From a virus, in the IMG/VR virus record IMGVR_UViG_3300023184_000003, positions 1 through 41,807 of that record: DNA of 41,807 bases; one strand, given 5' to 3'. The position numbers were made by a program, and so were the translations under genes. Within the stretch, counting starts at the first letter, position 1. Each line of letters begins with the position of its first letter. Shown here one piece after another: positions 1 through 41,807 of the stretch. The notes under the pieces were generated by a model. That model saw nothing but the letters and a program-made list of their open reading frames with translations. It did no database searches and was not told where the DNA came from.

Positions 1-127
1 TCGTGATATCAATTTTTGGACTCTGTGCAATTGCAGGTGAAGCAACAACAATGCTTACGGCTATTACCGCTATTGCTAAGCATCGTTGAATGAACTTAAC
101 GCTAAGCCTGTTTCCTCAATTTCATTT
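1..127. repeat. Terminal direct repeat, left copy (contig closure)
   Basis: Bases 1-127 are identical to 41681-41807 when read side by side. An exact overlap of this length at both ends is typical of a circular assembly that was not trimmed, so it most likely means a circular or circularly permuted molecule rather than a biological terminal repeat. It carries the 3' end of the zinc-ribbon gene at 102-278 and a second copy of the signal-peptide part of the transglycosylase gene annotated at the right end. Confidence 0.9.
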
Positions 128-278
128 CGGCTACCATGATTTCCCCCCGCAGATTAGTTTCAGCATGACTGATTCCTTTCGTTGATTGTCGGTTTAGTTT
201 ACTACACGCCCTGCAAGAGACATGCTGGCGAAACATTAAATGTCCACAATAATCGCATCTAATTATGTCCTTTTCCAT
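102..278 (-). CDS. Small zinc-ribbon protein (58 aa)
   Basis: Read from ATG at 278 with an AAGGAG site just upstream, ending at TAG 104-102. The product has a CDYCG pair near residue 8 and a CRAC pair near residue 22, a four-cysteine zinc-binding arrangement. The second half is basic and polar. It overlaps the end of the dNMP kinase gene by 16 nt and is the last gene before the transglycosylase frame. A strong internal GGGGGGAA plus ATG (ATG at 137) lies in the same frame and would give a short basic peptide ending in MKLRKQA. This matters for the start problem of the next gene. Function unknown; a DNA- or protein-binding adaptor is only a guess. Confidence 0.6.
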   Translation of the reverse strand: MEKDIIRCDYCGHLMFRQHVSCRACSKLNRQSTKGISHAETNLRGEIMVAEMKLRKQA

Positions 279-799
279 AGTATCTCCTTAATAAGTGCGC
301 TTAATTCTTCAACTGTTCCATTATTTGAGATGTACTGGTCAAAATCCCATGAATCCATGTCCGTCTCTGACCTATGGATACTAATAGGTGCATCCTTTTG
401 GATACGACTTATCCGCCAAACTTGTCCATGCCGCCACTTAATTTCTTCCGCTTCGTTGCGAAACCTTACATCGCTGATTACAATTTTATCCTCAGCCTTG
501 ACATTAAACATTGTAAGTTCAATCCAAATTTGCGGGTCAATTAAATCGCGCCCGACTTCGCTACCCATAACTTGCAACAAGCGGCGCACCTCTGGAATTA
601 GTTTGACTTCATCCCATCCGTACTTATCAACCGCGTGACCTAAGCGCATCCCGTCTAGACTAATAATTGGGTCTAGGTAGTAACAAGCCTTCTTGATTAT
701 GTCAGCAAATCCTAAGCGCGTATACCCATAATCTTCTACCAGCATTTGCGCGACAGTATCTTTTCCTGCTTGCGCATATCCACTAAGTCCAATAATCAT
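263..799 (-). CDS. Deoxynucleoside monophosphate kinase
   Basis: About 178 residues. The start ATG at 799 puts the P-loop (G7 to T15, GYAQAGKDT) at the N-terminus as usual for this family, and it overlaps the stop of the previous gene by ATGA. Other signs are a basic middle segment with the pair EVRRLLQ, a GSEVGRD motif and a VISDVRF strand followed by NEAE, all typical of phage dNMP kinases (T4 gp1-like). The enzyme phosphorylates dNMPs to dNDPs in the cytoplasm and raises precursor supply for phage DNA synthesis. A longer frame upstream to 850 exists but would overlap a good small gene, so I reject that start. No modified-base specificity can be read from the sequence. Confidence 0.85.
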   Translation of the reverse strand: MIIGLSGYAQAGKDTVAQMLVEDYGYTRLGFADIIKKACYYLDPIISLDGMRLGHAVDKYGWDEVKLIPEVRRLLQVMGSEVGRDLIDPQIWIELTMFNVKAEDKIVISDVRFRNEAEEIKWRHGQVWRISRIQKDAPISIHRSETDMDSWDFDQYISNNGTVEELSALIKEILWKRT

Positions 800-951
800 G
801 CGCTGACCACTTCCAAACCAATATAGGTCATTGGCTGACCGCAAGGGCAAGTCATTTTAACCTCTCCGTTAGGGAATCCAAATCCATCCTTAACATAGAA
901 ATCAATTCTGGAATCGCACTCGTCTGGGTCGCAGATAAATGTATAAATCAT
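796..951 (-). CDS. Small cysteine-rich protein (51 aa), zinc-binding
   Basis: ATG at 951 overlaps the stop of the FmdB-like gene (ATGA) and its own TGA overlaps the kinase ATG in the same way, so it sits inside a translationally coupled chain. The product has C7 and C12 near the N-terminus and a CPCG pair at about residues 35-37, consistent with a zinc ribbon. The rest is short and polar. No family recognised. Confidence 0.65.
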   Translation of the reverse strand: MIYTFICDPDECDSRIDFYVKDGFGFPNGEVKMTCPCGQPMTYIGLEVVSA

Positions 952-1124
952 TTGTTGTCCGTTCTATAGAAACCTGAACCACGAAAGTGGACTGGTGTTG
1001 CGCCAATGACTTTGTTCATTTCTTTTCCACATAAAGGGCAGTTAGGAATTGTATTGTCATAGAACCCTTGCTGTATTTCCAACATTGACTGGTCGGTCTT
1101 ACACCTGAATTGGTAGGTCGGCAT
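948..1124 (-). CDS. FmdB-like zinc-ribbon protein
   Basis: The product from ATG 1124 starts MPTYQFRCKTD, has a CPLCGK pair at about residues 29-32, and ends with a segment like VHFRGSGFYRTD. That order (MPxYxFxC, CPxCG, then FxGxGFYxTD) is the hallmark of the FmdB/putative regulatory zinc-ribbon family, about 58 residues here. Starting at 1169 would add 15 residues and overlap the upstream gene much more, whereas 1124 gives a TGATG junction. The biochemical role of the family is unknown; small transcription-related adaptor functions have been proposed. Confidence 0.75.
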   Translation of the reverse strand: MPTYQFRCKTDQSMLEIQQGFYDNTIPNCPLCGKEMNKVIGATPVHFRGSGFYRTDNK

Positions 1125-1441
1125 CAAAATAACTTCCAATCTTTGGGTGCAACAATCCACACAGTACATTCATTACCCTCAGGGTTCTTCATAGTCTTTC
1201 CGCTATCAGCCAAGAACCCATCAATGACTAACGACCTGCGGCTGGCACTCACACTTTGGTGCTTTCCGTTTAGTACCGCTTCTAATTGGAAATCGGTTGC
1301 GTGACCTGATGCGTGGATGTAGTCAAAAATCCTACGGCGCATACTGCCAGTCTTGGGTAGTGCCTTTTCTGCGGCATCACGGCTGGTCTTGCTGGCGTAA
1401 TTTGCCACGAACACTACATTGTCGTCAATCGTTGCTGGCAT
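1124..1441 (-). CDS. Winged-helix-like hypothetical protein (105 aa)
   Basis: Residues about 32-95 read like a winged helix: helix RRRIFDYIHASG, a turn with ATDFQLEAVLNG, a recognition-helix-like SVSASRRSLVIDGFLAD, then a wing-like polar hairpin before a hydrophobic strand CTVWIVAP. This layout resembles phage MarR/LexA-type DNA-binding domains without a catalytic region. It may be a small transcription regulator. It overlaps the next gene upstream by 17 nt. Functional assignment is an inference from the helix pattern only. Confidence 0.55.
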   Translation of the reverse strand: MPATIDDNVVFVANYASKTSRDAAEKALPKTGSMRRRIFDYIHASGHATDFQLEAVLNGKHQSVSASRRSLVIDGFLADSGKTMKNPEGNECTVWIVAPKDWKLF

Positions 1442-1691
1442 TTTTATTTCCTAACGCTATCTGTGCGCATATATCTTGCACAACCAACAAGGAATTTTCC
1501 AGCCCGTTTTTCATAATCTGCGAGCGATTATCTGTTAGCGGAAATGCACATATTTCCTCATATATCCTGCCGCGTATCTGCGCTTCCAAAACTTTAACCA
1601 TGTGCTTGACTGATTCTTGTCCTTCGGGCGTATCAAGAACCAATTGACCATCCTTGATTTTCCAATGGTTTTCCTTACACCCAAGTTTCAT
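1425..1691 (-). CDS. Hypothetical protein (88 aa)
   Basis: Not recognised. The middle is predicted helical (SVKHMVKVLEAQIRGRIYEEICAF) and the last third is a second helix. There are three cysteines but no zinc pairs and no membrane segment. The gene is tightly packed, overlapping its downstream neighbour by 17 nt and a small membrane-peptide gene upstream. Confidence 0.55.
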   Translation of the reverse strand: MKLGCKENHWKIKDGQLVLDTPEGQESVKHMVKVLEAQIRGRIYEEICAFPLTDNRSQIMKNGLENSLLVVQDICAQIALGNKNASND

Positions 1692-1773
1692 GATTTCGAC
1701 CTTCCAGTTTAATGAGCGCGGTTAGGAATAGACCAGTTAATACTGGGATACCAATAAGTAAGAATGTAATCAT
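1675..1773 (-). CDS. Single-pass membrane peptide (32 aa)
   Basis: ATG at 1773 overlaps the stop of 1770-1967 as ATGA. The product is one hydrophobic stretch (about residues 2-21, ITFLLIGIPVLTGLFLTALI) followed by a short polar tail. Its size and position suggest a small inner-membrane protein of unknown role. Packing with ATGA on one side and a 17-nt overlap on the other supports it being real. Confidence 0.45.
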   Translation of the reverse strand: MITFLLIGIPVLTGLFLTALIKLEGRNHETWV

Positions 1774-1967
1774 TTCCAATTCACCTCGTACATCTCATAA
1801 ATCTTGCCACCGCTGTATTCGATACCTTGTGGAATTGACTTTGCATTAACTTGGATATTAAATAATTCCCCACCGCCAATGGTCTCTTTGAGATATTTTT
1901 CTGCCTCGTTCATGTTTTGTGCGTTTACAACCAGCACCGCTTTGATATCAAATTCATACCGATTCAT
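1770..1967 (-). CDS. Hypothetical alpha/beta protein (65 aa)
   Basis: Starts MNRYEFDIKAVLVV, a beta strand, followed by a helix around NMNEAEKYLKETIGG and two further strands. This beta-alpha-beta pattern is common in small phage proteins. It has an AGGAGG-type site 7-8 nt before the ATG and ATGA coupling to both neighbours. No family assigned. Confidence 0.6.
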   Translation of the reverse strand: MNRYEFDIKAVLVVNAQNMNEAEKYLKETIGGGELFNIQVNAKSIPQGIEYSGGKIYEMYEVNWK

Positions 1968-2071
1968 TTTGCCTCCTTTAATTTCTTTTCATTTTCGCAC
2001 CAACGACACATGCCGGCGCGCTTAATTTGTATAGGTGTGTGCGGCTCGGTGCCACATTTTGGACATTTCAT
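1964..2071 (-). CDS. Small zinc-ribbon protein (35 aa)
   Basis: The product opens with MKCPKCG and has a second pair CRWC at about residues 22-25, a compact four-cysteine zinc ribbon. The C-terminus is a lysine-rich helix. The ATG at 2071 shares a base with the stop of the next gene (TAATG) and its stop overlaps the 1967 ATG, giving strong coupling. Confidence 0.6.
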   Translation of the reverse strand: MKCPKCGTEPHTPIQIKRAGMCRWCENEKKLKEAK

Positions 2072-2226
2072 TATTTACCATCCGTTTCATATCCGCAAAG
2101 TTGGCAATATTGTAGATACACCCATTTATCCTGAACATTCCATTTCAGATGGGCAGATGTCATCATTGATTGTTCACCTTTGCATTTAGGACAATCTGCA
2201 AGTTTTTGTTGTTGTGTTCTAGGCAT
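2071..2226 (-). CDS. Small zinc-ribbon protein (51 aa)
   Basis: Two cysteine pairs, CPKC at residues 12-15 and CQLC at residues 41-44 followed by GYE, frame a central segment rich in aromatic residues, an expected zinc-ribbon layout. It sits between two other very small genes with TAATG coupling downstream. Function unknown. Confidence 0.6.
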   Translation of the reverse strand: MPRTQQQKLADCPKCKGEQSMMTSAHLKWNVQDKWVYLQYCQLCGYETDGK

Positions 2227-2340
2227 TTATTTGATTCCCTTCAACATTTCCAAAATTGCTTGTGTTTGGTCTACTGCGTAAATAAGTGCTGATGCATCTT
2301 GATTTGATGTTGATTTGATTTGTCCGTTTTTTGTAGCCAT
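2227..2340 (-). CDS. Hypothetical small protein (37 aa)
   Basis: ATG at 2340, stop TAA directly abutting the next start. The sequence is polar for the first 16 residues and then a single amphipathic helix (ASALIYAVDQTQAILEMLKG). Not recognised. Support is positional: it fills the gap between two coupled genes with no spare bases. Confidence 0.5.
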   Translation of the reverse strand: MATKNGQIKSTSNQDASALIYAVDQTQAILEMLKGIK

Positions 2341-2342
2341 GA

Positions 2343-2507
2343 TTAGCAACCTGCCTTTGGAGTGATGCGATTTAGCAAATCAACTAAATGTTGGTTGTTT
2401 TCCATTTTGTTTTGATAGATATAAGTGCCAAGAATCGCACCAAGAAATGCAGCATCATTCATATCAATTGAAACTGTTGGTACTTCGTATGTTGTTGGTG
2501 TAGCCAT
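2343..2507 (-). CDS. First gene behind leader copy 1 (54 aa, unknown)
   Basis: The ATG at 2507 follows AGGAGGCAATAAA, the best Shine-Dalgarno site in the neighbourhood, and begins MAT, as does the gene behind leader copy 2. The product is a short helical protein with one tyrosine-rich helix (FLGAILGTYIYQNK). It is the promoter-proximal gene of the operon that runs left across the contig junction to 41361. Confidence 0.65.
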   Translation of the reverse strand: MATPTTYEVPTVSIDMNDAAFLGAILGTYIYQNKMENNQHLVDLLNRITPKAGC

Positions 2508-2616
2508 TTTATTGCCTCCTAGTTTGTATCAACCCGTATGTTGATAAGGATAAATCTATATTGTTTTGACCGACCTGTACGCAGATTCGGCAAAAGTTTT
2601 ATAACAATTTGATAAC
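2508..2616 (-). promoter_or_regulatory. Early leader element, copy 1
   Basis: Read on the minus strand: GTTAT at 2616-2612 and again at 2605-2601 (11 bp apart), a GCCGAATCT block at 2591-2583, a CAATATAGAT-like -10 candidate, a hairpin at 2546-2527 (7-bp stem, loop ATACGG), then AGGAGG and ATG 2507. The same blocks occur with the same spacing at 7424-7535 and 41251-41357. The element starts immediately after the stop codon of the RusA gene. No good -35 hexamer is seen, so activation through the GTTAT boxes is likely (inference). Confidence 0.75.
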
Positions 2617-2617
2617 T

Positions 2618-3004
2618 TTATAGGTGGTCAAATCCCCCTGTGATGACGATATCTACCCCCTGAGAACCCTGATATTCCTTGGATGCGGTTATGTGGATGA
2701 CCTGAGAATCGTCTTGGTAGGCGATACCAGTCAGGGCATCAAGGATGCTACGGATTTGCTTGTCAAGGTCTGGTGGAACGGTTGGCTGGGTTCTAATCAC
2801 GCTCTTAGGGCGTAGGTAGCGGAACCGCATTGAAATGGTAATCGCACCCTCAATCGGGGTGCATCCAGCGACATGTGCCGCCTGTCCTACCTGCGCCCGC
2901 CATGCCATCAGGTCTTTGGATTTGTTGTGGACAATGTGATTGTTGAACGCTCGCATTGACCCCTGCTGAATCGGTTTGCCTTCTACCGAGAAGGCGATTG
3001 TCAC
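2618..3004 (-). CDS. rusA: RusA-like Holliday junction resolvase
   Basis: From GTG at 3004 the product is 128 residues, the normal RusA length. Conserved acidic residues are in place: PPDLDK (D79, D81), the helix with SILDALTG (D89) and YQDDSQV (D98, D99), matching the metal-binding aspartates of the family. The enzyme cuts four-way DNA junctions to debranch recombining or replicating phage DNA before packaging. GTG is preferred over the ATG at 3040 because it gives a GTGA overlap with the upstream gene. Leader copy 1 begins two bases after its stop codon. Confidence 0.85.
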   Translation of the reverse strand: MTIAFSVEGKPIQQGSMRAFNNHIVHNKSKDLMAWRAQVGQAAHVAGCTPIEGAITISMRFRYLRPKSVIRTQPTVPPDLDKQIRSILDALTGIAYQDDSQVIHITASKEYQGSQGVDIVITGGFDHL

Positions 3005-3186
3005 AATTCGATAATCACCTGTTGGTCTGCTGGAACGCACTTAGATATCTTACCGCCAGTTGAATCAAGAAGTTGCAGGTCGTAGCAGAATTTGTCTTGC
3101 TCAATGTTATTTACAACATACGGAACATGATTATCAACAAGCGTGTCTCCAAGTTGAAGATGCGCAACATTAAGAACTCTAGTCAT
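3001..3186 (-). CDS. Hypothetical protein (61 aa)
   Basis: Preceded by AAAGGGGGAATT, a strong ribosome site. The product looks mostly beta (VAHLQLGDTLV, VPYVVNNIEQ, YDLQLLDSTGG, QQVIIEL), like a small barrel or SH3-type fold. It is coupled to the RusA gene by GTGA. No family recognised. Confidence 0.6.
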   Translation of the reverse strand: MTRVLNVAHLQLGDTLVDNHVPYVVNNIEQDKFCYDLQLLDSTGGKISKCVPADQQVIIEL

Positions 3187-3206
3187 AATTCCCCCTTTGC
3201 CTTACA

Positions 3207-3236
3207 AGTATAGATTACTTACTATGATTTCGGTCA
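3207..3236 (-). promoter_or_regulatory. Candidate promoter upstream of the 3186 gene
   Basis: Within a 119-nt gap (3187-3305) the minus strand has TGACCG (3236-3231), an 18-bp spacer and TATACT (3212-3207), about 20 nt before the ATG. This is a plausible vegetative promoter, but the -35 match is only partial. The rest of the gap shows nothing else I can support. Confidence 0.3.
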
Positions 3237-3305
3237 CCACAGGCTGATAGACACGCCGTAAGGTTTTAAGCAATATATTTCCTCACCGACAGGCTAAACG
3301 CGTCT

Positions 3306-3665
3306 CTAATCTGCCTCAGGAGACTGGAATATGCCCTTGCGTAGGGCATCGCGGACATAATCAGGCATAGGAATCGCATCCCGATTTTCCAAGTCCTCAG
3401 CCCTAAACTTGTCAGGTACTCGCGTTGGTGGCAAAGCGGTTGCTTTTCTACCTGCCTGAATCAAAGTGTTACGCGTAATCACTTGTCCTTCAATGGCAAC
3501 TTGTTTTACAAGCGGCGCAATTTTTTCGTATGAAACTTCCTTCAAGATATTTGCTAACTGACCTGCCATTTGTGGTCGCGCTGGCTTTATGTCTCCCGTA
3601 AAGTTCTCAAAGTAAATACGCATTAGTTCTTGGATTTGTTTGCCTTGACTTGGTTCATCACTCAC
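3306..3665 (-). CDS. Hypothetical replication-type protein (119 aa)
   Basis: GTG at 3665 has AGGAAGG eight bases upstream and overlaps the WhiB gene end, so I prefer it to the ATG at 3698. The N-terminal helices (KQIQELMRIYFENFTG; QMAGQLANILKEV; KIAPLVKQVAIEG) resemble the helical N-terminal domain seen in phage replisome organisers and helicase loaders. The C-terminal third is polar with a YVRDALRKG helix. The replication role is only an inference from shape and position next to recombination genes. Confidence 0.45.
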   Translation of the reverse strand: MSDEPSQGKQIQELMRIYFENFTGDIKPARPQMAGQLANILKEVSYEKIAPLVKQVAIEGQVITRNTLIQAGRKATALPPTRVPDKFRAEDLENRDAIPMPDYVRDALRKGIFQSPEAD

Positions 3666-4062
3666 TTGTTGGCCTTCCTGTAAAATCAAAAATACCAAAG
3701 ACTCGCTTAACTGAATGAACGATTGCTTGTAGTTCTTGGTATTTCTCAGGTTGAAATTGTAAGTCTCGCTTTAATCGTTGCAGGACTTTAATATGCCCTG
3801 CGCTTATGTGACGCGAACTTTCATAGATTGCGGTGCGTTCTTCTTCCGCCAGACCACCCCAGAACCCATAGCGTTCCATTGATGTTCCTATCTGCAAACA
3901 TTCTTTTTGGATAGGACAATCAAAACACATACGGCGTAGGTAGTTATAACTAAATCCTTCATCGGCTAGTTCACCACGCATTAGATAAAATAGTTTTGTA
4001 TCTAATCCTCTGCATGATGCCCTATCCCATTCAACTTGTCTGCGTGTTATTTGGACGGACAT
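3658..4062 (-). CDS. WhiB-like transcription regulator
   Basis: The Fe-S ligands C17, C46, C49 and C55 are in the Wbl pattern, followed by the family signature YGFWGGLAEEER at about residues 65-76. The C-terminal 50 residues form a basic helix region. Wbl proteins are 4Fe-4S proteins that bind the host primary sigma factor and are found only in actinobacteria and their phages, so this is the clearest host marker in the window. In other actinophages Wbl proteins alter host transcription and exclude other phages. Here it may also act on the three leader elements, which lack a clear -35 box (inference). Confidence 0.92.
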   Translation of the reverse strand: MSVQITRRQVEWDRASCRGLDTKLFYLMRGELADEGFSYNYLRRMCFDCPIQKECLQIGTSMERYGFWGGLAEEERTAIYESSRHISAGHIKVLQRLKRDLQFQPEKYQELQAIVHSVKRVFGIFDFTGRPTSE

Positions 4063-4697
4063 CCAACCTCACCTGTCGGGTCATACCACTCGCAAAAGTC
4101 TTTGCAGAATATCCGTGGTCGTTCAGGTGCTGGTGCATAAACAGTATTTTGTAAGTCCTTAATCCATTGAATACCTTCGAGTGCTTTATTGCGGTCATAA
4201 GGTTCTTGGTGGACTTTGGTATCTTTCATTTGTCCGTCACGAATAATCGCTACCAATGACACAGTATTAACTTGGTATCCTGCTTCTTCAATCAGGTATC
4301 CATATAGTTGTACTTGCATCTTTTGTTGCTCGGTAGGAAATTTGCTTAGGTTTTTCTTGGTGGTGGTTTTCCAGTCAATAACTGTACCCGTGGACTTTAT
4401 GAATAGGTCACAATGTCCTTTTAGGTCAGGCGTAGAAAATCCTTGTTCAATTAGGAAATCATCACCAAACACATCAATGTTCTTCATAGCCTCTGCCACA
4501 GTCGCATGTACGGCAGTACCAATAATTGCCGCAAGTGATTCCGTGTTGTGATTTGTCTTAGGAACTTGCCGCAGAATACTCCACGCCTGTCGTTTGCAAC
4601 CATATACGGACGATGCACCCAACTTGGTTTGTAATGACCGCTCTCGCGCTTTGTCATTTTCCTTAAGTGCGGTTTTAAGTAGTGCGTGGATATCCAT
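4047..4697 (-). CDS. Cas4/AddB-like PD-(D/E)XK nuclease with Fe-S cluster
   Basis: 216 residues. The nuclease core is visible as H64 in GTAVH, D97 in GHCDLF, D108-x-K110 in VIDWKTT and a QVQLYGY motif (Q128 region). One N-terminal cysteine (C34) plus three C-terminal ones (C198, C202, C213) is the Cas4/AddB arrangement for a 4Fe-4S cluster. Such phage enzymes are exonucleases that make single-stranded ends for annealing proteins. It lies a few genes from an ERF-like annealing protein and a RusA resolvase, which suggests one recombination pathway. No CRISPR array or Cas1 is present, so a spacer-acquisition role is unlikely. Confidence 0.8.
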   Translation of the reverse strand: MDIHALLKTALKENDKARERSLQTKLGASSVYGCKRQAWSILRQVPKTNHNTESLAAIIGTAVHATVAEAMKNIDVFGDDFLIEQGFSTPDLKGHCDLFIKSTGTVIDWKTTTKKNLSKFPTEQQKMQVQLYGYLIEEAGYQVNTVSLVAIIRDGQMKDTKVHQEPYDRNKALEGIQWIKDLQNTVYAPAPERPRIFCKDFCEWYDPTGEVGCPSK

Positions 4698-5044
4698 TAA
4701 ATCTCCATGCTTGCTCGGACGGATACTGAGATAGAGCGAGCGATATCTACCTGCGTACGGATTCTATTAGCGTTAGCCCTTGCGCCTTTTACTTGCGCTT
4801 CTGCTATTGCTAATCCCATGTGCTGTTCCGCATTTTCAATAAGTGCTTGGTCTTCGCGTTGCACGCTGGTTAATTTAAAGTCAGGGTGGCTGACCGCCAT
4901 TCGCGAGCGCGCCATTGCAATTTCTAATGCCGCTTTGCTGGTGTGGTAATTTTGCTCGGCTGACACTAAATCTTTATGCGCATCATCAACTTCTTTGGTT
5001 AAATCAACCAACCGTTTTTCTACCTGCATAGGTGTCAAACTCAT
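4697..5044 (-). CDS. Coiled-coil hypothetical protein (115 aa)
   Basis: Start ATG 5044 gives an ATGA overlap with the gene before, and the stop gives TAATG with the nuclease. Nearly the whole product is helical and charged (VEKRLVDLTKEVDDAHKD, SKAALEIAMARSRM, AIAEAQVKGARANANRIR), a likely coiled coil. Its fixed place between the nuclease and the ERF-like gene suggests a recombination accessory factor, but that is inference. Confidence 0.6.
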   Translation of the reverse strand: MSLTPMQVEKRLVDLTKEVDDAHKDLVSAEQNYHTSKAALEIAMARSRMAVSHPDFKLTSVQREDQALIENAEQHMGLAIAEAQVKGARANANRIRTQVDIARSISVSVRASMEI

Positions 5045-5262
5045 TTTGGCACCGCCTTTAAGCGCGCTTTCCAATTACCAAGATTAGGCATAATTGCGGC
5101 GGCATCTACCGCTATTTCATTTGCATCCATTGTTAAACATAAACCTGATATGGCTAGTTTGCGCAATATGACTTCGGTTTCCGTTTCCATTTTTTCAGCA
5201 AGTATTTGTGCAAAAAACATTTGTTGTTGTATCGCTAGGATGCGACCTTCTGGATGATTCAT
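5041..5262 (-). CDS. Hypothetical helical protein (73 aa)
   Basis: Helical throughout (RILAIQQQMFFAQILAEKME, TEVILRKLAISG, ANEIAVDAAAIM). No cysteine pairs, no membrane segment. It is coupled by ATGA on both sides. Not recognised. Confidence 0.55.
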   Translation of the reverse strand: MNHPEGRILAIQQQMFFAQILAEKMETETEVILRKLAISGLCLTMDANEIAVDAAAIMPNLGNWKARLKAVPK

Positions 5263-5372
5263 AGCAGGTTAGCCCATCCAATAACTAACGATAGATAAAC
5301 ATATAAACCTATCGGTACCCATACTGCGTATCGAACAACTGTTCGAATAGTGTAGTAGCGTTGTGTGTGCAT
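5259..5372 (-). CDS. Single-pass membrane peptide (37 aa)
   Basis: ATG at 5372 with an AGGAGG-containing stretch upstream (the TAATG junction of the ERF-like gene). A basic N-terminus (HTQRYYTIRT) is followed by a hydrophobic aromatic segment at about residues 12-36, consistent with one membrane helix. Its stop overlaps the next ATG. Role unknown. Confidence 0.5.
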   Translation of the reverse strand: MHTQRYYTIRTVVRYAVWVPIGLYVYLSLVIGWANLL

Positions 5373-5917
5373 TAGTTTGCCTCCAATTGTTTCTTGTGGT
5401 TAGAAATTAATGTGGATAATGTCTTACCGTCAATGTTGATATGTAACAAACCAGCCTGTTGCGCACCTGTATAGAAGTTCTTTAGTTCATCCATATCTTT
5501 AATGTCCGCCACCTGACCAAATGCTTCGATTGCTAGTTGTTCTTGTTCAGGCGTATGTTGCGGCTTACTCATGCGCTGGACTTTTTCCATTTCCTCGCGG
5601 CTAGGGCGGTTGTTATTTGGCTTGGTTAATACCAGCACCGAGTTGGAAATTGCGCGTCCAATTGAACTTGTCTCACAGTTTTCCATAGCGGAAGTTCTGT
5701 TTACATTTGTGGAACCAATAACCTCGTATGCCCAACCAGTAGCAACTGGGCGGTTATCGTCACGGTCTAAATATAGTTCCGCTCTGAATTCGTATCGGTC
5801 TAATACACCTTCGGGGGTGGTATTAAATGTGAGTACGCGTGATGCTGGGAAATCTTTGTACAATCTAACCAATGCCTGATGTACTGTCTCGTAATCATCA
5901 AGATTAAAACTTGCCAT
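5372..5917 (-). CDS. ERF-like single-strand annealing protein (tentative)
   Basis: From ATG 5917 (GGAAGG upstream) the product is 181 residues. The segment NCETSSIGRAISN with preceding RTSAME is the typical helix of the ERF/Sak-type phage annealing family, after two beta strands (VLTFNTT, YEFRAELYLD). The second half is a helical linker followed by a small C-terminal helical domain. Such proteins coat single-stranded DNA and anneal homologous strands, working with a 5' exonuclease, here probably the Fe-S nuclease. The frame extends to a TTG at 5995, but that start lacks support. Confidence 0.5.
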   Translation of the reverse strand: MASFNLDDYETVHQALVRLYKDFPASRVLTFNTTPEGVLDRYEFRAELYLDRDDNRPVATGWAYEVIGSTNVNRTSAMENCETSSIGRAISNSVLVLTKPNNNRPSREEMEKVQRMSKPQHTPEQEQLAIEAFGQVADIKDMDELKNFYTGAQQAGLLHINIDGKTLSTLISNHKKQLEAN

Positions 5918-5981
5918 TTGTTTGCCTTCCGTTTGACTTACTGGGCGCCTTGCCCGTGGTTCTATAGTAAATTGTTTTTGC

Positions 5982-6437
5982 TCAGATGTAAACAACCTCG
6001 CGGTTTGTGCCTAAGTGGTATGTGTTGGGCGTTTCGCACCAAACATAAGGTAGGTCTCTAGGCGCATCCGCAAACATGGAATAATGAACTGGGTCTTTGC
6101 GATACAGATTGGACTGGTGACTAATGTGCAATGGTTCGTAGTCATACCACCAAGGTTTAATCTCATCAAAGAATTCGTAATAATCCAAAAACTGTGTAAG
6201 CAAAGAATCCTTAAAGCCGCGATTCATCCACTCGATACACATGACCGCGCCATATTTGCATAGGAAGTTTTCGTATCCGCGCCACATAACTGTTGCGGGA
6301 TGATGTACCCAACCTTTACTTTCGCCACATAATGCCCTGATAACTTGGTACGCTTCCACGCGTTGTTTGCCTAGTCGCTTGTTGTCCAGCACTTGCGCTG
6401 ATTGTTTAAATGATGCGTAAGGTAAAAATGTTTGCAT
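5982..6437 (-). CDS. Pyrimidine-dimer glycosylase-like (MSMEG_6728 family)
   Basis: The N-terminus MQTFLPY followed by SAQVLDNKRLGKQRVEA and then HHPATVMWRGYE is the conserved core of the MSMEG_6728 family, which resembles the pyrimidine-dimer DNA glycosylase fold (K-R-L-G-K-Q-R motif). 151 residues is the usual length. The likely role is repair of UV-damaged DNA or a related DNA-base function, which would suit a surface-water phage, though that ecology is inference. No sequence anomaly. Confidence 0.7.
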   Translation of the reverse strand: MQTFLPYASFKQSAQVLDNKRLGKQRVEAYQVIRALCGESKGWVHHPATVMWRGYENFLCKYGAVMCIEWMNRGFKDSLLTQFLDYYEFFDEIKPWWYDYEPLHISHQSNLYRKDPVHYSMFADAPRDLPYVWCETPNTYHLGTNREVVYI

Positions 6438-6439
6438 GA

Positions 6440-6742
6440 CTATGCCGCTTCTACATCTGTAAGGTAGACAAATATAAAGTCCGCGCCATAGGATACTTTT
6501 TGTCCATTAACCTCATGAGTTAAATAATTTTTGGAATCGGTCATGCCGTCAAAGTCGCATCCGCGATATTTGCTGACCAGTTTATTGACCGCTTCGCCTA
6601 GTAACCGAGTGCCTTCAAACGATACCGTGATTGCACTACCTGATGTTTTGCGCACCGAGAACTTAACTGTTGGAAATACCATTTTAAGATGCTGACGAAT
6701 TAACTTGGCTGTCTCGGTTGATGAATAGTAAATTGTTTCCAT
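6440..6742 (-). CDS. LPD29-domain protein
   Basis: The pattern ETAKLIRQHLKMVFP, KFSVRKTSG, ITVSFEG, then YRGCDFDGMTDSKNY matches the large polyvalent-protein-associated domain 29, found alone or fused in phage and plasmid proteins. About 100 residues, one domain only. Biochemical function is unknown; such proteins are expressed early and are often linked to protecting incoming DNA. It lies in the operon started by leader copy 2. Confidence 0.65.
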   Translation of the reverse strand: METIYYSSTETAKLIRQHLKMVFPTVKFSVRKTSGSAITVSFEGTRLLGEAVNKLVSKYRGCDFDGMTDSKNYLTHEVNGQKVSYGADFIFVYLTDVEAA

Positions 6743-7162
6743 TTAGTTTGCCTCCTGTAATTCTACTCCAAATTGTGCGGCGCGGTCTACTGCAACCTCA
6801 TCCGCTACATTAGCAAGACCACTTACTGTGATTCGGATATTCCATCCGCGGTCTGATAGAACAAGAAATGCTGGTGAACAACCGCAAGAACAAAATGCTC
6901 TTTGATTCCATACGAATTCAGATAAGTCAATCTTATATTCCTCTTGGATTTGCTCGCGTACTTGATTGATAATGTCACGATAGATTTTTGTAGGGCGTGA
7001 CTTGCGATAGATAAGATTTTCCATAATTGATTCCTCATTAACATACACGCTAATTGTTGCGCGACCTGAACGAGTGCCTACTGCGTTCCATTTTTCTCCG
7101 CGTTTTGCGTATGGTGCTTCGTGAACTTCTAGGTTTTCGATTGTAAATGTTGATGTTGTCAT
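6743..7162 (-). CDS. Hypothetical protein with CSCGC cluster (139 aa)
   Basis: The N-terminal half has alternating strands and a helix (TKIYRDIINQVREQIQEEY). The C-terminal half holds a tight cysteine run (CSCGCSP) within a strand region ending in NIRITVSG. The run could bind a metal. The second gene after leader copy 2, with a TAATG-like junction to the LPD29 gene. Not recognised as any known family. Confidence 0.55.
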   Translation of the reverse strand: MTTSTFTIENLEVHEAPYAKRGEKWNAVGTRSGRATISVYVNEESIMENLIYRKSRPTKIYRDIINQVREQIQEEYKIDLSEFVWNQRAFCSCGCSPAFLVLSDRGWNIRITVSGLANVADEVAVDRAAQFGVELQEAN

Positions 7163-7168
7163 TTGTAA

Positions 7169-7423
7169 TTACCCCTCAATCTTTATTAGTAGATTTGGTG
7201 CAAATTTGTTTGCACATGTTGAACCAATTGGGAAACAACCTTGCGAGTTTTTATCATCACTACTTGGTGTAATGATTTCCCAAGATGTATTAACTTCCAT
7301 GTAAAGTGGATTTGCACCAAGTTTGCGTCCACATTCGAAGCACAAATCTTCGTAACTTCCATTTGCTTTTGCGTTAAGCGGTGCAGCATCTCCTGCGTTG
7401 TACTTGTATGTTGATGTAGCCAT
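7169..7423 (-). CDS. First gene behind leader copy 2, zinc-ribbon-like (84 aa)
   Basis: Start ATG 7423 follows AAGGAGGCAAAAA; the longer frames to 7471 and 7503 run through the leader hairpin and are rejected. The product begins MATSTYKYNAG, has CFECG around residues 28-31 and two further cysteines near CFPIGSTC at about residues 63-70, so a zinc-binding fold is likely. It is the promoter-proximal gene of an operon that runs down to RusA. Confidence 0.7.
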   Translation of the reverse strand: MATSTYKYNAGDAAPLNAKANGSYEDLCFECGRKLGANPLYMEVNTSWEIITPSSDDKNSQGCFPIGSTCANKFAPNLLIKIEG

Positions 7424-7535
7424 TTTTTGCCTCCTTGATATGTACCAACCCCGTGTGGTTGATAAGTACAACTATCCATTGTTGCGGCTGACATGTAAAC
7501 CACTATCGGCGTTTCGCAGATAACTTTTTGATAAC
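7424..7535 (-). promoter_or_regulatory. Early leader element, copy 2
   Basis: Minus strand: GTTAT at 7535-7531 and 7524-7520 (11 bp apart), a GCCGATAGT block at 7510-7502, then a hairpin at 7464-7443 (8-bp stem TATCAACC/GGTTGGTA including a T-G pair, loop ACACGG), AAGGAGG and ATG 7423. Distances between blocks match copies 1 and 3 to within a base or two. The T-G pair and the extra C-G pair relative to copy 1 keep the stem intact, which favours an RNA structure. Confidence 0.75.
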
Positions 7536-7539
7536 TTTG

Positions 7540-7908
7540 ATAGGCTCTAGGCAGGGTAGAGGCTTCTCGCCCCTTGGAAACGCCGTGATTCGACCATTGC
7601 GGCGTTTTTCCATTGGTGGGTATAGGGTGCCATTTCTACCGAGGTGGTCGAACCTTGGGCTCGGTTGATATCCGAGGCGGAGCCGTCATACGGGGACTTG
7701 TTTTCTTGTTATCTACCAAGCGAGCCGAACATCGTTACTCGGCGAATTACATTGGTTTTTCTAAAACGAGTTGCCTAGAAAAGTTTTCCGTCAATGTGAT
7801 ACATGGCGCAACTGAGTCACAGACTCCCATTCTCAACCGCATAACTACGGTGAAGGGATTGGCTAGTTATCTAGCCAGTTCTGTCCGCGACCTTGGCTCA
7901 GGGATTGG
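7540..7908. other. Structured non-coding region (369 nt)
   Basis: No convincing gene on either strand. It holds several inverted repeats: TGGCTAG/CTAGCCA (7860-7877, 4-nt loop), TTTTCTA/TAGAAAA (7757-7782), GCCGA/TCGGC (7724-7743), a switch-like trio CCGAG-CTCGG-CCGAG (7639-7643, 7660-7664, 7672-7676) in which the middle arm can pair either way, and AAACGCCG/CGGCGTTT (7578-7607). A 12-bp direct repeat AGGGATTGGCTA occurs at 7854-7865 and 7900-7911. It lies between the metallophosphoesterase gene and leader copy 2. It could be a non-coding RNA, a replication origin or a packaging site. Confidence 0.5.
7578..7607. terminator. Hairpin with T-run, probable terminator
   Basis: Eight-bp inverted repeat AAACGCCG/CGGCGTTT with a 14-nt loop. 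On the plus strand it is followed by further T residues; on the minus strand the T-run is only three. It probably ends the leftward transcript from the metallophosphoesterase gene, or a plus-strand transcript of the non-coding region. Confidence 0.45.
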
Positions 7909-8931
7909 CTAATCAAGCCAAACTTGGTACTGCGCTGTGACTCTACCTTTTATTGGGTCTACAAAATGCAAGCGTTGCGAAGGCATACCTGATGCCGCCA
8001 TTGAATCACGAGCATATCTATTGTCTGATTCAGTAGAACCTGTCCAATAAATGTTGTAATGTTTTTGTATAGGTTCCTGTGCATGTCTATGGTAATGACC
8101 TAAATAAATATCATGGAAATCATAATCATGCGCACCGGCTTTCCATCTATTTGCACCAGCAATCCAAGCCGCAGGACTTGCAAATCCTGAACGACCTAAT
8201 TCATCACCATGCATTAGTAAAGCGCGATAGTTTCCAACTGCAACTTCTTGAATGTCCTCTGGACAATCTTCCCAAGTTAGTCGTTTTTCATTTGCTAATA
8301 ATTGACGCGACATTTCATAGACCATTCTGTCCACATTGTCACTCTTTGGAACTTCGGCGCGTTTGCCACCAATGCGACCATGATTTCCCCATTCAGCAAT
8401 CACAGTTACCTTTTCAAAGTTAGCCAACATCACGCGAACAAAATCAACACAGAGGCGCGATACATTTACAAACTGACCAAATAAACTACTATCAATTTGC
8501 CATAATTGCGCTGGGTAATTAAATAAACCTTCAACCATATCCCCGCCAAACATAACCACACATTCATTTACTGGGTGATGTTCGCGTTGCAATTTTGTAA
8601 GATGAACAACTTTGTCACCAAATTGTAAGACTCGTTCGCGCATAATCTCGCTGTTGTAACTAGATGTAACTTTGGAACCTTGCCAGTCCGTTGAATGAAC
8701 CAATGCCACTTCGGGTTTAGTCTTGCGCTTGTCAGCACTAGGCGCGGGTACTGGTGCAATTTTACCTAAAGCCAACATAGCCTCATAAGCACCTCGGTGC
8801 GTGGCTGTAACCAATTCGTCATTGCGCAACTTGGCTTTGGCTAATTGCTTTTGAGTCTGGACTAATGCCTTACGAAGTTCGGCGGTTTCTTCGTTGCCTT
8901 GTTCTTCGTCTAATGCGTCTTTAAGCGCCAC
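7909..8931 (-). CDS. Metallophosphoesterase (calcineurin/Mre11-type)
   Basis: 340 residues. After an N-terminal coiled coil (about 10-50), the phosphoesterase motifs appear in order: HSTDWQG (D82), GGDMVEG (129-131), GNHGR (182-184), MHGDE (H241) and GHYHRH (278-283). These bind two metals. Related phage proteins are DNA nucleases or phosphatases and often sit near endolysin or replication genes. The coiled coil suggests oligomerisation. The gene overlaps an upstream HTH-like gene by 11 nt. A small hairpin (TTGGCT/AGCCAA) covers its stop codon. Substrate cannot be deduced. Confidence 0.85.
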   Translation of the reverse strand: MALKDALDEEQGNEETAELRKALVQTQKQLAKAKLRNDELVTATHRGAYEAMLALGKIAPVPAPSADKRKTKPEVALVHSTDWQGSKVTSSYNSEIMRERVLQFGDKVVHLTKLQREHHPVNECVVMFGGDMVEGLFNYPAQLWQIDSSLFGQFVNVSRLCVDFVRVMLANFEKVTVIAEWGNHGRIGGKRAEVPKSDNVDRMVYEMSRQLLANEKRLTWEDCPEDIQEVAVGNYRALLMHGDELGRSGFASPAAWIAGANRWKAGAHDYDFHDIYLGHYHRHAQEPIQKHYNIYWTGSTESDNRYARDSMAASGMPSQRLHFVDPIKGRVTAQYQVWLD

Positions 8932-9163
8932 AGGTTTTGCACCATCCGTTGCGGTGTCGCGTGATAGTGCCTTGCGACAAACTAATGCCTTCTTTTTTCA
9001 ATGCTCGTTCCAATACGGATGCCTTGACTTCGCGGTTATAAAGCACCGCCTCAAATGTGGCTAAGTCCTCTTTTTTCATCTCTTGTTTAATTTTATAGAT
9101 TGAACACACCGCATTTTTAGGTGCGCTGTTGGACATTTCCTTTAACGAATCCGCTAGTGCCAT
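8921..9163 (-). CDS. HTH-like DNA-binding protein (80 aa)
   Basis: A core with YKIKQEMKKEDLATFEAVL, then VKASVLERALKKEG, then ISLSQGTITRHRNG reads as a helix-turn-helix whose last helix is the recognition helix, ending with CKTCGA. Preceded by GGAAGG. Small proteins of this shape are frequent in actinophages. It lies just after the terminator of the structural operon and starts a two-gene unit with the metallophosphoesterase. Probable DNA binder; target unknown. Confidence 0.55.
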   Translation of the reverse strand: MALADSLKEMSNSAPKNAVCSIYKIKQEMKKEDLATFEAVLYNREVKASVLERALKKEGISLSQGTITRHRNGWCKTCGA

Positions 9164-9206
9164 CTTTCAACCTTCCGTTAGAGTGGTAAAAGGATACAAC
9201 AAAAAA

Positions 9207-9235
9207 GCCCCACCTGCCGTTAAGCAAGGTGGGGC
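9207..9235 (-). terminator. Rho-independent terminator of the structural/lysis operon
   Basis: GCCCCACCT at 9207-9215 pairs perfectly with AGGTGGGGC at 9227-9235 (9 bp, 11-nt loop). On the minus strand it is followed by six T residues and more. It lies just after the holin-like gene, closing the long leftward structural operon. Confidence 0.9.
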
Positions 9236-9252
9236 AATTAAGGTGTGTCTAA

Positions 9253-9450
9253 TTATTTATCTGCGTTAATTCCAAACCCTTTGTATGTAGGGTCAATTGC
9301 CTTGAATATTGGAGCCGCTACTGAACCAAGCAATACCGCATACTCTGGTCGCATATCCGCCACAAGTGCAAGCGCAACTGTAATGGTCGCAACGCCTACT
9401 GAACGAAGGTATGACATGACTTCGGCTTTAGCCTTTGATGATAGTTTCAT
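9253..9450 (-). CDS. Holin-like membrane protein (65 aa)
   Basis: One or two hydrophobic segments (about residues 16-30 and 37-50) with a charged N-terminus and polar tail, next to the endolysin gene, is the usual signature of a small phage holin. Holins form membrane lesions that release the endolysin. It is the last gene before the terminator. Assignment rests on position and hydrophobicity rather than a family motif; the membrane-coil gene at 9956 is the rival candidate. Confidence 0.6.
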   Translation of the reverse strand: MKLSSKAKAEVMSYLRSVGVATITVALALVADMRPEYAVLLGSVAAPIFKAIDPTYKGFGINADK

Positions 9451-9458
9451 TTTTCTCC

Positions 9459-9959
9459 CTAGTCTTTGAACTTCGGTGACCCGAAGCCAACAATAAATAC
9501 TTTTAATTTTTTCTTGTTGTCTGTGCGATAGGCGCGAGTCTTTTGTACTACTTCTCCGCCGTTGCGCTCGCTGGCGGATTTCTTGGCATCCCCTGAGGTA
9601 TTGCCTTCAATGGTAGTTACTGTGCCGTCACCGTTATCGCGTACAACAATGCCAACATGGTCAATAGGAGTTCCGCCTTCTGCAAAGTCAAAAAAGGCTA
9701 AGTCGCCGGGTTTTGGTTTAGCAGTTTCATTGTTAGACCATGCGCCAGTACCTTGAAACTTTGATGCACCTACCGCTGTTGCCACCACACTAGGAATTTT
9801 AAGCCCAACTTGATTAGCACACCACATAACAAAGGAACCACACCAAGGTAAAAAGTTAGCCTTCGTAAAAGCACCATACTTTGTTTCATTATCTTTTGGT
9901 CCTTCTACTGTGCCTATTTCGGCGCGAGCCGCCATAAGGAATTGGTTACGCTGACTCAT
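9459..9959 (-). CDS. CHAP-domain endolysin
   Basis: 166 residues with a single CHAP domain: catalytic C40 in PWCGSFVMW, H101 in IDHVGIV, and the IEGN acidic/Asn site at 117-120. CHAP enzymes cut peptidoglycan as amidases or endopeptidases. There is no separate cell-wall-binding domain, which is the short end of the range for actinophage lysins. It overlaps the membrane-protein gene upstream by ATGA and is followed by the holin-like gene. A second wall enzyme is encoded at the contig junction. Confidence 0.9.
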   Translation of the reverse strand: MSQRNQFLMAARAEIGTVEGPKDNETKYGAFTKANFLPWCGSFVMWCANQVGLKIPSVVATAVGASKFQGTGAWSNNETAKPKPGDLAFFDFAEGGTPIDHVGIVVRDNGDGTVTTIEGNTSGDAKKSASERNGGEVVQKTRAYRTDNKKKLKVFIVGFGSPKFKD

Positions 9960-10150
9960 TTTTTATTTAATAAGTCCAGAACAATTTGCATCTGGGCTTC
10001 CAGTCTATTAACGGAATCGCGCATACTTGACCCGCCGTTTGGTTTTAATTCATTGAGGTAATGCTTAACAAGCCATCTTACCGAACCAGCAAATGCAGAT
10101 GCAATTGCAATTACGGATACAGATAGGCTTGCCCAGTTTTGTGCAGTCAC
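9956..10150 (-). CDS. Membrane-anchored coiled-coil protein (64 aa), holin/spanin candidate
   Basis: A hydrophobic segment at about residues 6-22 is followed by a basic stretch (RWLVKHYLNELK) and a C-terminal amphipathic helix (DSVNRLEAQMQIVLDLLNK). This is an N-in membrane anchor with a coiled coil. It lies directly before the endolysin with ATGA coupling. It could be a second holin or an antiholin. Confidence 0.5.
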   Translation of the reverse strand: MTAQNWASLSVSVIAIASAFAGSVRWLVKHYLNELKPNGGSSMRDSVNRLEAQMQIVLDLLNKK

Positions 10151-10165
10151 GGTTGCACCTTTCGG

Positions 10166-10288
10166 TTATGTTGTAGGCGGTAAGGTTTCTAGTGTTGCTT
10201 TAAGTACGGCAATCTCTTGGGCTTGCACTCCAATGATTTCGCGTAAGTTTTTTAGTACGGCTTGTATATCTACTTGTTGTTCTTCCAT
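10166..10288 (-). CDS. Small coiled-coil protein (40 aa)
   Basis: ATG at 10288 shares a base with the stop of the S74 fibre gene (TAATG). The product is one charged helix with heptad spacing (VLKNLREIIGVQAQEIAVLKATL). Small coiled-coil proteins at this position are often fibre accessories or lysis regulators; no family recognised. Confidence 0.55.
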   Translation of the reverse strand: MEEQQVDIQAVLKNLREIIGVQAQEIAVLKATLETLPPTT

Positions 10289-11829
10289 TAGTTACCTTCC
10301 AATACTTTTAATCGTGCGTCCTGTTCTTGTACTAATTGTAACAAAAAGATTGGCAATTTTTCGTAAGCAAAGTAATCAGGTATGCCAGTTGAGTCATATT
10401 GGATTAACTCATTAAGTCCAAGTCCTTCAGCATCTTCAGCAATAAATCCATACTGCACAGTTTGGTCAGGGTCAATTTCAGGTTTGTATTTGAATGTCTT
10501 AACATCTAAGTTTAACAATGCGTTTGAATTAATCTTGTAAGATTCAATGTCATGTTTTTTGCGCAAGGTAGATGCCGTTGTTCCATATAGACCAGAACTT
10601 GATATTTGCATTGCGCGACCAGATACAGAATTGCCGTATGTTGAAGCAACGCGCACATTGCCGCTTGAAGATAAAAACTCAAATTGTTGAGTTACTGCTC
10701 CAAATGTTGCACTATTGGTAACACTAAGGTTTCCAAGTACGCCTGTATTACCATTAAGAGCAGATGTGCCAGCAACAATTAACCGTTCGCCCGTTACGGA
10801 ACCGCCACCAATATTGACATATCCGTAGAAAAGCGTTTGTGAGTTGCCACCGCTAATGTTTCCAGATGATTCTATAACTAAAGAAGTACCTGAATAAATT
10901 GAAGTTGAACCAATTGTAAATCCACCAATGGTTCCAGCACTTGCATTAATTGTACCTGTGATGTTTGCATTTACCGCTTGCAAACTTCCTGCTGAATCAA
11001 CCGCAAATTTCCATGCACCTGAGTTTGGTACTGTAATGGACGAACCTTGAATAAGACCGCCAGTAATAGTTGCAGTTCCTACGCCTGTTAAACCAGTTGC
11101 ACCAATAGACCAACCATTAACTAAGGTGCTACCGCTTAATGTTCCAAAAGCACCTGTGTTAGCGTAGATTGAACCATTAAAAGTTCCGCTATCTGCTGTA
11201 ATGTTTCCTTTAATATAAGCACCTTGTGCGGACATAACACCAGACGAACTAACATTAAAAGAGTTTGCGCCTGAACCTGCGGTAATAGTAATTGCGCTTA
11301 GCGTTCCAGTAGTAATAGAGCCAGCATCAATGTTAGCAATTACCAAACCTGATACTGTAACTGATGTCCAAGATGTGCCACCTGCGCCTGAATATTGCGC
11401 AATGACTTTGTTGGCATAAGTACCAGACGAACCGTATTGATACCAAATATCGCCTACTGTATTAGCGGTAGCACCGGGACCACTTGTGGAATAATAAACT
11501 TTGTTCTTACCATTAGCAGTAACTTGTGCCGCAGTTGCTTGCGATGAAGCAATAGTCGCTTGTGATTGTGCAATTGTTGCTTGTGATGCCGCTTGGTTTG
11601 CCGCAATGGTCGCGTTGATTGCTTGAACTTGTGCTGTTGTGGCGACTGATTGTGCGCTTAAAGCGATTACTGTTGCTTGTTGTGCTTGGTAAAGTGCCTG
11701 TGCAGAACTGCCTTGTGCAGACTCAGCCACATACAAAGCCTGATTTGGACCAGTTTCTAACTTGGCTATGCGGTCTGTAATACTATAAAAAATATCTTGT
11801 AGGTTTGGTGGAAGATTTACAAATGCCAT
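10288..11829 (-). CDS. Tail fibre / minor tail protein with S74 chaperone domain
   Basis: 513 residues. Residues about 30-110 are an Ala/Gln/Thr-rich coiled coil, the middle is a Gly/Ser/Thr-rich beta region of repeated short strands, and from residue 420 there is a peptidase_S74 intramolecular chaperone: STLRKK has the Ser420 and Lys425 catalytic spacing, followed by FKYKP and YGFIAEDAE. The chaperone trimerises the fibre and cuts itself off. It ends in a helical coiled coil. Probably a host-recognition fibre at the tail tip. It is the last tail gene before the lysis cassette. Confidence 0.8.
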   Translation of the reverse strand: MAFVNLPPNLQDIFYSITDRIAKLETGPNQALYVAESAQGSSAQALYQAQQATVIALSAQSVATTAQVQAINATIAANQAASQATIAQSQATIASSQATAAQVTANGKNKVYYSTSGPGATANTVGDIWYQYGSSGTYANKVIAQYSGAGGTSWTSVTVSGLVIANIDAGSITTGTLSAITITAGSGANSFNVSSSGVMSAQGAYIKGNITADSGTFNGSIYANTGAFGTLSGSTLVNGWSIGATGLTGVGTATITGGLIQGSSITVPNSGAWKFAVDSAGSLQAVNANITGTINASAGTIGGFTIGSTSIYSGTSLVIESSGNISGGNSQTLFYGYVNIGGGSVTGERLIVAGTSALNGNTGVLGNLSVTNSATFGAVTQQFEFLSSSGNVRVASTYGNSVSGRAMQISSSGLYGTTASTLRKKHDIESYKINSNALLNLDVKTFKYKPEIDPDQTVQYGFIAEDAEGLGLNELIQYDSTGIPDYFAYEKLPIFLLQLVQEQDARLKVLEGN

Positions 11830-12989
11830 TATGACACCGTTCCTGCTGCTAGTGGTCTTATCAGCGTAAGTGTAATACGGCTTGGTCCATTTTCGCCTGG
11901 GTTTACGCTAATAGCAACAACGCGTAATGGGTCGCTATTGTTACCAAAGTTAATGCCATTTGGAAAATAATCATCTTTAATGCTTAATCGTACTTGGTCA
12001 CCAATTTGATAAGTTGGGTAAATAGGTGAAATGTAAGGCGGTATGATAATTTCAATAGTTGTTGGCGGATAACTGGTTGCATTAAGTTGCCCTAAAGTTA
12101 AATCTTTTAGTAGTTGCAACTCACCAATGTCGGTGTAGTTTGCAGTATCTTCCAGCAATGGCCAATCGCCGACTGTAATTTTGCTTCCGTCAATAGCCGT
12201 TGCAACATACTGCGTTGTGTTGTTTCCGTAACCTAAGCCATAAAGTTTGTTAGCCGCGCTTGAAGCATCCTCAGGGAACTTATATTCAATAAGATTACCC
12301 GGAAACTCAAACACGGTTGCATAGGGATTTGTAGTTGAATAAGCCGTACCTAATGGATACTTAATATACAAAAAGTTTTTTAACACACTACTGACAACCA
12401 TAGGCTTAATTGCAAAGTCAAAATAACCAGCGGCTAAATCTTTAACCGCTTGATATACAGATTTTAGTTCGTAGTTTTCATACTTCTTTTTTGTAACAAA
12501 TGGCGTAGCATCTACAAAAGTAGTTGTATCTAGACCAGTTTTGCCATGAGTTAAACCTTCCGCATATATCATAAGTTGTTGCGCGATATAAGACGGGTCA
12601 TAGTTGGTGGCTGAATAATCTTTAGTCGTACTAATACGGCGGCGCGCATATAACGACATCATTTCTTGCGCACTAATAGATAAAGTTTGAGATGCAGAAT
12701 CATATTCACGCGCCCAGATAACACCAGACCAAACAGGTACGCTTGTGTAAGTTTCAGGGTCGGTATACAAAACCCACAAAATAGTCTTACCGGGAATTGT
12801 GCCGTCATAAGCATTTGCTGATTCTGAGTTAATACCTGACAATAGAACATGTCCTTGAAAACTACCTACTGAGTTAAGTTGAGAAGTAAAGTTCACGCCA
12901 GTAAAAGGCAACTCTGAAATAATTGGATTGGCTGTTGAGCCTGATTGCCATAAGTTAGTTGTTACATAACGAAACTCTGCTTGTGCCAT
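11829..12989 (-). CDS. Minor tail protein (tail hub-like)
   Basis: 386 residues. The N-terminal half has strands typical of tail-associated hub domains (ILWVLYTDP, VPVWSGVIW, TLSISAQEMMSLYARRR), and the C-terminal region includes YQIGDQVRLSIKDDYFP and a VVAISVNPGENG strand pair. Its location directly after the Dit-like protein and before the fibre matches the Tal/hub position in siphoviruses. The protein should form the tail-tip trimer that links tube and fibre. No lytic domain is visible. Confidence 0.65.
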   Translation of the reverse strand: MAQAEFRYVTTNLWQSGSTANPIISELPFTGVNFTSQLNSVGSFQGHVLLSGINSESANAYDGTIPGKTILWVLYTDPETYTSVPVWSGVIWAREYDSASQTLSISAQEMMSLYARRRISTTKDYSATNYDPSYIAQQLMIYAEGLTHGKTGLDTTTFVDATPFVTKKKYENYELKSVYQAVKDLAAGYFDFAIKPMVVSSVLKNFLYIKYPLGTAYSTTNPYATVFEFPGNLIEYKFPEDASSAANKLYGLGYGNNTTQYVATAIDGSKITVGDWPLLEDTANYTDIGELQLLKDLTLGQLNATSYPPTTIEIIIPPYISPIYPTYQIGDQVRLSIKDDYFPNGINFGNNSDPLRVVAISVNPGENGPSRITLTLIRPLAAGTVS

Positions 12990-13825
12990 TAGATATAAGC
13001 ACTTCTATACACAGTAGTCATGGAACCAATATTGCTTTTCCAACTAGCCGTTGTTGCGCCACTTGCAGTTGCAGGATTTAATTGCAACCAACCATTTGAT
13101 GCGGCTGTCATAATGTTACGCGCAGGGTAAGTATCGTAATAAACAACGCGTGATAGTAAATCAATTTGTAAGTTTTTGCTTACTGCCATGTTAGCAAAAT
13201 ACATGTGGGTATAACCATCATTAGGTGAACCAATTGTGCCATCTGTAATTTCACCGCTTGTCGCGCTGGTAGTTAAACTAATAGTAGGACAACTAATCGC
13301 CCACCCGCTATTTGTTAAAGATGTAGTTGTGCCTGTAACAGTAGTAGCATCTAGTGTGTAATAGCGTGGGTCAGGGAATGACATCATGATACGAGTCTTA
13401 ATGTAACCATAAGCAAAGTCAGCATCCAAAGATGTTTGCAAACCACGACTGCGCCCATACATTTGCATATCGCCTGTGTTGCCATTTAAGCGGAAATTAA
13501 ACATTGATAGTTGGTCTGCGACAGGCGTTAATCCTGATGGGTCGGTGTAGTAACCAAGTGGTTGTGGCGCAAAAGCCAACTGCAAGGCTTTGTAATTTGC
13601 TTGTGCCGTTGTACTGGAATCACCCAATACTGTGACATCGAGATACACAGTACGCTCATCATAAAAATCGCGTCCAGTATATGAACCATCTATGTATCCA
13701 CGGTTGTCATCTTGAATACGCAACGGCGCTGTTCCGCCAAGCCCTTCAACATTAGTAACCAAATATGAAGTACCTGTACCAATGACAAAATCTCTAAAGA
13801 CAAATGTATAGTTAGTTAATGTCAT
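12989..13825 (-). CDS. Distal tail protein (Dit-like)
   Basis: 278 residues. The N-terminus (YTFVFRDFVIG, YLVTNVEGLG) and the long beta-rich core with DFYDERTVYLDVTVLGD fit the tail-tube-like N-domain of siphovirus Dit proteins. The C-terminal part resembles a galectin-type beta sandwich. It is the first gene after the tape measure, the standard Dit position, and overlaps it by 4 nt (ATGA). Confidence 0.65.
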   Translation of the reverse strand: MTLTNYTFVFRDFVIGTGTSYLVTNVEGLGGTAPLRIQDDNRGYIDGSYTGRDFYDERTVYLDVTVLGDSSTTAQANYKALQLAFAPQPLGYYTDPSGLTPVADQLSMFNFRLNGNTGDMQMYGRSRGLQTSLDADFAYGYIKTRIMMSFPDPRYYTLDATTVTGTTTSLTNSGWAISCPTISLTTSATSGEITDGTIGSPNDGYTHMYFANMAVSKNLQIDLLSRVVYYDTYPARNIMTAASNGWLQLNPATASGATTASWKSNIGSMTTVYRSAYI

Positions 13826-15246
13826 GGTTTGCTGCCAATCGGTACGCCAGTTTTAGCGGCTTTGGATAACTTCTTATAGATGTCATTAGTGTTAGAAGCA
13901 TACACCGTTACAAATTGTGTGGTCTGTGAACCAGTACCGCCACCCTTTGTTGCATCTCCACCGGGAATGTTACCTTTAATACCAGTAGGGTCTCCGGGTT
14001 TAATAAAGCCCGGGATTTTTGGAGTGCTAATTTTTTTGTTTGCTAGCGCATCCAATGAATTACTATAGTCACGCACTTTATTTGCTAGTGCATCTACGGA
14101 TTTTCCTGCATCTTTAGCCCAGCCCATGCCCGGAATCTTGCCTAATGCGCCTAATGCAGTACCAACCATTCCAACAAGATAACCAAAAGCATTAACAATA
14201 ATTTGAATACCCTTAATAACACCTTTGCGGAAACCTTCAAACTTGTTCCACGCCCAGACGAAAGCAACTCCAAGCGCAATGACACCTGCAATAATAAACC
14301 CAACTGGATTTGCCATCATAGTTGCCCATAATTGTGAAACAGCAAAACGGAATACATTTGTTGATGCCGCTTGTGCGTATGTCCAAAACGCGTAAGCCTG
14401 TTGTACGGCTTTAACCGCGGCAACTGTTGCTGTGTAAGTTTTAACAATAGCAATTGTAAATAAAACAATTCCGCCATAAATCAAAAGCGCCTTACCATTA
14501 GCCATAATGTAACCAAGAAATGCTGACAATACAGGTAATACTTTTGCTGCAATAGTTTGGAAAACTTGGTCAAGTCTTTCTTTTAGAATGTCCATTTGAC
14601 CAGCAAATGTCTTAGTGTAGGAAACCGCTTGTCCACCAATTTTTGTATTTAACTGGTCAAAGGCTTTAGAAATAGCCTCGTTTTTTGGAATGGTGGTATC
14701 TAGTGTGATACCTAATTCTTTAAATGCTTTGGCTGAACCTTGTGTACCACGCGCCAAAATCTTGGCGGCTGTTTCCATATCTATGTGCTTATATCGCGCA
14801 AGGTCGGCGGACATAGCCATAAGTTTGGTCGCTTGGGAAACATCACCAGTAGCGGTAACCAATGTACCCATAGCAGAAATTGCTTCTGAGCCTTGAAAAC
14901 CTAATTGATAGTAAGCATCCGCGGTGTTATAAACATCTTTTTGTGTCTTTGCACTTGTTATACCTACGCCATTAAGAGCCTGATTTAATCTAGCGGTCTG
15001 TGTTTGCAAGTCAATAGTTTCTTGCTTCATTGCATTTAATTCTCTACCAATAGACATCACGCCTAATGTAAGAATGTTACCGCCAAATACGCCAAGCATG
15101 GTTGTCTTTAGATTTCCAAATGCGGTAGTTAATTTACCTGAACGCTCACTGATTTGGTTTAGACCTGCGGTTGCTTTTGATACACCTGCTTGTACACCTG
15201 AGGCATCAATCGTGACTCTTACACTTAGTGGTGGAATCTCACTCAT
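13822..15246 (-). CDS. Tape measure protein
   Basis: 474 residues, short for a tape measure, so a short tail is expected. The N-terminus (SVRVTIDASGVQAGVSKA) is the usual TMP start. Residues about 60-240 are coiled coil with the tape-measure domain segments (TLVTATGDVSQATKLM, ILARGTQGSAKAFKELG). Two hydrophobic helices follow (about 253-275 and 310-335). The C-terminal part is Gly/Pro-rich. The protein sets tail length and passes through the tube into the host membrane. It lies after the frameshifted chaperones, as expected. Confidence 0.9.
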   Translation of the reverse strand: MSEIPPLSVRVTIDASGVQAGVSKATAGLNQISERSGKLTTAFGNLKTTMLGVFGGNILTLGVMSIGRELNAMKQETIDLQTQTARLNQALNGVGITSAKTQKDVYNTADAYYQLGFQGSEAISAMGTLVTATGDVSQATKLMAMSADLARYKHIDMETAAKILARGTQGSAKAFKELGITLDTTIPKNEAISKAFDQLNTKIGGQAVSYTKTFAGQMDILKERLDQVFQTIAAKVLPVLSAFLGYIMANGKALLIYGGIVLFTIAIVKTYTATVAAVKAVQQAYAFWTYAQAASTNVFRFAVSQLWATMMANPVGFIIAGVIALGVAFVWAWNKFEGFRKGVIKGIQIIVNAFGYLVGMVGTALGALGKIPGMGWAKDAGKSVDALANKVRDYSNSLDALANKKISTPKIPGFIKPGDPTGIKGNIPGGDATKGGGTGSQTTQFVTVYASNTNDIYKKLSKAAKTGVPIGSKP

Positions 15247-15665
15247 TATGCTCTCCTCATATACTTGGCAATAATTCTTTGAATAGTATTTGTCCGCTTA
15301 AATTGTTCTAAGGCAGGTTCCATATAAGGGAAATGTTGTCCGTTAGTCCAAGTAGGTGCGCCGCCAAACTCAACCGCTCGCGCATACACCATATATGCAC
15401 CTGCTTGTGCGGTATAAACACCAAATCCAAGCCGACTGCTTGACCCTTTAATGCTTCGGCGCAAGTCACCTGTGTAGTTCATTGGCGGTTTACCTGACAC
15501 GGCAGGATAACCAACAGATTTGCGGTCACCCTCAATTTGTCGCATAGCGGTACCTGCAAGTTGTTGTCCAATTTCTGCGGCGGCTGAACCAAGCAAAACA
15601 TCTACTTGCATTTCATACGCTTTAATAGCGGCAACAACTTGTGGCAGGTTATCCGATACGCTCAT
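15246..15665 (-). CDS. HK97 gp10-like tail completion protein
   Basis: 139 residues with the family pattern: N-terminal helix (AAIKAYEMQVDVLLGSAAAE), then a beta region with NYTGDLRRSI, a VYARAVEFGG motif and PYMEPALEQF near the end. Related proteins close the head-tail joint. Here the gene sits between the frameshifted chaperones and the tape measure, an unusual place since it is normally beside the connector genes. Its start overlaps the end of the frameshifted product by 17 nt. Confidence 0.7.
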   Translation of the reverse strand: MSVSDNLPQVVAAIKAYEMQVDVLLGSAAAEIGQQLAGTAMRQIEGDRKSVGYPAVSGKPPMNYTGDLRRSIKGSSSRLGFGVYTAQAGAYMVYARAVEFGGAPTWTNGQHFPYMEPALEQFKRTNTIQRIIAKYMRRA

Positions 15666-16184
15666 TCTCCACCTCTACTACAATATTGTGAATTGCTATA
15701 ACCCAAGAAACTACACGGACAGGTTGATTATCCACTTCTTCTGGTGTCCAACCAAACTCTTTTGCGCAAATATAGTATTCCCAGAATTCATCTGGATATT
15801 CCATATCCTCATGCCGCGAACTTCCCCGCAGAACATCTTTTAAGCGTTGGAGTTTGCGGTACTCGCTTTTGGGTCGTCTGGATTTCCTTCTGTAACATTA
15901 GGAAATAAATAGTCTTGTGCTTTTATTGCTTCATCAGATAACGCTTGATAATCCAATGGAGTTAATTCTTCCAATGAGGTAATTCTAATTGCTGGCGGGA
16001 TTGAATCAAATGACCATTCAACTACCATTACGGCAATTAAACCATTTTGTAATGCAACCGCTTGCATCATTCCTTCTTGTTCGTTTGCAATAGATAAAAC
16101 TTTATTGCGGTCTTTCATAAGCAAGGTAGCAGGGTCGCGCATTTTTGCGGTAGCCCCACTTGGGAGTGTAATTACTTTTGACAT
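15649..16184 (-). CDS. Tail assembly chaperone GT, -1 frameshift product
   Basis: The tail chaperone frame (to 15840) continues after a -1 shift into a second frame ending at TAA 15651-15649. Slippage at the CCCAAAA heptamer gives about 178 residues. The extension starts SEYRKLQRLKDVLRG, then has EYPDEFWEYYICAKEFGWTP and a VVSWVIAI segment, a classic gpT-type helix pattern with the conserved FWEYY...FGWTPEEV. The short and extended forms bind tape measure and tube proteins during tail assembly. The extension has no start codon of its own in a suitable place, as expected. Confidence 0.85.
15840..16184 (-). CDS. Tail assembly chaperone G (unshifted form)
   Basis: ATG 16184 (MSKVITLPSG) is preferred over the ATG at 16196 because GGAAGG sits right before it. 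114 residues, mostly helical after a short N-terminal strand region (ATAKMRDPATLLMKDR), ending in a Ser/Asn-rich tail (DDPKASTANSNA). It is the gpG analogue, made in excess over the shifted form. It follows the tail tube gene after a long hairpin. Confidence 0.85.
   Translation of the reverse strand: MSKVITLPSGATAKMRDPATLLMKDRNKVLSIANEQEGMMQAVALQNGLIAVMVVEWSFDSIPPAIRITSLEELTPLDYQALSDEAIKAQDYLFPNVTEGNPDDPKASTANSNA
15867..15873 (-). other. Programmed -1 ribosomal frameshift site CCCAAAA
   Basis: On the minus strand the heptamer C-CCA-AAA lies in the X-XXY-YYZ register (zero-frame codons CCA AAA) nine codons before the stop of the short chaperone. A -1 slip joins the conserved gpT-like frame. 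I did not find a clear downstream pseudoknot. Confidence 0.85.
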
Positions 16185-16222
16185 GATTCCTTCCATCTGC
16201 CTTCGTTGGTTGTTAGGTTGAA

Positions 16223-16251
16223 CTGGGGTAGGGGAAGGCGGCCTACCCCAG
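16223..16251 (-). terminator. Strong intercistronic hairpin after the tail tube gene
   Basis: CTGGGGTAGG (16223-16232) pairs perfectly with CCTACCCCAG (16242-16251), 9-nt loop, no T-run on the minus strand. It lies between the tail tube and chaperone genes, where it may act as a partial terminator or protect the upstream mRNA and so raise tube protein levels over later tail genes. Confidence 0.55.
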
Positions 16252-16267
16252 CCAACATTGTCTCAGG

Positions 16268-17257
16268 TTACTGGTAAGTACCTGAAGGCTTAGCGTTTTG
16301 GAGTGTCCACTTAATGTTGCTATATCCACCAGATGAACCTGCATCTGTTGTGTTAGCAATAGCGCGAACATCTACATCTACCTCAACAAAGTCCTTAGAA
16401 CGGTCAATAACCGCGGCTGTGTAAGCACCCTTTGTAACTGTAAATGAAATCTGTGTTGCTGATGCACCAGCACCTTGTGACCAATTCATTGTGATTGCTG
16501 GTTGTGTGTTTGTAAGGTAACGAGTAAGTTCTGTGTCTGCTTCCATAACAAACTTGATTTTGCCCTTAGTTTCCAAAGCACCCAAGAACACTTGGTATGG
16601 GTCTTTTGTATTAGCCAAACCAAAGATAGGCGTAACTGGACGAGACATTGTAATTTCGCCATCAACAACATTGGATACGGTAGAGCCACCAATTGAAACT
16701 GTTGCCAGCCAAACTGGTGTAGGTAATACTGTTGAGAATGTAGGTGTTGGTGTGGATGCCGCGGCAGATAGCCAACCAGTACCCTTTGCATCATAATCAA
16801 GTAATCCGTCTGCTGTAAACTTCATTGTAAAGTCGCTGAATTGGATTCCCGGATATGCGCGAACATTTGCTGCATAAAAATCTGTAAGGGTAAATGCTGT
16901 TGGTTGTGCATCTGCGCCCGTTGCTGTTGCATTTTTTAGGCTAATAACATGTGTGTATGGTGCGGAAGCGCCTGATGTTGCTACGCTACCAAGTACGCCA
17001 CCAAGAACATATCCAATTGTGTCAGGATAAACTGGTCCACCAAAATCATAAGTTGAGTTGCTGCGACCTTGAACATAGGCATAGTCCTTAACTAAAGAAC
17101 CTTGCGCCATATCATCTGCAAGCAATTCACCAATCATATCGGCTGGCTTTAATGATGAAGATTTTACTGGGATGTAATCTGTTGGTGCTACAGGTGTTCC
17201 CTTGGTTGTTTCCTTGGCAATACCTAAGTAACTCCGTGCGGTATTTTGTACTGTCAT
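16268..17257 (-). CDS. Major tail tube protein
   Basis: 329 residues. N-terminus MTVQNTARSYLGIAKETTKG with a strand rich in TPVAPTDYIPVKSSSLKP, then a beta-rich core (TYDFGGPVYPDTIGYVLGG) typical of siphovirus tube proteins, and a second beta domain containing VVDGEITMSRPVTPIFG. The gene is the first large one after the tail terminator and directly before the chaperones, the fixed tube position. It is probably among the most abundant structural proteins. The hairpin downstream fits that. Confidence 0.8.
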   Translation of the reverse strand: MTVQNTARSYLGIAKETTKGTPVAPTDYIPVKSSSLKPADMIGELLADDMAQGSLVKDYAYVQGRSNSTYDFGGPVYPDTIGYVLGGVLGSVATSGASAPYTHVISLKNATATGADAQPTAFTLTDFYAANVRAYPGIQFSDFTMKFTADGLLDYDAKGTGWLSAAASTPTPTFSTVLPTPVWLATVSIGGSTVSNVVDGEITMSRPVTPIFGLANTKDPYQVFLGALETKGKIKFVMEADTELTRYLTNTQPAITMNWSQGAGASATQISFTVTKGAYTAAVIDRSKDFVEVDVDVRAIANTTDAGSSGGYSNIKWTLQNAKPSGTYQ

Positions 17258-17424
17258 TCTTCTGTCTCCTTAGTTACGGCGGTGTCTGCCTTTACTGTCT
17301 TTACTTGAATCACATCAGGCGCATCAAAATCGCTTGGTGCCTCAAAACTGTCTCCTGATTTAACTGTTACTCCAATGTTAGGGAAAACGCGTTCACCCTC
17401 ACCTCGATAAGTAAATGTTGCCAT
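17254..17424 (-). CDS. Hypothetical tail-region protein (56 aa)
   Basis: ATG at 17424, with GGAG upstream, TGA overlapping the tube ATG. The product starts MATFTYRGEGERVFPNIG, has beta character through about residue 30 and ends in a charged Lys/Glu/Thr tail. Short proteins like this between terminator and tube genes recur in actinophages, without known function. Confidence 0.6.
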   Translation of the reverse strand: MATFTYRGEGERVFPNIGVTVKSGDSFEAPSDFDAPDVIQVKTVKADTAVTKETEE

Positions 17425-17434
17425 GCTTTTCTCC

Positions 17435-17947
17435 TTATGCCTGAATCATTTGAGTCACGATAAATCTCATGGATGCCCATGTTTCTGTTGCTGTTCCCTT
17501 TTGCGAAATAGGCTCGCCGTAAGCAACATCAATAAGCGGTTCTGCGCCTTGCCATACAAAGACACCATCAGGGTCTCCAAAGGTATGACTTGAACGCAAC
17601 CGTTGTTTTAAGGCGTCAATAACATAGTCAAAATCATCCATTGCTTCTTCGGCACTACGCGACAATGAGTGCTGGAACAACTGAATAACTACGGTGTAAT
17701 CAACGCGCTTCCATCCTGCATGGATTCCGTTGTCTGCACCATTAAAGCCACCAAGAGCAATACGAGTTTCGGTCTCTGATTCAATAAATATGACAGCGGC
17801 TACGCGACTTTGTTGGCTAGGCAGAGCATTAACTTGAAAGTCAATACGCTTAGGCAAAGAGGTAAAAACTTGGTTAATACCATCAACCTGCGGTGGCAAA
17901 ATATAGTTGTATAAGGTTTCCCTTACTTGGGCGCGTCCTACTGTCAT
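17435..17947 (-). CDS. Tail terminator-like protein
   Basis: 170 residues. Helix VRETLYNYILPP at the start, strand VAAVIFIESETETRIALGG, a VDYTVVIQLFQHS strand and a long helix EEAMDDFDYVIDALKQRLRSS match the alpha/beta layout of siphovirus tail terminators. It sits between the connector and the tube gene, the normal place. It would cap the tube and join it to the head. The match is by layout, so a minor tail role is possible. Confidence 0.65.
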   Translation of the reverse strand: MTVGRAQVRETLYNYILPPQVDGINQVFTSLPKRIDFQVNALPSQQSRVAAVIFIESETETRIALGGFNGADNGIHAGWKRVDYTVVIQLFQHSLSRSAEEAMDDFDYVIDALKQRLRSSHTFGDPDGVFVWQGAEPLIDVAYGEPISQKGTATETWASMRFIVTQMIQA

Positions 17948-18840
17948 TAGCGAATTCTCGCGTAAGTGTTTAGGATATCTGCGGCAATTTTCATTTCATC
18001 ACTAAAGCGGTCTGACCCCGGTGTAGACATTGTTGGCTGAGTTGTAACCATCATTGTCATAGAACTATCACCACGAACCTTTAACATTGCTGTTGTAACC
18101 AAAATTGCGGCTTGCTTAATGGCAGGTGGTAATGCGCTAAATGATGAACCAATTGCGTGTGCATTAACCAAAGCGCGAGTAAGCGGAACTGTGGTAGAAC
18201 CAAAAGTATAAGTGCTTGCTACTGTCACAAGTTCTGTATTCATGCCATCATAAATTGAAAGTATCTGCCCAGCAATAATACCTGTTCCGTTTTCTACTGT
18301 AACTGAAGTTGCACCAACGGCTGATGCAACCGTAAGCGTAGTATTTGTGTACCCCGCAACATAAGTGTAATTTAAGAATACTTGATTGCTTGGTCCACCA
18401 TTGTATGAACCAAAAGATAGTGGTCCTTGTGAAGTCCAATTACCTAAGTTAGCGTTAGGGATAATGATTTCTTGGTCCTCAATCCAAGCGATAGAACAAT
18501 CGCCTAAAGATGCCATGTTTGTTGGGTAACCATAATTGAATTCTGTAAGTGCCACGATAGGACTAAAGCGTGGGTGAAATCTAATAGAACCATCTGTGCT
18601 TATACGGGAGCGTTGTTGTTCCGTCTCCACCGTTGCGCCTAGTACTTGGTTGCAGTATGTGTCCATCCAAGATGATGCGCGAGCAATAACATTGCGCAAC
18701 TCATTGTCTTGAACCTCAGGGTCTTGCGAATCAAAAACTAGATTGTCTAGGTCAATCGCCGTAGGTGCGGCTTTGTATTCTTCAAGTGTAAGGTAAGGAA
18801 TTGTCAATAGTTGCGTAGTCTGCCCATATCCGTTAGCCAT
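17947..18840 (-). CDS. Head-tail connector with inserted beta domain
   Basis: 297 residues. The ends form a helical connector (gp6-like): EEYKAAP, ELRNVIARASSWMDTYCNQVLG near the start and PPAIKQAAILVTTAMLKVRGD with SDEMKIAADILNTYARIR at the end. Between them, about residues 150-235, lies a Thr/Val-rich beta segment (TTLTVASAVGATSVTVENG) that looks like an inserted surface domain. The adaptor links the portal ring to the tail. A single base is shared with the tail terminator gene. Confidence 0.7.
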   Translation of the reverse strand: MANGYGQTTQLLTIPYLTLEEYKAAPTAIDLDNLVFDSQDPEVQDNELRNVIARASSWMDTYCNQVLGATVETEQQRSRISTDGSIRFHPRFSPIVALTEFNYGYPTNMASLGDCSIAWIEDQEIIIPNANLGNWTSQGPLSFGSYNGGPSNQVFLNYTYVAGYTNTTLTVASAVGATSVTVENGTGIIAGQILSIYDGMNTELVTVASTYTFGSTTVPLTRALVNAHAIGSSFSALPPAIKQAAILVTTAMLKVRGDSSMTMMVTTQPTMSTPGSDRFSDEMKIAADILNTYARIR

Positions 18841-19087
18841 TTATCTCTCCACACTTAGAACATTTTTTGAAAAAGGAACCAAACCCACACGCTTTGCATG
18901 GATAACCTTTAGCGGTTGTAACACCGCTTGCACTTGCCTCACTTAAACCTTCTGCCTTTAATTTCTTTATAAGTTTTGGGTCAGTAACATTAAACATGCC
19001 ATCTCTGCCAGCCCGTAAAACTCGCTGACCTGTTTTTGTACTTACGCCTAATTCCTTCATTCCTTTGGGACCAATAATCTTTGACAC
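18833..19087 (-). CDS. Zinc-ribbon protein of the head-tail region (84 aa)
   Basis: N-terminal basic helices (GVSTKTGQRVLRAGRDG, KLIKKLKAEGLSE) are followed by CKACGFGSFFKKCSKCG at the C-terminus, a clear four-cysteine zinc ribbon. It overlaps the connector start by 8 nt and lies just left of tRNA-Gln. Possibly a structural or DNA-binding minor protein; function unknown. Confidence 0.65.
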   Translation of the reverse strand: MSKIIGPKGMKELGVSTKTGQRVLRAGRDGMFNVTDPKLIKKLKAEGLSEASASGVTTAKGYPCKACGFGSFFKKCSKCGEING

Positions 19088-19090
19088 GCG

Positions 19091-19161
19091 CTTCCCCCCA
19101 TAGATTCGAACTATGATTCACAACTTCAAAGGCTGTTGTCCTGCCGTTGGACGAAAGGGAA
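19091..19161 (-). tRNA. tRNA-Gln (anticodon UUG)
   Basis: A 71-nt cloverleaf folds on the minus strand. Acceptor TTCCCTT/GGGGGAA (with two G-T pairs), D-stem GTCC/GGAC, anticodon stem ACAGC/GTTGT with loop CTTTGAA (anticodon TTG), 4-nt variable loop, and T-arm CATAG-TTCGAAT-CTATG. The discriminator is G and CCA is not encoded. U1-A72 fits glutamine identity. It reads CAA (and CAG by wobble). The giant collagen-like fibre and the S74 fibre use many glutamine codons, which may explain why it is kept. Confidence 0.9.
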
Positions 19162-19210
19162 TCATTTTTGTGGTGAGCCTTTTTAATTCATGCTCAGGAA
19201 CTATTGAGTT

Positions 19211-19297
19211 TTATTCTTGCGTAGTCATTTCAGCGGTTGTTACATCATCTCTGCCATGAGTGATGGCAGGTTGATGGCAACCACATTCAAGACACAT
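19211..19297 (-). CDS. Small cysteine-rich protein (28 aa)
   Basis: ATG at 19297 overlaps the capsid stop (TAATG). The product MCLECGCHQPAITHGRDD continues into a short acidic helix. CxxCxC followed by HG is a pattern seen in very small proteins directly after capsid genes in related actinophages. A metal-binding role is likely, function unknown. Confidence 0.55.
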   Translation of the reverse strand: MCLECGCHQPAITHGRDDVTTAEMTTQE

Positions 19298-20967
19298 TAT
19301 GCAGAGACAATTCCTGATACAACGCCGTTCCATGCTGGCGCGTAGCACATAAATGTACCGCGGAAGTATGTTGAGAAGTCGTATGAGAATTGGTTTACAG
19401 GCCATTGAATACCCATGTAATCCTGCACAAGAATGTTTGCCCATACATCTGATACCTCAGTATCGGGAATTGGCAATGTGTAGGAAAGTACAGGAGCAAC
19501 GCCTTGTGGCAACCATGGGTGAACTGTAAGGTTTACCATCTTGCCTGTGATTTCGTTGTTCAATGCACCGATAACAGCACCGCCGACATAATCGCCTGTC
19601 TCAGTCTGTGAAAGATTTAGACGATAGTTTGCAGTTGAACCATTTTTGATGGTGTCAGAAAGTTGCTTACGGTCTTGTCCGTTAAGTAGGATTTCATCTG
19701 GGTCAGCCTTTACAGCATCATAGAGTTGTCCAAATACTTGCTGGAATTCTGCACCTGGGTTAGCAGTTGAGAATGTAGAAGCAATGTTGTTAATTGCACC
19801 TGAAATGCTTGAGTTAAGAACTGTTGGAAGAATTCCGTCATAACCTGTTGCGTATGCAGATGTATCAGATGCCGCTGTTGAAGCAAGTGCGCCTGTTGTT
19901 GTGTATGGCGCTGTATTGCCAGTTGTTTGTGTAGATGCGGCACCTTGTACTACAAATTGTGTAGTTGTTGTGCGACCTTGGTAAGTACAGTTTGCTGTAC
20001 CAGTTGCTGTTCCAACATAAACGCGGTAACCAATAGCACCTGCTACTGCTGAAACATTGATTTGTAGAACATCGCCTGATGCGACAACAGTAGATTGAAC
20101 TGTTGAAACAACTGACTGTCCAAATGCACCAGCATCGGCAGTTACATATACATAGTATGTGTTAGCCGCTAGTGCTGTTTGTGAACCTGACGCAACTGGT
20201 GAAGTTAGAGTTACTGTTGCAGGTGCAGCAAGTGCGCCTGAGTAACCTGAACCTGTACCGCGAGCCATTAGCATCATGCGTTCTTCCATAAGCATTGTTG
20301 CGTATAGAGTTGAAGTTGATGATAGTTGGCGAAGGTCTTGGTAACCCATACCTGAGAAGTTAGCATCAAAAGATACTTGGTCAGATAGTGAGTATGAGTT
20401 GTACGGAAGAACTAAGTCATCCGCTGTGTAGGAAATCTGTGGTCCACGCTCGTAAAGAAGTGGAGTACCAGCACCCGGAGCAAAATCGTTCTGAGTGAAC
20501 TGTGTAATTCCCGGCCAGATGTTTCCTTGTCCGCCAGTACCTGTACCTGTGTAACCTGTAATGCGCTTGATGCGGTGTGAAGTACCGACACCCTTCTTAC
20601 GAACAATCTTGTTACGCAAAGGTGTTGGACGAGGTGTAAGCAACTTTGCAGGTGCTTCCAAGTCAAACGCCGCGAATGATGTTGAAAGAGGAGATGTAAG
20701 TGTAATTTCCTTAGCAATATCTGCTGAGATAGTGCGCTGTGTTGCTAGTGCTGAGTTAAGTGCTGAAACTGCATCAGGTGAAAGTGACTTGTTTGCAACA
20801 AGTGATTCCAATTGAGCAACAGGGTCAGCCTGTGGAGCCATACCCGGTGTATGTGAAGCGTTAGCGAAAGACTTATTTAGTTCTCCAAGGTATTGTTCTT
20901 GAAGTTCTGCTGCTTCGCGTGGTGCTACATCACCGAATAGGTCACTTGCTTTAGGCATTTGTGCCAT
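19297..20967 (-). CDS. Major capsid protein (HK97-like) with Ig-like insert
   Basis: 556 residues. N-terminal ~100 residues are helical and Ala/Glu-rich, a likely delta-domain that is removed on maturation. The HK97 core follows (LTPRPTPLRNKIVRKKG, then EERMMLMARG, and a C-terminal AGEFQQ-type stretch with IQWPVNQFSYDF). Between about residues 247 and 350 lies a Thr/Val-rich beta domain (YYVYVTADAG, GYRVYVGTA) resembling an Ig/FN3 surface insert. Downstream of the protease gene as expected; short TAATG coupling to the 28-residue gene. Confidence 0.88.
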   Translation of the reverse strand: MAQMPKASDLFGDVAPREAAELQEQYLGELNKSFANASHTPGMAPQADPVAQLESLVANKSLSPDAVSALNSALATQRTISADIAKEITLTSPLSTSFAAFDLEAPAKLLTPRPTPLRNKIVRKKGVGTSHRIKRITGYTGTGTGGQGNIWPGITQFTQNDFAPGAGTPLLYERGPQISYTADDLVLPYNSYSLSDQVSFDANFSGMGYQDLRQLSSTSTLYATMLMEERMMLMARGTGSGYSGALAAPATVTLTSPVASGSQTALAANTYYVYVTADAGAFGQSVVSTVQSTVVASGDVLQINVSAVAGAIGYRVYVGTATGTANCTYQGRTTTTQFVVQGAASTQTTGNTAPYTTTGALASTAASDTSAYATGYDGILPTVLNSSISGAINNIASTFSTANPGAEFQQVFGQLYDAVKADPDEILLNGQDRKQLSDTIKNGSTANYRLNLSQTETGDYVGGAVIGALNNEITGKMVNLTVHPWLPQGVAPVLSYTLPIPDTEVSDVWANILVQDYMGIQWPVNQFSYDFSTYFRGTFMCYAPAWNGVVSGIVSA

Positions 20968-20997
20968 AAGGTTAGTTCCTTTTCGTTAAGTGTGTTA

Positions 20998-22368
20998 TTA
21001 GTTCTCTGACTTAGGGTTGGCTTTAGCAATGAAATCATTGTATAGAGCGCGGTATCCCTTAGCGAGAACTGGGTCGGTTGTTGCGTCAGCCTTAGCCTTA
21101 TATGTTGCCGCTTTTACAAGCAGGTCATTTGTGGCTTCGTCTGACATTTTAGTTGCTGTGCGCTTAGGGCCACCGGCAACTGATTTAGATAATGCCGTTG
21201 CTAGGTCAGATTCAAGTTTTACTGACTTCTCTACTGCGGCCTCTTTATCCGCACGCAAAGCATCAATCTCCGACTTGACCGATTCCATAGCACTCTTAAC
21301 GGCTTTCTCAACTACATCTTCAAGAGATGTAACCTCTGTGGCTTCAACAGCCTCAGAAACTTCTTCAGCAACAGGCGCATCTTCAGCGGCAGGTGCTTCT
21401 TCAACAACAGGTGCTTCCTCTGCATCAGCAGATTTGGATGCTTCATCTGTTGCGGTTTCTTCATCTTGTTCAACATTTTTTGCGGCCATGCACTTATCGC
21501 ACTTGCCACAATCGCCATCTGCACAGTCCGGCATATCTGCCTTTGTTTCTGAGTCAGCGGCTAATTCAATTGTTTCTTCCATAACTTCTCCCTCTGCTTC
21601 TTCACCTTCGTACCAAGCAAGTAGATGATTTACTGCTTCCATTAAATGAGCAATACTCATGCGCTCATCTGAACCTTCTGTTGTCATTTCATTTGCTTCC
21701 ACAACAATAAGGTCTGCAAGTGCTTTACGCGCCTTGTCAAATAAATCCTTATCGAACTTTGCAGAATCAGGTGTCAGAGACTTAGCCAATTCTGTAATCT
21801 GCTTAATCGTTTCCATCTTTGAACCTTTCGCGCTCATTTTTGCTACCACGGACGGTAGGGGTGCTTTGTATTCATGTAGTTCTTCTACTTGAACCAAACT
21901 TGATTCGCCTTCAACTGCTTTAGCCAAAATCAATTTGGCTGACGGGTTGGCGGGTCTATCCACTAAACTGACTTCGATTATCTGCCCGTCTACAATGCGT
22001 CCGTTAGCGGCTTTTAAGTCGCGGACAACGCGTGGAGATTTAATGCCAATAGAAAATCCTTGGTATACACCAGTCTCTACTTTCTTGGCGGCAAGCGGGT
22101 CTACAACATGCACGCCAATATAATGACCATCACCTTTTGCTTCGTATTCTTTTGCAATACCTGCGGCTGATGGACCATGCATCTCTCGGATGTTTCCGCC
22201 TGACTTAAACCAGCGAGGCATCGCTTCATCTAACCACTTAGGGTCACAAATCTGTGAATCCAAATCTAGTGTGTCATCTGTTGCCTTGCCGTACACCATG
22301 AGTGTTCCGTCATCATTTTTGTCATACTTGACAATTTGCGCATATCCTGTTGCGTAATCCATAGCCAT
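20998..22368 (-). CDS. Prohead protease fused to scaffold
   Basis: 456 residues. The first ~150 are the HK97-type S78 protease: H64 in REMHGPSAAG and S134 in IEVSLVDRP are the catalytic residues. The rest is a Glu/Ala-rich, low-complexity, coiled-coil scaffold region. Unusually, residues 282-293 hold a tight cysteine group (C282, C287, C290, C293), a likely zinc site inside the scaffold. The protease cleaves the scaffold and the capsid N-arm during maturation. It lies right upstream of the capsid gene. Confidence 0.88.
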   Translation of the reverse strand: MAMDYATGYAQIVKYDKNDDGTLMVYGKATDDTLDLDSQICDPKWLDEAMPRWFKSGGNIREMHGPSAAGIAKEYEAKGDGHYIGVHVVDPLAAKKVETGVYQGFSIGIKSPRVVRDLKAANGRIVDGQIIEVSLVDRPANPSAKLILAKAVEGESSLVQVEELHEYKAPLPSVVAKMSAKGSKMETIKQITELAKSLTPDSAKFDKDLFDKARKALADLIVVEANEMTTEGSDERMSIAHLMEAVNHLLAWYEGEEAEGEVMEETIELAADSETKADMPDCADGDCGKCDKCMAAKNVEQDEETATDEASKSADAEEAPVVEEAPAAEDAPVAEEVSEAVEATEVTSLEDVVEKAVKSAMESVKSEIDALRADKEAAVEKSVKLESDLATALSKSVAGGPKRTATKMSDEATNDLLVKAATYKAKADATTDPVLAKGYRALYNDFIAKANPKSEN

Positions 22369-22378
22369 TGTTTTCTCC

Positions 22379-22660
22379 TTATGCCGAGTACTGAACGACT
22401 ATTGCGCCAGCGGTTGTTCCTGCGGATGAAACAGCGTAAATGATATCCCCGCCATTAACCCAGATTTGATAGTTAGCACCAGCGGCTAATGTGCGACCTT
22501 TAGTAGCGCCTGTTGCAGTAACATTTGATGCGCCAATAAAAATTGAAGCGGAATCATTATTATAAATTTGAATAGCGCGTCCTTGACCAATGTAATTAGG
22601 CACGGTCGCAATTACTGTTGCTGTTGTAGCAACTGTTGCATTGATTGTCTGGAAAGCCAT
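22379..22660 (-). CDS. Capsid decoration-like protein (93 aa)
   Basis: Beta-rich throughout (NATVATTATVIATVPN, RAIQIYNNDSASIFIG, NYQIWVNGGDIIYAV), small, and located between the MuF-like and protease genes. This matches many phage head decoration or vertex proteins, though no signature motif is seen. A TACAAT hexamer sits at 22684-22689 on the minus strand upstream, without a convincing -35. Confidence 0.5.
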   Translation of the reverse strand: MAFQTINATVATTATVIATVPNYIGQGRAIQIYNNDSASIFIGASNVTATGATKGRTLAAGANYQIWVNGGDIIYAVSSAGTTAGAIVVQYSA

Positions 22661-22693
22661 TTTATCTCCTTGTTAGGTTACTTATTGTATCTT

Positions 22694-23497
22694 TTAATCT
22701 TGAAAATCGGTTGAATCGTTACTTGCATTTGGGTCAAAGTATGGCGCTAATGCACACATACAATTCGGATGGGCTGGTGGCTCTGAGTCACCTGATGGAA
22801 AAGTATCGTCAATACTTATAGGGGAAGCATCTGCATTGTCTTGACATTCTTCGCAACCTTCTGCGACCAGCCATTCGACCATTTCGACCTGTGCATCTTC
22901 ATAAGCGTTACGAGAAGCGACAGACATTGCGCGACTTGTTTCCGTTTGAGCAATTATCAATGCTTGCTGTGGGTCGTCAATAATGACATCAATCATCTTG
23001 GCGGTTTCCTTAGGCGTAAAGCCTTGTTCTAAACCTTTTGCAAGCGCAGTACCTATGCGGTCTAATTTTGTATGAATTACATCATCAGCAATACTTATCT
23101 TACAAGAATCAAGTAACGCTTGTAATCCGCCTCGTGGTTTTACTAATGCCGCCGCGCTTGGTAACCCGGGTTTCCAATTAGACCAGTCCACCGCAACGGC
23201 AACGCTGGCATCCTTCTTTAAACCTTTCAGGCGGGTCTTAGCGACCTTGGTACCAAATGTGTAACCATCAGCATACAGACGAGCAAGTGCTACCTGCATT
23301 GGCTTTTTATTAGTTACAGCGTGTGCCAATACCCAGTCTCTAGCCGTTTGAGGCGAGACTGAGCCACCTGCGGGGTGGGTTTCAGCCCATGAACGGGCTA
23401 TCGCATCACCATCTATAGCAAGTTTGAACGCCTTACGGATTCGAGTTGCTTGTTGTGCGATAAGTCGAACTGTTGCCTTCTGCTCTGGGAAATTCAT
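22694..23497 (-). CDS. MuF-like head morphogenesis protein
   Basis: 267 residues. The C-terminal part has the MuF signature: EGCEECQDNADAS, then PPAHPNCMCALAP, with the helix IAQTETSRAMSVASRNAYED before it. The N-terminal helices resemble the portal-binding half. MuF proteins attach inside the portal vertex and are ejected with DNA in some phages. No toxin domain is fused. Directly downstream of portal, sharing one base with it. Confidence 0.85.
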   Translation of the reverse strand: MNFPEQKATVRLIAQQATRIRKAFKLAIDGDAIARSWAETHPAGGSVSPQTARDWVLAHAVTNKKPMQVALARLYADGYTFGTKVAKTRLKGLKKDASVAVAVDWSNWKPGLPSAAALVKPRGGLQALLDSCKISIADDVIHTKLDRIGTALAKGLEQGFTPKETAKMIDVIIDDPQQALIIAQTETSRAMSVASRNAYEDAQVEMVEWLVAEGCEECQDNADASPISIDDTFPSGDSEPPAHPNCMCALAPYFDPNASNDSTDFQD

Positions 23498-25353
23498 TAG
23501 ATACCTAGATAATGCTCTGCATACCAGCGTGCTGAATCAACATCCTTTGTCTCAACAAACTTGTTTAATACATCAGCATAAGTTTCATCTAGTGCCTTAA
23601 ACTCAAATGCGCGTGTTGGATTTCCTTTGCGTAACCAACGAATAAACTTTTTAACTTCTTCTTCTGCGTCTGTTGGTTTTGCTTCAGGTGTATCTTCAGG
23701 CTTTGTAGGTTTTGATTCTGCTGGCGCTTCTGCATCAACTGGTGTATCTAAACCAAATCCTGCAAGTGGGTCTACTGGCTCAACGGCTGGTTGCACGCCA
23801 TCAGGACCAAAGAAGAACACGCTATTACCAGCAACAAGCATTGGCATATCAGCCTCAGGTGTTTCCACCAATGGCAAACCAAGTTCTGCGCGGTTCTCGT
23901 TAAGTGTTATTGCGCCATTCTTACGGCGAACATCATCTCGTGCCGCCGCCATTTGTGTGTTGGTGCGCTCGCTAGGTGCAAGACGGAATTCCAATTCGCG
24001 TGGCATACCAAGGAAACGATATGACAATGCGCTAATCATTTGTGATACCCAGTTAGCGGTTGGGATAATTCCAATTGCTTCACCTGACTCAGACTCACCT
24101 TGTTGAATACCAGATGCACCCAGACCGCTTGAACCATTAAATCCAATTTCGGAAGGCAAAACTCCAAAGTGACCTGTAATGGATGAGACTAAATAGTTGT
24201 CCATTGCATCGCTAAACTTGTCTGAGTAACCTTCTTCAAAGTTTAACTTACCGCCCGGAACTAAAATGCGAAGGCGATTACGCTGTGCAGTTTGTCCTGA
24301 TAAATCATCATTGTAGATATCTTCGTATGCGCGAATCTGGTCAGGTGTCAATGAAGTATCAGCAGGTAATTCTAGATAAGATTTAGGCATTGTGCCATCT
24401 GTAAACTCTGAACGAATCCATTGCTGACGGCGCAAATAAATGTCTGCAAGCGGCAAACAACGCTCTGTTGGACTTAATCCATAGACGCTATTAGCACGGC
24501 GGTTACGAACAAAATAAGCAAGGTCATCTGAAGTAAACTCGCCATCTGCATCCTCATCATCTATACCTGCATTGAATTCTGAACGCGGGAATCCAAAAAG
24601 AATCTGTTGAAATGCTGGACCAATACTTGGCTCAGGACGCATACCGCGGTCATCAAGTAAAGGTTTAATAGTTGCGCCATCAAGGATTTGGAACCCTCTA
24701 ATTTCCCCACCTACAGTTACTTGTGGCCATATAGCCCACGCATCTAGGACATCAATTTCTTCCATTGCCATGCTGAGCCAGTCGCAAAATGCTAAACCGT
24801 TTTGTGGGTCAGGCGTTTCCCAAAATGCACGCATACGCCCAATCTCGGGTGATAATTTTTCACGCGCTTGTGCAAGTGCTTGTAAATGATTTCCACCTGA
24901 TTCAGAAATAATGCGCTCTGTTGCGGCTTCGCTTAGGACAATATCCCAATCAAGACCAGTTATCTTTGCTTTACGCACTTCGATACAACGGCGCACAATA
25001 TCAATCTGGTCGGACACGGCGCGTAATGTCTTAAAAGGTACTAGGCGGTTATCGCTTACATTTATGTTTTGTGCTACTTGAAATTCGTAGCGGCGTGGGT
25101 CAGGTCGTCCAGTATCGGCACGAAGTGGGTTAATAGCGCCCGGAAGAATTGGCATACCCGGAGCAAAAGGTACGCTCGCAAGTAGTGGGTTACGCGGTAG
25201 CGCGGTACTGACATTGCTACCATATTGTGTCTGTGCAATACCAGCGGCACTAATCATCTGTTGCATGGTCATGGTTCCAGCACCAGCAGGAAGATTTGGT
25301 GCTTTAACAATTTCATCTGCAACGCGTTTCGCAAATCTGTCAAACAGACCCAT
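23497..25353 (-). CDS. Portal protein
   Basis: 618 residues. Helical clip and wing motifs (RRCIEVRKAKITGLDWDIVLSE, EIDVLDAWAIWPQVTVGG, PTERCLPLADIYLRRQQWIRSEFTDG) and an SITGHFGVLPSEIGF segment identify a siphovirus portal. The last ~100 residues are Pro/Glu/Asp-rich before a helical end (RAFEFKALDETYADVLN). It forms the twelve-fold ring for DNA entry. ATG 25353 has AGGAGA upstream, and a TACAAT -10 candidate lies in the 27-nt gap to the divergent plus-strand gene, with a partial -35. Confidence 0.88.
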   Translation of the reverse strand: MGLFDRFAKRVADEIVKAPNLPAGAGTMTMQQMISAAGIAQTQYGSNVSTALPRNPLLASVPFAPGMPILPGAINPLRADTGRPDPRRYEFQVAQNINVSDNRLVPFKTLRAVSDQIDIVRRCIEVRKAKITGLDWDIVLSEAATERIISESGGNHLQALAQAREKLSPEIGRMRAFWETPDPQNGLAFCDWLSMAMEEIDVLDAWAIWPQVTVGGEIRGFQILDGATIKPLLDDRGMRPEPSIGPAFQQILFGFPRSEFNAGIDDEDADGEFTSDDLAYFVRNRRANSVYGLSPTERCLPLADIYLRRQQWIRSEFTDGTMPKSYLELPADTSLTPDQIRAYEDIYNDDLSGQTAQRNRLRILVPGGKLNFEEGYSDKFSDAMDNYLVSSITGHFGVLPSEIGFNGSSGLGASGIQQGESESGEAIGIIPTANWVSQMISALSYRFLGMPRELEFRLAPSERTNTQMAAARDDVRRKNGAITLNENRAELGLPLVETPEADMPMLVAGNSVFFFGPDGVQPAVEPVDPLAGFGLDTPVDAEAPAESKPTKPEDTPEAKPTDAEEEVKKFIRWLRKGNPTRAFEFKALDETYADVLNKFVETKDVDSARWYAEHYLGI

Positions 25354-25380
25354 TGTGTCTCCTATTGGTATTGTATTCCT

Positions 25381-26382
25381 ATGAACTTAGTTGAGAAGGC
25401 AGTTAAAAGCGGTGGAAAGTTAGCGCCGTTAGTTATATCCCACGGACTAACCAGCGGTACAGGTCTAATGAATCCTAGCGTATTCATTGATGATGATGGT
25501 GACATATTGGTCAATCTACGCCATGTCAATTACACCTTGTACCACGCAGAAAATGAGCAACGATTCCCAAGTAGGTGGGGTCCGCTAACTTATTTACATC
25601 CTGAAAAAGACCAACGCTTAGTAACTGAAAACTACTTATGCCGACTTAATGCCGACCTTGAAATGACCGACTATGCCAAAGTTGAGATGCTTGAATTGCA
25701 TGAGCCCATTTGGGAGTTTGTTGGTCTTGAAGATGCCCGTGTGGTGCAATGGCATGGCAACTACTACCTAATCGGTGTTCGCCGTGACACAACCACTAAC
25801 GGGGTTGGGCGCATGGAATACTCGCAAGTAGAAATTAACAAGACCAATTGGACAGTAAAGGAAATCCACCGCAGACGCATTGCCGCACCCGCGCCTGATG
25901 AATCCTATTGTGAAAAGAATTGGTATCCAGTATTGGACAAGCCTTACCACTTTATCAAGTGGTCATTGCCTACTGAACTTATCTATGCAGACCCGCTCGG
26001 CGATACTGAACAACTATTTGTGCGCCATTCCATTAACCCGCCTAGCGACCAGCGCGGTGGCAGTCAGATGATTAAGTGGGGCAATATGTATATTGCTATC
26101 ACGCACGAAGTTAATCTGTTCAAGAACTACTTAGTCCAAAAGGATGCCATATATCGCCACCGACTTTTAATGTGGGATACCGAGTTTAACTTTGCAGGTA
26201 TGTCTCAGCCATTTAGTTTCTTAGACGCTCGCGTTGAATTCTGCGTAGGTGCGGCTAAGCAAGGTGATGATTTACTGCTAAGTTTTGGCTTCCAAGATAA
26301 CGCGGCATTTGTATTGCGCGTACCTAAAGTTGTTGTTGAGGACTTAATAACGGAAGGTCTAAATTATGAACAATTTGCCTAA
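25381..26382 (+). CDS. Glycosidase-like beta-propeller protein (GH130-type)
   Basis: 333 residues from ATG 25381, with no strong ribosome site seen. Repeated beta-propeller blades include NPSVFIDDDGDILVNLRHVN, VGLEDARVVQWHGNYYLIGV and SQMIKWGNMYIAITHEVN. The run N-P-S, G-L-E-D-A-R and the aromatic residues after it are as in five-bladed glycoside hydrolase families such as GH130 (mannoside phosphorylases). It may act on surface glycans or, with the neighbours, on capsid or fibre glycosylation. It starts the only plus-strand block. Catalytic residues are not certain. Confidence 0.65.
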   Translation: MNLVEKAVKSGGKLAPLVISHGLTSGTGLMNPSVFIDDDGDILVNLRHVNYTLYHAENEQRFPSRWGPLTYLHPEKDQRLVTENYLCRLNADLEMTDYAKVEMLELHEPIWEFVGLEDARVVQWHGNYYLIGVRRDTTTNGVGRMEYSQVEINKTNWTVKEIHRRRIAAPAPDESYCEKNWYPVLDKPYHFIKWSLPTELIYADPLGDTEQLFVRHSINPPSDQRGGSQMIKWGNMYIAITHEVNLFKNYLVQKDAIYRHRLLMWDTEFNFAGMSQPFSFLDARVEFCVGAAKQGDDLLLSFGFQDNAAFVLRVPKVVVEDLITEGLNYEQFA

Positions 26383-26932
26383 TCTAATTGTAAGATTATC
26401 ACAAGACCCGTTTAATTCTGACCTTAACTTTGACGTGGCGGAAGAATATTTGTTACATAATCAAACAGCAAGCGCGGTATCTTTTTACTTGCGTTGCGTT
26501 GAGTATGCACCACCAACAAGTCCCAAAGGTTACACATCCTTGTTACGAATGGCACAATGTTTCCATGACCAACAAGGTAGAGAACTATCGGTAACTAACT
26601 GCCTATTGCAAGCGGTTGCGTATGACGATACTCGCCCAGAGGCATACTTTAAGTTGTCGGAATACTTTGAGCGTGCTGGTCAATGGCAGGAATCTTATAC
26701 ATGGGCAATTATGGGTGAAGGTTGGTCTAATGCTAAGCCTGAACCATTACCCGCTAATATTGGATACGCTGGTTCTTATTGCCTGCTGTTTCAACGCTCA
26801 ATCGCGGCTTGGTGGATAGGTCGTAAGGATGAATCGCTTGCTGGCTTAAAAGTTTTGTCCGCGTTAAACCTAAATCAAATGTACCGTGATGCCGTGAACT
26901 ATAACTTGGAGAAATTAAATGCTCTGCTTTGA
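26366..26932 (+). CDS. TPR-like protein
   Basis: 188 residues with several 34-residue helix pairs, for example AEEYLLHNQTASAVSFYLRC, GYTSLLRMAQCFHDQQ, PEAYFKLSEYFERAGQWQES and KDESLAGLKVLSALNLNQ, which fit TPR motifs. TPR domains accompany glycosyltransferases in many glycan clusters. It overlaps the gene before by 17 nt and the methyltransferase after by 14 nt, so all three are co-translated. A scaffold role is inferred. Confidence 0.65.
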   Translation: MNNLPNLIVRLSQDPFNSDLNFDVAEEYLLHNQTASAVSFYLRCVEYAPPTSPKGYTSLLRMAQCFHDQQGRELSVTNCLLQAVAYDDTRPEAYFKLSEYFERAGQWQESYTWAIMGEGWSNAKPEPLPANIGYAGSYCLLFQRSIAAWWIGRKDESLAGLKVLSALNLNQMYRDAVNYNLEKLNALL

Positions 26933-27581
26933 TATTGGTGCCAACCGCGGTGACTTTACTGTTGCCGCGCTTGCTAAAGGCTATACCGTAGTAGCCTTAG
27001 AACCAGCCCCTAGAGTGTTTAGTCAATTGGTTAGCAATTTCATATACAACGAAAAAGTAACCCCGCTTAAATATGCTGTTAGCGGTTCTGATTATGCGAC
27101 CATAGAATTCTTTGAGGCTGATGAGGATGGACTATCAACCATCAACCTTGACTGGCTAACGGACGAATCCATGCCATATGCAGGAAAGCCTTATCGGACA
27201 ATCAAAGCGACAACAATTACGATTGACACACTTGCGCTTAAATACGGTACGCCCGACCTCATTAAAATAGATGTGGAAGGTGCGGAATGGTCTGTATTCA
27301 AGGGTTTGTCCAGCAAGATGGGAACTATTGCTTTTGAGTGGACAGATGCCACGCTTGATGAGCATGACCTACAAATTGAGTACCTAGCCTATGGCGGTTA
27401 TACGGAAGTCGCGCCACAGTTTATTGAGCATCATTGTCAAGAACCTGAAACTTGGTATCCGATTAAGGACTTTAGTTTAAGCGGCTGGATATTGGACAAC
27501 TTTAAGCATTGGACAACAGAAGGTTGGAAAAAATCTAACCTACGACCAACGGCTGATGTTGGAATGTTGTGGGTTCGGTAA
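26919..27581 (+). CDS. FkbM-family methyltransferase
   Basis: 220 residues with DIGANRGDFT near the N-terminus (SAM-binding motif I), ALEPAPRVF after the second strand, and PDLIKIDVEGAEWSV at about residues 112-126, the FkbM fingerprint. Such enzymes methylate sugars on polysaccharides or glycoproteins. It is the last gene of the plus-strand block and converges on a minus-strand glycosyltransferase with 47 bp of shared coding sequence. Substrate unknown, probably a glycan. Confidence 0.85.
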   Translation: MLCFDIGANRGDFTVAALAKGYTVVALEPAPRVFSQLVSNFIYNEKVTPLKYAVSGSDYATIEFFEADEDGLSTINLDWLTDESMPYAGKPYRTIKATTITIDTLALKYGTPDLIKIDVEGAEWSVFKGLSSKMGTIAFEWTDATLDEHDLQIEYLAYGGYTEVAPQFIEHHCQEPETWYPIKDFSLSGWILDNFKHWTTEGWKKSNLRPTADVGMLWVR

Positions 27582-28224
27582 CGCGCTCAATAAATGAAGC
27601 AAAATCACCAACATACTTTAAGTTGCCAATGTGATTACAGGTTTTGGTTGGGTCAATAACGACCTTAAACCCGCCTTTGCGTAACTTTTGGCACACAATA
27701 ACATCTTCAGAAATGATGTCATTGTCTTGAATTTTAACTTCAAATGCCCATCTGCGGTTTTGTTCATTGTGAATATAAGGCTCACTTGTATCCCATAGGT
27801 GCATAAATGCATCCTTGGACATATACAAAAAACCTGTTCCAATGGATTCAACTTCAATAAGCCCGTCATCATTTAGCACAAGGTTTTCAGGCTTGCACTT
27901 AACATTATAGGATTCATCAGCAATTGACTTTTTAATTACTGGCAACCCATAAGCATCCTCACCCGATAAAACAGAATCAACAGCCCATTGTGGGTGCCAT
28001 TCCATATCTGCGTCAATCCATAAAATGCCATCAAATTCATTTTCAACCGCTATGGCCAAAAGGTCATTGCGTGAACGCTGAATGAGTGCATCATAAGACA
28101 TAAATACAGCACGAAATTCTATGTCATTTTGTAATCCTAGAATGATTGTATTGGTCAAAGAATTGACATACCAAACATCTAGTTTTCCGTCATACGATGG
28201 TGTTGCTATTAGTACCTTTTTCAT
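27535..28224 (-). CDS. Glycosyltransferase, GT-A fold
   Basis: 229 residues. N-terminus MKKVLIATPSYDGKLD, a IQRSRNDLLAIAVEN segment, and ILWIDADMEWHP carry the DxD metal site (D-A-D) of family-2-like glycosyltransferases. The sequence DIISEDVIVCQKLRKGG later in the protein fits the acceptor side. Antisense overlap with the FkbM gene end (27535-27581) is unusual. It probably works with the TPR and FkbM proteins on one glycan. Donor and acceptor unknown. Confidence 0.8.
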   Translation of the reverse strand: MKKVLIATPSYDGKLDVWYVNSLTNTIILGLQNDIEFRAVFMSYDALIQRSRNDLLAIAVENEFDGILWIDADMEWHPQWAVDSVLSGEDAYGLPVIKKSIADESYNVKCKPENLVLNDDGLIEVESIGTGFLYMSKDAFMHLWDTSEPYIHNEQNRRWAFEVKIQDNDIISEDVIVCQKLRKGGFKVVIDPTKTCNHIGNLKYVGDFASFIERVTEPTTFQHQPLVVG

Positions 28225-28241
28225 AACGCCTTCCCGCCTAA

Positions 28242-28550
28242 TTATTTGAGTGAGTCTACATCAAATTCATCAACTTTAACTTCGGTAGCCTCTACCGGAA
28301 GTTGTGTTGATACATATTGTGATTCATAAACTGCATCAAGGTGGGCTTCATTGACCAGTTCCCATAATTCAATTTTGGTAAAATCTGACGGCTTCTTTGA
28401 CGCTTCAACGTCTACGGTTTTGCTGAACTTAGATACATAGTCATTAAGTGAATATTCAACCTCTACATCCCACTTAATTACATTGCCATCAAGGTCTACT
28501 GTAGGAATAGCCTTGGTGATTGTCTTTACCGCATTGTCTGTATGTGACAT
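28242..28550 (-). CDS. Hypothetical protein behind the giant fibre (102 aa)
   Basis: The ATG at 28550 shares its base with the fibre stop. It begins with beta strands (IPTVDLDGNVIKWDVEVEYSL), continues with SKFSKTVDVEASKKP and a helical IELWELVNEAHLDAVYE, and ends in an acidic tail. It could be a small fibre-associated or fibre-assembly protein by analogy with other phages. No family recognised. Confidence 0.55.
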   Translation of the reverse strand: MSHTDNAVKTITKAIPTVDLDGNVIKWDVEVEYSLNDYVSKFSKTVDVEASKKPSDFTKIELWELVNEAHLDAVYESQYVSTQLPVEATEVKVDEFDVDSLK

Positions 28551-31500
28551 TAGTTTACCTTTGCTTCTAGTTCAGCGACCTTTGCTGAAAGTTCTTGTAC
28601 TGCCTTGACCAATATAGGGATTAATCTACCCTGAGTTGCTTCTAGTTTTTCTGGATTATCGCGGTATGTCAATTGTAAGTACTCAGCAAGTTCTGCTTCA
28701 TCCTCTGCTGCCATCAATTCCTGAGCAATAAAGCCTGTATCCTTAACGCCGACCTTACCACCATCACGCATATTCCAAGTAAATGTTACTGGGTGTAACT
28801 TGTTAATGAAGTCTAATCCAACTGGGATTGATTCAATGTTTGTCTTATCACGAGAATCTGATAGCGCAGTAATAGATGTAACTTGGCAGCGAAGAGTTGC
28901 GATAGACGAGTTGCCAAGAGTAATTTGATTAGAAACAGTTACAGAGGTGGCACGAGTTGAGTTTCCAAGCAACATATTGTTGCCACCAGTTGTAATGTCA
29001 GAACCAGCATCATTACCTACAAAAGTGTTTCCGTTTCCTGTTGTTACAGCATTACCTGAGTTAAGACCAACACCCACATTATATTGTCCAGTAGTGTTAG
29101 CGCCTAATGCACTATGTCCAACAGCGGTATTATATTGTCCAGTAGTGTTAGCATCAAGAGCGTATGAACCAACAGCAATATTGTAGACACCTATTGTATT
29201 GTATACAAGAGCATCTTTTCCAACAGCAACATTTTCATAACCAGTAGTATTAGAAAGTAATGCTTGATGTCCAACAGCAACATTGTTATTACCAATTGTA
29301 TTTGATGCAAGTGCAGTTGAACCAATTGCAACAAGATTTGCACCAATTGTATTAGCAGCAAGCGCATTTTGTCCAACAGCAGTATTTCGTACACCAGTAG
29401 TATTACCATTAAGTGATTGATAACCAACTGCTGTGTTATCAGTACCAGTTGTATTAACAAACAATGAAGGAGAACCAATTGCAACATTAGTTGAACCAAT
29501 AGTATTATACCTTAATGCATTAGTACCAAGCGCAACATTGTTAATTCCAATAGTATTAGCATACAATGCTTGATACCCTACTGCAGTGTTAGTATAACCA
29601 GTAGTGTTGCTATATAAAGCAGTATTACCAATTGCTACGTTGTTAACACCAATTGTATTTGAAGCCAAAGCACTTTTGCCAACTGCAGTATTATCTGTAG
29701 CAGTAGTATTATTTTGTAATGCATATGCACCAATAGCAATGTTGTTAGTTCCAGTAGTATTTAATTGTAAAGTTTGAGAACCAAGTGCCGTATTTCCTTG
29801 ACCAATTGTATTGGTGTACATTGATTGAAAACCAATAGCAGTGTTGTCTACTCCAGTAGTATTTAATGTAAGGGCAATACGACCCATAGCGGTATTACCG
29901 ACAACGGTGTTATTTGCTAAAGCACCTACACCAACTGCGGTATTCCAATAACCTGTTGTATTAAGTTGAAGTGCGTTAATTCCAATTGCAGTATTTTCAT
30001 AACCTGTTGTGTTGGTGGTTAAAGCGCCATATCCAACAGCAATATTGTTATAGCCAACAGTATTAGCATCAAGAGCAAAGATACCCACCGCAGTATTGGC
30101 TGAACCAGTTGTATTGACAAGCATTGCATTAACACCAATTGCTATGTTGTTTTCACCAGTAGTGTTAGCACCTAAAGAGTTGCTGCCAATAGCAACGTTG
30201 TATGAGCCAATAGTGTTAGCATCAAGTGCATATGCGCCAACTGCTGTGTTGTTAATACCAGTTGTATTGGCACCAAGTGCTAAGTTACCTATAGCAACGT
30301 TTGCAGAACCTGCTGTATTATTTTGTAAAGTTCCATAACCTAAAGAACTATTTTCTGCTCCCGTAGTGCTTAATGCTTGGGAATTAAAACCAACTGCTGT
30401 AACTCCAGCGTTTGTTGTATTTGCACCTAGCGCGCCTATGCCAACAGCAACATTTGCATATCCTATTGTATTTGCATCAAGTGCGTATGAACCAATGGCT
30501 ACGTTTTGTATACCTGTTGTGTTTGCTGCTAATGCAACATGTCCAATTGCTACATTTTCATAACCTATTGTATTTCCAGCAAGAGCGCTAGTACCAACTG
30601 CTACGTTTCGAAGTCCAGTTGTGTTTACATTAAGCGCAGCATACCCAACAGCAACATTTTCAAGTCCTGTAGTATTTGACTGTAATGTGCCTAAACCCAC
30701 GCCAGTATTATTATATCCAATAGTATTAGAAGTAAGAGAGTTAACACCAATAGAAACGTTATTAGAACCAGTTGTATTCGCATCTAGAGCATAAGAACCA
30801 ATTGCTACGTTTTGTATACCTGTTGTGTTGGCAGCAAGGGCATTATAACCAACAGCAGTGTTATCATTACCTGTAGTATTGTTTTGCATTGCAAGACGAC
30901 CAACAGCAATGTTGTTAACTCCTATTGTGTTTTCAAATAATGCTCTATGACCAACGGCTGTGTTATCAGCGCCTGTTGTGTTTGCACCTAATGAATTAGT
31001 ACCAACTGATGTATTTCTTGCACCAGTAGTATTAGCATCCATTGCGTTAAGACCAATAGCCACATTGCCATCACCTATTGTATTAAGAGCAAGAGCGGCC
31101 GAGCCTATTGCTACATTGCTAGCACCAGTTGTATTAGCAGCAAGAACTCCAGGACCTACGCCAACGTTGCTTGAAATAGCACCTGCTCCAGGTCCAACAA
31201 CCATAGCGTTAATTGTTGTAGCAGTTGCAGCACCTAGTACTGGCGTAACAAGCGTAGGAGTATTAGCAAATACTAATGCTCCAGAACCAGTCTCGTCTGT
31301 AACGGCTGTGGCTAAATTAGTAGAGGAGGGGGTAGTTAAGAAAGTCTGTACGCCAGTACCTAACGCAAATGAGAACCCACCAGTAGTTCCTTGAAGTCCT
31401 GTTGTTCCTTGTGAACCAGTCGTACCTTGTGCGCCAGTTAAGCCCTGAGTACCTGTAGAACCTTGAATACCTGTAAGTCCTTGGCTACCTGTGACACCCT

Positions 31501-32977
31501 GTAAGCCAATTAGACCCTGAGTACCTTGTGTGCCGTTTGTTCCTTGACTGCCAGTTGTACCCTGCAATCCGATTAAACCTTGTGCGCCTGTTGTTCCCTG
31601 TGTGCCATTAAGTCCTTGCGAACCTGTTGCACCAGTTGTTCCTTGTAATCCAGTTAGTCCTTGTATGCCTTGTGTTCCATTTGCGCCTTGTGCACCAGTA
31701 AATCCTTGCAAACCAATTGTGCCTTGTGCTCCGTCTGCACCTTGAATTCCGCTTGCACCTTGACTACCAACTGTGCCTTGAACACCTTGGCTACCTGTCG
31801 TGCCTTGATTACCAGCAACGCCTTGGATGCCTGTAAGCCCTTGTAATCCTGTTGTACCTTGCGCGCCGATAATACCCTGCGCACCAGTTGTACCTTGTAC
31901 GCCAACGCTTTGTGTAATTAAAGAAATGTTATGCCCGTTTGTGAAACCTGTTGTGCCTACGCCGCCTGATGATAAAAGCGTTGCGGGATAAGTCCAATAA
32001 TCATTAGCAACAGTTGTAGGTGTACCGCTTACTTGCCATTCTTGATAATTAGCAGAATTATTTTTATCTTGAATAAAGAAAATATCGCCATTTTTAATAT
32101 TGGCTAACAACACATCTATATCTACATTTCCAACTGTAAGGTGAGATACATAAATGTTTGTTGCAAGAATTTGAACTACATTATCCCATTTAATATCCCC
32201 AGAATTAGGCGGTGGGGTTTGTGAATTGGTTCGAGCGTTATATTCAAAAATAGATGATGATGTACCGCTTGCGCCTGTAACACCTTGAACACCTTGAATA
32301 CCGCTTACGCCTTGGCTACCCGTGATTCCTTGTGAACCTGTACCTGTTGTGCCTTGTGTACCAAAACTTCCTTGAACACCAGTTAAACCTTGTGTTCCTT
32401 GGCTGCCGATTGTTCCCTGTGCGCCAATTAATCCTTGCAGACCTTCGGAACCTTGGATACCTGTTACGCCTTGTGAACCAACTTGTCCTTGCGCACCAAA
32501 AGCACCTTGCGCACCAATTGCGCCCTGAATACCAGTTAATCCTTGTAAGCCAGTTTGACCCTGAGCACCTACAAGACCTTGTGCACCAGTCGCGCCTTGG
32601 GTTCCTGTTAATCCTTGTGTGCCAGTTGTTCCTTGCGACCCAGTACGACCTTGCACACCTTGGACGCCTTGCGTTCCTTGTGAGCCAGTAATTCCCTGAG
32701 TGCCTTGCACACCCTGAGTTCCTTGTACTCCTTGCAAGCCTTGTGCACCCTGTATACCTTGAGTTCCCTGAACGCCTTGTGTTCCCTGAACACCCTGCAA
32801 TCCCTGAACGCCCTGTGTGCCTTGAATACCAACAGCACCTTGAATACCAGTTGTTCCTTGAACGCCCTGAGTACCTTGTCTGCCTTGTACTCCTTGTGTT
32901 CCTTGGATACCACGAGAACCTGCGGCACTAACAATAATGTCTGCAACAACAGGGGTTACAATTATCTCATCAGCCAT
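28550..32977 (-). CDS. Giant tail fibre: collagen-like, 17-residue beta-roll array, S74 chaperone
   Basis: 1475 residues. Residues ~22-233 are collagen-like Gly-X-Y triplets very rich in Gln; 234-357 form a globular beta insertion; 358-530 return to collagen-like triplets. Residues ~615-1345 are ~43 tandem 17-residue units of the form NTTGxxNxAxGxxALxx, resembling YadA-type left-handed beta-roll heads. From S1373 the peptidase_S74 chaperone starts (SDSRDK with Ser1373/Lys1378; then FTWNMRDG and FIAQELM), ending in a coiled coil. It should be a long trimeric fibre that is cut after folding. It is the largest gene in the window and is mostly repeats, so copy number may vary. Confidence 0.85.
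28946..31135 (-). repeat. 51-bp tandem repeat array coding the beta-roll
   Basis: About 43 units of 51 bp, each encoding 17 residues with the fixed core N-T-T/I-G...N-x-A-x-G...L. One unit is 16 residues long (48 bp) and one is degenerate at each end. Units differ in the variable positions but share codons in the core, so slippage and recombination are likely. It is not a CRISPR array: the spacing is exactly in-frame and there are no spacers. Confidence 0.85.
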
Positions 32978-33336
32978 TAGCGAGATACCTCAGCGTCTAC
33001 TTGCACAATCCCGCGACCTAAGTAAATTGCTTCACCATTTGCTGGTGTGCATTTTAAGTCCCACTCATATTTTCCCGGTGGCGTTGTGATGCCTGTATCA
33101 ATTTGCACCTGTGGTTTTGTTGTCGCATTAAATGTAATTCCACTACCAACAGTCAATGACAATACAGTTGTTCTAGCCAACGCAGATGTGCGAAATTGCA
33201 AAATAGGTGTATATCCAGCCAATGAGATAGCCGCACCATTTTCATCTTGGTAACTAAAGTTAATTGCCCACTCTTGGTTTTGGCGAACAGTAATGTTAAG
33301 CGGGTCAGGAGTCTGACTTATTGACTGTGCTGGCAT
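32977..33336 (-). CDS. Phage baseplate-upper-protein-like Ig domain (119 aa)
   Basis: Start ATG 33336 has TTGGAG ahead of it and avoids a long overlap; the ATG at 33423 would run far into the terminase. The product (PDPLNITVRQNQEWAINFSY, then LAGYTPILQFRTS, VTGSGI-like strands, PGKYEWDLKCTPANG) fits the small Ig-like domain found in BppU-type proteins that join fibres to the tail tip. It directly precedes the giant fibre gene and may be its adaptor. It overlaps the TerL end by 32 nt. Confidence 0.65.
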   Translation of the reverse strand: MPAQSISQTPDPLNITVRQNQEWAINFSYQDENGAAISLAGYTPILQFRTSALARTTVLSLTVGSGITFNATTKPQVQIDTGITTPPGKYEWDLKCTPANGEAIYLGRGIVQVDAEVSR

Positions 33337-34711
33337 GGGTTTCTCCAATTGAAGTATTACATCTAGGGCATATCTTGGTCTGTCGTGGTGCTGGCATTTT
33401 ACAGTTAGGGCAAAATACTGCAAGCGCCGATAGGAAGTTTATCGCCGCAGAGCCTTCACTCAATTCGGTTAGCGCCCACACTAACGCGTCCATTCTGTCA
33501 GGGCTATCTGTTGTAACCCCGGGTTCGTACTCACACATCTCATCTTCTAGGTCACCAAAATAACCTACATGATGTACGCGCCCTTGTTCGTATAAAGCCG
33601 CAATAGGCTCAGCGCGTAATTGCTTACCGCGTGTAGCCGTAACCTTCTTTGTAGCAACTGTTGGTTTAACTTGTTGCAATAAGTGGATAACTAAATCTCC
33701 GCCGTTGTTTGTTTCAGCAACTATGCGGTCTGCCTTGTGCTTTTCGTAAGCATTAACAGCGACAGTAGCCCATTCTTGTGGGCTAGCCTTAATCGTGTTA
33801 TCTGCCAAAACATAATAATGTCCATCAGCGGTCATTCCGCAAGTAACAATACCCGTATGGTCGCTGTCCTCGTTATTAGTTACAGCGGGGTCTACACCAA
33901 CAACAACTCGTGTCATAGGCGGTAGTGAATCAATCTTAATTCGTGCGGCATCTATGCCAGCGCGTGTCCATAAAGCCCCGGGATTATCGTCAAGGACTTC
34001 ACCAAATAGTTCTTGTCTACCTAACCGAGTATTCTCATACTTATTCTGTAAGGTAACAAGCGTACTAGCCGCTAAGTTATCTTTGTTCTCGTAAGTGCTA
34101 CCGCGAGTAATAGTTGTCTCGGGGTCTTTTAATATCTCCTTGACAATCTTAGTTGGTCGTGGAGTTGTTGTAACTATAACTTGTGGATTCTCACCTAAAC
34201 GCAAACCAAATTGTAACTGGTCAAATGTTTCAGGTGTAGCCCAAGCCGCTAACTCATCACACCAAGCACCATGATGTTGCGGTCCACGCAAGCGGTCAGG
34301 TTTCTCGGCACTAAATCCTTTAATGCGACTTCCATTAGGAAGCATGTAACTACTGCGTGACTTGTTCCAGTCATTTTCATCATATATGCCATAACGCGAC
34401 AAGATACTAATGATGCCTGATTCACCTTCAAAGCAGGTATCAATCACATCTGCGCTAGTTGGTGCTACTACCGCCCAGCGTGTTTTCGGTTTCGTTATCG
34501 CTTGCCAAACTATCCATTCCGCGCCCGTCCGAGTCTTGCCCCATCCGCGACCCGAGAGAATTAACCAAGTTCTCCAACTCGTTGTCGGTGGTAACTGGTT
34601 TGGTCTCGCTGATATGTTCTGCCATTGCACTCTCGCCTGTGCCAGTTGCATCGTGTGAGGTGAGTAATGCGGCAAGGTCTCTAACTGCTCTATCAATTGA
34701 ATCGCCGCCAT
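33305..34711 (-). CDS. terL: Terminase large subunit
   Basis: 468 residues. Walker A SGRGWGKT at 53-60, Walker B GAWCDE with D152/E153, and the nuclease residues D274 (VGVDPAV), E334 and D408 (SPDRMDAL). The C-terminal 35 residues hold a zinc ribbon (C434, C437, C448, C451), an unusual addition. The N-terminus overlaps the end of the small-subunit gene by 257 nt in another frame; the next ATG (34651) still overlaps 197 nt, so the overlap cannot be avoided while keeping Walker A. It drives DNA packaging. Start choice is not certain. Confidence 0.92.
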   Translation of the reverse strand: MAAIQLIEQLETLPHYSPHTMQLAQARVQWQNISARPNQLPPTTSWRTWLILSGRGWGKTRTGAEWIVWQAITKPKTRWAVVAPTSADVIDTCFEGESGIISILSRYGIYDENDWNKSRSSYMLPNGSRIKGFSAEKPDRLRGPQHHGAWCDELAAWATPETFDQLQFGLRLGENPQVIVTTTPRPTKIVKEILKDPETTITRGSTYENKDNLAASTLVTLQNKYENTRLGRQELFGEVLDDNPGALWTRAGIDAARIKIDSLPPMTRVVVGVDPAVTNNEDSDHTGIVTCGMTADGHYYVLADNTIKASPQEWATVAVNAYEKHKADRIVAETNNGGDLVIHLLQQVKPTVATKKVTATRGKQLRAEPIAALYEQGRVHHVGYFGDLEDEMCEYEPGVTTDSPDRMDALVWALTELSEGSAAINFLSALAVFCPNCKMPAPRQTKICPRCNTSIGETHASTVNKSDS

Positions 34712-35072
34712 CCCATGTAGTTATATCCTGCTCAATTTTAATTGGCATATCTAACCCAGTTAGTTTAGCGCGCCGTTCCATTAAACGAACGATTGTTAGA
34801 ATAGCCCTAGTATCACCTTTCATAGCAGAAGGCCATATAGCCACTTGTAAGCGGTCTACGCGGTCTAATTCTTGTGCCCTTAGTTCATCCGCGGGCTGTT
34901 GCATTGTGCGCTTTATTGCCCGCTTATAAGCCGCATAAGCACCTGTGTGGTCAGCGTAGCCAACTTCCTCAGCGATACGGCTCCATGTTAGTCCAACACG
35001 GCGTAGTTCTAATACTCGTATTTCTTTATCTACCAGTTCAGGACTGGGTACCGCTGCATTGTGATTTGGCAT
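34455..35072 (-). CDS. terS: Terminase small subunit
   Basis: 205 residues. An N-terminal helix-turn-helix (VDKEIRVLELRRVGLTWSRI, then YADHTGAYAAYKRAIKR) and following helices (ELDRVDRLQVAIWPSAMKG) identify the DNA-binding half. Residues ~120-205 are Ser/Thr/Asp/Glu-rich and poorly structured; this tail is encoded in the same DNA as the TerL N-terminal region and Walker A. TerS selects the packaging site and feeds DNA to TerL. No strong ribosome site is seen, and only 7 nt separate it from the epimerase stop. Confidence 0.8.
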   Translation of the reverse strand: MPNHNAAVPSPELVDKEIRVLELRRVGLTWSRIAEEVGYADHTGAYAAYKRAIKRTMQQPADELRAQELDRVDRLQVAIWPSAMKGDTRAILTIVRLMERRAKLTGLDMPIKIEQDITTWDGGDSIDRAVRDLAALLTSHDATGTGESAMAEHISETKPVTTDNELENLVNSLGSRMGQDSDGRGMDSLASDNETENTLGGSSTN

Positions 35073-35079
35073 GGATAGA

Positions 35080-36105
35080 TTACTTACCAGTCACAGGCTT
35101 GTTCCAAGTAACACCTTCGTTATCCTTGAACCAGTCAATAGTTAATTTAATGCCTTCTGAAAGTGGCTTAAAGTCTTTAATGTCCATACCAATTGCGCGT
35201 AAGGTATCAGGGTCAGCCGATACGACTGTGCCTAATTCTCTTGTAACTCTTTGGATGTCAATGCGACTTAACTTAGGATTAACCTGTGCAACTGCATCAA
35301 CAATTGCTTTAAGGTCATCAGGAGTTTGTATAGCACCACCATGTGGTTCGCCTGTACGCATTGGCACATTATCAATCACGGCACTTGGAATGTGCTTTTG
35401 GATTTCTTGTGCCACATCTAATACTGTGTAAGGTGTTGCGTTACCTACATCAATTGGATGATTAGGCACATTTCCCTTTACCGCTTCTTCAAGTGCGGTA
35501 ACAAATACTTTAGCAACATCTCCTACCCATACTGTGTCGCTGTACTGAGTACCGCCACCATATAGGCGCATTGCATCACCTGACAAAGCAGATGTAATAA
35601 ATGATGGCACAATCTTGCGAACCTTTGCAGAGCCGTAAGGTGTTGGCGCAGACTGGCGTGGACCATACGCGTTCATTGGTCGCACAGATGTAATCTTTAA
35701 TCCTCTATCTTCTCGGTACATAGCAACAAATCGCTCACCGCAAGATTTAGTAATGCAATAAGTACCTCGCGCAATATTGGCATTACCAACTGCGGCAAAA
35801 ACTATTGGTAAGTCATAACGGGATGCGGCTTCAAATACATTAAGCGTACCCATGATGTTAGTTTCAGCGGCGGCGTGTGGCGCATCAATGGTCTCGGTAG
35901 TACCAAGCACAGCGGCTAAGTGGATGATGGCATCTACATGTGCCGCCATTTCCATAACGATAGTCATATCGCGTACATCACCAAGCAAGCCATGTTCCAA
36001 GCGACCTTTGTGGTCTAACACATACGGCGTGTGTCCTCGCGCTTCAAGTTCTTCGCAAATCCATGAGCCAATAAATCCTGCTCCGCCTGTTACTCCTACA
36101 ATCAT
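35080..36105 (-). CDS. NAD-dependent epimerase/dehydratase (SDR)
   Basis: 341 residues from ATG 36105 (ATGA overlap with the gene before, GGAAGG upstream). GGAGFIGSWI is the Rossmann NAD site, HLAAVLGTTET and the Y-x-x-x-K pair in TYCITKSCGERF are the extended SDR catalytic signature. Such enzymes convert nucleotide sugars (for example UDP- or GDP-sugars). It is coupled to the TAGT-like glycosyltransferase before it, so it may supply its sugar donor. Confidence 0.85.
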   Translation of the reverse strand: MIVGVTGGAGFIGSWICEELEARGHTPYVLDHKGRLEHGLLGDVRDMTIVMEMAAHVDAIIHLAAVLGTTETIDAPHAAAETNIMGTLNVFEAASRYDLPIVFAAVGNANIARGTYCITKSCGERFVAMYREDRGLKITSVRPMNAYGPRQSAPTPYGSAKVRKIVPSFITSALSGDAMRLYGGGTQYSDTVWVGDVAKVFVTALEEAVKGNVPNHPIDVGNATPYTVLDVAQEIQKHIPSAVIDNVPMRTGEPHGGAIQTPDDLKAIVDAVAQVNPKLSRIDIQRVTRELGTVVSADPDTLRAIGMDIKDFKPLSEGIKLTIDWFKDNEGVTWNKPVTGK

Positions 36106-36956
36106 ACTATTGCCTTCCGATATTTTTGATTGATTATCTTTGGTACAGCGTAACGCCAATCTACTTTATGGTGCAAACGCCTATTTGCAGTACCCATAGG
36201 GTAAATCTTGACACAAGATGGTGCCATCATTACCGAGTAGAAACTTTTGGCATAAGTACCTTCCTCTAAATAGAGTTCGGTCATACCGCCTTGATTTGCT
36301 TGCGTTGCCATTTGTAGCACATTAACATGAAACGAGGTAAATATAAGTTCGCCTTGCGCACCATAGACTACATACAAATTAACATCATCATTTATCTTGC
36401 CTTTAAAGTCCACATACTTGTCAGTACGCAGAAAAAAACTATTCATAGCCTTGCGTTGTAGTCCGCGCTTATAGTTTGGGCTGTTAATCCCACCAATCAT
36501 GTCTCCGCCTTGACCGAACGCTACTGTCAGCGAGTTAGTATCATCCAAGAATTGCAGCGTAGCCTCAGCCAGCGAGTCAAAATCCTTAACTCTAAACGAG
36601 GTCAATACGCCCTTCTTTATAAAGCGGTATCTTAAATCTGCATAGTCATCATCAAGTTGCAACATATAGTCCAACCCAAGTGCTTTTGCCATGTGCTGTG
36701 ATGCGTGACGCGCATAAATAATTGCTCTGCGGTCACCTGATGTATCGGCATCATCTATTTGGTCTGCAATTTCCTTCTTATTGAATTGCAATACCATGTC
36801 ACCATAACGCTCAAAATACTCGTCTGCTCTTACATCTTCATCATCAATAACAATGTAAGTCTTGCCAGTCCATCCGCTTCGTTGCAACATGTTTAAAGTC
36901 TTTATGTTATCTGGTCTGCCATGAGTTAAAATAAAGATGGCAAACTTTCTAGTCAT
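36102..36956 (-). CDS. TET-associated-glycosyltransferase-like enzyme (TAGT)
   Basis: 284 residues from ATG 36956. KFAIFILTHGRPDNIKTLNM, then YIVIDDEDVRADEYFERYGD, a SGDRRAIIYARH helix and LQLDDDY (D102-D104) match the TAGT/GREB1-like glycosyltransferase fold. In phages this family often sits in operons that oxidise and glucosylate DNA bases. No TET/JBP hydroxylase is in the window, so the acceptor is open: hydroxymethylated bases made another way, or a protein or glycan. Pairing with a ParB-like gene upstream and an epimerase downstream is suggestive. Confidence 0.6.
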   Translation of the reverse strand: MTRKFAIFILTHGRPDNIKTLNMLQRSGWTGKTYIVIDDEDVRADEYFERYGDMVLQFNKKEIADQIDDADTSGDRRAIIYARHASQHMAKALGLDYMLQLDDDYADLRYRFIKKGVLTSFRVKDFDSLAEATLQFLDDTNSLTVAFGQGGDMIGGINSPNYKRGLQRKAMNSFFLRTDKYVDFKGKINDDVNLYVVYGAQGELIFTSFHVNVLQMATQANQGGMTELYLEEGTYAKSFYSVMMAPSCVKIYPMGTANRRLHHKVDWRYAVPKIINQKYRKAIV

Positions 36957-37716
36957 TACCATCCAACGCTTCAAGGTCGGTAATGGTTGTTAAAAAGTTT
37001 GCGTATCCATTGCGAATGGCATCGTCAGCATCAATGATAACCAACGCGGATTCTTCCATTAGCCTTTGGATTTCAGGAGACTGGTGCGGATAGAATTCAG
37101 CAATCTGTCTGTAATCAAATTGAACATGGCGGTTAGCGGCTATCAATAGAAATTCTTTTATGTCGCTTGGTAAATGCGCTTCGTCAATTTGTTGCTTTAA
37201 GTTATCAGCCTTTGATGCGTTGTATAACTCCGTGAGGGGTGGTTCTTCTCCAACAATTTCATACTGCGGGATATTCATTTTGTTTGAATACTCTTGTTGC
37301 AGTCCTGCTGAGTTGTTAATTTCTTTTTGTAGCGAATCCATAATGCCATCATCAAAGCCAAAATCTTTTAAGTCCCAGCCTTCATCTTCCATCTCTAGTA
37401 ATTGAGAGACAAGAACAGGCGTATCCCACTCGGCTAATTCAGCGGTGCGATTGTCTGCAATAGCAAATGCCTTAGCGGTAGCAATATCCCAGTCACTAGG
37501 AACTTCAGTTATTGTGATTTCCGTCCAGCCCAAAGATTTAGCGGCTTCAATAGTTCCATTACCTGCAATGATTACGCCATTATGAACAACAATAGGCTTG
37601 CGTTGTCCAAACTTTTCCAATGATGACGCAATTGCTTTTAAGTTTTGTGGCGAGTGCTTACGCGCATTGTTAGGGTCATACGCAAGACCACTAATCGGTA
37701 CGGATTTGATTTCCAC
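36949..37716 (-). CDS. ParB-like protein with C-terminal helical domain
   Basis: 255 residues from GTG 37716 (GGGGGG just before). Residues ~1-75 are ParB/Srx-like: AYDPNNARKHSPQNLKAI, FGQRKPIVV and VIIAGNGTIEAAKSLGW. Unlike the common phage versions, no methyltransferase follows; instead a helical second half (LPSDIKEFLLIAANRHVQFDY; SPEIQRLMEESALVIID). ParB-type domains bind or cleave CTP-like nucleotides or act as nucleases. It is coupled to the TAGT-like gene. Start 37746 is possible but less supported. Confidence 0.6.
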   Translation of the reverse strand: MEIKSVPISGLAYDPNNARKHSPQNLKAIASSLEKFGQRKPIVVHNGVIIAGNGTIEAAKSLGWTEITITEVPSDWDIATAKAFAIADNRTAELAEWDTPVLVSQLLEMEDEGWDLKDFGFDDGIMDSLQKEINNSAGLQQEYSNKMNIPQYEIVGEEPPLTELYNASKADNLKQQIDEAHLPSDIKEFLLIAANRHVQFDYRQIAEFYPHQSPEIQRLMEESALVIIDADDAIRNGYANFLTTITDLEALDGND

Positions 37717-37891
37717 TTTGCCCCCCAGCAAGCGTAAGCCTAGCATCTAACAAATCATCAACGCTTGAAAGGTAAAACTCTCGTTGCTGATGAGTCAATC
37801 TATGCCCGTAATAGTCTTGTAAAGATAAGCGCAGGTATTCCAACGCTTCATCTATATCTTCGACTGTGAGTTCATGTAGAACTATTTGCAT
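37691..37891 (-). CDS. Hypothetical helical protein (66 aa)
   Basis: Two long helices (VEDIDEALEYLRLSLQDYY, QREFYLSSVDDLLDARLTL) and a short polar tail. No cysteines. It overlaps the ParB-like gene start by 26 nt. A 49-nt gap with a small inverted repeat (AGCC/GGCT) separates it from the HTH gene upstream. Not recognised. Confidence 0.55.
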   Translation of the reverse strand: MQIVLHELTVEDIDEALEYLRLSLQDYYGHRLTHQQREFYLSSVDDLLDARLTLAGGQSGNQIRTD

Positions 37892-37940
37892 AATTCAAGC
37901 CTAAACGGGCTAGACGAATTCCAATATACTGCGTACATTA

Positions 37941-38111
37941 TCACATCTTATTCTTACTGTGTCGCTTTTCGTAAGCATTTTGTAAAGTGTCTATGTCGTA
38001 GTATTTCTTGCCACCTATAACCTTGTACGGGATGTTGTACGACTTTATCCAGCGGTACATGGTTGGAACCGAGACCTTAAATATCTTGGTCGCTTCTAGC
38101 AGAGTTAGCAC
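37941..38111 (-). CDS. MerR/excisionase-type HTH protein (56 aa)
   Basis: GTG at 38111 directly follows an in-frame stop, so it is the only start in frame. The helix-turn-helix (LLEATKIFKVSVPTMYRWIKS) followed by a beta wing (YKVIGGKKYYDI) is the helix_17/excisionase fold. It overlaps the zinc-ribbon gene by 35 nt. In the absence of an integrase it is more likely a small regulator or DNA-bending factor than a true Xis. Confidence 0.7.
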   Translation of the reverse strand: MLTLLEATKIFKVSVPTMYRWIKSYNIPYKVIGGKKYYDIDTLQNAYEKRHSKNKM

Positions 38112-38715
38112 TTAGTACACGCCCTAGCAATCGCCATTTTTCACTAGACCAAATAGTGCCACACGCTCGGCATTTAATATCGCCAAAACTTGTGAGCGTG
38201 GTGGGATTGACTTGTAACTTATTGCCACAGGTTTCCCCCTTTTCGTCTACTGATGGGCAAGTGCCTATCGTCATTAGGTCACTACGATATCCTAAAACTG
38301 TGTTGATTTGCTTGTTTATGGAATCAACATCTGCGGCGAGTTGTGCAACATCTTGGTAAGTAGAAAAAATCCATTCCGCTTGTGCAGTTAAGTATTTGCA
38401 GGTTACTGTAATGCGATTATATTCTTCACCTCTAAAAGTAATACGGGTGTGTTGTTGTTCAATTCTAATCTTTGCTTCATGCGCAAATAAAGGTTTGCTG
38501 ATACCGCCAGTACGCAAGTGTAAGGTTTCCACCCTAACTGGTATTGGCGGTGTCTTAGAACCGCCCACACGCTCACCATATCCCTGTGTAGGAAGCATCT
38601 CATCTTCAAGTTGGTTGTACTTTGACGGAAAAGATTTAATCCTATCCAATGAGTGTTCCCAGCACGAAGGACATAGTGAGCGTTTAGTTGCCCTGCGGCA
38701 TAAAGCGCATTTCAT
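38077..38715 (-). CDS. Double zinc-ribbon protein (212 aa)
   Basis: The N-terminus MKCALCRRATKRSLCPSCW is a four-cysteine cluster, and a second one lies near residues 153-186 (CPSVDEKGETC and CRACG). Between them are helices (AQAEWIFSTYQDVAQLAADV). The arrangement resembles actinophage proteins located next to small HTH/excisionase genes and is probably DNA- or RNA-related. Coupled to the HTH gene upstream by ATGA. Confidence 0.6.
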   Translation of the reverse strand: MKCALCRRATKRSLCPSCWEHSLDRIKSFPSKYNQLEDEMLPTQGYGERVGGSKTPPIPVRVETLHLRTGGISKPLFAHEAKIRIEQQHTRITFRGEEYNRITVTCKYLTAQAEWIFSTYQDVAQLAADVDSINKQINTVLGYRSDLMTIGTCPSVDEKGETCGNKLQVNPTTLTSFGDIKCRACGTIWSSEKWRLLGRVLSANSARSDQDI

Positions 38716-38891
38716 TTGCCTTTGGCATCTCGCTTTGCTTTTAACGCTTCAACTTCTTCGCGGTTGTAATACACCCGCTTGCCCTTCTTTTCCGCCCACT
38801 TTAATTGTTTGCGGTGTTCTATCTGATGTAAGTTGTTGGCTTTAATACCTAACAACTCACATACTTCTTCCGATGAGATTAAAATGGCCAT
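38712..38891 (-). CDS. Small HTH protein (59 aa), excisionase-like
   Basis: ATG at 38891; stop overlapping the next ATG (ATGA). Sequence MAILISSEEVCELLGIKANN, then LHQIEHRKQLKWAEKK and KRVYYNREEVEALKAK is a helix_17 type DNA-binding fold like MerR. It overlaps the SSB end by 13 nt. Probably a local regulator; no integrase is present to pair with it. Confidence 0.65.
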   Translation of the reverse strand: MAILISSEEVCELLGIKANNLHQIEHRKQLKWAEKKGKRVYYNREEVEALKAKRDAKGK

Positions 38892-39262
38892 TCGTCTCCC
38901 TGTGTTTGTTTTTCAGGCTGAGACTTGCGCTTTAATGTGCCTACAACACCAATCATCTTGGCGCGAATCTCAAATCCTTGTTTTAAGTTGCCGTCTCGTC
39001 CTGTGAATTCAAATGCTTTTAACTCACCTTGAACAATTAACTTAATGCCTTTAAGTGGTGTATCTGCCAACCATTCTGCAAGTTCGCCAGTCGCACTTAC
39101 TTTCCACCAAACTGTTTCCCCTGTAACCCATTCACCATTCTTAAACTCTCTTGGTGATTCAGCCAATGAAAGATTAGCAATAGCAAAATCGCCCTTGCTT
39201 CCTTTAATATATTTTAGTTCAGCGTCTCCACCTGCATTACCTACTACCTCTATCTTCGCCAT
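38879..39262 (-). CDS. ssb: Single-stranded DNA-binding protein
   Basis: 127 residues. OB-fold strands (KIEVVGNAGGDAELKYI, FAIANLSLAE, VWWKVSATGELAEWL, IKLIVQGELKAFEF) and the acidic tail ending DEWPF, the motif SSB uses to contact partner proteins. It coats phage single strands during replication and recombination. It is the only clear replication-core protein in the window besides the recombination set. Its start overlaps the HNH gene end by 26 nt. Confidence 0.88.
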   Translation of the reverse strand: MAKIEVVGNAGGDAELKYIKGSKGDFAIANLSLAESPREFKNGEWVTGETVWWKVSATGELAEWLADTPLKGIKLIVQGELKAFEFTGRDGNLKQGFEIRAKMIGVVGTLKRKSQPEKQTQGDEWPF

Positions 39263-39590
39263 CTGAGCCTTCTTTCATGTATATGTATGAGCCTTCGTTG
39301 TCCAACAATACCTTACTATCATCCGAAAGTGTAAGAGGAAACTTGGAAGGACTCGCCCAACTTGGACAAATCTGCCCTCGTTCTATTGCCACCTTAGGGC
39401 GCATGTGGATAGAGTATGTTCCTAGGTTATGGCATTTATGATGCACCGCTATCAGGTTGCATACTTCATCTTTACCGCCCTGCGACTTTAATTTTCTATG
39501 ATGAAGCGCAAAGTCTCCACAAGATAATCCACAGGCTTCGCAATAATTACCTGCCCTTGCTAAGACTTTATCCACAATGTCTTGCTTCAT
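39237..39590 (-). CDS. HNH endonuclease
   Basis: 117 residues. The zinc pairs C17/C20 (YCEACG) and the second pair near C44 and C53, with H30-H31 and the N-L-I-A-V-H-H-K-C-H-N segment, form the HNH active site. Phage HNH proteins can be homing enzymes or part of terminase-linked cleavage. It is small, single-domain and lies next to the peptidase gene with an ATGA-type junction, so a homing insertion is less likely. Confidence 0.8.
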   Translation of the reverse strand: MKQDIVDKVLARAGNYCEACGLSCGDFALHHRKLKSQGGKDEVCNLIAVHHKCHNLGTYSIHMRPKVAIERGQICPSWASPSKFPLTLSDDSKVLLDNEGSYIYMKEGSDGEDRGSR

Positions 39591-40147
39591 GTGGATACTA
39601 CAAACTTGATATCTCCACCTGAGTACGCATCATATTTGGATGCAATTTTTATGGCTTTGCGTAGATAATTCTTAGCCTGAGTCACGGTCTCTACATTACC
39701 AGCATTTAAGGCTTCCAATGCACCAAGAGCAAATCGTTCCCCTGACCCAGCGACATAGATATTTTCTGCGCTTCGTTCCCAAGAATAGTCGGATTCAATT
39801 CTATAGATTTGATGTTGGATGCAGACGATAAAGATATTGTCATTTTCTACTGACTCGCCATCTCGTTTGTATTCATAATCCGCCATGTTAAAGCACTTGC
39901 GGATGGACGGCACTAAAATGCTGGTCACATATTTATCTATGTTCTTTAACTTGACCGCTGGTGCATCCCATCCATGCTCTAATAGATTGATGCCGCGAAC
40001 CTGACCAGCACCAGCAATAATTAGTTCATTGTTCCTAAAGATTTTGCCTGTCGGAATATTGATAGCGAACCCATCACCATCCGAGGACTGTGAATCACCT
40101 GCGATAACAGCCCAGCCGTCTCCTTGAATGGCGGCGATTGTGGTCAT
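39587..40147 (-). CDS. Proteasome-beta/HslV-like Ntn peptidase
   Basis: 186 residues from ATG 40147. After Met removal the N-terminal Thr1 is followed by TIAAIQGDGWAVIAGDSQ, with D17 in the exact HslV/proteasome place and K34 in the Lys33 region. Later GSGERFALGA supplies the Ser129-type serine, and YDAYSGG gives the Asp166-x-x-Ser169 pair. All five catalytic-network positions are thus visible. Subunits of this family form rings that degrade unfolded proteins. No partner ATPase is in the window. There is no clear Shine-Dalgarno; TATCCT lies six bases before the ATG, compatible with a leaderless transcript. Confidence 0.85.
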   Translation of the reverse strand: MTTIAAIQGDGWAVIAGDSQSSDGDGFAINIPTGKIFRNNELIIAGAGQVRGINLLEHGWDAPAVKLKNIDKYVTSILVPSIRKCFNMADYEYKRDGESVENDNIFIVCIQHQIYRIESDYSWERSAENIYVAGSGERFALGALEALNAGNVETVTQAKNYLRKAIKIASKYDAYSGGDIKFVVST

Positions 40148-40175
40148 GTTGTAAGGATACCGCAGACAAAGCAAA

Positions 40176-40204
40176 ACCCGCCAAGAGGCAAATCATTGGC
40201 GGGT
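40176..40204 (-). terminator. Terminator hairpin, stem D
   Basis: ACCCGCCAA pairs with TTGGCGGGT (9 bp, 11-nt loop); on the minus strand it is followed by TTTGCTTTG. It ends the operon that begins at leader copy 3. Confidence 0.75.
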
Positions 40205-40291
40205 CTTGCAATGATGGGAAGTTCCCCAACCTTCCATCAGTTAGGTAGTGTGACGCCTAACTTTTGCCGCGAGATTACGGCTCACGGCAAA
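40176..40291 (-). ncRNA. Four back-to-back hairpins, candidate structured RNA
   Basis: Starting two bases after the stop at 40293 and read leftward: stem A 40291-40263 (11 bp TTTGCCGTGAG/CTCGCGGCAAA with one T-G, 7-nt loop); stem B 40262-40239 (7 bp AGTTAGG/CCTAACT); stem C 40239-40212 (10 bp with one bulge); stem D 40204-40176 (9 bp, terminator). Almost no unpaired bases separate A, B and C. Such packing is unusual for a simple terminator and suggests a stable 3' RNA or a processed small RNA. Confidence 0.45.
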
Positions 40292-40292
40292 C

Positions 40293-40547
40293 TTATTCTA
40301 CCAATTCCCGCATCATGTCGTTAAGCGCAGGATAGTCCAATTTGTCTGACATGTATTCAACAGCATCAGGGGTGACCATATTGGTCATGTACATACCTAG
40401 AATAAAGCCAATGTAAGGATTGTCCTTATCAGGATTGTCTTGCATAAATCCTACCGCCTTGCGATAAAGTAATTCATCATTGTTAAGCCACATTGACACA
40501 TTCCATGTGTCTTTATTTTTCCAGCCGTTGTAAGTTGTATCGCTCAT
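40293..40547 (-). CDS. DUF7249-like small protein (84 aa)
   Basis: The start MSDTTYNGWKNKDTWNVSMWL with LNNDELLY resembles the small phage family DUF7249 (Y-N-G-W-K-N-x-x-T-W-N). The middle is helical with a short hydrophobic patch (YIGFILGMYMTNM). No known function. It is the last gene of the leader-3 operon and is followed two bases later by the hairpin series. Confidence 0.65.
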   Translation of the reverse strand: MSDTTYNGWKNKDTWNVSMWLNNDELLYRKAVGFMQDNPDKDNPYIGFILGMYMTNMVTPDAVEYMSDKLDYPALNDMMRELVE

Positions 40548-40562
40548 TATGCACCTACCTTC

Positions 40563-40898
40563 CTAAATCACAAGAGAGAAGTTGAAGGACACTTGAATTT
40601 CTTGATTTTGTAAAAGGCGTATGACTTCATCTTCCACATCACTTGTTGCCGCAAATTTGCCTGACTCGCGATTAAAGTAAATGTTGGCTTCTACGCCGTC
40701 ACCTGTTATTGAAACATCAGTATCTTCTAGTGAGAGTTCTGTATTGCCATCTTCTCCCATATTTTGTAGTTGTGAACACTCAGTTTCAATAAGTTCTTGA
40801 ATCTTTTCAATAACTTTTTCTTCAATCATGCCAGCAAGGTCTGCAAAACTATGTCCGTCTAATTCAATTTGGAGTTTTTTGACTACATTACTTGCCAT
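40563..40898 (-). CDS. Hypothetical protein (111 aa)
   Basis: ATG 40898 is chosen over the GTG at 40907. An N-terminal helix (DLAGMIEEKVIEKIQELIET) is followed by beta strands that include VSITGDGVEANIYFNRESG and a C-terminal strand QVSFNFSLVI. No cysteine pairs. Second gene after leader copy 3. Not recognised. Confidence 0.55.
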   Translation of the reverse strand: MASNVVKKLQIELDGHSFADLAGMIEEKVIEKIQELIETECSQLQNMGEDGNTELSLEDTDVSITGDGVEANIYFNRESGKFAATSDVEDEVIRLLQNQEIQVSFNFSLVI

Positions 40899-40899
40899 A

Positions 40900-41250
40900 T
40901 TAAGCACCTACCTTCTCTGTTACCGAGAAGATTGCATCGCCGAACATCTTGATTTCCGCATCTTCAATTTTAATGAATCCGCAATCTGAGATGATGTAAG
41001 CAATTCCATCAACCTTGATTTCATCACCGATTGAAAGTGAAGTGTGTGTGCGAGTTGGTGAAAGTAGTGGTTCGATAACCTTCCAAAGATTTCCGCTGTA
41101 ACAATTTGTATTGCTATAAACAACATTAAAGAATTCGTTGCGATTCGCATCTGTGATATCGAATTCGGTTTCGAATGTTACTGATGAAATGAAACGATTG
41201 CGCTCTGGCTTGTTACCAAATGCTTTCCATGTGATTTCGATTTGTGCCAT
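40900..41250 (-). CDS. First gene behind leader copy 3 (116 aa, unknown)
   Basis: ATG 41250 has AAGGAGG seven bases upstream; the longer frame to 41403 runs through the leader hairpin and is rejected. Strands dominate (MAQIEITWKAFG, SSVTFETEFDI, LSIGDEIKVDGIAYIIS, FGDAIFSVTEKVG). The product may be a small beta-barrel. Overlaps the next gene by 3 nt. Not recognised. Confidence 0.6.
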   Translation of the reverse strand: MAQIEITWKAFGNKPERNRFISSVTFETEFDITDANRNEFFNVVYSNTNCYSGNLWKVIEPLLSPTRTHTSLSIGDEIKVDGIAYIISDCGFIKIEDAEIKMFGDAIFSVTEKVGA

Positions 41251-41357
41251 TTTTGCCTCCTTGTTAGTACCAGCCCGTATGCTGATAGGTACAACCATAT
41301 ATTGATTTGACCCGTTTGTGGGTAGATTCGGCATTTCTTTTATAACGGGTTTATAAC
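41251..41357 (-). promoter_or_regulatory. Early leader element, copy 3
   Basis: Minus strand: GTTAT at 41357-41353 and 41346-41342 (11 bp apart), GCCGAATCT at 41332-41324, hairpin 41287-41268 (TATCAGC/GCTGGTA, loop ATACGG), then AAGGAGG and ATG 41250. Compared with copy 1, an A-T pair has become G-C and one T-A has become T-G, keeping the stem. It starts a few bases after the transglycosylase stop. Confidence 0.75.
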
Positions 41358-41360
41358 TTT

Positions 41361-41786
41361 TTAGTACCAATTGTGGCGGCTCCACCAGCGCATAGCGGCG
41401 CATGGTGACCCATAGCGACTTTTGATATAGATGAACCCCCTTTGGATTTGGGCTGGAACGCCGATAGACGGATTTAGACCAAGAATTTGAGGTATACCAC
41501 CCGCATACAGTTTGACCCTCTTACCGCCTCTGGTCTGGATTACAGCGGTTTTGTTCTTGGCGGCTGGTCTCCAATTTGATTCCTTCGTCCAAAGCGCATC
41601 AAGGCATGACCATTCAGCGGCGGCTTTCCAGCCGTATGAATGCATCTGTATTTTGGCATGTGCCTTTGCTTGGTACGGAGTCGTGATATCAATTTTTGGA
41701 CTCTGTGCAATTGCAGGTGAAGCAACAACAATGCTTACGGCTATTACCGCTATTGCTAAGCATCGTTGAATGAACTTAACGCTAAG
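41361..41786 (-). CDS. Secreted lytic transglycosylase-like protein, junction-spanning, start unclear
   Basis: The mature part has CLDALWTKESNWRP (catalytic Glu in KES), AGGIPQILG and the C-terminal IKSRYGSPCAAMRWWSRHNWY-like end, the pattern of actinobacterial secreted transglycosylase domains. Upstream in frame lies a signal peptide: a basic KFIQR start, hydrophobic CLAIAVIAVSIVVA, then a cleavage site at about SPAIA-Q. The frame opens after TGA (41798-41796) but has no ATG, GTG or TTG before the hydrophobic core; candidates are CTT (41786) or ATT (41771). The next frame supplies a strong GGGGGGAA-ATG with MKLRKQA just upstream. A single-base indel or a +1 frameshift would restore a normal signal peptide. 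Confidence 0.7.
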   Translation of the reverse strand, partial: LSVKFIQRCLAIAVIAVSIVVASPAIAQSPKIDITTPYQAKAHAKIQMHSYGWKAAAEWSCLDALWTKESNWRPAAKNKTAVIQTRGGKRVKLYAGGIPQILGLNPSIGVPAQIQRGFIYIKSRYGSPCAAMRWWSRHNWY

Positions 41787-41807
41787 CCTGTTTCCTCAAT
41801 TTCATTT
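41681..41807. repeat. Terminal direct repeat, right copy
   Basis: Identical to bases 1-127. The transglycosylase gene is complete only when the two ends are joined at this overlap, which independently supports circular closure. Confidence 0.9.

Follow-up and report, generated by a model that had tools for sequence, protein, structure and literature searches.

A proteasome-like N-terminal threonine hydrolase gene in a probable actinophage genome: family, active site and gene contexts

The gene, its neighbours and the phage genome

The DNA analysed here, referred to as the window, is a viral contig of 41,807 nucleotides from IMG/VR, and the features of interest are collected in Table 1. Between positions 39587 and 40147 it carries a gene for a proteasome-like protein, whose ATG lies at 40147-40145 and whose stop codon lies at 39589-39587. 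This is the sole open frame in the interval, and the plus strand contains many stops in the same frame. An earlier note made from the letters of this DNA had given the coordinates of the gene correctly but had left its strand, which is the minus one, unstated. When residues are numbered with the Thr after the start Met as 1, the protein contains Thr1, Thr2, Asp17 (in IAGDS), Lys34, Gly47, Ser134 (in GSG), Asp172 and Ser175 (in DAYSGG), and each of the residues and motifs listed in that note is thus present on the minus strand.

Table 1. Coordinates of the protease gene, its catalytic codons and other features in the window
Feature	Position	Strand	Basis
Proteasome-like (BPH/HslV-type) N-terminal threonine hydrolase gene, 186 aa	39587..40147	-	Translation, PF00227, phrog_1040, AF2 model
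Catalytic Thr1 codon (second codon, after start Met)	40142..40144	-	Translation; invariant in relatives
Asp17 codon	40094..40096	-	Translation, alignments of relatives
Lys34 codon (proteasome Lys33 equivalent)	40043..40045	-	Translation, alignments of relatives
Gly47 codon (oxyanion hole)	40004..40006	-	Translation, alignments of relatives
Ser134 codon (proteasome Ser129 equivalent)	39743..39745	-	Translation, alignments of relatives
Asp172-Ala-Tyr-Ser175 codons (proteasome Asp166/Ser169 equivalents)	39620..39631	-	Translation, alignments of relatives
HNH endonuclease gene (context only)	39237..39590	-	Pfam, PHROGs
Single-strand DNA-binding protein (SSB), downstream neighbour (context only)	38879..39262	-	Pfam, PHROGs
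DUF7249 protein, upstream neighbour (context only)	40293..40547	-	PF23907, phrog_871
WhiB-like regulator, actinobacterial-host marker	3658..4062	-	PF02467, E=4.1e-12
Candidate head-maturation protease of the window phage, adjoins presumed major capsid gene	20998..22368	-	phrog_3270, E=7.9e-6

The HNH and SSB genes reported earlier as neighbours were recovered with both Pfam and PHROGs. The start ATG of the HNH gene (39590-39588) overlaps the stop codon of the protease gene as ATGA, which suggests that the two genes probably form one operon, and the protease is probably made together with the SSB/HNH replication-side genes. The gene order on the SSB side is also kept in the related loci L002-L005 and L184-L187.

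The window carries an exact direct terminal repeat of 127 bp (positions 1-127 are identical to 41681-41807), leaving about 41,680 unique bases. The repeat indicates that the assembly closes and that the genome is essentially complete, and the contig is a closed phage genome, probably circular or circularly permuted. This is in line with a second contig of 42 kb (G023), which encodes a protease 96% identical to that of the window and is largely collinear with the window genome but broken elsewhere. No match to PF07724 (AAA_2) or PF00004 (AAA) was found anywhere in the closed genome, so that the remark in the earlier note that no ATPase lies nearby holds genome-wide for these two families; neither appears among the 25 (of 31) Pfam families named for 46 proteins of the window. 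No proteasome alpha subunit accompanies the protease. The presence of a WhiB-like gene, which is an actinophage indicator (PMC10202952), suggests that the host is likely actinobacterial, and the host actinobacteria are probably of freshwater.

Two other regions of the window were noted. A minus-strand gene at 28550-32977 encodes a protein of 1475 aa in which long collagen-like GTQGxQG repeats give way to degenerate repeats of the NTTGxxNTAVG type, and its C-terminal region resembles, by eye, an intramolecular-chaperone tail fibre end. At 35080-37746, also on the minus strand, epimerase, glycosyltransferase-like and ParB-like genes stand in a row. The family PF20691 (TET-associated glycosyltransferase) is matched by one protein of the window with E=1.1e-33, and these findings together give a hint of modified DNA in the phage or of glycan-related functions.

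Family assignment, predicted fold and active site

The window protein matches the Pfam Proteasome family (PF00227) with E=1.6e-7 and a score of 31.6 bits, the cut-off being 22.4, and the PHROGs family phrog_1040 ("peptidase HslV family") with E=7e-31. A full-length phmmer alignment was obtained with the yeast proteasome beta5 subunit (PRE2, E about 1e-5). The AlphaFold2 model, built from 26 sequences (window and viral), has a mean pLDDT of 91.4 and a pTM of 0.88, and its strands and two pairs of helices follow the order of the family, with helices at residues 50-58, 70-88, 137-146 and 155-172. In a Foldseek search of the PDB the top matches were BPH (5ovs/5ovt, E about 1e-11, TM 0.75-0.78), followed by HslV and 20S beta, while the best match among viral models was a phage "HslV peptidase subunit" (TM 0.93). 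The window protein is thus a genuine Ntn peptidase of the proteasome/HslV family, with a match far beyond chance, as the earlier note had proposed from motifs; the Ntn sandwich on which that note had made its assignment depend is found in the model.

The bit scores against the NCBIfam HslV equivalogs (27.9 vs 157.75 for TIGR03692 and 27.0 vs 137 for NF003964) and against the archaeal-beta equivalog (34.1 vs 224) lie far below the cut-offs, and the bacterial 20S beta model TIGR03690 (PrcB) gave no match at E<=1. The identities as HslV, archaeal beta and PrcB were rejected on these grounds. A propeptide is absent, and each of the 84 proteins in the first set of relatives starts with Met-Thr-Thr. 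Fuchs, Alva and Lupas described 22 proteasome-like homologs in 2021, with PPH and AAH occurring in phages (PMC8665760). PPH, with about 140 aa and without helix H2 (PMC8665760), was likewise rejected, since the window protein is longer (186 aa) and its model includes a second helix at 70-88. The protein best fits the compact group I proteasome-like homologs of BPH/AAH type, on the HslV side of the family. It resembles phrog_1040, AAH and PPH in being phage-borne and proteasome-like, with neither a propeptide nor an AAA+ partner in its context. AAH was known from alpha-proteobacteria, actinobacteria and phages, but in 2021 none came from an actinobacterial phage (PMC8665760), whereas the window phage is probably an actinophage. 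PADLOC matched the protease to no defence protein.

The closest solved fold is that of BPH (PDB 5OVS/5OVT), which shares with the window protein the Met-Thr start, the same catalytic residues and the lack of a dedicated unfoldase. BPH is a double-ring tetradecamer in which removal of Met exposes Thr1, and it binds epoxomicin covalently (PMC5777263). It has no known unfoldase, has lost the HslU interface residues and showed no activity in any assay with peptides or casein (PMC5777263). A long acidic pore loop is characteristic of the BPH double ring. The window protein differs from it in sequence (17-19% identity), in being phage-borne and in its C-terminal DAYSGG, which reads like 20S beta. 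HslV (PDB 1G3I, 4HO7) is similar in its compact Ntn fold without C-terminal extension and in having Thr1 after Met, but the equivalog score is far below cut-off and the phage genome holds no HslU; an HslVU-type pair was rejected since no AAA_2 or AAA match is present. The 20S beta subunits (yeast PRE2, archaeal beta, PrcB) have the same Asp166/Ser169-type DAYSGG, whereas the window protein has neither a propeptide nor an alpha subunit.

In 84 aligned relatives Thr1, Thr2, Asp17, Lys34, Gly47 and Asp172 are invariant. Thr1, Asp17, Lys34 and Gly47 are also invariant in 128 distinct relatives, a set that was extracted by its TT start, so that the Thr1 and Thr2 counts are biased; four proteins that fell outside this selection and whose start is visible also begin with Met-Thr. 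The conservation of Thr1 across homologues, which the earlier note had proposed as a check, is therefore seen in both sets. Apart from one gapped row, the 128 proteins have Ser or Thr at the position of Ser134, and Asp172, the Asp166 equivalent, is missing in part of the largest distant portal-slot subfamily (see below). The dN/dS values of the window gene against its two nearest relatives are 0.036 and 0.050, with 0.04-0.06 among close relatives and 0.04-0.20 for other pairs. As judged from such sequence comparisons, the window protease is shown to be under purifying selection with its active-site residues intact, and a catalytically competent enzyme is what the predicted fold and residues best fit. 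Since BPH is inert on standard substrates, such competence need not imply general proteolysis.

The protein could be a proteolytic core served by an AAA+ unfoldase of the host (Mpa/ARC, ClpX or VCP-like) or by a host proteasome activator, or one that assembles together with host 20S subunits. Such an arrangement appears unlikely to us, although 20S proteasomes do occur in Actinobacteria (PMC8665760) and the phage itself encodes no AAA_2 or AAA match. The protein is too far from PrcB and HslV by the NCBIfam models, and it comes with neither propeptide nor alpha subunit. Moreover, BPH is without the HslU interface residues (PMC5777263), and no AAA+ proteins co-occurring with such homologs, or telling gene contexts, were found by Fuchs et al. 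(PMC8665760). The suggestion in the earlier note that the phage subunits mix with those of the host is not supported, given the missing 20S beta match and propeptide and the equivalog scores. A host AAA+ protein, HslU included, could still be a partner.

Relatives, gene contexts and the portal-adjacent slot

Phage proteasome-like genes are already known, and PHROGs and many phage records name such genes. In viral contigs one scan gave 199 confirmed relatives of the window protease, and a broader scan at least 565. Actinophage members of the wider proteasome-like family are now in GenBank, and annotated homologs occur in Actinomycetia phage DSL-LC01, Microbacterium phage Pumpernickel and Arthrobacter phages Pitbull and Hum25. 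These four homologs are similar to the window protein over the full length (29-37% identity) and have the same Thr1, Asp17, Lys and Gly47, but they lie in other gene neighbourhoods and are annotated merely as "protease" or "ATP-dependent protease subunit HslV". Two scans of bacterial genome contigs with short peptide patterns gave no relative, which are weak negatives, and plasmids gave just two partial matches with 28-30% identity. No DNA-level relative of the window was found among deposited phages, and the published work on freshwater actinophages that we found does not mention a proteasome-like protease.

The relatives occur in at least five gene contexts. The first is that of the window group, with the protease upstream of HNH and SSB. 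The second is a slot behind the portal gene in a podovirus-like lineage with a major capsid protein of phrog_1357 and a portal 44% identical to that of Beephvirinae Streptomyces phages. In the third, which comprises replication modules, the protease immediately follows a Toprim primase-like gene (by eye), and the neighbours of the window protein in the protease tree sit in replication modules. In the fourth, an Hsp20 gene (phrog_432, PF00011) is found a few genes upstream (L030, 4573-5190, and L239, L244, L247 and L248), and in the fifth the protease is upstream of phosphatase-like and deacetylase-like genes (both by eye) and terminase genes. In L010 (6837-8283) and similar loci, the genes between protease and terminase are, by eye, dual-specificity-phosphatase-like and histone-deacetylase-like. 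By eye, the replication genes of the second and third contexts are alike, so that the protease seems to have changed position among related phages. The AAA proteins in the contigs of the relatives are RecA/RepA-like (264 aa) or, by eye, MoxR-type ATPases of 330-500 aa; in two groups of relatives (L106 and L107, contigs G013 and G022) MoxR-type ATPases stand beside a metallopeptidase- or VWA-type partner gene (by eye).

The portal-adjacent slot was examined in 80 portal loci of the Beephvirinae-like lineage, in which the gene order is TerL, portal, protease, phrog_8200, a large protein and, further on, the major capsid gene. Enough downstream DNA for scoring was available in 71 loci. A proteasome-like gene lies directly behind the portal in 59 of these, and is absent from the remaining 12 with the flanking order kept. 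Five contigs among the 12 have no proteasome-like gene anywhere, and the same holds for the cultured Streptomyces relative, phage Immanuel3. In 50 loci with both portal and protease, the portals are about 75-90% identical, whereas the proteases fall into four divergent subfamilies (L088, 5350-5916; L102; L122; L142; L156), most cross-group pairs having 26-39% identity. In the tree, the two large groups form clearly distinct branches with support of 100/97 and 99/97. Protease identity is bimodal at equal portal identity, a pattern that fits replacement better than rapid divergence alone. Judged from this gene content, the portal-slot protease is an accessory gene that is kept, lost and swapped, because 12 of 71 loci lack it and four divergent subfamilies occupy the slot.

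These data bear on the view that the protease is a head-maturation or virion-morphogenesis enzyme cutting scaffold, portal or internal virion proteins. In the Beephvirinae-like lineage the gene does sit where a prohead protease is usually found, and 23 contigs gave no match to PF04586 above cut-off. An obligatory head-maturation protease, which the slot had suggested, was nevertheless rejected on the absences described above, and we regard the broader morphogenesis role as quite improbable for the window protein as well. Its gene lies at least 14 kb from the portal, MuF and capsid genes, the portal, MuF-like and terminase genes being elsewhere in the window, and related genes are in replication modules. 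The phage also has its own candidate head-maturation protease of phrog_3270, which speaks against an involvement of the proteasome-like protein in the capsid. A virion-linked role could apply in the lineage in which most loci keep the gene beside the portal.

Possible function of the phage protease

The literature that we found reports a function for no phage proteasome-like protein. Connectase arose within the same family (PMC8665760), and the group to which the window protein best fits has no assigned activity, which leaves some room for a specific protein ligase or transpeptidase, or an amidase, instead of a protease. We consider this very unlikely, since the signature two-helix insertion of connectase between strands 3 and 4 is missing in the model, and connectase itself was rejected for that reason. 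That the gene is a decaying or non-functional remnant is hardly credible, its dispensability in relatives being the sole point in favour, against dN/dS values of 0.04-0.2 and invariant catalytic residues.

By analogy with BPH, we somewhat favour a homo-oligomeric, unfoldase-independent Thr1 protease with an accessory role in host takeover or counter-defence, and not in capsid maturation. Host methionine aminopeptidase would remove the start Met and expose Thr1, making a propeptide unneeded. The subunits would then assemble as a homo-oligomeric double ring similar to that of BPH, with the active sites inside, and the enzyme may act without a dedicated unfoldase on one or a few unfolded or specifically recognised proteins in the infected cell. 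Swapping of the protease is expected if its target in the host varies, which favours host takeover or counter-defence over a capsid role. Counter-defence or host remodelling by the window protease is possible, and the accessory, swappable nature of the gene leans that way indirectly. More tentatively, such proteins might constitute actinophage-borne, largely phage-restricted proteases that work independently of an unfoldase, with the swaps at fixed genomic slots matching a host-specific target, for instance a defence protein that is destroyed.

What is new here is the range of gene contexts together with the pattern of presence, absence and replacement. The group offers many naturally occurring variants whose active site is intact, as well as presence/absence pairs within one lineage, and there are cultured relatives in Arthrobacter phages Pitbull and Hum25 and Microbacterium phage Pumpernickel, so that the use of proteasomes by phages is open to direct test. 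Should the protease prove to need no ATPase, it would also indicate to what extent the proteasome fold can operate in the absence of an unfoldase.
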